Made by a program: the position numbers and the translations under genes. DNA of 64,000 nt from Winogradskyella sp. (GTDB lineage Bacteria; Bacteroidota; Bacteroidia; Flavobacteriales; Flavobacteriaceae), in the NCBI RefSeq assembly GCF_028289625.1, contig NZ_JANQOM010000050.1, positions 1 to 64,000 on the forward strand, read 5' to 3'. Below, piece after piece: positions 1 through 64,000 of the stretch (positions are counted from its first letter, which is position 1; each line of letters begins with the position of its first letter). The notes beneath the pieces are model-generated. The model was not told where the DNA came from. It was given only the letters and a program-made list of their open reading frames with translations, and did not search any database.

Positions 1-795
1 GAATTGGATGCTAAGGCCTCTATCTACAGACAAGATCAACCTCTGGGAACAGGGCACGCCATTATGAGCGCTAAGCCGTCATTGTCTGGTCCTGCGGTAA
101 TTGCTTATGCAGATACATTGATTAGAGCGGAGTTTGAATTAGATCCTTTAGCCGATAGCGTTATATGGACAAAGCGTGTCGATAATCCAGAAGCTTATGG
201 AGTCGTAAAGCTAGATGATAATGAGAATATCGTGGAGCTCGTTGAAAAATCAAAAGAATTTGTAAGTGACCAAGCGGTAATAGGCATCTATTACTTTAAG
301 GATGTGGCAGTTTTAAAAGAAAAGCTTCAAGAAGTTTTGGATGAAAATGTAACTAATGGCGGCGAATACCAAATTAATGATGGTATTAAGCGTATGATGG
401 CAGATGGAAAAGTATTTAAAACAGGTACTGTCGACGAGTGGATGGATTGTGGCAATAAAAATGTAACATTGGAAACGAACGCTAAAATGCTAGGGTTTTT
501 ACAATCGGATAATGAAGAGCAGTTGATTGATAACTCAGTAATAATTGAGAATTCTAATATCATTGAACCTTGTTTTATTGGTGCAAGAACAATCTTGCGC
601 AATACGTCGGTCGGTCCTTACGTTTCTATTGGTGAGGATTGTATTATAGAAGATTCAAGCGTTAAAAATAGCTTAATTCAAAACCAAACTACTATTAAAA
701 ACGCTAATTTAGAGGAAGCAATGATAGGTAGCCATGTTAAGTATGATGGCGGTTTCACAAAAATTAGCATAGGCGATTATTCGGTTTTGGAATAA
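1..795 (+). CDS. Sugar-phosphate nucleotidyltransferase (3' part; start lies before the window)
   Basis: The frame is open from base 1 and ends at TAA 793-795, leaving 264 visible residues; the true start is upstream. Visible residues 15-20 read LGTGHA, the substrate-loop motif of GlmU/RmlA-like nucleotidyltransferases, which join a nucleoside triphosphate and a sugar-1-phosphate. Further on come a GEYQ-ND segment and a W-DCG segment typical of this fold. The last ~85 residues contain hexapeptide-like repeats (I-x-x-S-x-I, IG-x-x-x-I) expected of a left-handed beta-helix. Bacteroidota homologues are often labelled glucose-1-phosphate thymidylyltransferase or UDP-GlcNAc pyrophosphorylase-like; which sugar is used cannot be told here. 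It is followed 37 bp later by the TPR gene and probably belongs to the same envelope operon. Confidence 0.85.
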   Translation, partial: ELDAKASIYRQDQPLGTGHAIMSAKPSLSGPAVIAYADTLIRAEFELDPLADSVIWTKRVDNPEAYGVVKLDDNENIVELVEKSKEFVSDQAVIGIYYFKDVAVLKEKLQEVLDENVTNGGEYQINDGIKRMMADGKVFKTGTVDEWMDCGNKNVTLETNAKMLGFLQSDNEEQLIDNSVIIENSNIIEPCFIGARTILRNTSVGPYVSIGEDCIIEDSSVKNSLIQNQTTIKNANLEEAMIGSHVKYDGGFTKISIGDYSVLE

Positions 796-832
796 AAATT
801 GTTCGTCACTCCTTAAAAGGCGTTAAATTCTC

Positions 833-2194
833 ATGAAGAAAGCAATATACATATTGTTTTTTGTTTTAGGAATATTACTTATTCCCCAATCGACCATTGC
901 CCAAGTCGATTTTAATAAACGCCCAGATGATGATTTAGGAAATGTAAAAGACGAATTTCAAGAACACTTTTTTGAGGCTCTTAAACAAAAAGGCATTGAG
1001 AACTATGAGAGAGCTGTTGAAGCACTGCATAAATGTTTAAACCTTGATAGCAAAAAACCTATTATTTATTTTGAACTTGGCAAGAACTACAATAAGCTCA
1101 AAAATTTTGGTGCTGCAGAGGACTACCTCAAAAAAGCCATTAACATGCAACCCGACAATGAGTGGTTTTTAGATGAGTTGTATGATGTGTATTTCCAACA
1201 AGATGATATAAACAATGCCATTAAAACCATTAAGCAATTGGTAAAATACCATCCAGATTATAAGGAGGATTTGGCAGCATTATACGTTAGGGAAAAACGT
1301 TATAAACAAGCATTAGACTTGTTAGACGAACTAGATAAGGAATTGGGAGTAAGTGAGGCAAGAGATGCCATGCGAAACGATATCTACAGTATCACTGGCA
1401 ATACTGGTGACCGTATAGACAATTTAGAGCAACGCATTGCCAATAACCCTAATAATGAAGAGAACCATTTAAAGCTCATCTATAGATATAGCCAAACGGG
1501 AAATAAAAGGAAAGCGTATAAAGCTGCTCAAAATCTTCTAAAGATAAAACCAGAGTCTAAGTTTGTACATTTGGCACTGTATAAGTTTTATTTAGAGGAT
1601 GACAGGGTTGAAGACGCTATTAACTCTGTAAAAATCGCATTAACAAGTCCAGAAATTAATGCAGACGCCAAGGCTAAAGTTTTAAAGGATTTTGTGGCTT
1701 TTGTATCTAAACATCCTCAATATGAAAGTGACTTGGTAGATATTACTGCTTTGATTGACGAGAGCAAGGATGCGCAAACCCATAGTGATTTGGGACAATA
1801 CTACCTAAAAGCCGGAGATAAGATAAAGGCTTTAGCCAATTTTAAAGAAGCTTTAAAACAAGACCCGAGTGATTTTAAGCTAATTAAGAATGTACTATTA
1901 TTGCAGCTAGATATTGAAGATTATAAAGCTGTTGTGGCTGGTAGCGAAGAAGCATTAGAATTATATCCTGCTCAACCTATTCTATATTTGGTTAATGGTG
2001 TCGCTAACAACAAAAATGGTGCTCATAAAAAAGCCATTGAGAGTTTAGAAATTGGGTTAGATTTTTTAATAGATAACCCAAAAATGGAAGCTGATTTTTA
2101 TTCAGAATTAAGCTTAGCCTACAAAGCCATGAATAATATTAGCAAATCGGAAACGTTTGCTAAAAAGGCACAAGCCATAAAAGCCCAACAATAG
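833..2194 (+). CDS. Exported tetratricopeptide repeat (TPR) protein
   Basis: 453 residues. Residues 1-23 form a signal peptide (MKK, hydrophobic core, STIAQ). The rest is alpha-helical with TPR units visible around residues 45-110, 135-165, 200-270, 315-345 and 380-450, the last with the usual A-x3-Y-P spacing. TPR arrays are protein-interaction scaffolds, and the signal peptide places this one outside the cytoplasm. Its stop codon touches the ATG of the DUF4292 lipoprotein with no gap, and an EnvC-like protein follows, so a role in envelope assembly is a reasonable inference. No enzymatic domain is visible. Confidence 0.85.
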   Translation: MKKAIYILFFVLGILLIPQSTIAQVDFNKRPDDDLGNVKDEFQEHFFEALKQKGIENYERAVEALHKCLNLDSKKPIIYFELGKNYNKLKNFGAAEDYLKKAINMQPDNEWFLDELYDVYFQQDDINNAIKTIKQLVKYHPDYKEDLAALYVREKRYKQALDLLDELDKELGVSEARDAMRNDIYSITGNTGDRIDNLEQRIANNPNNEENHLKLIYRYSQTGNKRKAYKAAQNLLKIKPESKFVHLALYKFYLEDDRVEDAINSVKIALTSPEINADAKAKVLKDFVAFVSKHPQYESDLVDITALIDESKDAQTHSDLGQYYLKAGDKIKALANFKEALKQDPSDFKLIKNVLLLQLDIEDYKAVVAGSEEALELYPAQPILYLVNGVANNKNGAHKKAIESLEIGLDFLIDNPKMEADFYSELSLAYKAMNNISKSETFAKKAQAIKAQQ

Positions 2195-2986
2195 ATGACT
2201 TTTAACCGAATAATTAAATTCAATAAAATAGCCTTAACGTTTGCACTATTGATGTTACTGGTCAATTGTAAATCGGCCAAAAGTGTTATTGCATCAGGAG
2301 AGGCCAGTGATAAGCTTTCCGCAAAGCAGGTTATTAAGCAGCATCAAAAGAGTGATACGGATTTTCAAACGCTTCAAGGTAAAGTTAGAATTGATATTAC
2401 TCAGAACCAAAAGGAACAAGGCTCAACGTTTAATTTAAGAATTGAAAAGGACAAAGTGATTTGGTTAAGTGCAAAACTAGGTTTAGCCAGAATGATGATA
2501 ACGCCAGAAAAAGTTCGTTTTTACAGTAAATTAGATAATGAATATTTTGATGGCGATTACAAGTTGCTGAGTGATTTTGTTGGAGTGGAACTAGACTTTT
2601 TAAAAGTTCAGAATATCTTGCTTGGTCAAGCGATTTTTAGCCTAAAGGATCAACCGCATAGTATTTCTGTTAATGAAAATTCCTATGCGTTGCAGCCCAA
2701 AGATCAGAATGCCCTTTTAGAGTTATTTTATTTAATCAATCCATCACATTTTAAGATGGATAGCTTACAGCTATTCCAGCAATTACAAAAGCGAATACTT
2801 CAAGTAGACTACAAATCGTATCAAGAAGTAGATAAACAAGTATTACCTAAAAATATTAGAATCATTGCCGTAGAAAATACAGATGAGGTTGCTATTACAA
2901 TGGAATTTAAATCGTTAGCATTGAATGAGGAAGTTCGTTTTCCATTCAGGATTCCTTCAGGATATAAAGAAATAGTGATAAGGTAA
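2195..2986 (+). CDS. DUF4292-family lipoprotein
   Basis: 263 residues. The N-terminus has a hydrophobic stretch followed by the lipobox L-V-N-C, with C25 the likely lipidated residue. The body resembles the DUF4292 family of Bacteroidota: a beta-rich protein with the segment TLQGKVRI near residue 64 and repeated short beta strands, a layout reminiscent of LolA/LolB-like folds (my comparison, not demonstrated). It starts directly after the TPR stop and overlaps the next gene by one base. The position between a TPR scaffold and an EnvC homologue suggests an outer-membrane or periplasmic role. The precise function is unknown. Confidence 0.8.
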   Translation: MTFNRIIKFNKIALTFALLMLLVNCKSAKSVIASGEASDKLSAKQVIKQHQKSDTDFQTLQGKVRIDITQNQKEQGSTFNLRIEKDKVIWLSAKLGLARMMITPEKVRFYSKLDNEYFDGDYKLLSDFVGVELDFLKVQNILLGQAIFSLKDQPHSISVNENSYALQPKDQNALLELFYLINPSHFKMDSLQLFQQLQKRILQVDYKSYQEVDKQVLPKNIRIIAVENTDEVAITMEFKSLALNEEVRFPFRIPSGYKEIVIR

Positions 2987-4209
2987 TGAATGTAAAATAC
3001 CAAAATATAATCTTTCTTTTAGGGTTCTTGCTCTTTTCAACGGCATTAATTGCGCAAAGTGACAGACAAAAAAAATTGGAAGCCCAGCGACAGCAGATCA
3101 TTAGGGAGATGAAACAATTTAAGGCATTATTGTTTGACAAAGAAAAGGAAGAAAAGTCCGAGATTACGCTAATAGAAGATTTAAATTACAGAATCAACAG
3201 GAGGGAGAACCTTATAAGAATCACCAATCAACAAGCTAATCTGTTAACCCGCGAAATCAATACTAATGAAAATGAAATAGCTAGTCTCAAAGTTCAGTTG
3301 CAGGAACTTAAGGAGGATTATGCGGCTATGGTGGTTAAATCCTATAAGAGTAAGTCAGAACAAAGTAAGGTTATGTTTTTACTCTCATCTAACAACTTTA
3401 AACAAGCTTATAAAAGATTACAGTATATAAGACAATATACTAATTACCAAAAGGAACAAGGCGAGGCCATAAAAGCAAAAACCAAAGAATTGGAAGCTTT
3501 GAATGTTGAATTAGCGAAGCAGAAAAAAGATAAACAAAAGCTTATTGAAGATAATAGAATTGCTAAACGCGAACTTGAAAAAGAGCGAAAAGAAAGAGAA
3601 GTGTTAATGGTTTCAATAAAAGCTGACATGAGCAAATTCGCAGCTCAGATCAAAAAGAAAAAGCAAGAAGCAGATCGCTTAGACCGAGAAATTAACCGTT
3701 TAATTAGAGAGGCTATTGCTGCATCAAATAAAAAGGCAGGAAAGAAAACCTCTACAGGAAAATTTGTTCTAACACCAGAAGCTAAGAAATTAGCTTCAAA
3801 TTTTGAAGCTAACAAGGGTAAACTGGGTTGGCCTGTATCTCGTGGTGTTATAAAGGGTAAGTTTGGCAAAAGACGTTCGTTAACTGATGCTTCTGTAACA
3901 AACAACTATAAAAGCATCCAAATTGCAACGGAGACAAATGCCAAGGTTAAAGCAGTTTTTGATGGAGAAGTAGCAAAAATAATGATAGTTAAAAATGCTA
4001 ATCCAGGTATCTTAATTCGCCATGGGAATTATTTTACTATCTACTATAACCTTTCGGAAGTCTATGTAAAATCAGGAGATAAAATAAAAACAGGACAAGT
4101 CATTGGTCAAGTTTTTACAAATAAAATTAGGGGAGAAACTCTTTTAGTTTTTAGAATTAATAAAAACAACCAAATTCTTAATCCTGAGTCCTGGCTAGCA
4201 AAGTATTAA
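2986..4209 (+). CDS. EnvC-like murein hydrolase activator (coiled coil plus degenerate LytM domain)
   Basis: 407 residues. Signal peptide about 1-23 (ending ALIAQS); residues ~25-250 form a long charged coiled coil rich in K, E, Q and R; residues ~275-407 form an M23/LytM-type domain ending NPESWL, as E. coli EnvC ends NPQPWL. The zinc ligands of active M23 peptidases are not conserved: the first His/Asp motif is replaced by an N-Y-K-S-I-Q segment and the usual L-H-F-E is L-V-F-R. By analogy with EnvC it should bind and activate amidases rather than cut peptidoglycan itself. It overlaps the DUF4292 gene by one base (TAATG), so the two are probably co-translated. Confidence 0.85.
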   Translation: MNVKYQNIIFLLGFLLFSTALIAQSDRQKKLEAQRQQIIREMKQFKALLFDKEKEEKSEITLIEDLNYRINRRENLIRITNQQANLLTREINTNENEIASLKVQLQELKEDYAAMVVKSYKSKSEQSKVMFLLSSNNFKQAYKRLQYIRQYTNYQKEQGEAIKAKTKELEALNVELAKQKKDKQKLIEDNRIAKRELEKERKEREVLMVSIKADMSKFAAQIKKKKQEADRLDREINRLIREAIAASNKKAGKKTSTGKFVLTPEAKKLASNFEANKGKLGWPVSRGVIKGKFGKRRSLTDASVTNNYKSIQIATETNAKVKAVFDGEVAKIMIVKNANPGILIRHGNYFTIYYNLSEVYVKSGDKIKTGQVIGQVFTNKIRGETLLVFRINKNNQILNPESWLAKY

Positions 4210-4246
4210 ACGAGTAGTTTTCTATTTATGATAATCAAAAGATAAT

Positions 4247-4254
4247 TATATTTG
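4247..4254 (+). promoter_or_regulatory. Candidate Bacteroidota -7 box for the TPR/HTH regulator
   Basis: TATATTTG fits the Bacteroidota -7 consensus TAnnTTTG. It ends 13 bp before the ATG at 4268, so a start of transcription near 4260 would give a very short leader. No convincing -33 TTG was found at the expected distance. Confidence 0.45.
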
Positions 4255-4267
4255 CCTCATAATCAGA

Positions 4268-5950
4268 ATGGTAATGAGATTAAAACAATCAAGATTACTT
4301 TCACTTTTATTTTTACCCTTATTCTTTTTAAATTCTATTTATACTCAAGAGTATAGAGAAATAGCAGATTCTCTAACAAGGAAAATAAATAAGAACTTAA
4401 GAAAAAGTCCAGATAGTATTGGTGTATGGAGCCACAAATTGTTAAAAACAGGGAAGAAACTAGAGGACGACGAATATCTCTATTTTGCTAATAGAAAACT
4501 ATCTTATTATTATTTAAAACGAATGCAATTCGATAGTGTCGATTTCTACAACAAGAAAACTCTAGCCAATGCTGTTAAATTAGACACCAATAAAGTGGTT
4601 TCCACGTATCAAAATTTTGCCGCTTATTACACCGAAAAATCCAATACGGATTCAGCCTTTTTCTATCTTGAAAAAGCTAAGAATATCTCTGAGAGAAATT
4701 TAATGTCTGAAAACAGACAAGATTCTATTGAAAAGATAGAATACTTATTAATGGTTAGAACGGCCATGATTAAGAGCCTAATCGGTAAGAGTGATTACAT
4801 TAAAGCATTAGAATTAACATATGATAACTTAGGAACATCTATCAAGTATGACATCAACAGATATAATGGCTTTAATTATTACTACCTAGGTCTTATTAAT
4901 CTTGAATTGGGAAATTATGAAGAGGCCGAGAAGTATTATTTACTTGAGTTAGAATATTCCAAGAAGAAAAAGAACCCAAATATGGAAGGGTTTGCTTACA
5001 TTCATTTGGGAAATGTATATTTAGACAGGGAAGATTTGACAAAAGCTGAAAAGTATTATAATAAAGCATATGACATATTCAAAAAATATGAATACAAAAA
5101 AGGTTTATTAAATATAAAAAAGAAGCTTTTTACCATATACGAAAGACAGAATAATCTTGAACAGGCTATAGAAATTGGAGAAAGTTATGTAAGCCAATAT
5201 TTAAAATTAAAAGAATTAGATAAGTATTTATCTTCATTTTATATAAAGCTAGGAAGAATATATTTTTTGGTTGGCAATCGATTAAAAGCGGACAAGTATA
5301 TTTCTAAAGCATTAGAATTTGCTTCCACACAATCAGACGAACAAAACATAAATATTTATTTCCAAGCCTACAAAACCTATAAGGCTAACAACAACTATAA
5401 AAAAGCCTTAATCTATCACGAGAAACTTACCAAACTTAGGGATAGTTTACTGTTAAACGAAAATTTTACCAACCAATTAGCTGATGCGAATACCAAGTAT
5501 GAAACCGAAAAAAAAGAAAAGGAATTGGCCCAAAATGAAATTACAATTCTCGAACAAGAGTTAGAATTAAAAGGCAAACAACAAACCATTTGGTTAATTT
5601 CTACTATTCTTCTAGCTGTTTTAAGTCTGGGATTATGGTTTCTATATAGGAGAATGAAATCTAAATTGGAAAAGCAAAAGTTATTTTTAGCTTTTAATGA
5701 AGGATTGCAACACTATTTAATCCACAAATACGACCTTAAGGAAAGAGAATATCAACTTTGGTTAAAAATAGTTGACAGCTTATCCGAAAAAGAGCTAGCA
5801 GAGCACTTCCATAAATCTATTGACACCATTAAAAACTGGCGCAAATCCCTTTATGGCAAATTAAAATCAGGCAATGGACAGTTTAGACAGAAAAACGCCA
5901 TAGACCTATACCATAAAGAACAAAACCTATATAAAGCCAGTATAAAATAA
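4268..5950 (+). CDS. TPR transmembrane protein with C-terminal HTH (LuxR-like regulator)
   Basis: 560 residues, starting MVMRLKQ (ATG 4268 or 4274). A hydrophobic N-terminal segment (residues ~8-25) looks like a signal peptide. Several TPR units follow (clear around residues 210-290 with Y-x-x-A-E-K-Y-Y), then a coiled coil at ~395-435, one transmembrane helix at ~438-458 (TIWLISTILLAVLSLGLW), and a C-terminal domain whose segment ~505-530 (LSEKELAEHFHKSIDTIKNW) is helix-turn-helix-like. Bacteroidota have many such proteins with periplasmic TPRs and a cytoplasmic LuxR-like HTH; they are thought to be one-component membrane regulators. It stands just ahead of the secreted-protein pair 6066-10209, a plausible but unproven target. 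Confidence 0.8.
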   Translation: MVMRLKQSRLLSLLFLPLFFLNSIYTQEYREIADSLTRKINKNLRKSPDSIGVWSHKLLKTGKKLEDDEYLYFANRKLSYYYLKRMQFDSVDFYNKKTLANAVKLDTNKVVSTYQNFAAYYTEKSNTDSAFFYLEKAKNISERNLMSENRQDSIEKIEYLLMVRTAMIKSLIGKSDYIKALELTYDNLGTSIKYDINRYNGFNYYYLGLINLELGNYEEAEKYYLLELEYSKKKKNPNMEGFAYIHLGNVYLDREDLTKAEKYYNKAYDIFKKYEYKKGLLNIKKKLFTIYERQNNLEQAIEIGESYVSQYLKLKELDKYLSSFYIKLGRIYFLVGNRLKADKYISKALEFASTQSDEQNINIYFQAYKTYKANNNYKKALIYHEKLTKLRDSLLLNENFTNQLADANTKYETEKKEKELAQNEITILEQELELKGKQQTIWLISTILLAVLSLGLWFLYRRMKSKLEKQKLFLAFNEGLQHYLIHKYDLKEREYQLWLKIVDSLSEKELAEHFHKSIDTIKNWRKSLYGKLKSGNGQFRQKNAIDLYHKEQNLYKASIK

Positions 5951-5966
5951 TTACCCTTAAGGGTAA
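5951..5966. repeat. Perfect 16-bp palindrome directly after the regulator stop codon
   Basis: TTACCCTTAAGGGTAA is its own reverse complement. It has no spacer loop and no T-run, so it is a poor terminator but a possible dimeric protein-binding site. It lies 100 bp upstream of the secreted beta-helix gene. Confidence 0.5.
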
Positions 5967-6065
5967 AACTTGTAATATGCTGAAAATAAAGATACTAAAG
6001 CCTTGATTTAAATAATGTTTTTAAGTAGTATTGTGATTAGTTATTAATCCATTATTCTCAAAACT

Positions 6066-7127
6066 ATGAAAAGAACATTACTTTTTCTTGTCTTTGCCTT
6101 TTGTCTAAATTACGCTTTTTCACAAAAACTTATAGCTGTACAGAATGGTGGAGAACCAGATTTCTATGAAGATGTAGATGAAGCTTTTACTAATGCCATC
6201 GAAGGAGATACACTTTATTTTCCTGGAGGCTCGTTTAATGTAAACCGTAGTATATATACGAAATTTCATATTATAGGTGTAGGTCACAACCCAGACAATA
6301 CAAGTTCTACTGGTTCAACAATATTTTCATCCTCAAACCCTGACTTACCACAACTTCAATATTTTACAGGTGGTGGTGGTTCTGTTACTGGGATAGCATT
6401 TACGAATGTTAATGCACAAGGTAATATAGTTGTCAATTCAGACATTGATGGCTTAGTTATCGATAGGGTTAATTTACCAAATGGATTTAATTGTGTTACA
6501 GGTGTTGTTAAAAACTTATTTATGACAAAATCGATAACCGATAGAATCGATATAAGAGAAATCAATGGAATATTACCCTCTGGAACTATCTCTAATAATA
6601 TAATCAATTGGAGAAGCCACTATTTTACTAACCTTACAATTGAGAATAATATTTTTCTTACAAATGATTCAAATTGGTTGAACTCAACTCGATTGATGTA
6701 TGCAAATAACTGCAACGTGATAAATAACATATTTAATGTTGGTATGAGTGGTAGAATTATTCCAAGTTCAACAAATAGTTCTTTTAGAAATAACTTTGGT
6801 TTAGGGGGTTCTACAATAACTAGCAACTCAAATTTTTTGAGTAATAATCTGCTGATATCGAATCTTACATTTAATGATATTTTTAGTAATTATATTTCAA
6901 ATAACATTTCTTTAATATATGAATCAGATTTACATTTAGTAGACAATTCACCACTATTAACCGCAGCAAACGATGGAGGTCAAATAGGCATCTACGGAGG
7001 CCGTTTCCCATGGAAAGATGGTTCTGTGCCATTTAATCCACATATCGTTTCTAAAAACATATCTGGTTCTACCAATGAAAATGGGGATTTACCAGTAGAA
7101 ATTGAAGTTGAAGCACAACAAAACTAG
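6066..7127 (+). CDS. Secreted right-handed beta-helix (pectin-lyase-like) protein
   Basis: 353 residues. A signal peptide covers residues 1-19 (ending NYAFSQ). The mature part begins with a segment common to pectate-lyase-like folds (Y-E-D-V-D-E-A-F ... GDTLYFPGGSF), then runs through many short Asn/Ser/Ile-rich strands (N-N-I-I, N-N-I-F, N-N-F-G, N-N-L-L) as in a solenoid of parallel beta-helix turns. No catalytic residues of a known polysaccharide lyase were recognised, and there is no T9SS tail. The next gene starts four bases after this stop, so the two are probably co-expressed. It could be a surface adhesin-like or carbohydrate-binding protein; function unknown. Confidence 0.7.
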   Translation: MKRTLLFLVFAFCLNYAFSQKLIAVQNGGEPDFYEDVDEAFTNAIEGDTLYFPGGSFNVNRSIYTKFHIIGVGHNPDNTSSTGSTIFSSSNPDLPQLQYFTGGGGSVTGIAFTNVNAQGNIVVNSDIDGLVIDRVNLPNGFNCVTGVVKNLFMTKSITDRIDIREINGILPSGTISNNIINWRSHYFTNLTIENNIFLTNDSNWLNSTRLMYANNCNVINNIFNVGMSGRIIPSSTNSSFRNNFGLGGSTITSNSNFLSNNLLISNLTFNDIFSNYISNNISLIYESDLHLVDNSPLLTAANDGGQIGIYGGRFPWKDGSVPFNPHIVSKNISGSTNENGDLPVEIEVEAQQN

Positions 7128-7131
7128 CCTT

Positions 7132-10100
7132 ATGAAAAAGATAGTGTTTTTAGTGTTGGGCTTATGCTCATTGATTGGTTTTACGCAGTCGGATTTAGGA
7201 TTTCAGTCTTATTTTGTAGGTGCGCCAGGAGCTACCCATTACAAAGGAGAGGAATTAGTTTGGGAAATTAATGTAATAAATAATGGTACAAGTTCAGCAT
7301 CTGTAGTGGATTTTAAGATTTTTTTATCTGAGGATGAAAATTTAGACCTATCAGGCGACATAGAACTAAAAGATGGGGAAATTTCCCAAGACAGATTTAC
7401 TAATTTAATCGGTTTAGGTGTAGGTGATATAGCAGAAAGAAAAGAATTTTGGGAAGGATATATAAGACTTCCGTTAGATATTGAAGCTAACAAAACCTAC
7501 TATTTTATTTTTTGGATTGAACAAGACATTGATAATGGCGAAACCAATATTTCTAATAATGTCGTTACACAATCCGTTTTTGTCGGATTAAGGGATAAAC
7601 TAGATATTTTCCCTGTGGATATTAACGCATTAGATGATATTCAATGTGTCGCAGATAATTATGAATTAAATGATAGGACACCATTACTTTTAATACATGG
7701 GTGGCAACCAAAAGGCGAGGATGCAGAGGGCAACATAAATATTTGGACTAATTTTTTAAGATATTTCGTTTGTGAAGAAGATTTAAAAAGTCAATATAAG
7801 CCATATTATGTTAAGTATAATTCTAACATCGTAACTGTTGATGATTTAGGGCATCAACTAAGAATTGAGCTAGATGATAACTATGTTGAGTTCCATGATA
7901 GAGAAATCACAATCATTGCTCATAGTATGGGAGGCTTGGTTTCAAGGTCTTTTTTGAACAGAAACAGATTAGTTGGACCTTTTCCGAATCAAAAAGGTGG
8001 TGAAAGAGTAGATAAATTAATAACGTTAGGGACACCTCATCATGGAAGCCCTGTAGCAAATGGTAGTATTGTCACAGATGTATCATCCTATAATTATGCA
8101 CTTTTTAATGAATTAATATTTGATTTAAATGTTGCTTGGTTAGGGATAAATTATACAATGTATGGTGTTTTTTCAATTCCAACATCAACCAAAGTTAATA
8201 GATGGGATTTAAGATGGGATAATTACGATGACTACTTTGATTACGATATTTATCCTAATGAGGAAAACACATGGCTAAATGGCGAGAAAATGAATTTAGA
8301 TACTACTTTCGACAATAAGATTATTGCTTATGCAGGAGGATTATTTGATACAAGAGAGGAAACTAATATTTCTGATGATTTAATTAGTAAAGGATATTTT
8401 AAAATAGAAAAAGCATTTAAAAACTTGGGGCATGTTAATGATGGAGTAGTACCTTTTCTAAGCGCGATATATCAAGGGCATCAATTACAAGAGGTTAGAC
8501 CTTTTAGAGGATATTACCATGATGAGATAGCAAAAGGCAGGTTCGATATGTTGGATGCTAATGGATTGGATACTTTTCTGTTTGATTTTTTAAAACAAGA
8601 TTTATTAGACGAAATCATAGATGCACAAGTTTTAGTTTCATCTAATGAAGTTCAATACCCACAAACAGCTTTAGGAAATTCTTCACAACAAACAATCACT
8701 ATTCAATGTATTGGCGATGTACCATTAAATATTTCCAGTATTCAATTAGTTGGCTCAGATAATAGTCAATTTAGTTTTACTTTTCCAACAGTTCCGTTTG
8801 ATATTCAACCCAATCAAACACAAACCTTTGAGGTAGATTTTGCACCAACCTCAATAGGAGAAAAAGAAGTTGTTTTCAGAATCAATAACTCCTCAGCCAA
8901 TAATCCTCAATTAGATATTCAATTAAGTGGTTTGGCAGTAGAAACTGCAGAAACAGATTACGATACCAATACTGACCCAATTTATGATTTTGGTGATGTC
9001 TATATTTATGGAGGAACAGAATTGGTAACACTAACCGTTTCAAATTCTAGTAGCGCGCCTTATACAGTTGCAGATATAGATATTACAGGTAATGACGCAA
9101 GTTTGTTTACTATTGTGCAACAACCCGAACTGCCAAAATTGTTTAATCCAGGAGATTCAGAAACGGTTATCATAAGTTTTGACCCTGATTCTATAGGAGA
9201 AAAAACAGCGACAATAGAAGCTAGTTTTCAAGACAACACCATTTTAGATACCGCTGATTTAATAGGAAATGGTGTAAACACCATTAATAATCCCAATGCA
9301 CCAAAGTTGTCGTCTTATGAGTATTGGTTTAATGATGACTATTTTGGTAGGCAGACCACTAGCTTAGGTTCTAATAATTCCATTGAGAGTTTAAATTTTG
9401 ATAGTTCAACCTCTAACATAAGTAACGGATTAAATACATTTCATTTTAGGGTTAAGGATGAAAATGGCTCTTGGTCTTCTGTTTTATCAGAATATGTCTA
9501 TGTACAAAACGCGACCATATCAGGAGCAAATACCATTACAGATTACGAATATTGGTTTGACAATGACTATGCTAGTAGAACAACAGGAAATGGAGATGGT
9601 ACAAATCCACTAATCTTAAACCTAAATATTGATGTTGGCACTTTAGATAAGGGCTTACATCAATTTCACATCAGATTTAAAGATGAAAGAGGTGCTTGGT
9701 CATCAATAGTATCCGAGTTTGTATATAACACGACACCAGAAGGTTTGGGAAGCAATGCGATTTCTGCTTACAGATATTGGTTTAATGATGATTTTGAAAA
9801 TAGAGTCTCAGAAACAGTTGGACCAGATATGACCTATATGTTTTTAGAGGATATAAATATCTCTGGTCTATCAAATAATACAACCAATTATATCCATTTT
9901 CAATTCAAGGATATTTATAATAATTGGAGTTCGGTTTTAACCGAAGAGTTCTTATTTGCTACCTTAAATATTGATGATGCCAATGCAGAGCGTTTAAAGC
10001 TACATCCTAACCCTTCTAACTCAATTATTTTTATAGAGCTCGAGTTTGAAGATGGACAATTAACTATATATGATAACTTAGGTAAACTGGTAAAGGAATA

Positions 10101-10209
10101 TAGTTCGTTACCTGCTGAGGTCGATATAAGTCATTTTGAGAATGGACTATACTTTTTTCAATTAAAGACCGATGATAAAATTTATCAAGAAAAAGTAATT
10201 AAGTTCTAG
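7132..10209 (+). CDS. Large T9SS-exported lipase/alpha-beta-hydrolase protein with repeat modules
   Basis: 1025 residues from ATG 7132; a TTG start 30 bp upstream would overlap the previous gene and spoil the signal peptide (MKK ... GFTQS). Order: CARDB-like beta domain (~20-150); alpha/beta hydrolase (~170-480) with LLLIHGW, the nucleophile elbow AHSMGG (Ser265) and TLGTPHHGSP, typical of PGAP1-like lipases; choice-of-anchor/ASPM-like beta domains (~505-720); three ~75-residue modules each opening Y-x-YWF (near 729, 805, 880) and closing with a (N/A)-W-S-S motif; and a type A T9SS tail (~950-1025) beginning LHPNPS. It should be secreted through T9SS and act outside the cell as an esterase or lipase; the substrate is unknown. 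Confidence 0.85.
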   Translation: MKKIVFLVLGLCSLIGFTQSDLGFQSYFVGAPGATHYKGEELVWEINVINNGTSSASVVDFKIFLSEDENLDLSGDIELKDGEISQDRFTNLIGLGVGDIAERKEFWEGYIRLPLDIEANKTYYFIFWIEQDIDNGETNISNNVVTQSVFVGLRDKLDIFPVDINALDDIQCVADNYELNDRTPLLLIHGWQPKGEDAEGNINIWTNFLRYFVCEEDLKSQYKPYYVKYNSNIVTVDDLGHQLRIELDDNYVEFHDREITIIAHSMGGLVSRSFLNRNRLVGPFPNQKGGERVDKLITLGTPHHGSPVANGSIVTDVSSYNYALFNELIFDLNVAWLGINYTMYGVFSIPTSTKVNRWDLRWDNYDDYFDYDIYPNEENTWLNGEKMNLDTTFDNKIIAYAGGLFDTREETNISDDLISKGYFKIEKAFKNLGHVNDGVVPFLSAIYQGHQLQEVRPFRGYYHDEIAKGRFDMLDANGLDTFLFDFLKQDLLDEIIDAQVLVSSNEVQYPQTALGNSSQQTITIQCIGDVPLNISSIQLVGSDNSQFSFTFPTVPFDIQPNQTQTFEVDFAPTSIGEKEVVFRINNSSANNPQLDIQLSGLAVETAETDYDTNTDPIYDFGDVYIYGGTELVTLTVSNSSSAPYTVADIDITGNDASLFTIVQQPELPKLFNPGDSETVIISFDPDSIGEKTATIEASFQDNTILDTADLIGNGVNTINNPNAPKLSSYEYWFNDDYFGRQTTSLGSNNSIESLNFDSSTSNISNGLNTFHFRVKDENGSWSSVLSEYVYVQNATISGANTITDYEYWFDNDYASRTTGNGDGTNPLILNLNIDVGTLDKGLHQFHIRFKDERGAWSSIVSEFVYNTTPEGLGSNAISAYRYWFNDDFENRVSETVGPDMTYMFLEDINISGLSNNTTNYIHFQFKDIYNNWSSVLTEEFLFATLNIDDANAERLKLHPNPSNSIIFIELEFEDGQLTIYDNLGKLVKEYSSLPAEVDISHFENGLYFFQLKTDDKIYQEKVIKF

Positions 10210-10431
10210 TTAAACTCTCACCACCACATATCCATTTCTGGTCTTTCTATAATGCCGTCCATTGAAGAAATAGTAACGCTTTCCATTAACTCTTACTATT
10301 TTATATTGTCTAGGTAGTTTTTTGACTACGGTCACGGAAGTAGCAGGTTGAGTTACTACAACACGTCTTGCGCAAGAACTAGTGCTTAATGCAAAAACAA
10401 AAACTAAGGTGTAAATTAAAATTCTCATCAT
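10210..10431 (-). CDS. Small basic lipoprotein of unknown function
   Basis: 73 residues (or 72 from the second Met). The N-terminus is a lipoprotein signal with Cys at residue 20 after LSTSS. The mature part is strongly basic and tyrosine-rich (YYFFNGRHYRK, YVVVRV), resembling short beta-strand repeats seen in small Bacteroidota envelope proteins. Its stop codon abuts the stop of the convergent lipase gene with no base between. I do not recognise the family beyond this; real coding is supported by the signal and lipobox. Confidence 0.6.
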   Translation of the reverse strand: MMRILIYTLVFVFALSTSSCARRVVVTQPATSVTVVKKLPRQYKIVRVNGKRYYFFNGRHYRKTRNGYVVVRV

Positions 10432-10480
10432 AAATAGATTTGGTTTTATGATAAGACTTAAGAAATTTAAAAAGGTTTAA

Positions 10481-10589
10481 TTTGTCATTCCTGCAAAGGC
10501 AGGAATCTACTTATAAAGATTTGGCTTGAATTGAACAGATTCCGCATCACACTTCGACTACGCTCAGTGGGACAGTGCGGAATGACAAA
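10481..10589. repeat. Composite palindromic repeat element, 109 bp
   Basis: The ends form an 11-bp inverted repeat: TTTGTCATTCC at 10481-10491 and GGAATGACAAA at 10579-10589. Inside are a small hairpin (ATTCCTGC / GCAGGAAT, about 10488-10507) and a CTTCGACTACGCTCAGTG segment. This CTGC/GCAG and TTCGA-CTCAG vocabulary is that of dispersed repeats in flavobacterial genomes. Related copies occur at 13101, 50477, 50527 and 50569. It fills the gap between the small lipoprotein gene and the thioesterase. Confidence 0.7.
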
Positions 10590-10593
10590 AGAA

Positions 10594-11103
10594 TTACTCA
10601 AAAATAGCTTTTAGCTCTGTGGCATCTGATGGTTTCATCTTTCCTGCTAAAACCAAACTCAACTGCTTACGGCGCAAGGCGGCTTCATAACGCTCTTTTT
10701 CCAAATCGGTTTCTGGTATAAGTTCAGGAACTTTAACAGGTCTTCCGGTTTCATCAACGGCGACAAAGGTATAAATAGCCTCATTAGCCTTAATGCACTC
10801 ACCAGATTCTCGGTCTTCAATCCAAACATCGAGATACACTTCCATGGATGAGGTAAACGCTCTAGACACTTTAGCTTCAACCGTAACAACACTGCCCAGT
10901 GGAATAGATCTGTTAAACGCCACATGATTCACAGAAGCAGTAACCACGATACGGCGCGAATGTCGTCTAGCGGCAATACTAGCGGCTCTATCCATTCGTG
11001 CTAATAACTCCCCACCAAAGAGGTTATTAATAGGATTAGTCTCACTAGGTAAAACCAAATCAGTAACAACAGTTTTAGATTGAAATGCGGTTCTAGGCTG
11101 CAT
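10594..11103 (-). CDS. Acyl-CoA thioesterase, YciA-like hotdog fold
   Basis: 169 residues, single hotdog domain. The N-terminal half contains NPINNLFGGELLARMD, the region holding the catalytic Asn/Asp of YciA/BACH-type thioesterases, followed by A-S-x-N-H-V-A-F. These cytosolic enzymes hydrolyse fatty acyl-CoA to free acid and CoA. The length is normal for the family (about 130-170). It is transcribed alone on the minus strand, facing the small lipoprotein gene across a palindromic repeat. A -7 box lies 18 bp upstream. Substrate chain length cannot be read from the sequence. Confidence 0.85.
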   Translation of the reverse strand: MQPRTAFQSKTVVTDLVLPSETNPINNLFGGELLARMDRAASIAARRHSRRIVVTASVNHVAFNRSIPLGSVVTVEAKVSRAFTSSMEVYLDVWIEDRESGECIKANEAIYTFVAVDETGRPVKVPELIPETDLEKERYEAALRRKQLSLVLAGKMKPSDATELKAIFE

Positions 11104-11121
11104 AAATTCTTAAAATTTGTG

Positions 11122-11129
11122 CAAAGATA
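11122..11129 (-). promoter_or_regulatory. Candidate -7 box for the acyl-CoA thioesterase
   Basis: The minus strand reads TATCTTTG, an exact match to TAnnTTTG, 18 bp upstream of the ATG at 11103. No exact -33 TTG is present. Confidence 0.5.
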
Positions 11130-11162
11130 AAGTGATTTAAATTAAAAATGGATAAGAAAAGG

Positions 11163-12101
11163 TTAATCTAATTTCTTTATCAATAACCAAGCATCTTGGT
11201 TGTGCTCACGACGTATTTTGTAAAGAGCGCGATACGCTTCAAGTCTTGTTTCAAAACTTGAGTACACTACTTCGTGCAAACCATAACGGTTTTTACCAAT
11301 TGTTCTGGCTTTGTAACCTAATGCTCTGAGTTGATTAACTTTTTTATCAGAATTGGCTTCAATTCTAAAAGCTCCAGCAACAACATGATAATTTCCAGTC
11401 TGCTTTTCTAGAGATAGTGTAGCAGGTGGTAGCGGATTACTGATGATAAAAGTAGCTTCTTGCACTTTGGCATCAAGCTGTGCGTTAGCTTCTTCCTGTG
11501 CTAACTGATTGTGGTTTTCAATAGTATTGTTGTAATAGTTGAGGCCAAAATAAGAACCTAAACCCAATACAATAACAGCCGCAGCAGCATATTTTAACCA
11601 ATTGTTATTAGAACGTCTTTCAGGAGTAAAAGCAATAGGAGTACCTGTTTCAATGGCTTCTACGTCTTTTTTATAGGTTTCACGTTTAATATTTGAAGAT
11701 GTAAAGTGCGACAACCCAAAAGCATCGGTTAAATAATTGATATGGTTAGAAGGGTTAAATACTATTTTACCTTCGTTGTTGAGTATAAGTTCGCCAATAT
11801 TTTCCAGTTGTATGGTTTCACCTTCAATAAGGTACGACTTAATGGCTTTTACCTGCTTTGAAATCCTATCTTTAGCAGCTGTATAGGGTATTTTTTCAAT
11901 CTCGGCAATATAATTGGCTAATAAACCATCATTGTTTTGAAGCTGCTCATTAAAAGATAACACTTTTTTAGGCGGGTAAAATGTATGCGTCGTTTCATGA
12001 ACTTTAGCCGAAACACGATTGGTTAAAAAAGCACCAAAACTCGGTATAGTGACGCAATCGTAACGGTATAAAAGGTCGCCAATGTAAGTCTCTAACTGCA
12101 T
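11163..12101 (-). CDS. HU-CCDC81-type and SPOR domain membrane protein
   Basis: 312 residues. Residues 1-~125 match the paired CCDC81-like prokaryotic HU domains (IPSFGAFLTNR ... LENIGELILNNEGKIVF). A transmembrane helix follows at ~168-188 (WLKYAAAAVIVLGLGSYFGL). The last ~75 residues are a SPOR domain (YHVVAGAFR ... WLLIKKLD), which binds denuded glycan at division septa. The topology would put HU-like domains in the cytoplasm and SPOR in the periplasm. HU-like folds usually bind DNA, though CCDC81 domains may instead bind protein. It sits divergently from dprA. A link between septum and nucleoid is an attractive inference only. Confidence 0.85.
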   Translation of the reverse strand: MQLETYIGDLLYRYDCVTIPSFGAFLTNRVSAKVHETTHTFYPPKKVLSFNEQLQNNDGLLANYIAEIEKIPYTAAKDRISKQVKAIKSYLIEGETIQLENIGELILNNEGKIVFNPSNHINYLTDAFGLSHFTSSNIKRETYKKDVEAIETGTPIAFTPERRSNNNWLKYAAAAVIVLGLGSYFGLNYYNNTIENHNQLAQEEANAQLDAKVQEATFIISNPLPPATLSLEKQTGNYHVVAGAFRIEANSDKKVNQLRALGYKARTIGKNRYGLHEVVYSSFETRLEAYRALYKIRREHNQDAWLLIKKLD

Positions 12102-12108
12102 AATAAGA

Positions 12109-12116
12109 CAAAGTTA
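12109..12116 (-). promoter_or_regulatory. Candidate -7 box for the HU/SPOR gene
   Basis: The minus strand reads TAACTTTG, matching TAnnTTTG, only 7 bp upstream of the ATG at 12101. The transcript would be nearly leaderless, so confidence is limited. Confidence 0.35.
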
Positions 12117-12209
12117 AAAATTTTTGAAAGTGAAAGAAGTTTAAGGGTGTTTAGTTATTAACATCAGAAAAATTTAGTTTCTTGTAGGTTTAAAATCAGT
12201 TTCATACTA

Positions 12210-13340
12210 ATGACAGACCAGCAATTAATTTATGCTCTAGCCTTGCAACACGTACCCAAAATTGGGGCAACTACAGCCAAGAAATTAATAAACCATTGCG
12301 GTTCTGCAGAAGCAGTTTTAAAAGAGAAGAAATCTAAGCTCTTAAAAATAGATGGGGTAGGCACCATTACTATTGAAGGCCTTTTTGATAAAATTCTCTT
12401 AGAAGAAGCCGAAAATGAATTACAATTCATAAAGGACAATAATATTGTAGTTCACTATTTCACGGATGAAACCTATCCAGAAAAGCTGAAGCATTGTATT
12501 GATGCCCCAATTCTTTTATTTCAATCAGGTAAAATCAACATAAAACAACAACCAATAATCAGTATTGTTGGCACTCGAAAAATAACTACAAACGGTATTG
12601 CCTTTTGTGAAAAATTAGTAGAAGCTTTATCTCCATACAACCCAGTTATTGTATCTGGGTTTGCTTATGGCACGGATATTACGGCACAAAAATCGGCTTT
12701 AAACCATAATTTACAAACCATTGGCTGTCTGGCGCACGGTTTAAACCAGATTTATCCTAAAGTCCATAAGAAGTATGTAGCTGATATTGAGAAACATGGT
12801 GGATTTTATACAGATTTTTGGAGTACCGATGCTTTTGATAGAAATAATTTTCTAAAACGAAATCGCATTATTGCAGGTCTAAGTGAAGCAACAATTGTTA
12901 TTGAGTCTGCTGAAAAAGGTGGAAGTTTAGTGACTGCTGATATTGCCAATTCTTATAATCGGGAGGTTTTTGCCGTTCCTGGTCGAACTACCGATAGCCA
13001 GAGCGTAGGCTGTAATAACTTGATTAAGTTTCAGAAAGCACATTTGTTGTCTCATCCTATGGATGTGCCCTATTTACTAAATTGGAGACTAGAAGGCGAT
13101 ACTTCGACCCTTCGACAGGGCTCAGCAACTAAACCAGCCTTACAAAAGCAACTCTTTGTTGAACTAGAAGCTGATGAAAAAGTAATTTATAATTATTTGA
13201 AAGAAAATGACAAACAGTTGCTTGATGTTATTGCCTTAGAATGTAACATACCAACTTATAAACTAGCAGGTATCTTACTCAATATGGAACTTAAAGGCGT
13301 CATTAGACCCTTGCCAGGAAAGTTGTTTGAATTGGTTTAA
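12210..13340 (+). CDS. dprA: DNA-processing protein DprA
   Basis: 376 residues. N-terminal helix-hairpin-helix-like region (~5-60: VPKIGATTAKKLI, IDGVGTIT); central Rossmann fold with SIVGTRKITTNG, VSGFAYGTD and ESAEKGGS that binds single-stranded DNA and RecA; C-terminal winged-helix domain (~320-376). DprA protects incoming single strands during natural transformation and loads RecA on them. Residues 298-306, in the linker before the winged helix, are encoded by a dispersed-repeat sequence (13101-13127), an in-frame insertion. The 3' end overlaps the convergent trpS by four bases. recA lies about 5 kb away. Confidence 0.93.
   Translation: MTDQQLIYALALQHVPKIGATTAKKLINHCGSAEAVLKEKKSKLLKIDGVGTITIEGLFDKILLEEAENELQFIKDNNIVVHYFTDETYPEKLKHCIDAPILLFQSGKINIKQQPIISIVGTRKITTNGIAFCEKLVEALSPYNPVIVSGFAYGTDITAQKSALNHNLQTIGCLAHGLNQIYPKVHKKYVADIEKHGGFYTDFWSTDAFDRNNFLKRNRIIAGLSEATIVIESAEKGGSLVTADIANSYNREVFAVPGRTTDSQSVGCNNLIKFQKAHLLSHPMDVPYLLNWRLEGDTSTLRQGSATKPALQKQLFVELEADEKVIYNYLKENDKQLLDVIALECNIPTYKLAGILLNMELKGVIRPLPGKLFELV
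13101..13127. repeat. Dispersed-repeat fragment embedded in dprA
   Basis: The segment reads CTTCGACCCTTCGACAGGG followed by CTCAGCA, the TTCGA-CTCAGC vocabulary of dispersed flavobacterial repeats; a relative is at 10552-10569. It keeps the dprA frame and encodes T-S-T-L-R-Q-G-S-A. Confidence 0.65.
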
Positions 13341-14308
13341 TACCCAACCTTAGCTCTCACACGCTTTAAAACTTCATCAGCCACAAATTTAGCCTTGGCA
13401 GCTCCTTTAGCTAAGGCAGCATCAACTTCATTGAGGTTGGCCATGTAGTAATTATAACGTTCTCTAGACTCAGCAAAACGTTCTAAAATGAGCTCATATA
13501 AGGCCTGCTTGGCATGGCCATAACCGTAATTACCACCTTCGTAATTGACTTTCATTTCAGCAATTTGCTGATTAGAAGCCAGTAATTCATAAATAGCAAA
13601 GCAATTACAGGTTGCCCAGTCTTTAGGGTCTTCAAGAGGTGTGCTATCTGTTTGGATAGACATAATTTGCTTCCGCAGTTGTTTTTCAGGTAAAAAGATA
13701 TCGATAATATTCCCTTTACTCTTGCTCATTTTTGCACCATCAGTACCAGGAATGAGCATGGTTTCTTTTTGTATATCAGCTTTTGGTAAGACAAAGGTTT
13801 CATCTCCCATTTTTGCATGAAATCGCGATGCCACATCACGTGTCATTTCTATATGCTGTTCCTGATCTTTACCCACAGGGATAATTTCGGCATCATATAG
13901 CAAAATATCGGCTGCCATTAACATAGGATACGTAAACAAACCTCCATTGACATCGTCTAATCGGTCTGCTTTATCCTTAAAGCTATGTGCAAGTTCTAAC
14001 CGCTTAAAAGGAAAAAAACAATTAAGATACCATGCCAATTCGGTAACCTGTGGTACATCACTCTGTCTGTAGAATACACTATTCTCTATGTCCAAACCAA
14101 AGGCTAACCAAGTAGCAGCAGTAGAATAAGTGTTGCTGCGAAGCATTTGGGCATCTTTAATCTGCGTTAAAGAATGCAAGTCTGCAATAAATAAATACGA
14201 ATCATTAGCCGCATCTTTTGCTTTTTCTATTGCAGGTAAAATGGCGCCTAAAATATTGCCTAAATGTGGCGTGCCTGTACTTTGTATGCCTGTTAGTATT
14301 CTTGCCAT
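13337..14308 (-). CDS. trpS: Tryptophanyl-tRNA synthetase
   Basis: 323 residues, class I aminoacyl-tRNA synthetase. The HIGH-type motif TPHLGN lies near residue 13 and the KMSKS motif (AKMSKSKGN) near residue 195. GIQSTGTPHLGN at the N-terminus and the helical C-terminal domain are characteristic of TrpRS. It charges tRNA-Trp in the cytosol. Length matches bacterial TrpRS (about 320-340). The gene is monocistronic, converging on dprA with a four-base overlap and diverging from the acyltransferase. Confidence 0.95.
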   Translation of the reverse strand: MARILTGIQSTGTPHLGNILGAILPAIEKAKDAANDSYLFIADLHSLTQIKDAQMLRSNTYSTAATWLAFGLDIENSVFYRQSDVPQVTELAWYLNCFFPFKRLELAHSFKDKADRLDDVNGGLFTYPMLMAADILLYDAEIIPVGKDQEQHIEMTRDVASRFHAKMGDETFVLPKADIQKETMLIPGTDGAKMSKSKGNIIDIFLPEKQLRKQIMSIQTDSTPLEDPKDWATCNCFAIYELLASNQQIAEMKVNYEGGNYGYGHAKQALYELILERFAESRERYNYYMANLNEVDAALAKGAAKAKFVADEVLKRVRAKVGY

Positions 14309-14366
14309 AATATTACCTGCGTAGGCAGATATCTTATTTAATTAAACTTAAATCTTAATAGGAAAG

Positions 14367-14374
14367 CAAAGATA
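14367..14374 (-). promoter_or_regulatory. Candidate -7 box for trpS
   Basis: The minus strand reads TATCTTTG (exact TAnnTTTG) about 58 bp upstream of the trpS ATG. No exact -33 TTG was found. Confidence 0.45.
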
Positions 14375-14411
14375 ATTTTTTTAGTAGAACTATTTACTTA
14401 GTTTTGATGCC

Positions 14412-15146
14412 GTGGCCATATTAAAATATCCTTTTTGGGTTCTATATCGTATTTGGTTTTATGTTTTGGTAGTCATACCAATTATTGTATTGCTCCCCAT
14501 TTTATTACTGTCTATATCTAGGGAAAAATGGTATCCTTATTTTTTTAAGCTAGCACGTTTTTGGGCAAAATTTATTTTGTTGGGTATGGGCTTTAATTAT
14601 AAAGTAATAAAAGAGGAAGTACCAGATCCTAAGAAAAGCTATATGTTTATTGCAAACCATACCTCAATGACCGATATTATGCTGATGCTGGTTTCGGTAA
14701 AAAACCCTTTTGTTTTTGTCGGTAAGAAAGAATTGGCTAGAATTCCTTTGTTTGGCTTTTTTTATAAGCGTACTTGTATTTTGGTAGACCGAAGCAGTGC
14801 TAAGAGTAGACAAGCAGTTTTTTTAAGAGCACAAAGAAGATTGAAACAAGGTCTGAGTATATGCATTTTTCCAGAAGGAGGTGTCCCAGAGGAACATATT
14901 ATATTGGATGACTTTAAAGACGGGGCGTTTCGTTTGGCCATAAATCATCAAATCCCTGTTGTACCGATGACGTTTTACGATAATAAAAAACGATTTTCAT
15001 ATACCTTCTTTAGCGGTAGTCCAGGAAGAATGAAGGTTAAAATTCATAAATTTTTACAAACAAACGGATTAAAGATTGAGGACACCAAAGCCCTAAACGA
15101 AGAGGCTAGAGCTATGATTTTAGAAGAATTAACAATGAATGAATAA
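14412..15146 (+). CDS. 1-acyl-sn-glycerol-3-phosphate acyltransferase (PlsC-like)
   Basis: 244 residues. GTG at 14412 was chosen because it gives the expected MAxLKYPFW start and the only nearby ATG (14407) is out of frame. Two hydrophobic stretches (~7-34 and 52-62) anchor it to the inner membrane. The acyltransferase motif NH-x4-D is at N82-H83-D88 and the FPEGG motif at 153-157. It transfers an acyl chain to lysophosphatidic acid in phospholipid synthesis. The gene ends in a bidirectional terminator shared with the convergent anti-sigma-like gene. Confidence 0.88.
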   Translation: MAILKYPFWVLYRIWFYVLVVIPIIVLLPILLLSISREKWYPYFFKLARFWAKFILLGMGFNYKVIKEEVPDPKKSYMFIANHTSMTDIMLMLVSVKNPFVFVGKKELARIPLFGFFYKRTCILVDRSSAKSRQAVFLRAQRRLKQGLSICIFPEGGVPEEHIILDDFKDGAFRLAINHQIPVVPMTFYDNKKRFSYTFFSGSPGRMKVKIHKFLQTNGLKIEDTKALNEEARAMILEELTMNE

Positions 15147-15162
15147 TCCGTAATCAATTAAA

Positions 15163-15191
15163 AAAAGCTACCCTAACCACGAGTAGCTTTT
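15163..15191. terminator. Bidirectional rho-independent terminator
   Basis: AAAAGCTAC (15163-15171) pairs with GTAGCTTTT (15183-15191) around an 11-base loop. On the minus strand the stem runs into seven T's, so it should end the sigma/anti-sigma transcript; on the plus strand it should end the acyltransferase transcript. Confidence 0.75.
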
Positions 15192-15251
15192 ATCATCATT
15201 GCATTCATCATTGCTTTCTGTTCGCAATAACTTAACCTAACTTAAATTAAC

Positions 15252-16787
15252 CTAAAACTTAAATTTTAATCCTGTATATACTCCAATAAAGAATGGTCTA
15301 AAATCGCCAAATGTATTATTGAATGTATTTATTTGGTACTTGAACTGAGGTTCAAGGTTTATATTCCATCGTTTAGACAAGTCATAATCCAAACCTAAAC
15401 CAAAGTTGGCACTAAAACTTGTTGAATTAATGTTATTGGCCTCACCGATTAAAGTGGATGAGCCATCAATATCTGCATAAATCTCATTTTGATTTAGGAA
15501 GAATGTACTAAAACCACCTATAACATTGACCCCAAACTTTTTATCTAATAAGCGATATTCCAATTCTAAAGGCACTTCTATGAAACCGAAACGCTGATCA
15601 ATATCTCCTGTAACTTTTGTATTAAGTGCTTCAGGAGTTGAAGACCTGTTTAATATATCTAAGCTAACAAGCGATACAAACTGATTATTTTTAAAACTGA
15701 TATTTCCTTGAGCATCTGCACTTCTCGAAGCTGTATCTGCACCATTAAAGGCAATAACATCAGCAGTGGCATAATTAAGATCAACACGGTTGACTCCGGC
15801 ACGAACACTTAATTTTTTTGTGATGGCATAGCTTCCTGTAATACCATAACTCATATTAATATCGCTACTTTTAGTGTTATTGTTGAATTGATTATGAATG
15901 GTAGACCCTTGACCTAAAGAACTAAAATAAACAGGCGCAACATTAGGTGTAATGCTCCACCTGCTTTGTTCATCTTCTTCTTTTTCATCAATGTCTTTAG
16001 TGTTGTTGGCTATGGCATCTAAAATAGATGCTTTATCAGTCTCTTCCTTTAATAAGGTTTCTTTTTCTAAATCATTGGTAGCCGACTCGGAATCTGAAGA
16101 TTTTGGGCTCGAATTTTCTGCAACAGCAGTTTTGTTATCTATAATCGCTTTTTTAATTGTAGATTTCTTCTCAATATCGTCTAGCTTAGATTTGTCTTTA
16201 GATTTCTGGTCATCTTCAGTTGAAGCAATGGTCAAAAGCTTATCAGAAGTTTTTGTTGTCAAAGATTTGGATTTTTTAGATACGGGTTTTCCTTTATTAT
16301 TATTAACAACAGTGTTTGTTTTGGACGGATTGTGTGTCGTTAATTCTTTAGGACTATTTTCCTTTTTCAAGGGATGATTTTGTGAAGACTTGTCTATAGT
16401 TGATTCTTTCATATCATCAGAATCAACTATTTCGAAATCTCGCAAATCATCATGTTGATTTAAATCCTTTTGACTTTTATTTTCATCAATAGATGAATCT
16501 TCGACCGTGTTCTTGTTTACAGGGTCGTTTTGTTCAGTATCGACAATAGTTGGATTTTCAGTTGCAGTATTCCCGAAGTCTAATACTGAAACTCCAATAG
16601 TGAAGAGTAAAGCAATTGCAGCGGCTACACCACCAATTTGCCACCAAATCGGAACCACCCTACGCTTTTTCTTGTTATTGGGAAGACTTTCATTTATACG
16701 ATTCCAAACGGCATCGTTTGGTGCCACTTCAAAATCCTTAAACTTTTCTTGAAAAAGTCTATCAATATTTTTCTTTTCGTTCATCAT
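15252..16787 (-). CDS. Anti-sigma-like inner-membrane protein with C-terminal outer-membrane beta-barrel domain
   Basis: 511 residues. The first ~40 residues are cytoplasmic (VAPNDAVWNRI is the common Bacteroidota anti-sigma-like start), followed by one transmembrane helix at ~47-65. A long Ser/Lys/Asp/Thr-rich low-complexity linker (~75-275) leads to a C-terminal beta-rich domain (~285-511) that resembles the PorT/OmpA-like barrel family and ends LKFKF. Its ATG overlaps the stop of the ECF sigma gene by one base, the usual sigma/anti-sigma arrangement. The linker could span the periplasm so that a barrel-like domain senses the outer membrane. Anti-sigma activity is inferred from context. Confidence 0.7.
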   Translation of the reverse strand: MMNEKKNIDRLFQEKFKDFEVAPNDAVWNRINESLPNNKKKRRVVPIWWQIGGVAAAIALLFTIGVSVLDFGNTATENPTIVDTEQNDPVNKNTVEDSSIDENKSQKDLNQHDDLRDFEIVDSDDMKESTIDKSSQNHPLKKENSPKELTTHNPSKTNTVVNNNKGKPVSKKSKSLTTKTSDKLLTIASTEDDQKSKDKSKLDDIEKKSTIKKAIIDNKTAVAENSSPKSSDSESATNDLEKETLLKEETDKASILDAIANNTKDIDEKEEDEQSRWSITPNVAPVYFSSLGQGSTIHNQFNNNTKSSDINMSYGITGSYAITKKLSVRAGVNRVDLNYATADVIAFNGADTASRSADAQGNISFKNNQFVSLVSLDILNRSSTPEALNTKVTGDIDQRFGFIEVPLELEYRLLDKKFGVNVIGGFSTFFLNQNEIYADIDGSSTLIGEANNINSTSFSANFGLGLDYDLSKRWNINLEPQFKYQINTFNNTFGDFRPFFIGVYTGLKFKF

Positions 16788-17332
16788 TATAATGATTGCG
16801 AATTCAAATTCGCTTTATAAGCCTCAATTTTTTCTTTTAAAATTAATCTAGCTCTTGCTAAATTAGATTTAGATGTCCCAGTAGAAATATTAATTAACTC
16901 GCTTATTTCAACATGCGAATACCCATCTAAAACATATAGGTTAAAGACCAATCTATACCTATTAGGTAATTCTTGTATGATTTTCAATAAAAAATCAATA
17001 CTTAAATCACTATCGTCTAGATTTATCGATACATCCTCAATGTTATCTTCATTTACAATATCATAAACACCGACATCTTCCCTGTATCTTTGTAATGCGG
17101 TATTAATTGTTATTCGTTTTAACCAACCTTCAAAAGAACCTTTGTTTTTATACTGATCTATTTTACTAAATACAGTAATGAACGTGTCGTGCAGATTATC
17201 TTCTGCCTCCACATAGTTTTTAGAATACTTAAGACAAAGTGAAAATAGTTTACTTGCATATTGCTTGTATAATTGACTTTGGGCTTCAGCATCCTGTTTT
17301 ATACAGTTTTTTATGAGTCTATCTAAACTCAC
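16787..17332 (-). CDS. ECF-type RNA polymerase sigma factor
   Basis: 181 residues with only regions 2 and 4, as in extracytoplasmic-function sigma factors. Region 2 spans ~10-85 (LYKQYASKLFSLCLKYSKN, the A-E-D-x-x-H-D-T-F core, FEGWLKRITINTA). Region 4 spans ~115-170 (LPNRYRLVFNLYVLDGYSH, then an HTH). It directs RNA polymerase to a small regulon, probably for envelope functions given the membrane partner encoded immediately downstream. The one-base overlap implies translational coupling. The target promoters are not visible in this window. Confidence 0.9.
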   Translation of the reverse strand: MSLDRLIKNCIKQDAEAQSQLYKQYASKLFSLCLKYSKNYVEAEDNLHDTFITVFSKIDQYKNKGSFEGWLKRITINTALQRYREDVGVYDIVNEDNIEDVSINLDDSDLSIDFLLKIIQELPNRYRLVFNLYVLDGYSHVEISELINISTGTSKSNLARARLILKEKIEAYKANLNSQSL

Positions 17333-17383
17333 ATGCGTTTATTTGTTTATGATTAATAGCTTTCTAAGGGTATCGATATAAAA

Positions 17384-17803
17384 TCAATCACCTTCCACTA
17401 CCGGAACTTCAACTATGTGATATTGATCAATGCCATCATCGTTAGTACCTTGATAAAATTGAAAAACATGGGTTTCTAATGACGACACTACAAAATCAAA
17501 ACTTACAGTTACATCTTCTGACAATGACATGCATTCAATGTTAGTGTAAACAGTATTTGCAACTGCAACAGAACGTACATTATTCTGCACAGAGTAAATA
17601 AAGTCATTAAATTCATAGCATGAATTAGGTCTAGTATATGTAACGGATATTTCGTGTATTTGACCAAGAATAAACTCTTCGGGCACATCAACACTCTCAA
17701 TCGGCACTACTTCGAGATAAAAATTTAGTGTATTATCATTTTCAATATTACAAGAAGTGAAAATCACCATGAACATCAAAAACTGATAGACATATTTCTT
17801 CAT
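17384..17803 (-). CDS. Hypothetical lipoprotein
   Basis: 139 residues from ATG 17803. The open frame extends 63 bp further upstream, but this Met begins a proper lipoprotein signal (MKKYVYQF ... IFTSC, Cys at about residue 18). The mature protein is acidic and beta-rich with conserved-looking cysteines (NSCYEF, NIECMS) and ends HIVEVPVVEGD. I recognise no family. It lies between the recA terminator and the sigma gene and may be transcribed alone. Confidence 0.65.
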   Translation of the reverse strand: MKKYVYQFLMFMVIFTSCNIENDNTLNFYLEVVPIESVDVPEEFILGQIHEISVTYTRPNSCYEFNDFIYSVQNNVRSVAVANTVYTNIECMSLSEDVTVSFDFVVSSLETHVFQFYQGTNDDGIDQYHIVEVPVVEGD

Positions 17804-17865
17804 GTTACTGTACATTATGTATATAAGTAGATACAAAAACTTAAAAAAGGTTGCGTCTAAAAGCA

Positions 17866-17896
17866 AAAAAATCCTAACGAAATTTAGGATTTTTTA
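17866..17896 (-). terminator. recA terminator
   Basis: AAAAAATCCTA (17866-17876) and TAGGATTTTTT (17886-17896) form an 11-bp perfect stem just beyond the recA stop. On the minus strand it is followed by a T-run. Confidence 0.85.
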
Positions 17897-17900
17897 TAAG

Positions 17901-18905
17901 TTATTGATTTTCATTGATTAAGGCTCGGACTTTTTCTTCTAGTTCATCCATTAAATCGGGATTGTCCTTAATTAAAGATTTTACTGCATCACGCCCTTGA
18001 CCTAACTTTGTGTCTTCATAGCTAAACCACGACCCACTCTTTTTAACAATATTATGTTCAACAGCCAAGTCCAGGACTTCCCCTACTTTTGAAATACCTT
18101 CTCCATACATAATATCGAATTCTGCAGTTCTAAAAGGAGGAGCTACTTTATTCTTTACAACTTTAACCCTTGTTTTATTGCCCATTACATTACTGTTGCT
18201 ATCTTTAATTTGCGTAGAACGTCTTATGTCTAATCGCACAGAAGCATAGAATTTTAAAGCATTACCACCAGTTGTTGTTTCAGGATTACCAAACATCACT
18301 CCAATTTTTTCACGTAATTGATTAATAAAAATCATAGTACAATTGGTCTTGCTAATGGAGGCCGTTAATTTTCTAAGAGCCTGAGACATTAAACGCGCAT
18401 GAAGCCCCATTTTAGAATCACCCATTTCTCCCTCAATTTCACTTTTTGGTGTTAGAGCAGCAACAGAATCGACCACAATAATATCAATCGCACCAGAACG
18501 TACCAAATTATCTGCAATTTCTAAAGCTTGCTCGCCATTATCAGGTTGAGAAATGATAAGGTTTTCTAAATCAACACCTAATTTTTCAGCATAAAAACGG
18601 TCAAAGGCATGTTCTGCATCAATAAAGGCCGCAATACCACCAGCTTTCTGAGCTTCAGCAATGGCATGAAGTGTTAATGTAGTCTTACCAGAGGATTCTG
18701 GTCCATAAATCTCTATTACTCGTCCTCTTGGATACCCTCCAACTCCTAAAGCAATATCTAGGCCTAAAGAACCAGATGAAATAGCATCAATATCCTCAAT
18801 GGCTTGATCACTCATTTTCATTACGGTTCCCTTGCCATAAGCTTTATCTAGCTTATCTAAGGTTAATTTTAAGGCTTTTAATTTTGCATCTTTTTCACTA
18901 CTCAT
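17901..18905 (-). CDS. recA: Recombinase RecA
   Basis: 334 residues from ATG 18905 ([12 protein letters not shown]). A longer open frame exists upstream, but it crosses the promoter and is not RecA-like. Walker A GPESSGKT is at residues 68-75; the Walker B region, the loop ending in [17 protein letters not shown] and the C-terminal acidic region are all present. RecA forms ATP-dependent filaments on single-stranded DNA for recombination, repair and SOS induction, and works with DprA in transformation. The gene has its own promoter (18935-18964) and terminator (17866-17896). I saw no obvious LexA box. Confidence 0.97.
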
Positions 18906-18934
18906 CTCTACTATTTTCTTAATTAAATTGATAT

Positions 18935-18964
18935 CAAAAATACCACTTATTTTATTTTTTTCAA
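18935..18964 (-). promoter_or_regulatory. recA promoter
   Basis: On the minus strand TTG (18964-18962) is followed after 19 bp by TATTTTTG (18942-18935), an exact Bacteroidota promoter. The expected start of transcription gives a leader of roughly 20 nt to ATG 18905, which also supports that start codon. Confidence 0.65.
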
Positions 18965-19104
18965 TTTTATGACGCAACCATTTTACACTTTTTACATCTA
19001 TTATATGAAAAAGGAAAAAATTGCTATGATTATCTTTAAAAGTATGCTCTACTACCAAAGAGTTTTACTTTTTAGAAACACCAATTAGCAAGGCACATGG
19101 TTCT

Positions 19105-19131
19105 TCGGCTGTTGTCCATTTCAACAGCCGA
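19105..19131 (+). other. Strong stem-loop of unknown role upstream of recA and trhO
   Basis: TCGGCTGTTG (19105-19114) and CAACAGCCGA (19122-19131) form a perfect 10-bp stem with a 7-base loop. It is unusually GC-rich for this region. With the terminator at 19185-19216 it may be part of a small plus-strand RNA. No coding frame explains it. Confidence 0.5.
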
Positions 19132-19184
19132 TAAATCAAAGTTAATCACCTTTTCAACTAGTTTTAAGTTAGTGGTTAGTTAGG

Positions 19185-19216
19185 AAAGCACCTTTTTAAA
19201 TTAAAGGTGCTTTTTT
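19185..19216 (+). terminator. Rho-independent terminator with no obvious plus-strand gene before it
   Basis: AAAGCACCTTT (19185-19195) pairs with AAAGGTGCTTT (19203-19213), and a T-run follows to 19216. The T-run is on the plus strand, but no plus-strand gene lies between 15146 and this point. The trhO promoter begins right after it. An upstream CACCTTT (19147-19153) could pair alternatively with its right arm. Confidence 0.75.
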
Positions 19217-19217
19217 A

Positions 19218-19245
19218 TTGTAGTTTTCTAAAAATTATACCTTTG
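19218..19245 (+). promoter_or_regulatory. trhO operon promoter
   Basis: TTG (19218-19220), a 17-bp spacer, then TACCTTTG (19238-19245): an exact Bacteroidota promoter. Transcription should start near 19252, about 25 nt before the trhO ATG. Confidence 0.75.
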
Positions 19246-19277
19246 CACCCAATCTTTAACCTTAAAATTAGTATAGC

Positions 19278-20372
19278 ATGCAACTGTACAATAACTTAAG
19301 TGCTAAAGAAAGAGCAGAGCTTATAAGAAAAGCAGGCAAAGACCGCTTAACAATCTCTTTCTACAAGTACGCCAAAATTGGCAATACTGAAATTTTCAGA
19401 AACCATATGTTTTTAGCTTGGGACCAACTCGACGTTCTGGGTAGAATATATATTGCAACTGAAGGCATTAATGCTCAGTTGTCTATACCAGCAGAAAATT
19501 TTAATGCCTTCAAAAATCATTTAGATACAATATCATTCTTAGAAAATGTAAGATTAAACATTGCTATTGAGCATGATAATTTTGCGTTTTTAAAGCTTAA
19601 AGTTAAAGTGCGTCATAAAATCGTAGCTGATGGTTTAAATGATGCTACTTTCGACGTTACCAACAAAGGAGTTCATGTAGGCGCTGAGCAATTTAATGAG
19701 CTGATTGAGGATCCAGATACAGTTTTGGTGGATATGCGTAATCACTATGAGAGTGAGATAGGACATTTTAAAAATGCCATTACGCCAGATGTTGATACTT
19801 TTAGAGAGTCTTTAGATTTAATAGAAGAAGATTTAAAAGAACATAAAGAGGATAAAAACTTAGTAATGTACTGCACAGGAGGCATTCGATGTGAAAAGGC
19901 AAGCGCATATTATAAGCATAAAGGATTTAAAAATGTTTATCAGCTAGAAGGGGGAATTATTAATTATGCAAGGCAAGTAGAGGCAGAAGGTTTAGAAAAT
20001 AAATTCATTGGTAAGAATTTTGTGTTTGACCAAAGACGTTCGGAACGTATAAGTGACGATGTAATAGCCAATTGTCATCAATGTGGTAAACCCGCTGACA
20101 CGCACACCAACTGTGCTAATGAAGCCTGCCATTTACTGTTTATTCAATGTGATGAATGCAAGGAAAAAATGGATAATTGCTGCTCAAGTAAATGTCAAGA
20201 AACTATAAAATTACCTTACGAAGAGCAAAAGGCGTTGCGAAAAGGACAAGGCAACAGTAATGATATTTTTAAGAAGGGAAGAGCAGATTACTTATCGTTT
20301 AAAAAGGATTTGAGAAATATTTCAGATAATTTTTCAATGCCTAATATTGCGTCAACCAAAATATTAAAATAG
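19278..20372 (+). CDS. trhO: tRNA uridine(34) hydroxylase TrhO (rhodanese family)
   Basis: 364 residues. An N-terminal acylphosphatase-like domain (TEGINAQLS at 61-69) is followed by a rhodanese domain with the active-site loop CTGGIRC (C199-C205) and a C-terminal Cys-rich segment (~272-315). This is the YceA/TrhO family, which uses O2 to hydroxylate C5 of wobble uridine 34 and so starts the cmo5U/mcmo5U pathway. It has its own promoter and is followed two bases later by a U32-family gene, the family of the O2-independent counterpart TrhP. The TrhO call rests on architecture and motifs. Confidence 0.9.
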   Translation: MQLYNNLSAKERAELIRKAGKDRLTISFYKYAKIGNTEIFRNHMFLAWDQLDVLGRIYIATEGINAQLSIPAENFNAFKNHLDTISFLENVRLNIAIEHDNFAFLKLKVKVRHKIVADGLNDATFDVTNKGVHVGAEQFNELIEDPDTVLVDMRNHYESEIGHFKNAITPDVDTFRESLDLIEEDLKEHKEDKNLVMYCTGGIRCEKASAYYKHKGFKNVYQLEGGIINYARQVEAEGLENKFIGKNFVFDQRRSERISDDVIANCHQCGKPADTHTNCANEACHLLFIQCDECKEKMDNCCSSKCQETIKLPYEEQKALRKGQGNSNDIFKKGRADYLSFKKDLRNISDNFSMPNIASTKILK

Positions 20373-20374
20373 TT

Positions 20375-21619
20375 ATGAATCGAATTGAATTAATGGCTCC
20401 TGCCGGAAATTTTGAATCATTACAAGCAGCATTAGATAATGGAACTGATTCGGTGTATTTTGGTGTTGAGCAATTCAATATGAGAGCCAGGGCATCAATA
20501 AATTTTGCTTTGGACGACCTTGAAGAGATATCGAGGCGTTGCAAAGAAAAAGATGTAAGAACCTACCTTACCTTAAATACTATTATATACGATCACGATT
20601 TATCTATCGTGAAGACATTAGTGAAGAGTGCTAAAGAAGCTGACATAACAGCTGTTATTGCAATGGATCAAGCAGTTATTGCAATTGCTAGAGAATTTGA
20701 TATGGAAGTTCATATTTCTACCCAAATTAATATCACCAATATAGAAACGGTTAAGTTCTATGCTATGTTTGCAGATACTATGGTTTTGAGCAGAGAGCTG
20801 AGTTTGCGTCAGGTTAAAAAAATTACTGAGCAGATTAAAAAAGAACAAATTAAGGGACCCTCTGGGCGCTTAGTAGAGGTCGAAATATTTGGTCATGGGG
20901 CACTATGTATGGCAGTTTCGGGTAAGTGCTATATGAGTTTACATGCCTATAACTCCTCGGCGAACCGTGGTGCTTGTAAGCAAAATTGTAGAAAAAAGTA
21001 TACCGTTATCGACCAAGATACAGGCGTTGAAATGGAACTGGATAACGAGTACATTATGTCTCCCAAGGATTTATGTACTATAGACTTTTTGGATGAAGTT
21101 ATAGACGCTGGGATTAAAGTGCTTAAAATTGAAGGCCGTGGCCGAGCACCAGAATATGTGGCAAAAGTAATTAGTTGCTACAGGGCAGCAATAGATAGTA
21201 TTGCTAATGGAACTTATGATAAAGAAAAGGTGATTTCTTGGATGCAACAGCTCGAAAAAGTCTACAACAGAGGCTTTTGGAATGGATATTACCTAGGTCA
21301 GAGATTAGGAGAGTGGAGTAAAGGTTCGGGCTCCCATGCTACTCAGAAAAAGGTATACCTTGGTAAAGGTTTGCACTATTACCCAAAAGCAAAAATAGGC
21401 GAGTTTAAGATAGATGCTTATGATCTTGAAATTGGGGATGCTGTACTAATTACGGGCTCAACTACTGGTGCTAAAGAATTTATGTTGAATGAGATGTTGG
21501 TTAATGACCAAAAATTAGATAAGGCCAAAAAAGGAGATTCTGTGACTATACCTCTGGATTTTAGAATTCGTACTTCAGATAAATTGTATAAGATTGTAGA
21601 ACATAAAGTTGAAGCATAA
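20375..21619 (+). CDS. U32 peptidase-family protein, TrhP-like (probable prephenate-dependent tRNA hydroxylase)
   Basis: 414 residues. The N-terminus ELMAPAGNFESLQAALDNGTDSVYFG is a U32 hallmark (a TIM-barrel-like domain). Four cysteines, C178, C185, C201 and C205, lie in the conserved C-x6-C-x15-C-x3-C block (GHGALC ... NRGACKQNC), the Fe-S-binding pattern of U32 hydroxylases. Members include TrhP (tRNA U34), RlhA (23S rRNA) and UbiU/UbiV, which hydroxylate without O2 using prephenate, so 'peptidase' is probably a misnomer here. Co-transcription with trhO favours the TrhP role. A ferredoxin gene overlaps its stop by one base. Confidence 0.8.
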   Translation: MNRIELMAPAGNFESLQAALDNGTDSVYFGVEQFNMRARASINFALDDLEEISRRCKEKDVRTYLTLNTIIYDHDLSIVKTLVKSAKEADITAVIAMDQAVIAIAREFDMEVHISTQINITNIETVKFYAMFADTMVLSRELSLRQVKKITEQIKKEQIKGPSGRLVEVEIFGHGALCMAVSGKCYMSLHAYNSSANRGACKQNCRKKYTVIDQDTGVEMELDNEYIMSPKDLCTIDFLDEVIDAGIKVLKIEGRGRAPEYVAKVISCYRAAIDSIANGTYDKEKVISWMQQLEKVYNRGFWNGYYLGQRLGEWSKGSGSHATQKKVYLGKGLHYYPKAKIGEFKIDAYDLEIGDAVLITGSTTGAKEFMLNEMLVNDQKLDKAKKGDSVTIPLDFRIRTSDKLYKIVEHKVEA

Positions 21620-21849
21620 TGGTTGTAATTACCTTACAACGCAATAAATGTATTGGGTGTAACTACTGTGTGGAGATAGCGCCAGAGCAATTTCAGATGT
21701 CAAAAAAAGACGGGAAGTCCGTGTTGTTGCGCGCCAGTGAAAAGAAAGGCTTTCATACTTTAAAATCAAAGGATTATCTAATTTATGAGCAAAGTAATCA
21801 AGCTGCAAAAGTGTGTCCTGTGAAAATAATTTCAGTAAAACTAAGTTAA
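21619..21849 (+). CDS. Small 4Fe-4S ferredoxin
   Basis: 76 residues. C11-x2-C14-x2-C17 (CIGCNYC) and a later C-P (C66) would bind a single [4Fe-4S] cluster; the two-cluster pattern is absent. Ferredoxins of this kind pass single electrons in the cytosol. The ATG overlaps the TAA of the U32 gene (TAATGG), so the two are probably co-translated, which suggests that it serves the U32 enzyme or the radical SAM protein encoded next. A [3Fe-4S] form is possible. Confidence 0.85.
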   Translation: MVVITLQRNKCIGCNYCVEIAPEQFQMSKKDGKSVLLRASEKKGFHTLKSKDYLIYEQSNQAAKVCPVKIISVKLS

Positions 21850-21866
21850 TTGTTTAAGATTTATTC

Positions 21867-22871
21867 ATGAATATATACAAGCTATTAAGATTAAACAGAA
21901 AAATTAAAAGCCATAGAATTAAATTTCTAGGCTTGTATATATTACATAAACTCAATAAACGTTATTTGGCGGTAAACTTAGACCCTGTAATGGCATGCAA
22001 TTTACGCTGTAAAATGTGCTATTTTACAGATAAAGATTATGTAAAAAAGCTTAAGGGTCAGTTTAAAGAAAGTGAATTAGAATTAGTAGCCAAAGCTGTC
22101 TTTAGCAGAGCTTTAAAGTTACAATTGGGTTGCGGTACAGAGCCAACACTTTACAAACACTTACCTCGATTAGTAGAACTTGGTAAACAATACCATATAC
22201 CATACATTTCAATTACCACAAATGCCAATTTGTTAACCGAAGAAAAGATTGAAGAGCTTCTAAAAGCGGGCCTTAATGAATTTACAATTTCATTACATGG
22301 TGTTCATAAGGAATCCTATGAAAACTTTATGAAAAAAGGGAGTTATGAAAAGTTTCAAAATGCCTTTAAAGCTTTTGAAAAATTAAAGCAAACGTACAAT
22401 TTTAAAGTTCGAATAAACTACACATTCAATAAAGATAACTTTTACGAGCTCAAGGATATTTTTAAATACTTTAGCCCTAAGAGTTTTGACATTTTTCAAA
22501 TACGGCCCATACGGAAAATAGGCAATACAGAATATAATGATTTTGATATTTCATCTTTAGAAAGTGATTATCCAGATGTAATAAAAACGATTAGAGAAAC
22601 CTGTAAAAAGAATAGAATTGTATTATTAGCTCCCAATACTATTTCTGAATTGTCGAATGAAAACGTATCAAGTTTTGTGCTTGATTATACCTTTTGCTAT
22701 GTTTCACCACAAGACTTTTGGAAAAAAGGTTTCAATTGGCGTGAACAATCCTTTAATGATTTTAGTAAGAGCATAGGTTGGAGCCAAATATTATTCAAAA
22801 ATATTTTCAAATCAAAAGCTGAACTAAAATCCATATCTACAAGGCTTAATTACGAAATAGAATTTAATTAA
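21867..22871 (+). CDS. Radical SAM protein of unknown substrate
   Basis: 334 residues. C44-x3-C48-x2-C51 (CNLRCKMC) is the radical SAM cluster motif, and the adjacent L-G-C-G-T-E-P-T and SLHG segments fit the barrel that binds S-adenosylmethionine. No SPASM cysteine cluster is seen at the C-terminus. Such proteins cleave SAM to a radical for modification chemistry. It is the fourth gene of the trhO operon, 17 bp after the ferredoxin, so a tRNA-modification step or a linked redox function is possible but unproven. Confidence 0.82.
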   Translation: MNIYKLLRLNRKIKSHRIKFLGLYILHKLNKRYLAVNLDPVMACNLRCKMCYFTDKDYVKKLKGQFKESELELVAKAVFSRALKLQLGCGTEPTLYKHLPRLVELGKQYHIPYISITTNANLLTEEKIEELLKAGLNEFTISLHGVHKESYENFMKKGSYEKFQNAFKAFEKLKQTYNFKVRINYTFNKDNFYELKDIFKYFSPKSFDIFQIRPIRKIGNTEYNDFDISSLESDYPDVIKTIRETCKKNRIVLLAPNTISELSNENVSSFVLDYTFCYVSPQDFWKKGFNWREQSFNDFSKSIGWSQILFKNIFKSKAELKSISTRLNYEIEFN

Positions 22872-22973
22872 ATCAAAGACTTTTTAAGTCACTCCAATTA
22901 ATCTTATATTTACACGTTAAACAATATTAACTATACACGTAATTAGTACAATTACGGTTCATATATAAGATTT

Positions 22974-24158
22974 ATGGCTTGTAACAGTTGTACAACTGGT
23001 AAAGACGGTCAACCAAAAGGATGCAAAAATAATGGGACTTGCGGAACAGATAGCTGTAACAAACTCACTGTTTTTGACTGGTTAGCCAATATGTCGCTTC
23101 CAAATGGACAAGAACCTTTTAAAGGCGTTGAGGTTCGTTATAAAAACGGGAGAAAACAATACTACAAAAATACAGAAAGTCTTACATTAAGCATCGGAGA
23201 TATTGTTGCTACACAAGCAAAATCAGGGCACGATGTTGGTATGGTCACTTTAACAGGTGAATTGGTTCGCGTGCAAATGAAACGTAAGAAAATTGACATC
23301 GAAGATTCAGAAAATGTTTTAAAAATCTACCGAAAAGCTTCTCAAAAAGATATTGATATTTGGTCAAAATCGCGAGATAAAGAAGAGCCAATGAAGGTAA
23401 AGGCACGCCAATTTGCGATTGACCTAAATTTAAAAATGAAAATCTCTGATATAGAATACCAGGGGGACGGTAGCAAAGCAACTTTTTATTATACGGCAGA
23501 AGAGCGTGTAGACTTTAGAGAGCTCATTAAGGTTTTTGCACGTGAGTTCAGAACGCGAATCGAAATGCGACAAGTAGGCTTTAGACAAGAAGCAGCTAGG
23601 CTAGGTGGTATAGGTTCTTGTGGACGGGAATTATGTTGCTCTACATGGTTAACCGATTTTAGATCCGTAAGCACATCTGCGGCGAGATATCAGCAATTAT
23701 CATTAAACCCATTAAAATTAGCAGGTCAATGTGGAAAACTAAAATGCTGCTTAAATTACGAATTAGATGCTTATTTAGATGCGCTTAAGGGTTTTCCTAA
23801 AAATGACACTAAACTCTACACAGAAAAAGGAGTAGCCGTTTGCCAAAAGACAGATATTTTCAAAGGGCTGATGTGGTATGCTTACGAAGGTGAATGGATG
23901 AACTGGCATGTGATTACTGCCGAACAAGCCAACGAAATCATCTCTAAAAATAAGAATAAAGAAAAAGTCATAAGCCTAGAAGAGTATGCTACAGAACATG
24001 TTTTAGACACTAAAACAGAATTTGAGAACGTTGTAGGTCAGGATAGTTTAACGCGTTTCGATAATCCAAAATCAAAAAGGAAACGTAAAAATAATAGGAG
24101 CAGAAACAAAAACCGCAATAGAAATCGCAATCAGAAGCAAAATGCAAAAAAGAACTAG
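22974..24158 (+). CDS. ricT: RicT / PSP1-domain protein
   Basis: 394 residues. The N-terminus is cysteine-rich (CNSC ... CKNNGTCGTDSC); the central PSP1 domain has the paired motifs GSCGRELCC and GQCGKLKCC, a probable Fe-S-binding pattern; the C-terminus is a long Lys/Arg/Asn tail. In Bacillus RicT (YaaT) belongs to the RicAFT complex, which carries Fe-S clusters and affects RNA processing. Bacteroidota keep ricT next to gldH and a PBP1A, as here. Whether it works in the same way in this lineage is unknown. Its end overlaps gldH by 17 bp. Confidence 0.85.
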   Translation: MACNSCTTGKDGQPKGCKNNGTCGTDSCNKLTVFDWLANMSLPNGQEPFKGVEVRYKNGRKQYYKNTESLTLSIGDIVATQAKSGHDVGMVTLTGELVRVQMKRKKIDIEDSENVLKIYRKASQKDIDIWSKSRDKEEPMKVKARQFAIDLNLKMKISDIEYQGDGSKATFYYTAEERVDFRELIKVFAREFRTRIEMRQVGFRQEAARLGGIGSCGRELCCSTWLTDFRSVSTSAARYQQLSLNPLKLAGQCGKLKCCLNYELDAYLDALKGFPKNDTKLYTEKGVAVCQKTDIFKGLMWYAYEGEWMNWHVITAEQANEIISKNKNKEKVISLEEYATEHVLDTKTEFENVVGQDSLTRFDNPKSKRKRKNNRSRNKNRNRNRNQKQNAKKN

Positions 24159-24639
24159 TTGTTTACTATTACTTGTTAGTTTATTATTAGTTACAAGTTG
24201 TGATTCTAAGGCGGTATATGATGAATATAAATCGGTTTCCAATAAATGGCACAAAGACTCTATAGCAAGTTTTAATTTTAAAGCACCTGATACTCTAAAC
24301 AACTATAATCTTTACGTTAATCTCAGAAACACCAATGATTATCCATTTAGTAATTTATTTCTTATTGTAGAATTAAATTACCCAAATGGAAAAGCGGTTA
24401 AGGATACATTAGAGTATAAAATGGCAGCACCCAATGGTGAGCTTTTAGGGTCAGGTTTTTCAGACATCAAAGAAAATAAACTGTGGTACAGAGGCTATAA
24501 ATCGCCCTTTAGGTTTAGCGAACAAGGGGATTATGTTATTAATATTCAGCACGCCATGAGAAAAAATGGAAGTGTCAACGGAGTTGATAATTTAGAGGGT
24601 GTAACGGATATTGGTTTTAGAGTAGAACACACGCAATAA
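24142..24639 (+). CDS. gldH: Gliding motility lipoprotein GldH
   Basis: 165 residues. Lipoprotein signal with Cys20 after LLVTS; the mature domain contains W-H-K-D, Y-N-L-Y-V-N-L-R-N-T-N-D-Y-P-x-S-N-L and a C-terminal GVTDIGFRVE, matching the GldH family. GldH is needed for gliding and for T9SS function in Flavobacterium and sits at the cell envelope. The presence of gldH and of a T9SS-tailed protein (7132-10209) suggests a working T9SS; motility itself cannot be judged from this window. Confidence 0.92.
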   Translation: MQKRTSCLLLLVSLLLVTSCDSKAVYDEYKSVSNKWHKDSIASFNFKAPDTLNNYNLYVNLRNTNDYPFSNLFLIVELNYPNGKAVKDTLEYKMAAPNGELLGSGFSDIKENKLWYRGYKSPFRFSEQGDYVINIQHAMRKNGSVNGVDNLEGVTDIGFRVEHTQ

Positions 24640-24647
24640 GAAGCATT

Positions 24648-26999
24648 ATGGCTAAAAAGAAAACAAAGCAAACCAAAGCTGAAGCCTTAAACTTTTCAAA
24701 ATATATAAGATGGTTTTGGATGCTTTTTACAGGAGGTATACTTGCCATTGTATTATTATTCCTCTTGGCATCCTGGGGACTTTTAGGTGAGATGCCAGAT
24801 CATACCAGGCTTGAAAATCCAGAAACTAATTTAGCAACTGAAATTATTTCCTCCGATGGTAAAACACTAGGTAAATTCTATTTTAATGACAATAGAACAC
24901 CTGTGGGTTATGATTACTTACCACAAAATCTCATTGATGCCTTAATTGCTACGGAAGATGTCAGATTTTATGATCATTCTGGCATTGATGCCCGAGGAAC
25001 TTTAAGGGCCTTTTTACAACTAGGTAGAGGAGGTGGTGCAAGTACCATATCACAACAATTAGCAAAGCAATTATTTACTGATCAGGTTTCTAGAAATAAA
25101 ATACAAAGAGGACTTCAAAAAGTAAGGGAGTGGATCATTGCTATAAGGTTAGAACGCCAGTACACTAAGGAAGAAATCATTGCCCAATATTTTAACATCT
25201 ACGATTTTGGGAACAATGGGGATGGCATTCGTTCAGCTTCTAGAATTTATTTTGGAAAAGAACCGAAAGACTTGGATTTAAAGGAGTCGGCGATGTTGGT
25301 TGGGATGTTTAAAAATTCATCGCTTTATAATCCAAGACGAAATCCAGTTGGTGTAAAGAACAGGCGAAATGTGGTCTTAGCTCAAATGCACAAGTATGAG
25401 TATATCTCTGAAGAAATCAAAGATTCATTACAAGCCACTGAACTGGATTTAAATTATACTCCAGAGTCCCATCGTGAAGGCATTGCTACCTATTTTAGAG
25501 AATACCTTAGAGGGTTTATGAAAGAATGGGCTAATGACAAAAAGAACAGAAAACCAGATGGAAGTAAATATGATTTATATAGCGATGGCTTAAAAGTATT
25601 TACTACCATTGATTCGCGAATGCAAAAATATGCTGAAGACGCCATAGCATTGCATATGCCTAGGTTACAAGCAGAATTCGACCATCAAAATACACCAAAA
25701 CGAAACCCTACAGCACCATTCTTAGAACTCGATAAATCTGAAATCGATAAGCTTATGAAAGATGGTATGCGAAGAGGGGAACGTTGGAGAATCTTAAAAA
25801 ATCAGGGAAAATCTAACAAAGAAATTGAAGCTTCTTTCTATAAACCTGTTGAGATGACCGTTTTTAAATGGATTGATGGCAAGGCAGGCGAAGTAGATAC
25901 GGTAATGAAACCTATAGATTCTATGCGTTACTACAAATCATTTTTGCATCCCAGTATGATGTCAATGGATCCCATAACAGGCCATGTTAAAGCTTGGGTA
26001 GGCGGAATGAATTATAAGCATTTTCAGTATGATATGGTAAAGCAAGGAAAACGTCAGGTAGGTTCTACATTTAAACCATTTGTTTATGCCACAGCTATAG
26101 ACCAGTTGCAAGTGTCACCATGTGATTCTTTTCCAAGAACACCTATAACAATCGAGGCTAACAAGTTTGGTAATCCAGAACCTTGGACCACCAAAAATTC
26201 TGATGGTAACTATTCAGGTATTCAGACACTAAAAGATGCTTTGGCAAGTTCAACGAATACGGTTACGGCACGTTTAATGAATGAAATTGGGCCACAACCT
26301 GTTGTAGAAATGGCTAAAAAGTTAGGTGTTGAGCAAGATATTTTACCTGTACCAGCTATTGCACTTGGCACAGCAGATATAAGTGTTTATGAGATGGTAG
26401 CAGCGTATTCGACTTTTGCCAATAAAGGGGTTTATAATAAACCTGTAATGGTCACAAGAATAGAGGATAAAAACGGTACTATTCTCTATCAAGTAGCGCC
26501 AGAAAGTAAAGATGTGTTAAGTGAAGAGGTGGCTTATGTGGCAATAAATCTTATGGAGGGAGTTACTAATGCAGGTTCAGGGAGAAGGTTGCGACATAGT
26601 TGGGCAGGTAAAGTACCTGTTTATAAAGAAATTATCACAGGTTATCCATATGAATTTGATAACCCTATAGCAGGAAAAACAGGTACCACACAAAACCAAA
26701 GTGACGGTTGGTTTATGGGAATGGTGCCCAATCTGGTAACTGGCGTTTGGGTTGGTGCAGAAGATAGAGCTGCTCATTTTGGTAATTTAACCTATGGGCA
26801 AGGGGCATCTATGGCTTTACCGATTTGGGCCTTATACATGAGGGCCTGTTACGAAGATGAAACTTTAGATGTTTCTAGAGGCGAATTCGAAGAACCCGAA
26901 GAACTTACTATCAATGTGGATTGTACTGCAGTCGATGAAGGGGATCTTGGTTCGGATTCAGGTAAAAACGATGATGACGAAGTTGAAGTCGACTTTTGA
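24648..26999 (+). CDS. Class A penicillin-binding protein 1A (glycosyltransferase/transpeptidase)
   Basis: 783 residues. One N-terminal transmembrane helix (~24-46). The GT51 domain has ATEDVRFYDHSGID and GASTISQQLAKQLF. The transpeptidase domain has S-x-x-K at S473 (STFK), an S-x-N (SSTN) and K-T-G-T at 677-680. The C-terminal tail is acidic (DDDEVEVDF). It polymerises and cross-links peptidoglycan in the periplasm. It follows gldH by eight bases, the usual flavobacterial ricT-gldH-pbp1A order. Confidence 0.93.
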   Translation: MAKKKTKQTKAEALNFSKYIRWFWMLFTGGILAIVLLFLLASWGLLGEMPDHTRLENPETNLATEIISSDGKTLGKFYFNDNRTPVGYDYLPQNLIDALIATEDVRFYDHSGIDARGTLRAFLQLGRGGGASTISQQLAKQLFTDQVSRNKIQRGLQKVREWIIAIRLERQYTKEEIIAQYFNIYDFGNNGDGIRSASRIYFGKEPKDLDLKESAMLVGMFKNSSLYNPRRNPVGVKNRRNVVLAQMHKYEYISEEIKDSLQATELDLNYTPESHREGIATYFREYLRGFMKEWANDKKNRKPDGSKYDLYSDGLKVFTTIDSRMQKYAEDAIALHMPRLQAEFDHQNTPKRNPTAPFLELDKSEIDKLMKDGMRRGERWRILKNQGKSNKEIEASFYKPVEMTVFKWIDGKAGEVDTVMKPIDSMRYYKSFLHPSMMSMDPITGHVKAWVGGMNYKHFQYDMVKQGKRQVGSTFKPFVYATAIDQLQVSPCDSFPRTPITIEANKFGNPEPWTTKNSDGNYSGIQTLKDALASSTNTVTARLMNEIGPQPVVEMAKKLGVEQDILPVPAIALGTADISVYEMVAAYSTFANKGVYNKPVMVTRIEDKNGTILYQVAPESKDVLSEEVAYVAINLMEGVTNAGSGRRLRHSWAGKVPVYKEIITGYPYEFDNPIAGKTGTTQNQSDGWFMGMVPNLVTGVWVGAEDRAAHFGNLTYGQGASMALPIWALYMRACYEDETLDVSRGEFEEPEELTINVDCTAVDEGDLGSDSGKNDDDEVEVDF

Positions 27000-27092
27000 T
27001 TTTATGCCTTATTTTGTTCGACATATTTTGGCTGATTTTAGTATGAAATCTGCATAGTCTTTTGTATTTTTCAAAAGATAATTTTCTACCTC

Positions 27093-27794
27093 ATGATTAA
27101 TAAAAAAGTAGCAAGTGTTACTGATGCTTTGCAGGGTGTAAAGGATAATATGACCTTTATGTTTGGCGGATTTGGTTTGTCTGGCATTCCTGAAAATGCC
27201 ATTGCAGAATTGGTAAAACTTAATATAAAAGGCTTAACCTGTATCTCCAACAACGCAGGTGTTGATGATTTTGGTTTGGGTTTGTTGTTACAACAAAAAC
27301 AAATTAAAAAGATGATATCGTCTTATGTAGGCGAAAACGATGAGTTTGAGCGTCAAATGCTTTCAGGTGAGTTGGAGGTAGAATTGATTCCTCAAGGTAC
27401 GTTAGCTGAACGTGCCAGAGCGGCACAAGCTGGCTTTCCGGCATTCTATACCCCTGCGGGTTATGGCACTGAAGTTGCAGAAGGCAAGGAAACCAGAGAA
27501 TTTAACGGAAAAATGTATGTTCTGGAACAGGCATTTAAAGCTGATTTTGGATTTATTAAGGCTTGGAAAGGAGATGCTGCTGGTAATTTAATTTTTAGGG
27601 GAACTGCAAGGAATTTTAATCCTAACATGTGCGGTGCCGCTGCCATTACTGTTGCTGAGGTTGAAGAACTAGTGCCAATAGGTGAATTAAACCCTAATCA
27701 GATTCATATTCCAGGTATATTTGTACAACGCATTTTCCAAGGAGTACATTTTGAAAAACGCATAGAACAGCGAACAGTTAGACCAAAGGCTTAA
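27093..27794 (+). CDS. scoA: 3-oxoacid CoA-transferase subunit A
   Basis: 233 residues. [14 protein letters not shown] near the N-terminus and [19 protein letters not shown] are hallmarks of the A subunit of succinyl-CoA:3-ketoacid (SCOT/acetate) CoA-transferases. With subunit B two bases downstream it moves CoA between succinyl-CoA or acetyl-CoA and 3-oxoacids, in ketone-body or acetoacetate use. Length matches the family. Substrate specificity is not certain from sequence alone. Confidence 0.93.
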
Positions 27795-27796
27795 GT

Positions 27797-28450
27797 ATGT
27801 TAGATAAAAACGGAATAGCAAAACGAATAGCCAGAGAGGTAAAAGATGGTTATTATGTAAATCTTGGAATTGGTATACCTACATTGGTTGCCAATTTTGT
27901 AAGGGAAGATATTGAAGTAGAATTTCAAAGCGAAAATGGAGTTTTGGGAATGGGGCCATTTCCTTTTGAAGGTGAAGAAGATGCAGATATTATTAACGCA
28001 GGTAAGCAGACGATAACAACATTACCTGGTGCCTCTTTTTTTGATTCTGCAATGAGCTTTTCGATGATAAGAGGGCAACATGTCGATTTAACCATACTTG
28101 GTGCCATGGAAGTTGCTGAGAATGGAGATATTGCCAATTGGAAAATCCCAGGAAAGATGGTTAAAGGTATGGGAGGGGCAATGGATTTAGTAGCCAGCGC
28201 AGAAAATATTATTGTCGCTATGATGCACACGAATCGTGCTGGTGCGTCCAAACTTCTTAAGAGGTGCTATTTGCCTTTAACTGGCGTTGGATGTGTAAAA
28301 AAGATAGTCACTAATATGGCTGTTATTGAAATAACTCGAGAAGGATTTAAATTATTAGAACGAGCACCAGGTGTTTCGGTCGAAGCTATTAAAAGTGCTA
28401 CGGAAGGCCATTTAATTGTTGATGGGGATATACCAGAGATGGAATTATAA
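27797..28450 (+). CDS. scoB: 3-oxoacid CoA-transferase subunit B
   Basis: 217 residues. NLGIGIPTL and the catalytic S-E-N-G motif (Glu46) followed by VLGMGPFP identify the B subunit, whose Glu forms the CoA thioester intermediate. It pairs with subunit A, encoded two bases upstream. A strong terminator (28477-28501) ends the transcript. Confidence 0.93.
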   Translation: MLDKNGIAKRIAREVKDGYYVNLGIGIPTLVANFVREDIEVEFQSENGVLGMGPFPFEGEEDADIINAGKQTITTLPGASFFDSAMSFSMIRGQHVDLTILGAMEVAENGDIANWKIPGKMVKGMGGAMDLVASAENIIVAMMHTNRAGASKLLKRCYLPLTGVGCVKKIVTNMAVIEITREGFKLLERAPGVSVEAIKSATEGHLIVDGDIPEMEL

Positions 28451-28476
28451 TAATATATTTTCTTTATATTGATTTG

Positions 28477-28501
28477 GCCACATTTAAGATGTGGCTTTTT
28501 T
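28477..28501 (+). terminator. scoAB terminator
   Basis: GCCACAT (28477-28483) pairs with ATGTGGC (28489-28495) and is followed by six T's. It lies 27 bp after the scoB stop. Confidence 0.85.
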
Positions 28502-28630
28502 GTAAGAAAAAATAGACGAATAAGATTACAAATGTTAAAAATAAATGCTTTTTATCGATTTTTTATGTATTATAACAGGTAAATTAAAATATTATCTCAT
28601 ATTAGCAATCCCAAATCAAAAACTAAATTA

Positions 28631-28691
28631 ACCCAGATTTACCATAAGCTTAATGTATTAATTTTTGCCCCAAATCTACCATAAACCTTAA
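28631..28691. repeat. Imperfect direct repeat ahead of a 41-codon ORF
   Basis: CCAGATTTACCATAAGCTTAA (from 28633) recurs about 38 bp later as CCAAATCTACCATAAACCTTA (from 28670), with three substitutions and one inserted base. The two copies lie directly before the small ORF and could be regulator sites or a decayed duplication. Confidence 0.4.
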
Positions 28692-28694
28692 CTT

Positions 28695-28820
28695 ATGAAA
28701 ACCAAATCAAATTTACCAGAACCAACTTTAAACGAAAGTGTTTTCCTTTCAAACTTAAAGGAAATGGCACGTGTAGTTTCAGGTGTTCTAAAATTAACTA
28801 AGAAAATATTCATGCTATAA
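28695..28820 (+). CDS. Candidate small peptide ORF, 41 residues
   Basis: ATG 28695 to TAA 28818-28820. The peptide begins MKTKSNLPEPT, and its second half is amphipathic and basic (MARVVSGVLKLTKKIFML). It occupies the otherwise empty 401-bp gap between scoB and the GH3 gene. A 13-bp stem terminator begins inside its last codons, so the unit is compact. No homologue is known to me, and no exact promoter was found (AATTTTTG at 28658-28665 is one base off). Coding is plausible rather than proven. Confidence 0.4.
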   Translation: MKTKSNLPEPTLNESVFLSNLKEMARVVSGVLKLTKKIFML

Positions 28821-28848
28821 CCTGTTGCGGTAAGCATGAATATTTTTT
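28804..28848 (+). terminator. Terminator overlapping the 41-codon ORF stop
   Basis: AAATATTCATGCT (28804-28816) and AGCATGAATATTT (28833-28845) form a perfect 13-bp stem with a 16-base loop, then T's. It may also help end the GH3 transcript arriving on the other strand. Confidence 0.8.
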
Positions 28849-28851
28849 AAT

Positions 28852-31146
28852 TTATTTCAAGGTAAAATTTTCTTTTAGTTTAGTATCTGAACTTCCTCCG
28901 ACAAAGATTTCAAAATCCCCTGACTCTATTATAAATTCACCATTATTATTATAAAAGCCAAGCTCTGCTTTGGTTAGTTTGAAATCTATTCTTTTAGTTT
29001 CACCTTTCTTAAGGCTAACAAGTTCAAAACCTTTTAATTCTTTAACTGGCCTAACGATACTTCCAACGAGGTCCCTAATATAAAGTTGCACCACCTCTTT
29101 ACCATCATAATCACCAACATTAGAAACGCTAACGGAAATATTAATTGTGCCGTTTATAGAATAACTTTGGCTTTCAATGGTGAGGTCTGAATAATCAAAA
29201 TTTGTATAACTTAAACCATGACCAAAAGGGAATAATGGTGTATTCTCTTGATCTATGTAATGCGACCAAAAGACATTACCTTCTCTATTTGTTGCTCTTC
29301 CGGTATTTTTATAATTATAGTAAATGGGTATTTGTCCTACGTTTCTCGGAAATGTCATAGGTAGTTTTCCACTAGGATTATAATCTCCATATAGTACTTG
29401 TGCTATGGCATTACCTGTTTGGGTACCAAGTTGCCAACTCACCAAAATAGCAGGGATATGCTCAGCGGCCCATTCTAAAGCCAATGGCCTTCCGTTTTGT
29501 AAAACTAAAACAATATTCTTGTTTACTTTATAAACAGCTTCAAGAAGCTCTTGCTGAAGTCCTGGCAAATCCAATTGGGTTCTGCTTCTGGCTTCTCCAC
29601 TTTGAAATCCATGCTCACCTAAAACCATCACTACAACATCAGCATCTTTGGCTGTGTTTATCGCTTCTGTTATTCCTGTTCTATCCGTGGTATTGATTTT
29701 TACTTCTTGAGCGAATGCCGTAATACCTTCATATAAGTTGACTCCTTTCTTATAAGTGAGTTTATTTCCTTTGTAGGCGTTCATGCCTTCTAAAATTGAG
29801 ATAGCGGTATTATCATCTGAAGCAATGCGCCAGCTGCCCAAAGGACTATTCTTATCGTTTGCCAAATGTCCAATAAGAGCAATGTTTTGCCCTTCCTTTT
29901 TTAAAGGCAACAGATTGTTATCGTTCTTCAGTAGCACTACTGATTTTTTGGCCATGTCCAAAGCCGCTTCATGATGTGATGCCTGACCTATTAATTTTCT
30001 TTCGTTCTCCTTATTGCAGTATTTATAGGGGTCATCAAAAAGCCCTAGCTCAAATTTTACTCTTAAAATTCTGCCAACAGCTTCATTGATAATACGCTCA
30101 TCAACAATACCTTCTTTAACTAAGTTTACGAGTTCTTTTATATAGACATAACCTTCCATATCCATATCAGAACCAGCTTTTGATGCAATTTCGGCCGCCT
30201 CTTTTTTGTTTTTGGCACGTCCCCAATAAATAATTTCATTAATGGAGGCCCAATCCGAAACGACGAAGCCTTTAAAGTTCCACTCTCCTTTAAGAATATC
30301 TCGCTGCAAGTATTTGCTTCCGCTTACAGGTTCTCCGTTGAGATCATTAAACGAATTCATAAATGTTTTCACATCATTTTCTGCAGCAGTTTTAAAAGGC
30401 GGTAAGACCATATTATACAGTTTAGAAGTACTAATATCAACCGTATTATATTCTCTTCCGGCTTCTGTAAAACCATAAGCGGCAAAGTGCTTGGCGGTGG
30501 CTGCAATGGTATTAGGTCGACTTAAATCTTCTCCTTGGAAGCCTTTAATTCTAGCCGCAGCAATTTTGCTTCCTAAATAAGGGTCTTCTCCTGCTCCTTC
30601 CATAACACGCCCCCAACGTGGGTCTCTCGATATATCGACCATAGGCGCAAAAGTCCAGTTGATACCCGCAGCTGAGGCCTCAACCGCAGCGATTCTTGCG
30701 GATTTTTCTATGGCTTCTAAATCCCAGCTTGCAGACTCTGCCAATGGTATAGGACTCAATGTTTTATAACCATGAATCACATCATAGCCAATGATAAGAG
30801 GTATACCAAGTCTTGTTTCTTCTACAGCTATTTGTTGCATCTTCCTCACATTGTCAACACCTTTAACATTAAGCATACCTCCAACCCATCCTTTTCTAAG
30901 ATGGTCATATTTGGTTTTTGAATCTCCTTCTTGTGGCATAGGTCCTGTAACTTCCCAAAAACCATTATAGAGATTCATTTGTCCCACTTTTTCTTCAAGT
31001 GTCATAAGCGCTAGAAGCGAGTCGACTTTATGGTCTAATATATTACTCTTATTCAATTTTGAGTTGTCTTTTGTTGTACAGCTGAAACTCGTCACAAGTA
31101 TTAAGCATAAGCAACTTAAAACTATTTTGTTTATTCTAAATATCAT
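28852..31146 (-). CDS. bglX: Glycoside hydrolase family 3 beta-glucosidase
   Basis: 764 residues. Lipoprotein signal (LVTSFSC, Cys at about residue 23). The GH3 N-terminal TIM barrel has the nucleophile in V-V-S-D-W-A (Asp298); the alpha/beta sandwich and C-terminal fibronectin-III-like domain follow. Length and order match BglX. It should remove beta-glucose from oligosaccharides in the periplasm or at the cell surface. It lies two bases downstream of a dual ABC ATPase gene on the same strand. No polysaccharide utilisation locus (SusC/SusD) is nearby. Confidence 0.92.
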   Translation of the reverse strand: MIFRINKIVLSCLCLILVTSFSCTTKDNSKLNKSNILDHKVDSLLALMTLEEKVGQMNLYNGFWEVTGPMPQEGDSKTKYDHLRKGWVGGMLNVKGVDNVRKMQQIAVEETRLGIPLIIGYDVIHGYKTLSPIPLAESASWDLEAIEKSARIAAVEASAAGINWTFAPMVDISRDPRWGRVMEGAGEDPYLGSKIAAARIKGFQGEDLSRPNTIAATAKHFAAYGFTEAGREYNTVDISTSKLYNMVLPPFKTAAENDVKTFMNSFNDLNGEPVSGSKYLQRDILKGEWNFKGFVVSDWASINEIIYWGRAKNKKEAAEIASKAGSDMDMEGYVYIKELVNLVKEGIVDERIINEAVGRILRVKFELGLFDDPYKYCNKENERKLIGQASHHEAALDMAKKSVVLLKNDNNLLPLKKEGQNIALIGHLANDKNSPLGSWRIASDDNTAISILEGMNAYKGNKLTYKKGVNLYEGITAFAQEVKINTTDRTGITEAINTAKDADVVVMVLGEHGFQSGEARSRTQLDLPGLQQELLEAVYKVNKNIVLVLQNGRPLALEWAAEHIPAILVSWQLGTQTGNAIAQVLYGDYNPSGKLPMTFPRNVGQIPIYYNYKNTGRATNREGNVFWSHYIDQENTPLFPFGHGLSYTNFDYSDLTIESQSYSINGTINISVSVSNVGDYDGKEVVQLYIRDLVGSIVRPVKELKGFELVSLKKGETKRIDFKLTKAELGFYNNNGEFIIESGDFEIFVGGSSDTKLKENFTLK

Positions 31147-31148
31147 AT

Positions 31149-32840
31149 TTAGATGCCTTTAGGGATTGCGTCGATTAGTTTTTTAGTGTATGCTTTTTTT
31201 GGGGATTCATAAATTTCATCTGCATCTCCTTGTTCTTCAATTTTTCCTTTATTCATTACCAACAATTGGTCAGCCATATATTTTACCACAGCTAAGTCGT
31301 GAGAGATAAATATATATGTAAATCCAAATTGGGACTTTAAGTCATTTAACAAGTTTAATACTTGCGCCTGAACCGAAATATCGAGAGCGGAGACAGACTC
31401 ATCACAAACAATGAGTTGAGGCTCGAGTGCAATGGTTCTGGCTATGCCTATGCGCTGGCGTTGGCCACCAGAAAATTCGTGCGGATATTTATTAAAGGCG
31501 TCCTTATCCAAACCTACTTTTTGTAATAGGTTTAAAACTTTTTCTTTTCGTTCCATGCTAGAATTTCCGATATTATGAACTTTCATAGGTTCTAGGATTG
31601 CATTACCAACAGTTAACCTAGGGTTTAGCGATGCAAATGGATCTTGAAATACAATTTGAGTGTCTTTACGCAGCCGGCGTAATTCATTTTTATTTAAAGT
31701 GGTAATATCTTTGCCTTTGAATTTTATAATTCCAGAAGTTGCCTTGTCTAATTGTAGTATGGCATTTCCTAAAGTAGATTTTCCACATCCAGATTCACCA
31801 ACCAATCCGATAGTTTCTCCAGGAAATATTTTAAAACTCACCCCATTTACTACTTTAAAAGGAATACTTTTAGAGAAAATTCCTGTTTTTTTCAGATATG
31901 TTTTTTCTATATCAATAACTTCAAGAAGAGGCTCTTGCGCATATAGTTTTTTATGGTATTTCGCACGATCTTCCTTAGAGATAATTGACCGATCAACGGT
32001 ATCTTCCATAAAATCTTTTATGGTAGGGAGCTTTTTTAGTCTAATATCTGTAGAAGGCCTTGCGCCGATTAATGCTTTTGTGTAATTGTGTTGAGGGTTG
32101 TTAAAAATTGTAGAAGTCTTGCCTTGCTCAACAATTTTCCCTTTGTACATAACCAAAACCCTATCGGCGAATTCTGAGACTAAAGATAAATCGTGAGAAA
32201 TAAATAGGATGCTCATTTTTGTTGCCTTTTGAATCTCTTTAAGCAACTCTAATATGTCTTTTTGTACGGTTACATCTAATGCTGTGGTAGGTTCGTCGGC
32301 AATGAGAAGTTTTGGTTGGCATGCAATGGCCATAGCAATCATAACACGTTGCTTTTGTCCACCAGAAATTTCATGGGGATAAGATGAAAATATTCTTTGT
32401 GGATTAGGGAGCTTTACTTTTTCAAAAAGTGAAAGCACTTCAATCTTAATTTCAGATTTTGATAATGGGGAATGTTGCTTTAAGATTTCTTCAACTTGTT
32501 GTCCACATCGCATAGATGGATTTAAAGAACTCATGGGTTCTTGAAAAATCATAGCGATTTCATTTCCTCGAATATTTTTGAAATCTTTATTTGAAAATAA
32601 CACCAAGTCATTGTCATTAAATAAAATAGACCCGGAGGTAATTTTAGAAATACGTTTTGGTAACAAACCCATTAAAGCCAAAGAAGAAATAGATTTACCA
32701 GAACCCGATTCACCTACAATGGCTACAATTTCATCTTTATTTAGCGCATATGAAATATGCTTAATAATTTGACGCTCTGACTTATCACTAAAAAATGAAA
32801 TGGAAAGATCATTTACAGCAAGTAGCTTTTTATTTTGCAT
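31149..32840 (-). CDS. Fused dual ABC ATPase of the oligopeptide (Dpp/Opp) importer class
   Basis: 563 residues holding two complete ABC ATPase domains. Domain 1: Walker A GESGSGKS at 43-50 and signature SGGQKQR. Domain 2: Walker A GESGCGKS near 347-354 and signature SGGQRQR. Each has a C-terminal oligopeptide-type extension ([24 protein letters not shown]). This corresponds to DppD and DppF joined in one chain, powering uptake of peptides or similar solutes. No permease or solute-binding protein is encoded in the neighbourhood, so its partners are elsewhere. It runs into bglX two bases on. Confidence 0.88.
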
Positions 32841-32901
32841 TAATACGATTAATTACTAGGTTAAGTGAAGTTACAAAAAAACAAGGCACACCTGGTAGCT
32901 A

Positions 32902-33615
32902 CTACACATGTTTAATTTCACTATCATGAAGTAGATTGTCACCCCTTAAACGCAACAATACCTGTGCCACGGCAATAGTATCTTTTTCACAATAATTAAT
33001 AATACGATCCATGTCATTGTCTTCATAATATACACGATAGACTTCACTCCCATCGATATCATCTTTTGGGGAAGGGATACCGAGAACGTTGGTCAACAGT
33101 TTTAGAGAGGTATAAGTTTTGTAATCACCGAACTTCCATAGTTCTAGGGTATCTAGGTGTGGTACTTCCCATGGTTTTTTGCCAAAGAGATTTAGCTTAT
33201 AAGGCAGTGCAATGTTATGAATAATCATTCGTCTTGCTATGTAAGGAAAATCGAATTCTTTTCCGTTGTGGGCACAAAGCAGATGTTTATTTTGGCTAAA
33301 ATGAGATATCACCAAATTTTTGAAGTCTTTTAGAATCTTGATTTCATCACCATGAAACGAAGTGACTCTATAGGTTCTTATGTCTCCTTCGATATTAAAA
33401 TAACCAACAGAAATACAAATGATTTTACCAAACTCAGCCCAAATGCCAGCTCTATCATAGAATTCCTCGGCAGAAAAATCCTCTTTACGTTGATACTTGG
33501 ATTTGGCTTCCCAAAGCTCTTGTTTAGTTGCATCTAAATCAGAGAATTTTTTGGTCTCTGGGACGGTTTCAATATCAAGGAATAATATGTTTTCGAGGTT
33601 TAGCTTAGAGATCAT
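32902..33615 (-). CDS. DEDDy-type 3'-5' exonuclease
   Basis: 237 residues. The exonuclease I motif is LDIET (D14, E16), exonuclease II CAHNGKEFDF and exonuclease III YCEKDT, the Y-x3-D form. This matches the predicted PolB-like proofreading exonuclease family (RNase H fold) found as a stand-alone protein in Bacteroidota. It would trim 3' ends of DNA or RNA; the true substrate is not known. Its ATG shares a base with the stop of the S41 gene upstream. Confidence 0.82.
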   Translation of the reverse strand: MISKLNLENILFLDIETVPETKKFSDLDATKQELWEAKSKYQRKEDFSAEEFYDRAGIWAEFGKIICISVGYFNIEGDIRTYRVTSFHGDEIKILKDFKNLVISHFSQNKHLLCAHNGKEFDFPYIARRMIIHNIALPYKLNLFGKKPWEVPHLDTLELWKFGDYKTYTSLKLLTNVLGIPSPKDDIDGSEVYRVYYEDNDMDRIINYCEKDTIAVAQVLLRLRGDNLLHDSEIKHV

Positions 33616-35840
33616 TAATCTTTGATATTTTTTGTCTTCTGTATGTCTGTATTAATGATATCAATGGCTTTTTCCATAAGTTCATCGCGACCATTTTTAA
33701 CACCTTCTATGGTTGGTTTTACTTCAATGTCAGGGACAATCCCAACACGTTGGGTTTCGGTACCATCTGGATAGTATACACCTATACCAGAAATCATGGT
33801 ACGTAAGCCTCCTGGTAAAAAAATTGTAGAGACATTACCATCTGCACCAGCAGTTGTGCTTCCAACCACAGTTACATTATCTCCAGCCCTAAAGGCCATG
33901 GTTGTGTATTCTGCCTGACTTTGTGAAATTTCATTGACTAAAACAATCACTTTCCCTTTATAGGTCTTTCCTTTAGAGGGTACAGAAAGGGTTTTGCCAA
34001 AAGTAAATTCGCCAGGATAGTCCACACTTCCGTTAGTAAATTTTACAAATTCAGAACTCTTAGAGGTTAGAAATGTACCCAAATTAAACGGCATAAAAGC
34101 TGAAGGATAGTTTCTAATATCTATAATAATGCCTTTGGTATCCTTAAATACTTTTCTTATTTCATCAACATCCTCTTGCTTAATGTTTTTTAGTGTAATG
34201 TAACCGATATTATTGTCTAGCATTTTATAGCTTTTACCCTCACTTTCTCTTTTATACCATCTGTAATAACCTTCAATATCTTTTGGATTGTATAAATTTA
34301 AAGTTATGTGTTTAGGTTTACCATTACTTATAATTTTTAAATCAGATGTGTTTTGGGTAGATCTTAAAATATCGAAACTTATATCTCTAAGACGTGTTGG
34401 TTGATTTGAAGCTGGATAAAAATCGTATATGTCTTTTACAATGTCATCCACGGACTTGTCATTAATATGTGTAATAATGTCACCAACGTTAAGGCCACTA
34501 TTTTTACTTTTTTCATCTTCAAATAAAGCATCAACAATTAATTGATCTTCAACAAATTTTACGTGTACTGGTGATCGAAATTCGCCTCTTTGTTCTTGGA
34601 TTTTATTATTTCCACCCCAAAGATTTGCATGCGTATCTTTAATATCTCCAATCATCTTAAGCGCAGCTAACTCATATTCTAATTCGTTTTTAGCGTTTAA
34701 AAATTCAGGAATGTATTCACTTAAACAAGAATTCCAATCTTTATCCATTAGGTGTTTGTATGGAAAGAAATAATTAATCATGTTCCAATAGCGATACACA
34801 GATAATAATCTAAAGCCATCATCTGGATATGGCATGTCTGCATACTGTTCTTCGCTTACAAAATCTGGATTGCCCACATAAGGACTCATTTCGATATAAT
34901 AATGCGTTCCTTGATGTCTGTTTTTTTGAATGTATTGTAATTTTTCTTGTAATTCCCTAGAGATAGATTTGTCAGCCATCCAAGAAAAATCGGGTTTTAA
35001 AAAGGCGTCTTCAGCTATATCTTTACAAGATTTGCATGGCTTTATATCTCCATATTTGTTAATCCAAGCTAGTAAAACTGAGTTTCGCTCAGAGTTTGAT
35101 TTTGAGTTGAGGTATGCAGGAAGCATTCTAAAAAGTTCATAATCCCAATTGTAATTGCCTTTGCCAATTTCGGGATGATAATATTTCAAGAATCCCCAAA
35201 TTTGTCCTAATAGTGTTAGATCCTTGATCTTAGAGTCATTTAAATCTGTGATAGAAATATCTGAACCTGCATCAAATTCTTTATCTTTTTGCGCTTTAGA
35301 AAGTTCGCGTTCTGGGGCTTCACTAAGTGGTTTTCCATCTACAGTAATGGTAAAATTATCAACCCAAATTTTACCAGAACCTACTAGTAATCCACCAAAA
35401 ACTATGGTTTTTGCTTTATTGTTATAATCAAGTTCTATCTCGTATTTTTTCCAATCATTGGTGCCATCAATTTTTTTAGATTGCATATTATCAAAACCAA
35501 CATTAGGGTCTATTCTAAGCCAAAGACCAGCCCAGCCATTTACATTTTCAACCTTTAAGTAGCCAGAAAGTTTAATTTTTTTACCTCCAAAATCTGCAGG
35601 AATCGAATACGACAAGGCTTTAAACCCATTACCATTATTGGTACTCTTTATAGAGCCGGAGATTGATCCGTTTTTGGCAATAATTTTATCAAAGTCAATT
35701 TTATGATTACCATCACCAAAGAAAGTCCAGTCTTTAGATTTGTCTCCATCTAATATTTCAAAATCGAAATTATGATTGCTTTGTGCAGTTATAAAAAAAG
35801 AAACAAAAACAAAAAGGAGGCAGAGTTGATTTTTTTTCAT
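33615..35840 (-). CDS. Secreted S41-family (tail-specific) peptidase
   Basis: 741 residues. Signal peptide 1-19 (ending ITAQS). A carbohydrate-binding-like beta domain spans ~20-175, a helical region ~190-400, a PDZ-like domain ~410-510 and the S41 catalytic domain ~530-725. The catalytic serine is likely S641 in SQSQAE, and GSTTAGADG follows. S41 proteases of this three-part type act in the periplasm or outside the cell. It shares one base with the exonuclease gene. No T9SS tail is present. Confidence 0.85.
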   Translation of the reverse strand: MKKNQLCLLFVFVSFFITAQSNHNFDFEILDGDKSKDWTFFGDGNHKIDFDKIIAKNGSISGSIKSTNNGNGFKALSYSIPADFGGKKIKLSGYLKVENVNGWAGLWLRIDPNVGFDNMQSKKIDGTNDWKKYEIELDYNNKAKTIVFGGLLVGSGKIWVDNFTITVDGKPLSEAPERELSKAQKDKEFDAGSDISITDLNDSKIKDLTLLGQIWGFLKYYHPEIGKGNYNWDYELFRMLPAYLNSKSNSERNSVLLAWINKYGDIKPCKSCKDIAEDAFLKPDFSWMADKSISRELQEKLQYIQKNRHQGTHYYIEMSPYVGNPDFVSEEQYADMPYPDDGFRLLSVYRYWNMINYFFPYKHLMDKDWNSCLSEYIPEFLNAKNELEYELAALKMIGDIKDTHANLWGGNNKIQEQRGEFRSPVHVKFVEDQLIVDALFEDEKSKNSGLNVGDIITHINDKSVDDIVKDIYDFYPASNQPTRLRDISFDILRSTQNTSDLKIISNGKPKHITLNLYNPKDIEGYYRWYKRESEGKSYKMLDNNIGYITLKNIKQEDVDEIRKVFKDTKGIIIDIRNYPSAFMPFNLGTFLTSKSSEFVKFTNGSVDYPGEFTFGKTLSVPSKGKTYKGKVIVLVNEISQSQAEYTTMAFRAGDNVTVVGSTTAGADGNVSTIFLPGGLRTMISGIGVYYPDGTETQRVGIVPDIEVKPTIEGVKNGRDELMEKAIDIINTDIQKTKNIKD

Positions 35841-35931
35841 AATTGATAGTTTAATTTCAACCTAAAAAACTAAGAATATTCTTATAAGTTATTTAAAATT
35901 TGTTAAATAACATAATCTTAAGATTTAGAAA

Positions 35932-37071
35932 TCATAAGCCCAACATTTCATATGCTTCATCAATATAAATGTAATAATCTATAGGGAACGAATCTATCAT
36001 TTCTGCACTACGGTGATGACCCAATCTTACAATGATAACATCATCCTCTGGAATGGTAATTACATACTGTCCTAAAATACCACGCATTAAAAAAATATGC
36101 TTGTCCATATAATCGCTAATCCAAAAGCCATAACCGTAGGGCTGACCTTCAAATCTATTTGTGGTGGCCTTAGCTACAAAACTCGAATCAAGGATTTGCC
36201 TTCCATTCCATTTACCATGATTTTTATAAAGCTTACCAAACCTTGCAAAATCTCTCGCATTACTAGAAATACAACAGAACGCTTTCGCCAGTTGATTCTC
36301 ATCATCATCTAATTGCCATAAGGCATCACTTTTTGCACCGAGTGGTTGCCAAAAACTTTCCGAAAGGTAATCTGATAGTTTCGTCTGGGCGGCTTTTTCA
36401 ATGACCATTCCCAATAATTGGGTACTTCCACTTAAATATTCAAACTCTTTGCCTGGTGTTTTAATGACTTTTTGATTTAAAATTGTTTCTGCTAGATCAT
36501 CATCGTAATTTGCCCTAGCTGTAATGGAAAAGGGACTTGTATAATGTTCCATCCAATCCAATCCAGATGACATAGAGGATAGGTCTCCAACAGTGGTTTT
36601 AGTGTCTTTAAATTCGGGATAAAAATCACCCACTGGCTGGTCTAGACTTTTTATATAGCCATCCATAATCGCTTTACCCAATAGAGAACTCGTAATACTC
36701 TTAGCCATAGAGAACGAGTTGGTTTTAGAGTCTACACTATAGCCATCAGCATACCATTCATAAAAAATACTATCGTTCTTAATAATCATATAGGCTACAG
36801 TACCAAATTCATCATTGGTTTCGGTTAGTCTAGTAGTAGGATTAATGGTGTTGTAGTTTTTATGCTTAGCCCAAACATCGGTATGGTTTCCTTTTTTTAT
36901 CGTATCATTTTCAAAATATGGATAGTCGTCAATAAATGCAGTAACATGACCCGTAAAATAAACCACGCGAACACCCTTTAAAATATAATCATAGTCAAAA
37001 ATATAGGCGGCTATGATCAATACACCAACAATTCCTATAATCCATTTGAGTAACTTTTTTATAATTTTCAT
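35932..37071 (-). CDS. Membrane-anchored serine hydrolase, beta-lactamase class C-like
   Basis: 379 residues. N-terminal transmembrane helix ~9-25. The S-x-x-K motif is S121-M-A-K124, followed by a YLSGST segment corresponding to the second active-site motif of the beta-lactamase/D-peptidase fold. Such proteins are esterases, D-aminopeptidases or transesterases as often as beta-lactamases, so drug resistance should not be assumed. It lies 15 bp after the DUF4442 gene in a minus-strand run. Confidence 0.85.
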   Translation of the reverse strand: MKIIKKLLKWIIGIVGVLIIAAYIFDYDYILKGVRVVYFTGHVTAFIDDYPYFENDTIKKGNHTDVWAKHKNYNTINPTTRLTETNDEFGTVAYMIIKNDSIFYEWYADGYSVDSKTNSFSMAKSITSSLLGKAIMDGYIKSLDQPVGDFYPEFKDTKTTVGDLSSMSSGLDWMEHYTSPFSITARANYDDDLAETILNQKVIKTPGKEFEYLSGSTQLLGMVIEKAAQTKLSDYLSESFWQPLGAKSDALWQLDDDENQLAKAFCCISSNARDFARFGKLYKNHGKWNGRQILDSSFVAKATTNRFEGQPYGYGFWISDYMDKHIFLMRGILGQYVITIPEDDVIIVRLGHHRSAEMIDSFPIDYYIYIDEAYEMLGL

Positions 37072-37086
37072 TGAGTGAAGAATTAA

Positions 37087-37602
37087 TTATGTCTTACGTT
37101 TCTTGAGCTTTTCTTTGTAATAGCCCTTATCTGCGATATAAAGTGTCTTATTAAAAGTAGCAATAATTTGTTGTTTATCATCTACAAGGCTCATGGTCTT
37201 TACAATTTCTGTTTCATGATGTTCAGCTACTTTTTGTTTTATGGCAGCTATTTCTTCTTTTGTGAATTTAAATTCACCATAAATAGTGGTTTTGGCAGGT
37301 TTTCGATACCGTGCATCAACCGACTTGTCCCAAACCACATAGTCATTTCCTAGGATTTGGATAAGTTGAACCATATAGATAGGGTCGGTGGCGCTTAGCA
37401 TGCTTCCACCAAAAATAGAACCTACATAGTTGCGGTTTTTCCAGCTGAGTTTTAGGCGAATCTTTACATAATGTAAATCATCACTCACTTTGATGAGCTT
37501 TGCCGTGGTGCGGCTATACATGGGAGACCAGTTAAAGCCGTATCTATAAATGGTAGCGGGTTTAAAAAAACGAGCAAGGAATTTTGTGGCAGTCTGGTAC
37601 AT
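37087..37602 (-). CDS. DUF4442 (hotdog-fold) protein
   Basis: 171 residues. YVGSIFGGSMLSATDPIY carries the GG-x-x-x-x-x-D pattern of hotdog proteins, consistent with DUF4442, a family of probable acyl thioesterases without a defined substrate. Its ATG overlaps the ogt stop by one base. The C-terminus is basic (YYKEKLKKRKT). Confidence 0.8.
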   Translation of the reverse strand: MYQTATKFLARFFKPATIYRYGFNWSPMYSRTTAKLIKVSDDLHYVKIRLKLSWKNRNYVGSIFGGSMLSATDPIYMVQLIQILGNDYVVWDKSVDARYRKPAKTTIYGEFKFTKEEIAAIKQKVAEHHETEIVKTMSLVDDKQQIIATFNKTLYIADKGYYKEKLKKRKT

Positions 37603-38075
37603 TAAAACAAAGTTTGCTGTTTATATTCTGCTTCGTGATTAAGCAGCCATTGTTTTCTGTGTAACCCGCCTGCATATCCTGTTAAACTACCATCAGAACC
37701 AATAACACGATGGCATGGTATAATAATCCAAAGCGGATTTTTGCCGTTAGCATTTGCTACAGCACGAATGGCTTTAACATCACCCAATTGTTTTGATAGT
37801 TGCAGATAGGTTGTGGTTTTCCCGAAAGGGATATCTAACAAGGCGTTCCAAACTTTTTTTTGAAATGTGGTACCTTCGGGATTTAAATTGAGGTCAAAGG
37901 ATTTAAGTTGATTATTAAAGTAAGCTTTAAGCTGTGTGGCACAATCAAGAAGCGATTCAGGAATAAGCTCAGATAATTCTTCTTTAGTGTCTAATATTGA
38001 AACGGATGTAATGCCATTGTCATCACCAACAATTTTAGCATGCCCAAGCGGTGTTTCGATATAGCAGGTCTCCAT
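37602..38075 (-). CDS. ogt: Methylated-DNA--protein-cysteine methyltransferase
   Basis: 157 residues. The acceptor cysteine is C121 in IIPCHRVIG, and FQKKVWNALLDIPFGKTTTY is the DNA-binding helix region. It removes O6-alkyl groups from guanine in a single-turnover reaction. Ogt-type length, without an Ada domain. It overlaps its neighbours on both sides by one base (CNNM gene and DUF4442), so it is probably transcribed with them. Confidence 0.93.
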   Translation of the reverse strand: METCYIETPLGHAKIVGDDNGITSVSILDTKEELSELIPESLLDCATQLKAYFNNQLKSFDLNLNPEGTTFQKKVWNALLDIPFGKTTTYLQLSKQLGDVKAIRAVANANGKNPLWIIIPCHRVIGSDGSLTGYAGGLHRKQWLLNHEAEYKQQTLF

Positions 38076-39193
38076 TAATTTTCGGGATTATCATTTTCTA
38101 TCAACCCAAGGCGTTTGGCCCTGGCTTCCCAACTTTTTCTAGCTAGCAACTGCAAATCGGACACATTATCACTTTCGTCCATAATTTCTAATCCGAGTAG
38201 TGTTTCAATAACATCTTCCATAGTTACTAGACCACTAACAGAGCCATATTCATCTACCACTAAAGCCATATGGTTTCTACTTTCCACTAATTTTTCAAAA
38301 AGTGTTGGTATTGGCAGGCTTCTATTGACAATGATAATATCTCGTTTAATATCAGAGAGTATTTTTTCACCATTGCCCAATGCCATTTCCTTGAAAGCAT
38401 CATCTTTTAAGACCAACCCTGTAATATTATCGTTTTCATCGGTATAAATTGGAATGCGAGAAAACCTTATATTCTGATTGGCATCAAAAAAATCCTTAAT
38501 GGTCATGCTTTCGTTTTCAGTTTTCATAACTGTTCTTGGTGTCATAACATCTTTAGCTTGTACTTCCTTGAATCCTAGTAAATTTTTAATCACTTTACTT
38601 TCACTTTCTTCAAAAACACCTTCTTCTTGGGCAATATCTGCCATAGCTACAAAACCTTCTCTGCTTAAAACACTGCCATGGCCTTTTCCTCCGATTAATT
38701 TAGTTGTTAATTGGAGAAGCCATAAAATACCGGTCCACTTTAATGGGAAAATAAGCACATTTAGGGCTTTAGCCGTAAAATTTGCCAATTGTTTCCAGAA
38801 GGTAGCACCAATCGTTTTCGGGATAATTTCAGAGGCTACTAAAATCAATATCGTCATTACTGTTGACACAACACCAACCATAAGGTCTTCAGTAAATTTA
38901 ATCCCAAAAACACTAATGGTTTCCGAGCCGTATGATTCCGCGTAGGCCACTTTGGCTTGTACACCAACCAATATGGCACCGACTGTATGTGCAATAGTAT
39001 TGAGTGTGAGAATGGCAATTAATGGTCGGTCAACATCTTTTTTTAAGTCTTCCAAATCATTGGCATACGCTTTACCCTCTTTCTTTTTAACGTTAATAAA
39101 TGTGGGTGTGATACTCAACAAAACAGCCTCTAAAATAGAGCATAAAAATGAAAAGAAAATGGAAATTATAGCGTAGAAAATGAGTAAGCCCAT
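38075..39193 (-). CDS. CNNM/CorC-type membrane protein with CBS pair
   Basis: 372 residues. The N-terminal DUF21/CNNM domain has hydrophobic segments at ~1-25, 55-80, 98-122 and 135-160, then two CBS domains (~210-330: VMTPRTVMKTE, MALVVDEYGSVSGLVTMEDVIETLLG). No C-terminal CorC/HlyC domain follows. Such proteins are inner-membrane cation (Mg2+-type) transporters or regulators, often mislabelled hemolysin. It follows a lipoprotein gene by two bases and shares a base with ogt. Confidence 0.88.
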   Translation of the reverse strand: MGLLIFYAIISIFFSFLCSILEAVLLSITPTFINVKKKEGKAYANDLEDLKKDVDRPLIAILTLNTIAHTVGAILVGVQAKVAYAESYGSETISVFGIKFTEDLMVGVVSTVMTILILVASEIIPKTIGATFWKQLANFTAKALNVLIFPLKWTGILWLLQLTTKLIGGKGHGSVLSREGFVAMADIAQEEGVFEESESKVIKNLLGFKEVQAKDVMTPRTVMKTENESMTIKDFFDANQNIRFSRIPIYTDENDNITGLVLKDDAFKEMALGNGEKILSDIKRDIIIVNRSLPIPTLFEKLVESRNHMALVVDEYGSVSGLVTMEDVIETLLGLEIMDESDNVSDLQLLARKSWEARAKRLGLIENDNPEN

Positions 39194-39195
39194 AG

Positions 39196-39630
39196 CTATC
39201 TTGTATAATTGGAATTTGTAGTTTCCCTATTGCCATCGCCATAATCAAAAACGCGCTCTATCGTTAGCTCCGATTCAGTGAGTATTGTTACTTTTTGGCT
39301 AATTAATTCAACCGGAAAAGTGTCAACAGATAGATTTCCTTCTCCTTCCTCTATTAAAGTTTCTGTTTGCTGATTGAAACTTATGTTATTTCCACTAACA
39401 TTAAATTGTCCAGTATATTGATAGGTATCATTTAAATTTTCTTCACAGGAATTTCCAGATCCAATTCTTATATAGCTGCCATTATTATTGAACGTAATAT
39501 TGTTTTGTGATGGGCACGTATTTGTACTAAACCATTGACCGTAAAGCAAAGACAAATCAATAGAAGGGCCGTCATCTGATGAACACGAAAAGATTAAAAG
39601 CGTAAGGCAGATAATTTTGAAAAATCTCAT
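39196..39630 (-). CDS. Lipocalin-like lipoprotein
   Basis: 144 residues. Signal with lipobox LLIFSC (Cys at about residue 16) and an acidic SSDDG after it. The mature part is beta-rich and begins LLYGQWFSTN, resembling the lipocalin-like start of small Bacteroidota lipoproteins. The ligand is unknown. It is the first gene of the minus-strand run that continues into the CNNM gene. Confidence 0.7.
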   Translation of the reverse strand: MRFFKIICLTLLIFSCSSDDGPSIDLSLLYGQWFSTNTCPSQNNITFNNNGSYIRIGSGNSCEENLNDTYQYTGQFNVSGNNISFNQQTETLIEEGEGNLSVDTFPVELISQKVTILTESELTIERVFDYGDGNRETTNSNYTR

Positions 39631-39721
39631 GTTGAAATATTAAATAAAGATTGCTGTAACTAATATAGTTAAATACGAAGTTACGAAATTACAAACTATA
39701 GATTCTAAATTCTATAAAAAA

Positions 39722-39746
39722 CCCTTAACCTAATTAAGGTTAAGGG
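39722..39746 (-). terminator. Terminator of the TCS-linked exported-protein gene
   Basis: CCCTTAACCT (39722-39731) pairs with AGGTTAAGGG (39737-39746). On the minus strand six T's follow. It lies just beyond the stop at 39795. Confidence 0.85.
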
Positions 39747-39794
39747 CATAGAAAATTAAAACAAGTCTTGTTTTATACCTGACTCTATATTTTT

Positions 39795-40334
39795 TTAGCG
39801 TTTTACTTTCTTTTCATCCTTGCTCTTATGATTTGAAATGTAGGCCTTTAACTCATTACCCAAGGCTTTAATTTTGTCAATGTAGGCTTGTGACACAGCT
39901 TCTGTATCTAAATATATTCTTAAGTGCTTTTTTGTTAGTTTACACTCAAAAATATCATCATCACCTTTATTAATCCATAAGTATGTATTGCCGTTTATTT
40001 TAAGGTTGCTTTTACCTAATTGGTCTAATAAAATGGCTTTTGCACCTTCGTATTTTGACTGGTGATAACGCGCTCTGAACTTATACTTATCATCAGAAAC
40101 TGATATTGATACTGAAATGTTGTGCTTTTCATTGTTATCATTTTCAACTGTAACTGAATAGGATTTACTCGAGGTAGTTTTAGGCGTTGCTGGTGGTTCG
40201 GGTGTTTCAGGTGTGGATTGTGCACTTAAACTTAGAGTAGAGCATAAAGCAATGATTAGTACTAAACAGAATGTTCTTTTTATGGTATTGATTCTAATAC
40301 TGTCTTGTCCGTTTTTTGATTTTTTAAATTTCAT
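39795..40334 (-). CDS. Exported protein of unknown function, probable target of the adjacent two-component system
   Basis: 179 residues from ATG 40334; the open frame extends 54 bp further but across its -7 box. A long basic n-region (~1-20) precedes a hydrophobic core and a LSLSAQ-S cleavage site, then a Pro/Thr-rich linker (TPETPEPPATP) and a folded domain (~70-165). The C-terminus is very basic (KSKDEKKVKR). It has its own promoter with an operator identical to that ahead of the histidine kinase (40406-40426) and its own terminator. I do not recognise the domain; a periplasmic stress-response role is an inference from context. Confidence 0.65.
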   Translation of the reverse strand: MKFKKSKNGQDSIRINTIKRTFCLVLIIALCSTLSLSAQSTPETPEPPATPKTTSSKSYSVTVENDNNEKHNISVSISVSDDKYKFRARYHQSKYEGAKAILLDQLGKSNLKINGNTYLWINKGDDDIFECKLTKKHLRIYLDTEAVSQAYIDKIKALGNELKAYISNHKSKDEKKVKR

Positions 40335-40361
40335 GATATGTGTTTTTATGATTGAACAAGA

Positions 40362-40388
40362 CAAATGTAGCTGACAAATCTGGGGCAA
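40362..40388 (-). promoter_or_regulatory. Regulated promoter A (exported-protein gene)
   Basis: On the minus strand TTG (40388-40386), 16 bp, TACATTTG (40369-40362). The TTG is part of a 14-bp block (40386-40399) that also occurs at promoter B. The -7 box is 27 bp from ATG 40334. Confidence 0.75.
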
Positions 40389-40405
40389 AAAAGAAAATGC
40401 TAGGC

Positions 40406-40426
40406 GTTAACCTAGCATTAACCAAG
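40406..40426 (-). promoter_or_regulatory. Operator A: GGTTAA direct repeats, 11-bp period
   Basis: Minus-strand core GGTTAATGCTAGGTTAAC (40423-40406) is identical in all 18 bases to operator B. Half-sites CTTGGTTAA and CTAGGTTAA repeat every 11 bp, the one-turn spacing used by OmpR-family regulators. It ends 17 bp upstream of the -33 TTG of promoter A and lies 14 bp beyond the response regulator stop. Confidence 0.7.
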
Positions 40427-40439
40427 GAATAAAATTCTA

Positions 40440-41129
40440 TTAACTTACCTTAAATTCTAAACCAATATTTCTAATGCTTTCAATAGAAATAGAAGGGTCT
40501 AGCTTAAAGTATTTGCGGAGTCTGCTTATAAATACATCCATACTTCGACCAGAGAAAAAATCATCACTTTCCCAAACTGCGTTTAGGATGTCTTCCCGTT
40601 TTAACAACTGATTTTTATGTTGGTATAAGAAACGAATAAGTTCTGCTTCTTTTTGAGTCAATTGTTTTTTGTAGTCTCCACAAACGAGTTCGCATCTTAG
40701 CATATTGAAGGTGTATAATCCTATTGTAATGGTCTCTTCCAGTTGAGTTTTATTGCTAGATGTTTTTTCTGTCCTTCTTAAAATGTTATTTAATCGAAGT
40801 ACCAACTCGTCAGCTTCAAAAGGTTTTACTATGTAATCGTCCGCACCAAGCTTTAAGCCCTTAATTTTATCCTCTTTCATTTTTCTGGCGGTTAAAAAAA
40901 TAAATGGAGTTTCTGGCGCAATGTCAATGACTTTTTCTGCCAATGTAAAGCCATCCATCTTTGGCATCATTACATCAAAAACGCAGATGTTAAAACTTCC
41001 TTTTTTAAAAAGTTCTAAGGCTTCTTTTCCATCTTTAGCCCAACTAATGATAAAGCCCGACATTTCTAGATATTGTTTTAGGATATTTCCAAAATCCAAA
41101 TCATCCTCTGCTAGTAAAATGTATTTCAT
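40440..41129 (-). CDS. OmpR-family response regulator
   Basis: 229 residues. The receiver domain (~1-118) has acidic residues D9/D10, the phosphorylation site D52 (VFDVMMPK) and K in IVKPF. The winged-helix DNA-binding domain (~130-225) includes LTQKEAELIRFLYQHKN and the recognition region MDVFISRLRKY. It starts 12 bp after the histidine kinase stop. It is of the kind often compared with Bacteroides RprY. The GGTTAA tandem repeats at 40406 and 42798 are its likely operators. Confidence 0.92.
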   Translation of the reverse strand: MKYILLAEDDLDFGNILKQYLEMSGFIISWAKDGKEALELFKKGSFNICVFDVMMPKMDGFTLAEKVIDIAPETPFIFLTARKMKEDKIKGLKLGADDYIVKPFEADELVLRLNNILRRTEKTSSNKTQLEETITIGLYTFNMLRCELVCGDYKKQLTQKEAELIRFLYQHKNQLLKREDILNAVWESDDFFSGRSMDVFISRLRKYFKLDPSISIESIRNIGLEFKVS

Positions 41130-41141
41130 CTTCTGTGATTT

Positions 41142-42539
41142 TTAATTAAATGGAATACTTAGAATAAATGTAGTGCCTTTACCTTCAGTACTTTCAACAG
41201 CAATGGTGCCGTTATGTGCTTTTATGATTTGATGGGTATAGTATAAGCCTAACCCCAGACCTTTCACATCATGGATTTCCTTATTTCCTGCTCTGAAGAA
41301 TTTTTCAAAGACTTGTTTTTTATCCTTATCCGAAATACCGATACCATTATCCTTTATAGTAATTTTTAGTTCTGAATGACTCTCAATATTACAGTCTATG
41401 ATAATCTTGTCTTCAGAGTATTTTACAGCATTTTCTAAAATGTTTAGAAGTGCTGTCGTAATGTAGAATTTATCGAGATCAATGGTTTTTTGCGCTATTG
41501 AAAATGTCTTGTTTAGATCTATGTTTTTGGACTTAGCAGACAACATAAAATCATCTAAGACAGTACTGATGTACTTTTCGATAGCTACGGTTTCTTTATT
41601 TAACGGAATTTCCTGATAACCTAAGCTATTGTTCAATACTTGGTCTATCAATTTTTGTAGCCTTTTGTTTTGACGCTCTATAGTTTGTACAGTACTGTCA
41701 ACCAGCTGTGGCTGTTGTTGTATTTCTTCTTTTTTTAGCATTTTGGTGGCTAAGGTCAATGTAGCTAAAGGCGTTTTAAGCTCGTGCGTCATATTATTGA
41801 CAAAGTCGGTTTTAATATCGGCAATTTTCTTTTGTGTGATTAGACTTTTTATGGAATAGTAAAGAAGTGCCAGAACCAAAGTAAAAATGAATATTGAAAG
41901 GATTAATACACCAGACATTCTCCTTAAAACTTCTTGCTCCCAGCCATCAATGTTAAAGTAGTCTTGGGTAACAACCTGAAATTCAAAAGTTATGTTTTTC
42001 TGTACTCCATCTTCCATATAATCCCGTTCTATATCTGTAGTCGTTTGCGAATTATTAATGCTATAGGCACTATCGATATCAAAAGTTTCTCCTAAGAGAG
42101 ATAAAGTCTGATTTTTTTTAGACTTGAAAAATAATGTGTCGTTAGCGATAGAGTCTATTAATACGATAGATTTTAAACGTTTTTGAAATTTTACAGGGTG
42201 CGATAATCCTTGTGCTTTAAAAGCATTTTGATATAATTCTACAAAGCGTGGATTAATAGAATCTTGTACGTTGTTAATTCCGTTTAAAAACTCATTTTTT
42301 TGTATTCTTCCCAATTTATAATCGATGATTTGATTTATAACCAGGTCACCGATGGTTTCATAAATGGAATCTATTTCTGCAATATTTTCATCAAAACGGA
42401 AAATAGCGCGTTTGGTTTCTTCAACGAAAGCATCTTTTTCGAGTTTATAAGTATTATTGATGAGATAAGCCTGAATAACAGATAATGCTATTAAGCCAAG
42501 AATAGAACCAACGATTAAGAGATTTATTTTTTTTTTCAT
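41142..42539 (-). CDS. Sensor histidine kinase
   Basis: 465 residues. Transmembrane helices at ~8-27 and ~209-229 flank a ~180-residue periplasmic sensor region without a recognised fold. The HisKA domain has the phosphoacceptor H252 (THELKTPLATL); the ATPase has the N box (NILENAVKY), DNGIGIS and GLGLGLYY. It phosphorylates the response regulator encoded 12 bp downstream. No promoter fits in the 20 bp between its ATG and the hairpin at 42560-42622, so it is probably expressed by read-through from promoter B. Confidence 0.92.
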   Translation of the reverse strand: MKKKINLLIVGSILGLIALSVIQAYLINNTYKLEKDAFVEETKRAIFRFDENIAEIDSIYETIGDLVINQIIDYKLGRIQKNEFLNGINNVQDSINPRFVELYQNAFKAQGLSHPVKFQKRLKSIVLIDSIANDTLFFKSKKNQTLSLLGETFDIDSAYSINNSQTTTDIERDYMEDGVQKNITFEFQVVTQDYFNIDGWEQEVLRRMSGVLILSIFIFTLVLALLYYSIKSLITQKKIADIKTDFVNNMTHELKTPLATLTLATKMLKKEEIQQQPQLVDSTVQTIERQNKRLQKLIDQVLNNSLGYQEIPLNKETVAIEKYISTVLDDFMLSAKSKNIDLNKTFSIAQKTIDLDKFYITTALLNILENAVKYSEDKIIIDCNIESHSELKITIKDNGIGISDKDKKQVFEKFFRAGNKEIHDVKGLGLGLYYTHQIIKAHNGTIAVESTEGKGTTFILSIPFN

Positions 42540-42559
42540 TTAGAGTCTAAATTATAAAT

Positions 42560-42622
42560 AAAACAGAGTTTACAGTTTTTTTGATTGATTGCTTTGATTG
42601 ATGATACTGTAAACTCTGTTTT
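42560..42622 (-). terminator. 17-bp perfect hairpin (partial terminator or attenuator) ahead of the histidine kinase
   Basis: AAAACAGAGTTTACAGT (42560-42576) and ACTGTAAACTCTGTTTT (42606-42622) are exact reverse complements with a 29-base loop. On the minus strand four T's follow, then A, a weak T-run. It separates the 28-codon ORF from the kinase start at 42539. Confidence 0.75.
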
Positions 42623-42636
42623 TAACTTTGAAATCT

Positions 42637-42723
42637 TTATCTAAAACGTCTTTTGGTATTCCAGTTATACGCTTTAGTTCTTTGATCTCTTTCTGTGATT
42701 TGGTTGTTGTTTAAAGTTCTCAT
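42637..42723 (-). CDS. Candidate 28-residue leader peptide of the two-component operon
   Basis: ATG at 42723 to TAA at 42637. The peptide starts MRTLNNNQITERDQ and ends KRRFR, with eight Lys/Arg and no hydrophobic segment. Promoter B starts transcription about 24 nt upstream and the 17-bp hairpin follows 14 nt after the stop, so promoter, ORF and hairpin form a compact unit. It may be a small regulatory protein, a leader ORF controlling read-through, or part of a non-coding RNA. No homologue is known to me. Confidence 0.45.
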   Translation of the reverse strand: MRTLNNNQITERDQRTKAYNWNTKRRFR

Positions 42724-42753
42724 AATTAAATGAATTTTTGATTGATGATGGTA

Positions 42754-42780
42754 CAAATCTAATGTGAAGGTTTTTCACAA
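42754..42780 (-). promoter_or_regulatory. Regulated promoter B (28-codon ORF and, by read-through, kinase/regulator)
   Basis: On the minus strand TTG (42780-42778), 16 bp, TAGATTTG (42761-42754). The 14-bp block 42778-42791 (plus strand CAAAAAAGAAAATG) is identical to that at promoter A. Confidence 0.75.
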
Positions 42781-42797
42781 AAAAGAAAATGAGTAAG

Positions 42798-42818
42798 GTT
42801 AACCTAGCATTAACCTAG
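42798..42818 (-). promoter_or_regulatory. Operator B: GGTTAA direct repeats, 11-bp period
   Basis: The minus strand reads CTAGGTTAATG then CTAGGTTAACC: the nine bases CTAGGTTAA repeated at an 11-bp step. The 18-bp core (42815-42798) is identical to operator A, and its distance of 17 bp to the TTG is the same. The rest of the gap to hemB (42819-42964) shows nothing I can assign. Confidence 0.7.
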
Positions 42819-42964
42819 AGAGATATTGTATTAACTTAAGATAATCCTTCTGAATTAAATGATCAACTCACTTAATCAAAAGACTCAATGAGTAACCTCA
42901 CTCGCTTATGTTTGTGGAAGGTAATAGTAAGGTCTTGGTTAATTATTGAGAGTAATGAATTCTA

Positions 42965-43954
42965 TTATGATATTAATTTAACTACATCCTTAGCAAAATA
43001 ACTCGCTATGATATCAGCACCAGCACGTTTAATAGAGGTAATTTGTTCTAGCATCACCGAGTCGTGATCTAACCAACCTTTTTCAGCGGCAGCCTTGAGC
43101 ATGGCATACTCACCAGAGACTTGATAGACAGCAATTGGAATTTCAAAACTGTTTCTTATATCGCGTACAATATCCAAATAACTCAAGCCTGGTTTTACCA
43201 TAACAATATCTGCGCCTTCATTGATATCCATTTCAGTTTCCCGTATGGCTTCATCCCTATTAGCAAAATCCATTTGATAGGTTTTTTTGTCTTTTGGCAC
43301 ATTAATCATATCTACAGGCGCAGAGTCTAACGCATCTCGAAATGGCCCATAAAAAGCAGATGCATATTTGGCGGAGTAGCTCATAATCCCAACATCCAAA
43401 AAATTAGATTGGTCTAAGCCTTCTCTAATGCCAAGAATTCTCCCATCCATCATATCACTAGGAGCAACAAAATCGACACCAGCTTCGGCATGGGAAATAC
43501 TCATTTCTGCTAACACTTCTACCGTGGCATCATTGATGATTTTTCCGTTCTCAATAATCCCATCGTGTCCATATGACGAAAAAGGGTCAAGAGCCACATC
43601 AGTCATCACCAACATGTCCGGACAAATGTCTTTAACGGTTTTTATGGCACGTTGCATTAGACCGTTAGGGTTTAAAGCTTCATTACCTTTATTATCTTTT
43701 AAAGCATCATCAACCTTTACGAAAAGCAACACCGATTTTAAACCAAGATTCCAAAGTGTTTTCACTTCGTCCCTAAGTAAATCCAGACTGTAGCGATAAT
43801 AGTTGGGCATAGATGCAATTTCTTCTTTTATGCCTTTGCCTTCAACTATAAACAGTGGGACCAAAAAGTCATTAGGTGTAATAATCGTTTCTCTTACCAG
43901 ACCTCTAATCGCTGCATTGGTTCTAAGCCTTCTATTTCTTCTAATTGGGAACAT
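42965..43954 (-). CDS. hemB: Delta-aminolevulinic acid dehydratase (porphobilinogen synthase)
   Basis: 329 residues. Schiff-base lysines are K196 (SYSAKYASAFYGPFRDA) and K254 (MVKPGLSYLDIV). The metal-binding loop reads DVALDPFSSYGHDG (D119, D123, D131), so the active-site Zn cysteines of animal enzymes are absent and the enzyme is probably Mg-dependent. It condenses two 5-aminolevulinate molecules to porphobilinogen, the second common step of heme synthesis. It lies apart from the other hem genes, alone on the minus strand, divergent from the helicase. Confidence 0.95.
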   Translation of the reverse strand: MFPIRRNRRLRTNAAIRGLVRETIITPNDFLVPLFIVEGKGIKEEIASMPNYYRYSLDLLRDEVKTLWNLGLKSVLLFVKVDDALKDNKGNEALNPNGLMQRAIKTVKDICPDMLVMTDVALDPFSSYGHDGIIENGKIINDATVEVLAEMSISHAEAGVDFVAPSDMMDGRILGIREGLDQSNFLDVGIMSYSAKYASAFYGPFRDALDSAPVDMINVPKDKKTYQMDFANRDEAIRETEMDINEGADIVMVKPGLSYLDIVRDIRNSFEIPIAVYQVSGEYAMLKAAAEKGWLDHDSVMLEQITSIKRAGADIIASYFAKDVVKLIS

Positions 43955-44001
43955 GTTTTAAATCTTAAAATGATGTTGATAATGCTTATTTTTAACAAAT
44001 A

Positions 44002-44009
44002 CAAAGTTA
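44002..44009 (-). promoter_or_regulatory. Candidate hemB -7 box
   Basis: The minus strand reads TAACTTTG (TAnnTTTG), about 47 bp upstream of the hemB ATG. The nearest TTG is 25 bp further upstream, longer than usual. Confidence 0.45.
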
Positions 44010-44030
44010 ACCATTAATAACCATTAGATA

Positions 44031-46667
44031 TTGTCAAATCTCTTTAATGCTTTAAAATTTCAATTTCCTTGGCGTAATTACCAAGAGAAACTTTTAAAAA
44101 ATTTTGAAACGCATATTGCAGATAATCATTTTCATGTTATCGCCCCACCAGGTTCAGGAAAAACAATTTTAGGAATAGAAATTTTAAAACGCATTGACAA
44201 AAAAACTTTGGTGTTAGCCCCAACCCTTACCATAAGAGACCAATGGCAAGATAGGCTGCAAACGTTTTTTACTGATGATACACCATTTGAAAGGATATCT
44301 TTAGACATAAAACAACCTAGTACGGTAACATTTTCTACGTATCAGTCCCTTCATTCATTTTATAAATCTTTTGAAAATGAAGATGAGTTTCTAGACTTTT
44401 TTAAGAACCATAATATCGAGACACTTGTTCTAGACGAAGCGCATCATCTAAAAAATACTTGGTGGACTTGTTTAATAGCATTAAAAAAGAGCCATCCTTA
44501 TTTTATAGTAGCTCTTACGGCTACACCCCCTTATGATAGTAGTAGATTGGAGGTGAGTAAGTACTTTACACTTTGCGGTGAGGTTGATGATGAAATTTCT
44601 GTGCCGGATTTAATTAGGGAGAAGGACTTAAGTCCGCATCAAGATTTTGTGTACTTCTCAAAACCTTATGATTCTGAACTCAACTTTATTTCAAACTATA
44701 GAGATAATATCGCGCAGTTTAAGGCCCGGATTTTGGATAATGAACAATTTATTCAACTATTAGAGCAGCATCGATTATATAAAGACCCTTTAGGACATAC
44801 AGATATATTATATTCTAATACAGCTTTCTTTTCATCGATTTTAATCACACTAAATGCTATTGGAGTAAAAATCGATAGTGTTAGATTAGAGCTTTTAGGA
44901 ATTCGTAGATCTGATCATATTCAATTTCCTAAGTTGAATAATGAATGGTTAGAAATTCTATTGCAAAACTTATTGGTTACCGATCGGGAAAACTTGCAAC
45001 AGCATGAAGATTACCTTTCAGAAATAGAAAAAGACCTAAGGAAACTTCATGTTTTCGAAAAAAATAAGGTCAATCTATCTGGTAACGAAACACTTTATAA
45101 GTCTTTAGCATTTAGCCCGAGTAAATTAGAGAGTATCGTAAATATTGTAAATGCCGAACGTTTAGCGCTTAGTGAAGATCTCAGTTGTGTGGTTTTAACC
45201 GACTATGTGAGAAAAGAATTTTTAAACATACCCAATGAGGACACTGAGTTTATAGATAAAATCGGAGTATTGCCCATATTTCATTATATCAGAACCAGTA
45301 CTCCCAATAATAAAGATTTGGCAGTTCTTACTGGAACTGTCGTAATTATTCATCATTCGATTATTCATGCAGTTAATGCATATAGTGAAGGTGACTCCTA
45401 CATATTTGTACCTCTGAAAAGCGATAACGATTTTGTGTTGATTAATGCTTCTAACCGATCTAATAAGGCGATTGTAGGAATTATCACTAGGCTTTTTGAA
45501 GAAGGTATAATAAAAGTGCTGATTGGCACAAAGGCTTTATTGGGAGAAGGTTGGGATGCTCCTTCTATAAACAGCCTTATTTTAGCATCGTTTGTTGGCT
45601 CTTTTGTGTCCTCTAATCAAATGCGAGGACGTGCCATTAGAACAGATGCCAATAAACCTAAAAAGACCAGTAATATTTGGCATTTGGCATGTATTGACCC
45701 AACAGATGAGTACGGAGGAAGAGAAATTGAATTGTTAAAACGTAGATTCGAAGCTTTTGTTGGGATAACAAATACCAGCCTTTCATTTATTACAGATGGT
45801 TATGAACGCTTAGGAATTCCACAGAAAATTAATAGTAGTGATGTTGAGTATTTAAATGCACAGACTATTGAAAGTGCAAGTAAAAGGGCTGTAATCGCAA
45901 CAAAATGGAAAAACTCCATTGGGAGCGGAAGTAAATTAACACGACAATTAAAACTTGAAGATTATAAGGTGCCAGAGTTTAAAACTCAAAGAAATATATA
46001 TTTTGCCAAGGCTTCAAAATTAGTTTTAATGGAAATTGGACTCATCTTTTTTACCTTTTTTTTCGGAACCATTGCAGCAGCTTTAAGCATATCATTGAAC
46101 AAGGATTTACTTTCTGTTATAAGATTCATTGGTCTAATTATGATTGCAATTTTTGGTTATCGATTATATAAAACAACGGTTTACTATTTGCGACATGGTT
46201 TTTTACATAAAAAAATCAAACAAATGGGCTTAGTGATTTTAGAGACTATGAATGATATGCAGATATTAAACACAAGAAGAAGTTTGATTACTGTGCACTC
46301 GGAAGAAATCTATAATGGGGTTGTAACCTGTAATTTAAAAGGAGCAAGTAATTATGAAGAGGGCTTCTTTCTAAAAACACTTACCGAACTTTTAGAGCCT
46401 ATAGACTCTCCACGATATATCATTATTTGCACCAATTTCTTAAAAAAAGGATTTAATATTGAGAATTTTTACCCCGTTCCTGAGGCTTTTGGAAAAAATA
46501 AAAAAGACGCTCAGATGTTTTATAAGTATTGGTTACGATTTATGGGAATGAGTAAATTAGTATTTACACGTCAACCTGAGGGCAGACGAATTTTGCTAAA
46601 GGCAAGATTATTTCACCATACGAATGAATTAAAAAGTAATGTCGATGATGTTACTGTGTGGAAATAG
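44031..46667 (+). CDS. SF2 DEAH-box helicase with C-terminal membrane segments
   Basis: 878 residues from TTG 44031 (MSNLFNAL); an in-frame stop at 44025 excludes anything earlier and no ATG lies nearby. Walker A is APPGSGKT (~38-45), Walker B DEAH at 135-138, motif III-like ALTATPP, motif VI QMRGRAIR, so the helicase core is complete and of the ResIII type. At ~665-686 and ~700-718 are two strongly hydrophobic stretches (IGLIFFTFFFGTIAAAL; VIRFIGLIMIAIFGYRLY) followed by ~150 more residues. A membrane-attached SF2 helicase is unusual. It has no partner genes beside it. A nucleic-acid-processing or defence role is possible; function unknown. Confidence 0.85.
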   Translation: MSNLFNALKFQFPWRNYQEKLLKNFETHIADNHFHVIAPPGSGKTILGIEILKRIDKKTLVLAPTLTIRDQWQDRLQTFFTDDTPFERISLDIKQPSTVTFSTYQSLHSFYKSFENEDEFLDFFKNHNIETLVLDEAHHLKNTWWTCLIALKKSHPYFIVALTATPPYDSSRLEVSKYFTLCGEVDDEISVPDLIREKDLSPHQDFVYFSKPYDSELNFISNYRDNIAQFKARILDNEQFIQLLEQHRLYKDPLGHTDILYSNTAFFSSILITLNAIGVKIDSVRLELLGIRRSDHIQFPKLNNEWLEILLQNLLVTDRENLQQHEDYLSEIEKDLRKLHVFEKNKVNLSGNETLYKSLAFSPSKLESIVNIVNAERLALSEDLSCVVLTDYVRKEFLNIPNEDTEFIDKIGVLPIFHYIRTSTPNNKDLAVLTGTVVIIHHSIIHAVNAYSEGDSYIFVPLKSDNDFVLINASNRSNKAIVGIITRLFEEGIIKVLIGTKALLGEGWDAPSINSLILASFVGSFVSSNQMRGRAIRTDANKPKKTSNIWHLACIDPTDEYGGREIELLKRRFEAFVGITNTSLSFITDGYERLGIPQKINSSDVEYLNAQTIESASKRAVIATKWKNSIGSGSKLTRQLKLEDYKVPEFKTQRNIYFAKASKLVLMEIGLIFFTFFFGTIAAALSISLNKDLLSVIRFIGLIMIAIFGYRLYKTTVYYLRHGFLHKKIKQMGLVILETMNDMQILNTRRSLITVHSEEIYNGVVTCNLKGASNYEEGFFLKTLTELLEPIDSPRYIIICTNFLKKGFNIENFYPVPEAFGKNKKDAQMFYKYWLRFMGMSKLVFTRQPEGRRILLKARLFHHTNELKSNVDDVTVWK

Positions 46668-46706
46668 TTTTATCCAAAAAAACCATAGAACTATAAAATG
46701 TATAAC

Positions 46707-47138
46707 TTATCTGTAACCTATTTCATCAGATAAGTGAACTTTGCTTTTTGCAAAATGCCCAGTACCAAATGCAATTTCTTTTCCATCTTCATTCAATAAG
46801 CTACTCTCAGCAATAAATAAGTTTTTTGATTTGAACTTCAGTTTACCAACAGCTGTGATTAATCCTTCGCTTACAGGACGAATAATATTGATGCTAAAAT
46901 TTGTCGTTAACACGAAGACGTCTTCTACTATGGAATTGACCGCAAAAAAAGAAGCATCATCTAGAAGTTTAAAATAAACAGAGCCATGAATAGCGCCTAA
47001 AGCATGAAAGTACTTTGGTTCTACAATTAACTGTATTGTTGCTTTTTCTTCTTCAATTTTAATTGTAGTTGATTGGTAAATTTCTTGATTGAAATTTGCA
47101 TTCAAATACATTCTTTCTAGTTTTTTGTAGTGTTCCAT
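46707..47138 (-). CDS. Hotdog-fold thioesterase, PaaI-like
   Basis: 143 residues from ATG 47138 (MEHYKKLERMY). An upstream start would overlap hemF, while this one leaves eight bases. The motif HALGAIHGSVYFKLLDDASFFA carries the H-G-x6-D pattern of PaaI-type thioesterases. The acyl substrate is unknown. It is the last gene of the hemE-to-hemF minus-strand run and converges on the helicase. Confidence 0.82.
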   Translation of the reverse strand: MEHYKKLERMYLNANFNQEIYQSTTIKIEEEKATIQLIVEPKYFHALGAIHGSVYFKLLDDASFFAVNSIVEDVFVLTTNFSINIIRPVSEGLITAVGKLKFKSKNLFIAESSLLNEDGKEIAFGTGHFAKSKVHLSDEIGYR

Positions 47139-47146
47139 TACAACAT

Positions 47147-48052
47147 TTATAATACCCAATCTTTAGGGTTTTTTAATACGTTCAGTAAGCGCTCTTCCTC
47201 ACTTCCTTTTTTGGGATTATGGTCATAAACCCACTGCACATGTGGGGGCAAGCTCATTAAAATACTCTCTATACGACCATTGGTTTTTAACCCAAATAAA
47301 GTGCCTTTATCGTGGACTAAATTAAACTCTACATAGCGTCCACGACGAATCTCTTGCCAGTCGCGCTGTTCCTTTGAGTAAGTCAAATCTTTTCGTTTTT
47401 CAACAATGGGTACATAAGCGTCTAAAAAACTATCACCAACTTCAGTTACAAAATCGTACCAGTTTTGCATGCTCATAGCTTCGGTTTTTTTGCAATAATC
47501 AAAGAATAAACCTCCAATACCTCGTGCTTCACTTCTGTGAGAATTATAGAAGTACTCATCGCATCTGGTTTTGTACTTTGGGTAAAATTCAGGATTGTGC
47601 TTATCACAAGCTGTTTTGCAAACGGTATGGAAATGCTGGGCATCTTCTTCGAACAAATAATAAGGGGTCAAATCTTGTCCACCACCAAACCATTGATCCA
47701 CAATTTTACCATTTTTATCATACATTTCAAAATAACGCCAGTTGGCATGTACAGTTGGTACCATAGGGCTTTTAGGGTGCAATACTAGACTTAGTCCACA
47801 GGCAAAGAAATCGGCATCTTTTACTCCAAAGTAATTTTGCATACTTTCAGGGAGTTCTCCATGAACACCAGAAATATTGACTCCTCCCTTTTCAAACACA
47901 TTACCGTTTTCAATAACCTGAGTTCTACCTCCACCACCTTCTGGTCGCTTCCAGAGGTCTTCTTTAAAGGCTGCTTTACCATCAATAGCCTCTAATTTAG
48001 ACGTGATGGTATCTTGAAGCTCATGTATGTAATTGAAAAATTTATCTTTCAA
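47147..48052 (-). CDS. hemF: Oxygen-dependent coproporphyrinogen III oxidase
   Basis: 301 residues. Conserved blocks of HemF are present: GGGGRTQVIENGNVFEKGGVN, WFGGGQDLTPYY, RGIGGLFFDY and LPPHVQWVYDHNP. It converts coproporphyrinogen III to protoporphyrinogen IX using O2. Length matches the family. It follows the GNAT gene by three bases. No O2-independent HemN was seen in this window. Confidence 0.95.
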   Translation of the reverse strand: MKDKFFNYIHELQDTITSKLEAIDGKAAFKEDLWKRPEGGGGRTQVIENGNVFEKGGVNISGVHGELPESMQNYFGVKDADFFACGLSLVLHPKSPMVPTVHANWRYFEMYDKNGKIVDQWFGGGQDLTPYYLFEEDAQHFHTVCKTACDKHNPEFYPKYKTRCDEYFYNSHRSEARGIGGLFFDYCKKTEAMSMQNWYDFVTEVGDSFLDAYVPIVEKRKDLTYSKEQRDWQEIRRGRYVEFNLVHDKGTLFGLKTNGRIESILMSLPPHVQWVYDHNPKKGSEEERLLNVLKNPKDWVL

Positions 48053-48055
48053 AAT

Positions 48056-48592
48056 TTAAGATTTATAAAGTTCATATAGTTCCATATTCAAAGAAAGTTC
48101 ACTTGGTGGTGTATAGGCCTTGTCTAATGTTTTCTGCCAGACAAAACCATTTTTTGTAGCCACTTTTATGCTTCCGATATTGTCTTTATTAACTATAATC
48201 TGAAGGATTTCTAAACCTAGATCGTTAAAAGCATAGGCAGATAAAGCTTTGATGGCGTCAGAGATGAGTCCTTTGCCTTTAAATGTATAACCTATACAAA
48301 AGGCAAATTCCCCTTGTTTTTTGTCCCAATCTAATTCCTTGATGTAAATCAGCCCTGCAAGTACTCTGGTTTCAGAATGCTTAAGTGTATATAGAAACTC
48401 TTCTTTCTTTTCATACTGTTTTACTTTCTTCTCAACAAATAGTTGTGATAATGTTGGAGTTAAGTTTTGTTCTAAGGTTTTAGGAAAATAGCACTTAAAA
48501 CGATCTTCGTTAGCAATCATGAGATTGCAAATCTTCCACGCATCACCTCCATGAATGGGGCTAATTTCAAAACCGTTAAACGCAGCAATCAT
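48056..48592 (-). CDS. GNAT-family N-acetyltransferase
   Basis: 178 residues. RimJ/RimL-type GNAT fold, with FAFCIGYTFKGKGLISDAIKAL as the acetyl-CoA-binding motif and FNDLGLEILQIIVNKDNIGSIKVATKNGF at the C-terminal half. It transfers an acetyl group to an unknown amine, possibly a ribosomal or other protein N-terminus. It follows the EI24 gene with no gap and precedes hemF by three bases, so it is co-transcribed with heme genes. Confidence 0.88.
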   Translation of the reverse strand: MIAAFNGFEISPIHGGDAWKICNLMIANEDRFKCYFPKTLEQNLTPTLSQLFVEKKVKQYEKKEEFLYTLKHSETRVLAGLIYIKELDWDKKQGEFAFCIGYTFKGKGLISDAIKALSAYAFNDLGLEILQIIVNKDNIGSIKVATKNGFVWQKTLDKAYTPPSELSLNMELYELYKS

Positions 48593-49375
48593 TTAGTTGA
48601 GTTCTATCTTATCAAAAGGTTCAAAACCGATTTCCTCATCATCGTCAAATAACAAATCAACGGCTATGACCGAAGCTGAGGTAACACTCAATGGTAATAC
48701 GAGGATTACTCCAACAACAGGAATTAACAACAACAGCAAAAACCCAATTCCATTACCTATAGCTAAACCGCGATGCTGTCGAATAAAGGCTACACTTTCT
48801 TTGTATTTAAAATGCCGCTCTAAGGTATAATCCATATTGGCAAAACCGGCATAATAAGCTTGTACTAAAAACAATAGTGCCGTAGAAAAAATATTGACTA
48901 CAGGTATAAATTTTAACAATAGGATTGGAATAGTGTAAAGCAGTTCTCTAAACAAGTTTCTTAAGCCTATTCTTATACCACGAATAAGTTGTTTGGAAAA
49001 ATTAGTTTTCACGTAATTTTTAGCAGGTTTCCCCGTAAAATAGGCTTCAATTTTTTCGGAAACAGGACTCATAAAAGGTGATGATAACGCCATGATGATA
49101 TGCTTGTACATAATGAGTCCAATGGCGAAAATGATAATGCCCGAAATAAACGTAGAAATCGCTGTAAAGGTGGCTTTGCCAAATTCCCAAACCCAAATAC
49201 CGGCTATCCATTCGCCAAGATTATCAGATAAACCATAAGCTGATACAAAAATGAGTAGAAAAACAACCAAGCTTATTATAATTGGGATAACGAAGTACTT
49301 CCATAATTTCAGTTTTGAAATTAAGCCATAAGCACCTGAATACATTTGAAGTCCTCTAAATATATTACGAATCAT
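48593..49375 (-). CDS. EI24-domain (CysZ-like) membrane protein
   Basis: 260 residues with about five or six hydrophobic segments (~28-50, 70-105, 150-180, 210-235). The EI24/CysZ family pattern includes ALSSPFMSPVSEKIEAYFTGK. CysZ imports sulfate in E. coli, but the wider family is not characterised. Its stop adjoins the GNAT start. It sits between hemE and hemF on the minus strand. Confidence 0.82.
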   Translation of the reverse strand: MIRNIFRGLQMYSGAYGLISKLKLWKYFVIPIIISLVVFLLIFVSAYGLSDNLGEWIAGIWVWEFGKATFTAISTFISGIIIFAIGLIMYKHIIMALSSPFMSPVSEKIEAYFTGKPAKNYVKTNFSKQLIRGIRIGLRNLFRELLYTIPILLLKFIPVVNIFSTALLFLVQAYYAGFANMDYTLERHFKYKESVAFIRQHRGLAIGNGIGFLLLLLIPVVGVILVLPLSVTSASVIAVDLLFDDDEEIGFEPFDKIELN

Positions 49376-49458
49376 TATTCAATTTTTTGATTAATTGACA
49401 TTCACTCTTAAACAAGACGTTTTAAACACTTTACTGTTACGAAAAAAGCTCTATACAA

Positions 49459-50520
49459 TTAAGCTTCATATTCCTTAACAGCATCAATAAATGCTTTTGC
49501 ATTATCTAATGGAATATTAGGTAGAATACCGTGACCTAAATTTACGATGTATTTATCTTTTCCAAAAGCATCAATCATCTCATGCACCATTTTTTTAATT
49601 TCCGAAGGAGGTGAGAACAATCGCGAGGGGTCAAAATTACCTTGTAAGGTAATATTCCCGCCAGTTAAATATCGTGCGTTACGTGGTGAGCAGGTCCAAT
49701 CAATTCCTAAAGCTGAGGCATTAGATTTTGCCATTTCACCTAGAGCAAACCAACAGCCTTTTCCAAAAGCAATCATTGGCGCATCATCTTTTAAGGCCTC
49801 GATAATTTGATTAATGTATTGCCATGAAAATTCTTGATAATCCGTAGGTGATAGCATCCCTCCCCAAGAGTCAAATATTTGCACGGCATTACAACCAGCT
49901 TCTACTTTTGCCTTAAGATAGGCTATGGTCGTATCTGTAATCTTTTGTAAGAGTTGATGGGCCGCAACCGGATTGATAAAACAAAATTCTTTGGCTTTAT
50001 CAAAGTTTTTACTGCCTTGACCTTGTACACAATAGCACAAAATAGTCCAAGGTGACCCAGCAAAACCAATCAAAGGAATCTCATTATTAAGTAGTTCCTT
50101 TGTCGCTTTTATGGCTTGCATTACATAGTCTAGTTCAATGTTAACATCTGGGACAACAACATTATCCACATCCTTTTGCGAGCGTACTGGATTTGGCAAA
50201 TAAGGCCCAAAGTTGGGTTTCATTTCTACCTCAATATTCATGGCTTGAGGAATCACTAAAATGTCAGAAAATAGAATGGCTGCATCCATTTCGTAGCGTC
50301 GTATCGGTTGTACGGTAATTTCACTAGCCAATTCTGGAGTACGACAACGTGTAAAGAAGTCGTATTTGGCCTTTATTTCCATAAATTCCGGTAAATAACG
50401 ACCGGCTTGGCGCATCATCCATACTGGAGGACGTTCTACCGTTTCTCCTTTTAAGGCTCTTAAGTATAAATCGTTGCGAATACCTGCGGAAGCAGGTATC
50501 TCTTTTTCTTTGTTTTCCAT
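49459..50520 (-). CDS. hemE: Uroporphyrinogen decarboxylase
   Basis: 353 residues from ATG 50520. HemE blocks are clear: [50 protein letters not shown] and [10 protein letters not shown]. It removes four carboxylates from uroporphyrinogen III to give coproporphyrinogen III. The typical flavobacterial HemE starts close to the N-D-L-Y-L-R-A-L segment; here residues 7-17 ([11 protein letters not shown]) are encoded by a palindromic repeat (50477-50500), an odd N-terminal extension. The frame also runs on through another repeat to a TTG at 50583, which I rejected. Confidence 0.93.
50477..50500. repeat. Palindromic repeat inside the hemE N-terminus
   Basis: ATACCTGC (50480-50487) and GCAGGTAT (50492-50499) form an 8-bp stem with a GGAA loop; flanking TTGCGA matches the ends of the intergenic repeats. 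It encodes HemE residues E7 to R15 and resembles the hairpin at 10488-10507. Confidence 0.65.
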
Positions 50521-50526
50521 ATTTAT

Positions 50527-50550
50527 GTCATTCCTGCTAAGGCAGGAATC
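50527..50550. repeat. Dispersed palindromic repeat between hemE and hemCD (first unit)
   Basis: Reads GTCATTCCTGCTAAGGCAGG then AATC: a hairpin with ATTCCTGC and GCAGGAAT arms, almost the same as the unit at 10484-10507 (TAA for AAA in the loop). Confidence 0.75.
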
Positions 50551-50568
50551 TTTTATTATAATTTTTCT

Positions 50569-50654
50569 GTCATTGCGAATCAAGCTTTAGCTTGATGGGG
50601 CAATCCGTTTATTTATGAAATGAGATTACTACATCACTTTCGTTCCTCGTAATG
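50569..50654. repeat. Dispersed repeat between hemE and hemCD (second unit)
   Basis: Begins GTCATTGCGAATC with the internal hairpin ATCAAGCT / AGCTTGAT (50579-50596), then GGGGCAATCC, and ends CGTTCCTCGTAATGA. These are the recognisable parts of a composite flavobacterial repeat; the end has drifted. Together the two units fill the 138 bp between hemE and hemCD. Confidence 0.65.
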
Positions 50655-50658
50655 AAAA

Positions 50659-52236
50659 CTACACATAATGTTCGTTCACTAATTCAATAACACTTTCAAC
50701 CGTTGGGACTTTAGCTACACGTACTTCTTTAAAGTGTTGCTTGGCAGCTTTAGCAGTTGTTTCGCCAATGCAAAAAGCAATACCATTCGCTTTGTTTTGC
50801 TTCAAAAAACTCTCAATTGTAGATGGGCTGTAAAACATCACACCATCTATACTTCCTTCAACCTTGTCAGCATCAAATTTGGTTTGGTAGGCTTCAATTT
50901 CATTAACCACAATATTGTGTTCACTTAGAATATTGGGTAAGTCATCCAAACGCAAATCACTGCAGAAATAAGTGACCTCTTTTTTCTCTAGATTTTCCAC
51001 TAAATATTGGGCAAGTTTCTTAGCGTTAGCTTCGGTATGTGTCACTTTACCAATTCGATTTTCTATCATACGTTTAGTGCGTCGACCTACACAATAAATA
51101 TTTTTGAATTGTAACTCTAGAGCTGAAAAATTAGTCAATAGGGCTTCAACAGCATTTTTACTAGTAATAATCACATGTTCAATTTCATTTCTAATGATAC
51201 TTTTCGACAGTCGATTCAAGCTAATTTTAATCGCATCATTACTCTCTGCAACAACCTCATTATGAAATAACAAAAGCTGGTTGTCAGTCAACTTTTTAGT
51301 AGAATAGATGTTCGTAGACTTATCACTTCGTTGCAGTTGGTCAATAAGTGTTTTTCCACCTTTGTCAATGACATAATTGGCGCAGAATTCTGCTAAATCA
51401 CCATGTTTACCTAACGGGACAATTTTAGAGATTTCAACTTTTTTAGTACCATCTTTACTTAACAAAACTCCTTTAAAGTTAACTTCACTGTTTTTTATAA
51501 AAGCCAAAGCTCCTATTGGAGCCGTACAACCACCTTCTAACAGATTTAAGAATTTGCGCTCAACGGAAGTGCATATTTCTGTTTCTTCGTGATTAATTTC
51601 AGCACAAATAGCTCTAATGTCGCTATCGGTTTCTAAAGCTGTGACCATAATAGCTCCTTGTGCAGGTGCAGGAATCATCCAATGAAGGTTTATTGCATTT
51701 TCTGGTCTTATGTTAAGTCGTCCAATACCAGCAGCAGCAAAAATAGCCGCATTCCAATCCGTATTGTCTTCCAATTTTTGCAATCTGGAGTTAACATTGC
51801 CACGTAGACCAACAACGGTATGGGTTGGATAACGATTTAACCATTGCGCACGACGTCGTAAACTGCCAGTAGCTATTATGGCATCTCTGGTGGACAGGAA
51901 CTCTTCATTCTTTTTAAAGACTAAAGTGTCATTAACATTGCCGCGTTTTAAGACAGCGGCTTGTACAATACCTTTTGGCAGTACAGTTGGAACATCTTTA
52001 AGTGAATGCACTGCTATATCAATCTCTTCATTGAGCATGGCAATGTCTAGTGTTTTCGTAAAAATGCCTGTAATGCCAAGTTCGTACAAAGGTTTGTCTA
52101 ATACTAAATCTCCAGTAGACTTTACAGGTACTAAAACCGTTTTATAACCTAAATGTTCAAGTTGAGATTGAACCGTTTTTGCTTGCCACATAGCCAATTG
52201 ACTATCGCGTGTGCCAATACGGATAATTTTAGGCAT
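50659..52236 (-). CDS. hemC: Hydroxymethylbilane synthase fused to uroporphyrinogen-III synthase
   Basis: 525 residues holding two enzymes. HemC spans ~1-305, with the dipyrromethane-carrying Cys237 in LEGGCTAPIG, plus HSLKDVP and LRGNVNSRL. The HemD-like domain spans ~310-525 (VIITSKNAVEALL, FYSPSTIESFL, FCIGETTAKAA). HemC links four porphobilinogens; HemD closes and inverts ring D to uroporphyrinogen III. The fusion passes substrate between consecutive steps. The 5' end overlaps hemA by eight bases. Downstream is a repeat region before hemE. Confidence 0.93.
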   Translation of the reverse strand: MPKIIRIGTRDSQLAMWQAKTVQSQLEHLGYKTVLVPVKSTGDLVLDKPLYELGITGIFTKTLDIAMLNEEIDIAVHSLKDVPTVLPKGIVQAAVLKRGNVNDTLVFKKNEEFLSTRDAIIATGSLRRRAQWLNRYPTHTVVGLRGNVNSRLQKLEDNTDWNAAIFAAAGIGRLNIRPENAINLHWMIPAPAQGAIMVTALETDSDIRAICAEINHEETEICTSVERKFLNLLEGGCTAPIGALAFIKNSEVNFKGVLLSKDGTKKVEISKIVPLGKHGDLAEFCANYVIDKGGKTLIDQLQRSDKSTNIYSTKKLTDNQLLLFHNEVVAESNDAIKISLNRLSKSIIRNEIEHVIITSKNAVEALLTNFSALELQFKNIYCVGRRTKRMIENRIGKVTHTEANAKKLAQYLVENLEKKEVTYFCSDLRLDDLPNILSEHNIVVNEIEAYQTKFDADKVEGSIDGVMFYSPSTIESFLKQNKANGIAFCIGETTAKAAKQHFKEVRVAKVPTVESVIELVNEHYV

Positions 52237-53476
52237 TATCTATAGTTTCTAACTGGAAAATTTTTTTGATAAGCTCTAAACTTTCATCCGAAGAACCATC
52301 TGCTTTAAGATGGTGTGCAAATTGGTTTGTGATTTTCTGAATGATGTTATTGGTAATCAACTCGGCCTGATCCTCATTAAAATCAGCCATTTTTTTACGT
52401 TGTGTATTTAATTCAGAGGTTTTGAAACCGTTTAATTTATGTTTTATAGCCTGAATGGTGGGCACAAATTTAAGCGTATCCAACCAAGCATTAAACTCGG
52501 ACATAATCTCATCGATAATTGCCTCTGCCTCGGGAATAAAAGATTTACGCTTTTCTAAAGTATCATCTGTGATTTTGGCTAAATCATCTAAATGTACCAA
52601 AGTAACGTTTGAAAGTTGCGTAATGTCCTCATTAACGTTTTTAGGAATAGAAAGGTCTAAAACCAACAGTGATTTTTTAGTAGTGATAAGTGATTTATAA
52701 ACGGTTGGATTTAATGCTCCTGTTGCAACAATAAGAATGTCAGAATTATTAATTTCTTCTTCAAGTTGAATATAATCTTTTACCAAGAGATTAAACTTTC
52801 CGGCAACTTCTTCAGCTTTGGTTTTGGTTCTGTTGATTAAAGTGATATGTGGATTTTTAGTATGCTTTACCAAATTTTCACAAGTGTTTCTTCCGATTTT
52901 ACCAGTGCCAAAAAGCAAAATATTTTTTTCTGAAATATTTTGAACATTATTCAAAATGTAGTGCACCGACGCAAAGGATACAGAAGTTGCACCAGACGAT
53001 AATTCTGTTTCGTTTTTTATGCGTTTACTGGCCTGAATCACTGAGTTGACCAAACGCTCAGTAAATGAATTAAGTAAGCTTGCTTTTTTGGATTTTCGAG
53101 CAGCGAATTTAAGCTGACTAATAATCTCGAAATCACCAAGGATTTGACTATCTAAACCAGAACCAACGCGAAACATATGATGAATGGCGTTTTTGCCTTT
53201 ATGAATGTAAGCTACCTCTTGAAATTCTTCAACAGTACCTTTAGTATTTTCACATAGCAAATGAATAAGTTGATAAGGATGCTCGGCAAAGCCGTAAAGT
53301 TCGGTACGGTTGCATGTAGAAATGACGACTAAGCTATCAATGCCATTTGCTTTTGCCTGAAGCAATAAGTTCTGCTTTTCTACATCTCCTAGACTAAAAT
53401 GACCACGAACCTCAGCATCAGCTTTTTGATAGCTAAGGCCAATCGCGTAAAAGTATGTGGTTTTGTGTTGTTGCAT
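52229..53476 (-). CDS. hemA: Glutamyl-tRNA reductase
   Basis: 415 residues. The catalytic Cys55 lies in STCNRTELYG. The NADPH domain has LLFGTGKIGRN and INRTKTKAEE; the C-terminal dimerisation domain is helical. It reduces glutamyl-tRNA to glutamate-1-semialdehyde, the first committed step of the C5 pathway to heme. hemL, the next step, is not in this window. It heads the hemA-hemCD run and is divergent from an AraC-type regulator gene. Confidence 0.95.
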   Translation of the reverse strand: MQQHKTTYFYAIGLSYQKADAEVRGHFSLGDVEKQNLLLQAKANGIDSLVVISTCNRTELYGFAEHPYQLIHLLCENTKGTVEEFQEVAYIHKGKNAIHHMFRVGSGLDSQILGDFEIISQLKFAARKSKKASLLNSFTERLVNSVIQASKRIKNETELSSGATSVSFASVHYILNNVQNISEKNILLFGTGKIGRNTCENLVKHTKNPHITLINRTKTKAEEVAGKFNLLVKDYIQLEEEINNSDILIVATGALNPTVYKSLITTKKSLLVLDLSIPKNVNEDITQLSNVTLVHLDDLAKITDDTLEKRKSFIPEAEAIIDEIMSEFNAWLDTLKFVPTIQAIKHKLNGFKTSELNTQRKKMADFNEDQAELITNNIIQKITNQFAHHLKADGSSDESLELIKKIFQLETIDNA

Positions 53477-53509
53477 TCGCTCGTTTACCTGACTCGGGAA
53501 TTAACGACG

Positions 53510-53517
53510 CAAATGTA
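53510..53517 (-). promoter_or_regulatory. Candidate hemA -7 box
   Basis: The minus strand reads TACATTTG (TAnnTTTG) 33 bp upstream of the hemA ATG. No exact -33 TTG was found. Confidence 0.5.
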
Positions 53518-53611
53518 ATTTTGTTACTAGTAAAAAAATAACGCTAGAAGAACATAAAATATCGTTTCTGGTTTTTTGGGATCATTTTTTAATAAAACAT
53601 GATTTTTGTCA

Positions 53612-53619
53612 TATTTTTG
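53612..53619 (+). promoter_or_regulatory. Candidate -7 box for the AraC-type regulator
   Basis: TATTTTTG (TAnnTTTG) lies about 57 bp upstream of the ATG at 53677. No TTG is found at the usual distance. Confidence 0.4.
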
Positions 53620-53676
53620 CAGTGAAATCAAGGGGTTTTTAGCCTTTTGTTTAGAACGAATCTAAATAACAATAGA

Positions 53677-54576
53677 ATGAATTTTGAAAATATAGCCTCA
53701 AAAAGTGTCGCTAGAGGTACTTTTGACGAAACTTTTATCGGAGATGGCTTTTTTGTGTTAACCTGTAAAAACGAAAATGATACGGTTCAAATTCTTGAGC
53801 GAGAAATTGATAGCACGTATATTCAATTTCATTTTTGTACTAAGGGTTCAGCAGATTTTGTGTTTAATAATGGTAACTATACACTTAATATCAAAGAAGA
53901 AACTTCTTTGCTGTTGTACAATCCTCAACAAGATTTACCAATACATTTAGCATTGCAACCCCATTCTTGGTTGGTATCTTTCGTTATTTCTATTGAGAAG
54001 TTTCATGGCTTATTCTCTCAAGATGCTAATTATGTCACGTTTCTATCTGAAGAGAATAAAAACAAAAAATACTACACAGATGGTAAAATCAATCCTTCGA
54101 TGGCTGTGGTTTTAAACCAATTAATAAGCTTTAATCTTAATGCCTCCATAAAGCCTTTATATTTTAAAGGCAAAGTCTATGAATTATTGAGCTTGTATTT
54201 TAATAGAAACGAAGATGCAGACATTGAACAATGTCCATTTTTGGTCGATGAGGTCAATGTCGCAAAACTTAAGAAGGCCAAGGACATTATTGTAGCCCAT
54301 ATGGCAGAACCCCCGAGCCTTAAAGATTTAGCCCAACAGGTAGACTTAAGCCTAAAAAAACTTAAAGAAGGGTTTAAGCAGATTTATGGTGATACGGTTT
54401 ATGGTTTTCTGTTTGACTATAAAATGGAAGTAGCGCGGAAGCTTTTAGAATCTGGTGATTATAATGTTAACGAAGTTGGCCTAAGAGTTGGCTATAGCAC
54501 GGCCAGCCATTTTATTGCGGCTTTTAAAAAGAAATTTGGGACAACGCCTAAGAAGTATATTACGGCCTCTGGTTAG
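53677..54576 (+). CDS. AraC-family transcriptional regulator
   Basis: 299 residues from ATG 53677 (MNFENIASKS); a TTG 30 bp upstream was rejected. A cupin-like N-terminal region (~1-190) is followed by a double HTH (~205-299: LKDLAQQVDLSLKKLKEGFKQ; VNEVGLRVGYSTASHFIAAFKKKFG with the AraC signature). The ligand is unknown. The gene is divergent from hemA over 200 bp and convergent with the TraB gene two bases away. Control of heme genes is a fair guess but not shown. Confidence 0.88.
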   Translation: MNFENIASKSVARGTFDETFIGDGFFVLTCKNENDTVQILEREIDSTYIQFHFCTKGSADFVFNNGNYTLNIKEETSLLLYNPQQDLPIHLALQPHSWLVSFVISIEKFHGLFSQDANYVTFLSEENKNKKYYTDGKINPSMAVVLNQLISFNLNASIKPLYFKGKVYELLSLYFNRNEDADIEQCPFLVDEVNVAKLKKAKDIIVAHMAEPPSLKDLAQQVDLSLKKLKEGFKQIYGDTVYGFLFDYKMEVARKLLESGDYNVNEVGLRVGYSTASHFIAAFKKKFGTTPKKYITASG

Positions 54577-54578
54577 AT

Positions 54579-57500
54579 CTAATAATCATAATACCCATTA
54601 TAACTTCCATTAGTACTAGGTGTCACCCGTTTGCGGTCTTTATAGATGGCTAAGTTGATAATTTCCTTGTATTGTTCCTCTAATTCTTTGGTTTCATCTA
54701 CCGTGGTCCCATAATTGTCGGACTTGTTATAATAATCCACAATCAATTGCTTAGGGTCATTAGGTTTAATAAAAGAGATATAATGCAATACTTCGGACTT
54801 GCCTGAGTATTCATCATCCTTATCGATTTTGAAGAAATACATCACGGCATCTTTACCTTTTTCGGTTTTAAAATCACGCTTCATAAGATAAGTTACCGAG
54901 TCTTTTTCTTTTTCATAATTAGCCTGTGATAACAACTTTGATTTGGCAAATTGCTGTTGGCTAATATTTAACGATTTTATCTTATTTAGCAGTTTTGCCT
55001 CATCGAGTTCTTCTAAAAGCTTGTACTGATTTTCTTCATCTTCAACCAATTTTTCTATAAGTTGTTGAGGAATTTTCTCCTTGTTTTTAGATAGTAAAAT
55101 ATAGTATCTTACTAATGCAGAGGTTTCATCCACATTAAGCATTTTGTCAAAAAAGTCTTCTGCAGTACGCTCTTTCCTGTAAGGATATATCAAATTGACA
55201 TAAGTGGATAAATCATCGGAATACGAATTATAACCATAGCCTGAATTACTTAAGCTGCGCTTTACCTCAATCTTACCATCATTAATGATTTGGTTCTTGT
55301 ATTTGCTATAAGTTTTAGTTTTTATATAGCCACTGTCTTTAATGCGAGCCAATAAATCGTAAAGTGGTTGCTTATATTCGCTAATGGTACTATATTGAAG
55401 AATTTTAGGGTACAATGTAGCCTTCAATTCTAAAGAATCCTTGCGATAATAGTTGTAAAAAATACCACCAATACCACCTAGAGGTAAATCGCGTTCCATC
55501 AAACTCATAGCCAAGTCGTAGTTCTCTTTTTTGTTAGAATTGAATAAGCCTTCTAAGATAGAAGACTGAGTCTGAGGATCAGAGTAACTGTCATAATACA
55601 ACTGCTCAATAAAATCGAGATTATTTTTTAAGTCGATTTCAATAAGCTGACTCACCAAATGCGATTTAATTTTTAAGCGCTCTTTGTCGAATTCAAAGTC
55701 TTTTAGTATTGAGACAATATCCCTACTATTGTATTTCTTGAATTTAATCAGGTTATAAGACTCTAAAACAATACTATCATTTTCCTTAAGTGCATCAAAG
55801 AATTGCCTGGTTTTGTCTTTAAGAACATCTTTCCCCATTAAGGTGTCTATTGGAGTAAATGAATCATAGAATTCGGTGACGAACTTGGACGGACCACTTA
55901 TGGAGTCGATTAAAGTCTTAAGCTCAAAAAGAACCCCTTCTTTTAAAAGATTCTTTACCATTACCTGCTTGGCGCTATTAGAATCTGCATAGGTAAAGCT
56001 ATAAGTATAGATGTCTCCTTTATTTGATTTTACCCGATTGCCAATTCTGAATTTCTTTTTAGGTAAATAATAACGTCGTTTTCCATAGTTTACTTTGCGT
56101 TCAGTATCTTTCCATAAGCTATCTACATTATGGTACATTTGAAGATCATGAAACTTTGTTCTTGTAATCTCTATTTGTTCATTGGCTTTGGTAGAATAGG
56201 TAGTTGATTTTTTCTTTTCTTGATAATCCTTGGTGTCCTTATTGTTGCTGTACATGCCACCATAGCCATAAGGATTAGGCAAAGGTGCCTTGGTATTGGT
56301 GTTTACTGAGAAATGTAAAGAGGTATCAATAACTCTTTCAAAGCCTACATAGTCGGTTGTGTTGAATTTAAAAGAATTAAAAAAGTCTATTTTTTCGGCT
56401 TCATGTTTCCCAACATAACCTAATAGATAATAACTCCCATCTTTAACTATGGTTTTTAAATGCAAATTCTTACCAGAAGTTGAGTCTAAAACAGCACGAG
56501 ACTCATAGGTTTTGTAGATGCCTTTTTTAAATCCACCCTCGGCTTCTTCTAGCTTATAGCTCTTATAAAGTGCATGGTGAAAATATTTTGCTTCAAAGCT
56601 ATCTTCTTCTATATAACCCAAATCATGTAGAGACGCTTCTTTGACAAAATAGTAAGCACCGTTTTTATAGCCTTCTAACAACTTCTTGCCCTTATTTTGC
56701 ATATTACCTGTTATATAATATGCAGGGAAATCAACCTCGAATTTTTTATTTGGGGAAACAAACTTTTTATTTGAATCGGAAGGAGTTTTCAAACTAATGG
56801 AATTAAATATTTTAGCCTCATGTTTTAATACAAAATCACTTCGACCAGCATATTTTATAATGATAATCTCTAAAGGAGTTTGATAGATATGGTATTTTTG
56901 AAATTCTCCTTTTTTAGTTTTGTTGACAATACTTAAGCCAGGATATGGGGTATTTAACGCCCCTTTTTTTACAATATCGCCAGGAATATCTTCATACAAT
57001 AAATCATCAATATCCTGAAGTGTTATATTCTCTTTTTCGTTGGGGAGATACATAAAACGGCTTATTCTATTAACGGTTAAATATGCGCCATTGGTCATAT
57101 CTGGATCTAAATAATACTTTTGACCTCCATAAGAAAATTCACGTAATTCATCATAAGCATTTATGCCTAAAAAACCATCAGGTGTTTTGTGAATTTTTAA
57201 CGTAGGTGCTATGAAAAGACTATCGAGTTTGGTTTTTTCGGTTTTACTGTAATCCGTTTGTTCTGATGTCAATGCTTTAACGGTATAACCGCGTTGACGC
57301 AACATATTTATCATGCCTTTATCGCCAGGTAAATGTGCGGCACCGACACCAGCGAATACAGATTTATTGGGCATTAAGCCTACTAAAGAATTGACCATGT
57401 TTTCATTACGAATATAGAGCATGTTTTCTCTATAAAATTCTGTATTGACTCCAGCACCAATGGAATCCAAAAGGTCTAAGTTTCTGTCGCGATAAAGATT

Positions 57501-58109
57501 TTCTTGAATTAAATAAGGGTTCTCCTTGGCATAAAGTTTCTGAAGCCAAGGGTCCAAGTCCTTTTTATTAACATTATAAGCTGCTTTTGTAGTTAAATAG
57601 CGCGATTCTGCCAAATCTTCTAAACCGTAAATTTCCTTGCCATTCTTTTTACCAGCCTGATAAATAAACATATCGAGATAAGTTTCCTCTTCAAAGTTAT
57701 CGGCAGCATTATTTTTTCTATATAAATAGGCGTTAACAGCACCGTTATCCATGCGGACAGAGGCTCTTATGGCCATTTCTTCAGGATGTGACAACTTAAA
57801 AAGGTTGGTATAAAATCCGTTTCTATAGTTACCATAAAATGCCATTTCGTTGAGCATCATATCATAATTAAAACCTGGCCAAGTCGTGGGATCAGATTCC
57901 AAGGCGATACATTCACTTTCGTTTAAGGCTTGGTAGAATACATCATCTAATCGAAAAGCTACTTTTTTGCTCACATGCATAGTACCATATAGATAAGATG
58001 GTTTTTCTATTCCATTCCCTGTAATTTCCCAAAGTAGACTCTGATATTTTTGTTGGGAAAAACATGTAATAGAGAGAAGGAATATTAGAGCGGTATGATA
58101 TTTTTTCAT
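54579..58109 (-). CDS. TraB/GumN-family protein with a very long C-terminal region
   Basis: 1176 residues from ATG 58109 (MKKYHTAL); the TTG nine bases upstream was rejected. Signal peptide to about residue 19 (ITCFSQQ). The TraB/GumN domain spans ~20-280, starting SYLYGTMHVSKK and including ALESDPTTW and the late motif GAAHLPGDKGMI. The remaining ~900 residues have no recognised domain, with repeated short beta segments and a Lys/Asp/Tyr-rich style. The usual TraB domain protein is about 290 residues, so this is four times as long. It may be periplasmic; function unknown. Confidence 0.8.
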   Translation of the reverse strand: MKKYHTALIFLLSITCFSQQKYQSLLWEITGNGIEKPSYLYGTMHVSKKVAFRLDDVFYQALNESECIALESDPTTWPGFNYDMMLNEMAFYGNYRNGFYTNLFKLSHPEEMAIRASVRMDNGAVNAYLYRKNNAADNFEEETYLDMFIYQAGKKNGKEIYGLEDLAESRYLTTKAAYNVNKKDLDPWLQKLYAKENPYLIQENLYRDRNLDLLDSIGAGVNTEFYRENMLYIRNENMVNSLVGLMPNKSVFAGVGAAHLPGDKGMINMLRQRGYTVKALTSEQTDYSKTEKTKLDSLFIAPTLKIHKTPDGFLGINAYDELREFSYGGQKYYLDPDMTNGAYLTVNRISRFMYLPNEKENITLQDIDDLLYEDIPGDIVKKGALNTPYPGLSIVNKTKKGEFQKYHIYQTPLEIIIIKYAGRSDFVLKHEAKIFNSISLKTPSDSNKKFVSPNKKFEVDFPAYYITGNMQNKGKKLLEGYKNGAYYFVKEASLHDLGYIEEDSFEAKYFHHALYKSYKLEEAEGGFKKGIYKTYESRAVLDSTSGKNLHLKTIVKDGSYYLLGYVGKHEAEKIDFFNSFKFNTTDYVGFERVIDTSLHFSVNTNTKAPLPNPYGYGGMYSNNKDTKDYQEKKKSTTYSTKANEQIEITRTKFHDLQMYHNVDSLWKDTERKVNYGKRRYYLPKKKFRIGNRVKSNKGDIYTYSFTYADSNSAKQVMVKNLLKEGVLFELKTLIDSISGPSKFVTEFYDSFTPIDTLMGKDVLKDKTRQFFDALKENDSIVLESYNLIKFKKYNSRDIVSILKDFEFDKERLKIKSHLVSQLIEIDLKNNLDFIEQLYYDSYSDPQTQSSILEGLFNSNKKENYDLAMSLMERDLPLGGIGGIFYNYYRKDSLELKATLYPKILQYSTISEYKQPLYDLLARIKDSGYIKTKTYSKYKNQIINDGKIEVKRSLSNSGYGYNSYSDDLSTYVNLIYPYRKERTAEDFFDKMLNVDETSALVRYYILLSKNKEKIPQQLIEKLVEDEENQYKLLEELDEAKLLNKIKSLNISQQQFAKSKLLSQANYEKEKDSVTYLMKRDFKTEKGKDAVMYFFKIDKDDEYSGKSEVLHYISFIKPNDPKQLIVDYYNKSDNYGTTVDETKELEEQYKEIINLAIYKDRKRVTPSTNGSYNGYYDY

Positions 58110-58274
58110 TTTAAACAAAATCTTCAGGACTGGTAAAGATATTTAAATCATTGAAATTGCCATAGCCAATACCTAAAACTCGTTGAAAAACTCAAATAAT
58201 AGATATTTCATTAAAACAGTAACACAAAAAAGCATTATATGCGATACCATTATAAATAAAACCAATGCTTAGCA

Positions 58275-58307
58275 TTGTGAGGTATTATGAAAAGCGTTGT
58301 ATTTTTG
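58275..58307 (+). promoter_or_regulatory. hemH promoter
   Basis: TTG (58275-58277), 22 bp, then TATTTTTG (58300-58307), within the allowed spacer of Bacteroidota promoters. Transcription would start near 58314 and so excludes the upstream ATG at 58287. Confidence 0.6.
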
Positions 58308-58325
58308 CTTCTGAAAAAGAAAATT

Positions 58326-59396
58326 ATGTCAAGAGGAATTTTATTAGTCAATTTAGGCTCACCAGATAGTCCAAACCCAAAAGATGTCAAAAAGTATCTT
58401 GGGGAGTTTTTAATGGATGAACGCGTCATTGATGTGCCACTTTGGGCTCGCACCCTTTTAGTAAAGGGAATCATTTTAAACACAAGGCCAAAGGCTTCTG
58501 CTAAAGCGTATCAAAAGATATGGTGGGAAGAAGGGTCGCCTTTAATTGTTTTGTCAGAACGACTTCAAAAAAAGGTACAACAACAAGTTGACTTCCCAGT
58601 GGCTTTGGCTATGCGATACGGTAGCATGACTTTAAAAAAAGGACTTCAGGAATTGGTAGATAAAGGCTGTACGGAAATAATGACCATTCCACTCTATCCG
58701 CAATTTGCCATGGCCACAACAGAAACAATTGATGTAAAGATAGACGAATTGGTAGCAGACTATTTTCCACAAGTGAAAATTACAAGAACTCCAGCCTTTT
58801 ACCATAGAGAAGATTATGTAAATGTACTTTCAAAGAGCATAGCCGAAAAACTTGAAGACTTAGATTACGAGCATATCCTATTTAGCTATCACGGAGTACC
58901 GGAGAGGCATATTCGTAAAAGTGACATCTCCAATGGGAATTGTAAAATGAATGGGAAGTGTTGCTTTAAAATGGGTAGTCCACAGCATGAATTCTGCTAT
59001 CGCCATCAGTGCGAGATAACGACAGTCAAAGTAGCAAAAAAGCTAGGCTTAAAGAATGGAACGTATTCTACCACATTTCAATCTAGACTTGGTTTCGATC
59101 CTTGGTTGAAACCTTATACAGACCGAACGATTGAGCGTATGGGTAAGGAGGGCATTAAAAAAATGGCTATCGTTACCCCAGCATTTGTTAGCGATTGTTT
59201 AGAAACCTTAGAGGAAATTGCTATGGAAGGAGAAGAAATTTTTCACGAAGTTGGTGGAGAGCAATTTACCGTAATTCCTTGCCTTAATGATCGTGATGAT
59301 TTTGCAAAAGTGATTGCTAATATGATTGAGGAATGGGCTTATAATGGAAAAATTGACCAGAGTAATTTAATTACGTCAGCTAAAAACCCCCTTTAA
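58326..59396 (+). CDS. hemH: Ferrochelatase
   Basis: 356 residues from ATG 58326 (MSRGILLVNLGSP). Ferrochelatase blocks include RYGSMTLKKGLQEL, FSYHGVPERHI with the catalytic His, and the cysteine-rich segment GNCKMNGKCC ... CYRHQC seen in Bacteroidota enzymes. It inserts Fe2+ into protoporphyrin IX, the last step of heme b synthesis. The MATE gene follows seven bases later. Confidence 0.95.
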   Translation: MSRGILLVNLGSPDSPNPKDVKKYLGEFLMDERVIDVPLWARTLLVKGIILNTRPKASAKAYQKIWWEEGSPLIVLSERLQKKVQQQVDFPVALAMRYGSMTLKKGLQELVDKGCTEIMTIPLYPQFAMATTETIDVKIDELVADYFPQVKITRTPAFYHREDYVNVLSKSIAEKLEDLDYEHILFSYHGVPERHIRKSDISNGNCKMNGKCCFKMGSPQHEFCYRHQCEITTVKVAKKLGLKNGTYSTTFQSRLGFDPWLKPYTDRTIERMGKEGIKKMAIVTPAFVSDCLETLEEIAMEGEEIFHEVGGEQFTVIPCLNDRDDFAKVIANMIEEWAYNGKIDQSNLITSAKNPL

Positions 59397-59403
59397 CCAC
59401 TTA

Positions 59404-60759
59404 ATGGCTAAAGTATCATCACAAGATTTAGGAACCGAGCCTATTGGGAAATTACTAATAAGACAAGCAGTTCCGGCATCCATAGGTATTTTAGTGATGT
59501 CTTTAAATATCCTAGTGGATACCATTTTTGTGGGGAATTGGATTGGTCCAACCGCAATTGCAGCCATCAATGTGGTTTTACCAGTTTCATTTTTTATTGC
59601 AGCGCTTGGTATGGCCATAGGTACAGGAGGTTCTTCAATTATTTCCAGGGCTTTGGGAGCAGATAACCGAAAAAAAGCTTTGACCGTTTTTGGCAACCAA
59701 ATTACGCTTACGCTTTTGCTTACAGTTTCACTAGTTGTTCTTGGTTTATACTTTGTAGATAGCATTATACCTGCTTTTGGTGGAAAAGGCGCCATTTTCG
59801 AACCTGCCAAAATTTATTATGTTATCGTTCTTTATGGAATTCCTTTCTTAGCCTTGTGCATGATGGGGAATACAGTTATTAGAGCCGAAGGAAAGCCAAA
59901 ATTTGCTATGTATGCTATGATGATTCCTTCTGTTGGGAATTTGGTATTAGACTATATTTTTATAAAGGTTTTTGACTTCGGGATGCATGGAGCCGCTTGG
60001 GCGACAACAGGATCCTATGTGTTATGTTTGGCTTTTATTATCTGGTTTTTCTTTTCTAAAAACTCGGAATTACATGTTACGGAATGTTTTTACAGATTAA
60101 AACTACCTATCGTAAAAGAAATCGGAAGTTTGGGTTTTGTCACTTTATCTCGGCAAGCTATTGTCAGTGTTACTTACTTGTTAATGAATAATATTTTGTT
60201 CGATTTAGGCGGTGAAACCTCTGTTACGGCCTATGCTATTGTTGGTAGGATGTTGATGTTTGCTTTGTTTCCTGTTTATGGGATTACCCAAGGATTTTTG
60301 CCCATAGCAGGGTTCAATTATGGTGCGGAAAAGTACAAGCGCGTTAGGGAAACCATAATGACCGCCATAAAATTTGGCATTGGTTTAGCGGCTATTGTAT
60401 TTGTGTTTCTAATGCTATTTCCTGAGGCTATTACTAGTCTTTTTACACAAGATACTGAAGTTCTCAAAGAAACACCACCTGCGATGCGTTGGGTATTCGC
60501 TGCTACACCAATTATAGGGATTCAATTAATTGGGGCAGCGTATTTTCAAGCGATAGGTAAAGCTACTCCAGCGCTTTTATTAACCCTTTTGCGGCAAGGG
60601 CTATTTTTTATACCGTTGATATTTATTTTACCTTCATTTTATGGCGAGTTAGGGGTTTGGATGGCGTTTCCGATATCAGATGTTTTGGCAACTATGGTGA
60701 CCACTTACTTTTTACATCGTGAAGTGAAGTTAAATTTATTGCCAAAAGAAGTAGTATAA
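59404..60759 (+). CDS. MATE-family efflux transporter
   Basis: 451 residues with about twelve hydrophobic segments, in the order of MATE transporters: first half PASIGILVMSLNILVDTIFVGNWIG and GGSSIISRALG; second half YGITQGFLPIAGFNYGA and LIGAAYFQAIGKA. MATE proteins use H+ or Na+ gradients to export organic cations and drugs. It shares the hemH transcript direction with a seven-base gap, so porphyrin export is conceivable, though the substrate cannot be read from the sequence. Confidence 0.9.
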   Translation: MAKVSSQDLGTEPIGKLLIRQAVPASIGILVMSLNILVDTIFVGNWIGPTAIAAINVVLPVSFFIAALGMAIGTGGSSIISRALGADNRKKALTVFGNQITLTLLLTVSLVVLGLYFVDSIIPAFGGKGAIFEPAKIYYVIVLYGIPFLALCMMGNTVIRAEGKPKFAMYAMMIPSVGNLVLDYIFIKVFDFGMHGAAWATTGSYVLCLAFIIWFFFSKNSELHVTECFYRLKLPIVKEIGSLGFVTLSRQAIVSVTYLLMNNILFDLGGETSVTAYAIVGRMLMFALFPVYGITQGFLPIAGFNYGAEKYKRVRETIMTAIKFGIGLAAIVFVFLMLFPEAITSLFTQDTEVLKETPPAMRWVFAATPIIGIQLIGAAYFQAIGKATPALLLTLLRQGLFFIPLIFILPSFYGELGVWMAFPISDVLATMVTTYFLHREVKLNLLPKEVV

Positions 60760-60807
60760 TTTTTAATCCTTAATTTTAGAAACCTATAACTAACCTTATT
60801 TTTTATT

Positions 60808-63800
60808 ATGAAGTCATTCACCATCCTAGCAGCGTTACTGTTGTCATTTTTCACTTTAAATTTAGAATCGCAAAACTTTCAAGAATCTGATTACGATGCC
60901 TTGGAGTATCGTCTTCTTGGACCATTTAGAGGAGGACGTAGTGCAGCTGTAACAGGTGTGCCAAATCAACCTAACTTATACTATTTTGGTTCAACAGGTG
61001 GTGGTATTTGGAAAACTACCAATGGTGGCCGCCAATGGGAAAATATATCTGATGGCTATTTTGGTGGTAGTATAGGAGCTATTGCAGTGTCTAAGAGCGA
61101 TCCGAATGTGATTTATGTAGGTGGTGGAGAAAAGACCGTAAGAGGGAATGTGTCTTCAGGTTATGGAATTTGGAAGAGTGTTGATGCAGGGAAAACTTGG
61201 ACGGTTTTAGGCTTACCAAAATCAAGACATGTACCGCGAATAGCTATTCACCCTACCAATCTTAATATTGTTTATGCTGGTGTTTTAGGTAATATTTATA
61301 AACCAACCCAAGAACGAGGAGTCTATAAAAGCACCGATGGTGGTAAGACCTGGAAAAAGACCTTATTTTCTAATGAGCATGCTGGTGTCGTTGATTTAAT
61401 TATGGACCCAAAAAACCCAAGAATTCTTTATGCATCGACTTGGCGTGTACAACGCACACCATATAGCTTAAGTTCTGGAGGTGAAGGTTCGGCACTTTGG
61501 AAAAGTACAGACAGTGGTGAGACCTGGACCGAGATTTCGACCAAAAAAGGATTTCCTGAAGGAATTTTAGGAATTATTGGTGTTACGGTGTCTCCCGTTA
61601 ATAACCAACGTATATGGGCTATAGTTGAGAATAAGGATAAAGGAGGTTTGTACAGGAGCGAAGATGGTGGTGAAACATGGACACAAGTTAATAGCGAACG
61701 AAAATTGAGACAACGTGCTTGGTATTACACACGTGTCTATGCGGATACGGAAGACGTTAATACCGTTTATGTTTTAAATGTACGGTATCACAAAAGCACG
61801 GATGGAGGAAAAACATTCAGCACCTATAATGCACCACATGGTGATCATCACGATTTGTGGATTGCCCCAGAAAATCCACATCGCATGATTATAGGGGATG
61901 ATGGAGGTGCACAGGTCACTTACGATGGAGGTGAAACATGGAGCACGTATTACAACCAACCAACGTCCCAATTTTATCGTGTCACGACAGATAATGCATT
62001 TCCCTACCGAATTTATGCGGCACAACAGGATAATTCAACGATTAGGATTCCGCATCGAACAGATGGCTGGTCTATCGGCGAAGATGATTGGGAAAGCACC
62101 GCTGGTGGTGAATCGGCACATATCGCTATTGACCCTGAAGATAATGATATTGTTTATGGCGGAAGTTATGATGGATTCTTAACACGGGTTAATCATAAAA
62201 CCGGAACGGTTAGAGCCATCAATGTCTGGCCAGATAACCCTATGGGTCATGGTGCAGAAGGTATGAAGTATCGTTTTCAATGGAATTTCCCGATAATATT
62301 TTCTAAACACAATCCAAATCGCTTATATACCTTTTCGCAGCATGTTCATGTGACTGAAAATGAGGGCCAATCTTGGGATATTATTAGTCCTGATTTAACA
62401 CGTAACGACCCTGAAAAATTAAAATCCTCAGGTGGGCCGATTACTCAAGATAACACGTCGGTAGAATATTACTGTACTATTTTTGCAGCGCAGGAATCGC
62501 CACTGAGGGAAGGCTTGCTTTGGGTTGGAAGTGATGACGGTTTAATTCATGTTACTCAAGATAGTGGTAAAACATGGGATAATGTCACGCCTAAAGGCAT
62601 GCCAGAATGGATGATGATTAATAGTATAGAACCAAGCGCTTTTGATGCTGGGACCTGCTATGTTGCAGGAACCAAATATAAGACGGGTGACTTTGCACCT
62701 TATTTATATAAAACAACAGATTATGGTAAGACTTGGAAGAAGATTACCAATGGTATTAATGCAGAACATTTTACCAGAGCTTTAAGGGAAGATCCAAAGC
62801 GTAAAGGTTTACTATATGCTGGTACGGAAACAGGTATGTATATCTCCTTTAATGATGGTAAAGACTGGAAACCATTCCAATTGAATTTACCAATCGTTCC
62901 GATTACGGATTTAACGATTAAGGATAATAACCTGATTGTGGCCACCCAAGGACGAAGTCTTTGGATTATTGATGATTTAACGGTTATTCATCAGTTGTAT
63001 GATGCCGATTTAAGTAAAAATCTACTGTTCAAGCCTAAGGATACTTATAGAATGCGAGGAGGAAGTAGAAAAGGAAGTAAAACCACAGGAACCAATCATC
63101 CTAATGGTGTCATTACCTATTTTAATTTGAAAGATTATAAAGAAGACGATAAAGTATCGCTAACTTATTTTGATACTAAAGGTGATACCATAAAAACATT
63201 TTCAACAAGCGATAAAAAGAACAAACTCACGGTAAAAAAAGGAGCGAATCAATTTGTTTGGAATATGACCTACGATGGTGCAGAACGTTTGAAAGGGATG
63301 ATACTGTGGTGGGCCAGTTTGGATGGCCCTAGAGCCATTCCTGGTCAATATAAAGTGAGTTTAAATGTGAATGACGAAGAGCAATCGCGAGCATTTACCA
63401 TTTTAGCAGACCCTAGAGCAGAAAGTTCATTAGCTGATATGCAAAAACAGTTTGAATTTATTAAGAGCGTCAATAAAACGATGGATGAAGCCCATAAATC
63501 CATCAAGAAAATCAGAAAAATAAACACACAACTCGGCGCTTTTCAAAAGCAATATAAAGATGATGAAAACGTAAAAGATTTAGTAGAGAAGGCAAAGGTT
63601 TTAGAAGAGCAATTATCCAATATTGAAAAAGAACTCTACCAAACCAAAAATAGAAGCGGTCAAGACCCATTAAATTTCCCAATTAGGCTAACCAATAAGT
63701 TGGGCCATTTAAATTCTTTGGTCCGCATGGGTGACTTTGCACCAACAGCACAGGATATTGCCGTTAAGAATGAATTAACAGGGAAGATTGAAAAGCAGCT

Positions 63801-63894
63801 TTCGGCATTCAATACCATTTTAAATGATGAGGTGAAAGCCTTTAATGCCGCATTTAATACAAAGCAATTGAATTATTTATTTGTTGAGGATTAA
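60808..63894 (+). CDS. Secreted VPS10/sortilin-like BNR-repeat protein
   Basis: 1028 residues. Signal peptide ~1-21 (ending NLESQNF). A long series of BNR/Asp-box motifs follows (S-x-D-x-G-x-T-W; for example SVDAGKTW, STDGGKTW, SEDGGETW, SYDGFLT, SQDSGKTW-like) making one or two beta-propellers over ~30-700. A beta sandwich and a helical C-terminal segment (~880-1028) follow. Such proteins are annotated as glycosyl hydrolases or VPS10-domain proteins; no catalytic residue is evident. The hemJ ATG overlaps its stop by one base. Confidence 0.82.
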   Translation: MKSFTILAALLLSFFTLNLESQNFQESDYDALEYRLLGPFRGGRSAAVTGVPNQPNLYYFGSTGGGIWKTTNGGRQWENISDGYFGGSIGAIAVSKSDPNVIYVGGGEKTVRGNVSSGYGIWKSVDAGKTWTVLGLPKSRHVPRIAIHPTNLNIVYAGVLGNIYKPTQERGVYKSTDGGKTWKKTLFSNEHAGVVDLIMDPKNPRILYASTWRVQRTPYSLSSGGEGSALWKSTDSGETWTEISTKKGFPEGILGIIGVTVSPVNNQRIWAIVENKDKGGLYRSEDGGETWTQVNSERKLRQRAWYYTRVYADTEDVNTVYVLNVRYHKSTDGGKTFSTYNAPHGDHHDLWIAPENPHRMIIGDDGGAQVTYDGGETWSTYYNQPTSQFYRVTTDNAFPYRIYAAQQDNSTIRIPHRTDGWSIGEDDWESTAGGESAHIAIDPEDNDIVYGGSYDGFLTRVNHKTGTVRAINVWPDNPMGHGAEGMKYRFQWNFPIIFSKHNPNRLYTFSQHVHVTENEGQSWDIISPDLTRNDPEKLKSSGGPITQDNTSVEYYCTIFAAQESPLREGLLWVGSDDGLIHVTQDSGKTWDNVTPKGMPEWMMINSIEPSAFDAGTCYVAGTKYKTGDFAPYLYKTTDYGKTWKKITNGINAEHFTRALREDPKRKGLLYAGTETGMYISFNDGKDWKPFQLNLPIVPITDLTIKDNNLIVATQGRSLWIIDDLTVIHQLYDADLSKNLLFKPKDTYRMRGGSRKGSKTTGTNHPNGVITYFNLKDYKEDDKVSLTYFDTKGDTIKTFSTSDKKNKLTVKKGANQFVWNMTYDGAERLKGMILWWASLDGPRAIPGQYKVSLNVNDEEQSRAFTILADPRAESSLADMQKQFEFIKSVNKTMDEAHKSIKKIRKINTQLGAFQKQYKDDENVKDLVEKAKVLEEQLSNIEKELYQTKNRSGQDPLNFPIRLTNKLGHLNSLVRMGDFAPTAQDIAVKNELTGKIEKQLSAFNTILNDEVKAFNAAFNTKQLNYLFVED

Positions 63895-64000
63895 TGGAAT
63901 ACAACTATATAAAATCACTTCATCTCATTTTTGTCATCACCTGGTTTGCTGGTTTGTTTTACATTCCAAGATTATTTGTCTATCAAATTGAGGCTTTCCA
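63894..64000 (+). CDS. hemJ: Protoporphyrinogen IX oxidase HemJ (5' part; runs past the window end)
   Basis: The frame opens at ATG 63894 (MEYNYIKSLHLIFVITW) and continues F-A-G-L-F-Y-I-P-R-L-F-V-Y, matching the HemJ/UPF0093 family, a membrane protein with heme that oxidises protoporphyrinogen IX to protoporphyrin IX. The His in S-L-H and the W-F-A-G-L-F motif are conserved. Only ~35 residues are visible. It overlaps the BNR-protein stop by one base and completes the heme set with hemH in the same region. Confidence 0.8.
   Translation, partial: MEYNYIKSLHLIFVITWFAGLFYIPRLFVYQIEAF

Follow-up and report, generated by a model that had tools for sequence, protein, structure and literature searches.

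In two-component systems such as PhoBR and CpxAR, a regulator with a receiver and a winged-helix domain recognises an operator of direct repeats with an 11-bp period, and the system's own operon is an apparent target. Direct repeats resembling GTTAA are compatible with many OmpR-type regulators. A system apparently of the same kind is encoded on a 64,000-nucleotide stretch of Winogradskyella sp. DNA (contig NZ_JANQOM010000050.1, positions 1 to 64,000; hereafter the window). In contrast to PhoBR and CpxAR, its promoters combine a flavobacterial -7 box with no fixed -33 box and a rigid 37-bp spacing from the operator; furthermore, one operator doubles as a terminator arm and the operon begins with a gene for a 28-residue protein.

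Two other described systems offer points of comparison. For the regulator, the best named NCBIfam model among those listed is RprY, of the Bacteroides RprXY system, yet its 226.5 bits fall far short of the 370 bits set as the curated cut-off for this equivalog (NF051850). Periplasmic accessory proteins of the CpxP type are small and controlled by the system that they accompany, and the locus described here likewise has an apparently exported partner. Unlike the CpxP type, this partner matches no Pfam family at cut-off, has a core predicted to be mixed alpha-beta and occurs in a longer form in other lineages. Full-text searches of the literature, mostly open-access, with four peptide strings gave no match, and searches for autoregulated OmpR systems in Flavobacteriaceae, flavobacterial microproteins, and terminator, operator and leader arrangements showed nothing on the present system among the papers listed. 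The elements of the locus, in their order along the minus strand, are as follows.

42798 to 42815, minus strand: operator site B, GGTTAATGCTAGGTTAAC, with two direct GTTAA half-sites at an 11-bp period
42754 to 42761, minus strand: -7 box of promoter B, TAGATTTG, 37 bp past the operator; start predicted at about 42749
42637 to 42723, minus strand: 28-codon open reading frame, MRTLNNNQITERDQRTKAYNWNTKRRFR, the first gene behind promoter B
42560 to 42622, minus strand: terminator-like hairpin between the 28-codon frame and the kinase gene (17-bp stem, 29-nt loop, TTTTAT tail)
41142 to 42539, minus strand: sensor histidine kinase, 465 aa, HisKA and HATPase_c
40440 to 41129, minus strand: OmpR/PhoB-family response regulator, 229 aa, Response_reg and Trans_reg_C
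40406 to 40423, minus strand: operator site A, the same 18-mer GGTTAATGCTAGGTTAAC, its second half-site falling within the terminator's 5' arm and loop
40386 to 40419, minus strand: intrinsic-terminator-like element of the regulator gene, a 10-pair stem (40396-40419) plus TTCTTTTTTG
40362 to 40369, minus strand: -7 box of promoter A, TACATTTG, 37 bp past the operator; start predicted at about 40357
39795 to 40334, minus strand: apparently exported partner, 179 aa, the gene behind site A and putative second target

The regulator carries both domains expected of the OmpR/PhoB family, each above its cut-off (PF00072, 99 bits; PF00486, 56.8 bits), and the stretch GRSMDVFIS(R/K)(L/I)RKYF in its recognition-helix region is nearly invariant among the 48 loci read. 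The kinase has a sensor of about 180 residues between two hydrophobic stretches, as judged by eye, and none of its best 25 NCBIfam models reaches the cut-off. Close relatives of this kinase occur in 9 of 36 other genomes of the genus and at 50 named loci; several distant kinases were found in most genomes. The partner has a hydrophobic N-terminus (also judged by eye), which agrees with an earlier sequence-only reading that had predicted an exported protein as the second target, and it appears to be a conserved companion of the system: a profile built here finds a homologue at 49 of 50 fetched loci. This profile left out L133, where the frame is broken, and L134, L137 and L151, where a different gene lies directly behind the regulator; a later alignment included the partner of L134 and excluded L144, which is near-identical to L143. 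The partner has no match in Pfam or NCBIfam at E 0.001, and at cut-off there is none in Pfam for the partner and four relatives or in NCBIfam for the partner and three relatives. The long form comes near DKNYY, with 24.1 bits against the 25 needed. A search of solved structures gave nothing convincing for the partner, the weak matches being mostly helical or coiled-coil chains.

The 18-mers at sites A and B lie in 41-bp copies (40386-40426 and 42778-42818) that are 83% identical and have a T-tract in common. As the sequence-only reading had described, blocks of 14 and 18 bp are identical, all six bases between them differ, and the half-sites at both sites repeat every 11 bp. With up to three mismatches, A and B are the sole matches to GGTTAATGCTAGGTTAAC in the window (0.01 expected), and none of 100 shuffled windows contains two. 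A scan of the whole assembly with the looser pattern GGTTAANNNTAGGTTAA, a scan of the kind that the same reading had called for, gave perfect matches at A and B only, and two more with one mismatch; at up to two mismatches there are 65 matches in total, compared with 86 for the reversed control. A larger regulon in this genome was considered and rejected, as the scan at one mismatch adds just these two sites and neither has a correctly placed -7 box (by eye).

Sigma-A promoters with a TAnnTTTG box are described in the Flavobacterium psychrophilum transcription map (PMC9723704), and both promoters of the locus have such a box. With the box placed at -12 to -5, following that source, starts are predicted at 40357 and 42749 rather than at 40355 and 42747 as proposed earlier. 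The string TTG-N16-TAnnTTTG is indeed present at both promoters in the window. Across the loci compared, however, just 2 among 31 A sites have a TTG at N16, as do just 4 among 37 B sites, so the -33 TTG does not hold as a conserved element.

Are the two operators maintained beyond this genome? Fifty-one loci encoding the kinase, the window included, were compared, and an upstream operator was sought within 700 bp; because near-duplicates such as L143 and L144 are included, these loci are not independent. An exact GTTAA-N6-GTTAA precedes the kinase at 48 of the 51 and is absent from three, while an exact operator follows the regulator at 33 of 49 testable loci and is absent from 16. At L131, one of the three, a composite site and the 28-codon frame lie about 1.7 kb upstream, separated from the kinase by a 511-residue reading frame. 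Upstream, operator and TAnnTTTG box stand 37 bp apart in 38 of 44 pairs and 36 or 38 bp apart in the other six; downstream, the gap is 37 bp in all 31 proper pairs, and one extra pair with a gap of 48 belongs to an additional half-site. By record name, operators accompany the orthologous genes in Winogradskyella, Psychroserpens, Polaribacter, Lacinutrix, Cellulophaga, Dokdonia, Hyunsoonleella, Aquimarina and others. The sequence-only reading had staked its proposal on operators being found beside orthologous kinase and regulator genes, and they are there, with rigid geometry, in many genera. This comparison supports the autoregulated two-component system with a second target that was predicted, and it is probable that an OmpR-family system here activates both itself and a conserved exported partner.

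How would such a system work? The phosphorylated regulator would bind the pair of direct GTTAA half-sites, the centre of which lies about 57.5 bp before the start, and would activate rather than repress, by recruiting sigma-A polymerase to a promoter with a good -7 box and no fixed -33 box. Promoter B would give a short message for the 28-residue protein, mostly ending at the terminator-like hairpin, and smaller amounts of kinase and regulator would come from read-through past the hairpin. Promoter A, which forms part of the regulator gene's own terminator, would drive the apparently exported partner; this protein probably reports back to the sensor or works alongside it in the envelope.

The 28-codon frame and the hairpin behind promoter B, like the terminator at site A, are features beyond those described in the sequence-only reading. 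The frame lies immediately before the kinase at 19 of the 51 loci and farther upstream at three more (L131, L164 and L172). It is under coding selection, as judged from a synonymous fraction of 0.59 compared with 0.23 expected without selection. The hairpin is stable (MFE -20.9, z -8.4) and covaries: in an alignment of 13 of the 19 frame-bearing loci, 8 of 17 pairs have changes on both sides and 92.6% of alignment cells are paired, compared with 26 to 50% in slid controls. At the six loci left out of this alignment, mostly Psychroserpens, its place is taken by a hairpin that is unrelated in sequence. A search for known RNA families across 39500-43200 gave two matches, neither of which comes near the gathering score.

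Members of the 28-residue family occur in 126 of the 397 genomes sampled from the bacterial family, and some of them form paralogous arrays. Of 52 array loci, L068 has no clean reading frame and was not counted; among the remaining 51, the gene is in tandem (two or three copies) in 20. An ECF-type promoter, whose consensus we take to be a GTAAC-type -35 and a CGTC-type -10 set 16 bp apart, lies upstream of 48 of the 51, in all 48 at N16, compared with 3 of 1020 shuffled upstream regions. GTTAA repeats are also present upstream of 43 of the 51 arrays, 35 of the 43 with a period of 10 bp instead of 11 bp. For two members, neither Pfam nor NCBIfam gives a match at E up to 1; there are no phage relatives at E up to 10, and nothing convincing among solved structures.

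One explanation of the 28-codon frame is that it encodes a leader peptide, whose translation controls the pre-kinase hairpin by attenuation and which has no action elsewhere. The frame does precede both a terminator-like hairpin and the kinase, and its stop codon in the window lies just about 14 nt from the stem; given so short a gap, a ribosome ending at the stop codon could touch the stem. Nevertheless, the family occurs elsewhere behind ECF-type promoters and often in several copies, no sensor kinase stood out behind the arrays listed, and the protein is conserved to both ends across genera, all of which makes a pure leader doubtful. The alternative that we put forward, tentatively, is that these basic proteins (MRTLNxNQ...WNxKRRxR) may be an envelope-stress effector made in bulk: driven by ECF promoters at ancestral, often tandem loci, captured at the head of the two-component operon, and followed there by a terminator-like hairpin that would set the kinase output per microprotein message. 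The protein may work in trans, with a target as general as the ribosome, RNA or the inner membrane.

The 10-bp repeats before the arrays imply that more than one regulator may read similar half-sites, and most genomes encode several distant kinases. It could thus be that a different OmpR-type regulator binds A and B, the present system being merely one of its targets. In a scan of 20 Winogradskyella genomes, however, the composite site largely tracks the presence of the close kinase and adjoins it: the site occurs in nine of ten genomes with the kinase, whereas a regulator independent of this kinase should have sites in kinase-less genomes and these were seen in two of ten (G006 and G009, one composite each). 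The composite also accompanies the partner in W. immobilis, where an extra gene precedes the partner and the partner has a composite of its own. A separate regulator is therefore unlikely. In the same scan, G022 has a kinase that is 40% identical and lacks the composite, and the A box of G024 reads TACATTCG, which leaves site B as the only composite beside the system there. A third composite precedes an M13-family peptidase gene (a Pfam assignment, made on L198) in 3 of the 20 genomes (G007, G020 and G024) and is absent from the window's genome. Across the bacterial family, the composite was found in 39 of 299 genomes, with 53 matches compared with 5 in the reversed control. Many of these matches have a different spacer sequence, and a group with an ACAGAC..GTCTGT dyad looks like the site of another regulator.

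At site A, the operator overlaps a hairpin (MFE -15.1, z -4.75) that has the GC-bearing stem and following T run of an intrinsic terminator. The first arm of this hairpin is operator DNA. The six bases that differ between A and B, which the sequence-only reading had taken to be fully variable, do all differ; they are not unconstrained, as at A they pair with the operator arm and complete the terminator stem. Site A might therefore be the terminator of the regulator gene and nothing more, with the partner expressed by read-through and the operator match a by-product. A strong hairpin with a T-tract is present at 13 of 31 A sites. In addition, lineages without site A have the partner close behind the regulator (15 of these 16 loci have a longer form of it near the end of the regulator, while L176 has two short ones), and the pattern used found no separate partner site in them. 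Against this, the other 18 of the 31 A sites lack a terminator-like hairpin and still keep the operator and the exact 37-bp spacing. A terminator-only role is thus very improbable, and dual use as terminator and operator fits better.

It can hardly be credited that the A/B repeat is a dispersed repeat or the product of recent duplication or gene conversion instead of a pair of selected operators, and recent duplication of the site was rejected: the 83% identity, the common T-tract and a slight excess of similarity within genomes over the first 20 bp past the operator (P 0.03) favour it, but the assembly has only two perfect copies, positions and spacing are constant in many genera, and, in line with the sequence-only reading, such an event is not needed, because the 6-bp spacers of A and B are no closer within than between genomes (distance 0.246 compared with 0.248 permuted, P 0.51; identical in only 4 of 23 genomes).

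The dual-use reading of site A suggests that a single stretch of DNA can both terminate one gene and hold the site through which the next is activated. More broadly, the locus offers a testable regulatory code, GTTAA-N6-GTTAA with a sigma-A -7 box exactly 37 bp after it, in a group with few known regulons, and this code would belong to an as yet unnamed two-component system of many flavobacteria. It also brings to light a conserved microprotein family, with no match in Pfam or NCBIfam, that is linked to two independent and apparently stress-type control systems.

The two operators proposed by the sequence-only reading have exactly the positions and block structure claimed for them. On the minus strand the gene order is hemB (the porphobilinogen synthase gene), site B, a 28-codon ORF, a hairpin, the kinase, the regulator, site A and the partner gene:

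42798-42815, minus strand: GGTTAATGCTAGGTTAAC, operator of site B
42637-42723, minus strand: 28-codon ORF MRTLNNNQITERDQRTKAYNWNTKRRFR, between promoter B and the kinase
41142-42539, minus strand: sensor histidine kinase
40440-41129, minus strand: response regulator
40406-40423, minus strand: GGTTAATGCTAGGTTAAC, operator of site A
39795-40334, minus strand: partner, a 179-residue protein

A search of the 64 kb at up to three mismatches found no third copy of GGTTAATGCTAGGTTAAC, with 0.01 matches expected, and in the whole assembly the perfect matches to GGTTAANNNTAGGTTAA are sites A and B only. The 41 bp around the two sites are 83% identical and include a run of six differing bases. Domain profiles identify HisKA and HATPase_c in the kinase and place the regulator in the OmpR/PhoB type. 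The closest named model for the regulator is RprY, yet its score of 226.5 bits falls under the cut-off of 370, so the regulator is not RprY. Of the 50 fetched loci, 48 were read for the recognition-helix region, which is nearly invariant among them; the other two have a truncated or interrupted kinase frame.

Are the operators found beside the same genes in other genomes? A search of 60 genomes, the window's own among them, found close relatives of the kinase in nine of the 36 other genomes of the genus (40 to 61% identity, nearly full length). A sensor-half scan of named genomes gave 50 kinase loci, many of them from Winogradskyella, Psychroserpens, Polaribacter, Lacinutrix, Cellulophaga and Dokdonia. 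With the window these make 51 loci; several come from genomes already in the 60-genome search, and some nearly duplicate one another. In 48 of the 51, the 700 bp upstream of the kinase contain an exact GTTAA-N6-GTTAA, and in 33 of 49 testable loci there is one 600 to 1400 bp behind the kinase end. Operators do accompany orthologous kinase and regulator genes, and the original finding is substantively correct, with more support than its reader could know of.

Three loci have no operator close upstream. L131, from a Flavobacteriaceae MAG, has a composite site (the operator with a TAnnTTTG box at fixed spacing) and a 28-codon ORF about 1.7 kb upstream of the kinase; this ORF, predicted to be operator-controlled, and the kinase are parted, about 1.5 kb upstream of the kinase, by a 511-residue reading frame, so extra genes can enter the operon. 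L148 has one site 1.1 kb upstream, and L150 has no upstream operator within the stretch covered. Separately, a triple GGTTAA array in 11-bp steps lies some 100 bp upstream of the operator that follows in L133, L136, L142, L158, L159, L162, L164, L167 and L168, loci mostly without a 28-codon ORF directly before the kinase; it perhaps controls a divergent gene.

Promoter geometry was examined by searching for a TAnnTTTG box whose start lies 20 to 52 bp beyond each operator site. Upstream of the kinase the only spacings are 36 bp (3 pairs), 37 bp (38 pairs) and 38 bp (3 pairs), in 43 loci. Downstream it is 37 bp in 31 pairs, plus one at 48 bp that reflects an extra third half-site in L160. The shared -33 TTG, proposed as a promoter element, is in both window copies but not conserved: counting those of the window, 2 of 31 A sites and 4 of 37 B sites have TTG at N16. 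The -33 region is instead commonly a T-rich tract, above all at A sites. A good -7 box, no fixed -33 box and a fixed upstream site would, judged from sequence, have the look of an activator-dependent promoter. In F. psychrophilum the box is mapped at -12 to -5 (PMC9723704), which would put the operator centre at about -57.5.

Have the two sites arisen by recent simple duplication, as the sequence-only reading argued they had not? For the 23 genomes that carry A and B each with a 37-bp gap, the A-B spacer distance was 0.246 within genomes versus 0.248 when permuted (P 0.51), and spacers were identical in 4 of the 23. Spacers are no closer within genomes, which argues that the two sites have been kept largely independently. 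Over the first 20 bp past the operator, the within-genome distance is slightly lower (0.465 versus 0.496, P 0.03).

The six bases between the identical blocks do all differ, but they do not vary freely, since at site A they pair with the operator arm. There they close a stem of 10 pairs, with operator sequence as its first arm and TTCTTTTTTG after it. Under the criteria applied, a terminator-like structure is present at 13 of 31 A sites (by record name, seven from Winogradskyella, window included, and four from Psychroserpens) and at 4 of 44 B entries, where the stems are weaker. Stem arms in L139, L153, L157 and L160 are unlike the common form, and pairing is kept via G-U pairs. Given an operator arm that is also a stem arm, the same bases at site A seem to serve as both operator and terminator in this clade. 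A terminator-like hairpin with AGGTTAA/TTAACCT arms also lies behind the partner gene (39721-39747, minus strand).

How specific is the composite? Twenty Winogradskyella genomes, ten with a close kinase and ten picked without, were scanned at spacings of 35 to 39 bp. Eleven genomes had it, nine from the kinase group and two from the other (G006 and G009, one site each, spacers unrelated); the reversed control gave two matches over the same genomes. Eight of the nine kinase genomes with a composite have two beside the system. The ninth, G024, has one, since TACATTCG stands in place of its A box. No composite at these spacings was found in G022, whose kinase relative is the 40% one. G007, G020 and G024 share an extra composite before an M13-family peptidase gene, and G012 has one extra unrelated site. 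The exact 37-bp composite occurs in 39 of 299 family genomes (53 matches versus 5 in the reversed control), and part of the 39 plainly belong to other systems. In several genera GTTAA-N6-GTTAA recurs beside an ACAGAC..GTCTGT dyad and TAnnTTTG (e.g., G184:C1:1807676), probably another regulator's promoter.

A profile made from genes that follow site A detected a partner homologue in 49 of the 50 fetched loci. The exception is L152, where a contig edge cuts the locus off near the kinase. In 15 of 16 loci without site A, a longer form starts close behind the regulator (416 to 444 residues in the four read), and L176, also without site A, has two short copies. In W. immobilis, where an extra gene intervenes, the partner carries a composite of its own. 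At cut-off, neither Pfam nor NCBIfam gives a family for the partner; one long form scores 24.1 bits for DKNYY versus a cut-off of 25. Most relatives carry a charged, coiled-coil-like C-terminal part, which the window copy lacks. By eye the N-terminus resembles a signal peptide, in keeping with the prediction that the second target encodes an exported protein. Structure prediction is confident over residues about 70 to 167, and comparison with solved structures gave no clear relative.

The 28-codon ORF lies directly before the kinase in 19 of the 51 loci; in three more (L131, L164 and L172) it stands behind an operator at a greater distance upstream. Pairwise comparison across the 19 gives a synonymous share of 59% for single-base codon differences versus 23% expected without selection, the pairs not being independent. 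About 14 nt past the ORF's stop in the window is the hairpin. Across 13 aligned loci, pairing holds for 92.6% of stem cells (26 to 50% in slid controls), and 8 of 17 pairs have changes on both sides. Six other loci with the ORF, from Psychroserpens, a Lacinutrix and one other genome, have unrelated sequence forming a hairpin with a T-rich tail in the same place. Such retention of structure across a change of sequence would be expected of a terminator or RNA-end stabiliser. In L152 (Winogradskyella MAG DT_119) the ORF and 5' stem arm are absent and the 3' arm is kept just before the kinase, which by eye looks like a deletion.

The microprotein family is the most unusual part of the system and was absent from the sequence-only reading. 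In a set of 60 genomes that includes the window's own, 31 carry related 28-residue ORFs, every one of them from the genus; in the family the count is 126 of 397 genomes (85 of 237 genera). Contig C71 of the window's own genome carries three in a row. Of 51 arrays drawn from the best matches listed in the 60-genome and 397-genome searches, 17 have two copies and 3 have three. An ECF-type GTAAC-like-N16-CGTC motif lies upstream of the first copy in 48 of 51, always at N16 (3 of 1020 shuffled), and a GTTAA repeat in 43. Three of the 51 match a loosened two-component composite, all running across the ECF -35 region. Two family members had no match in Pfam or NCBIfam, and four peptide strings were not found in the full-text papers searched. 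Its strict ends, basic charge, repeated copies and absence of any hydrophobic segment point to a soluble product that may be required in large amounts; a leader-peptide role at the kinase operon is less probable.

Other elements accompany these arrays. A second tiny ORF, MRALSKIVNTSNSLDDDLETIK-like, acidic and also starting MR/MK-A-L, follows single or tandem 28-codon ORFs in many loci (G000:C71, L091, 2091-2425; similar in L069-L090). The L091 array is near an ExbD-family gene and, by eye, a helicase-like gene. A near-palindrome like TACTATGTTATGCATAGTACTGTAACA recurs, by eye, just upstream of or overlapping the -35 in many arrays (L099-L127), suggesting a further regulator.

The system is best read as a putative autoregulated activator system with two promoters. 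One would drive the exported partner and the other a microprotein-kinase-regulator message, in which the hairpin would lower the kinase share. CpxP damps or tunes CpxA; by analogy, the partner may damp or tune the sensor.
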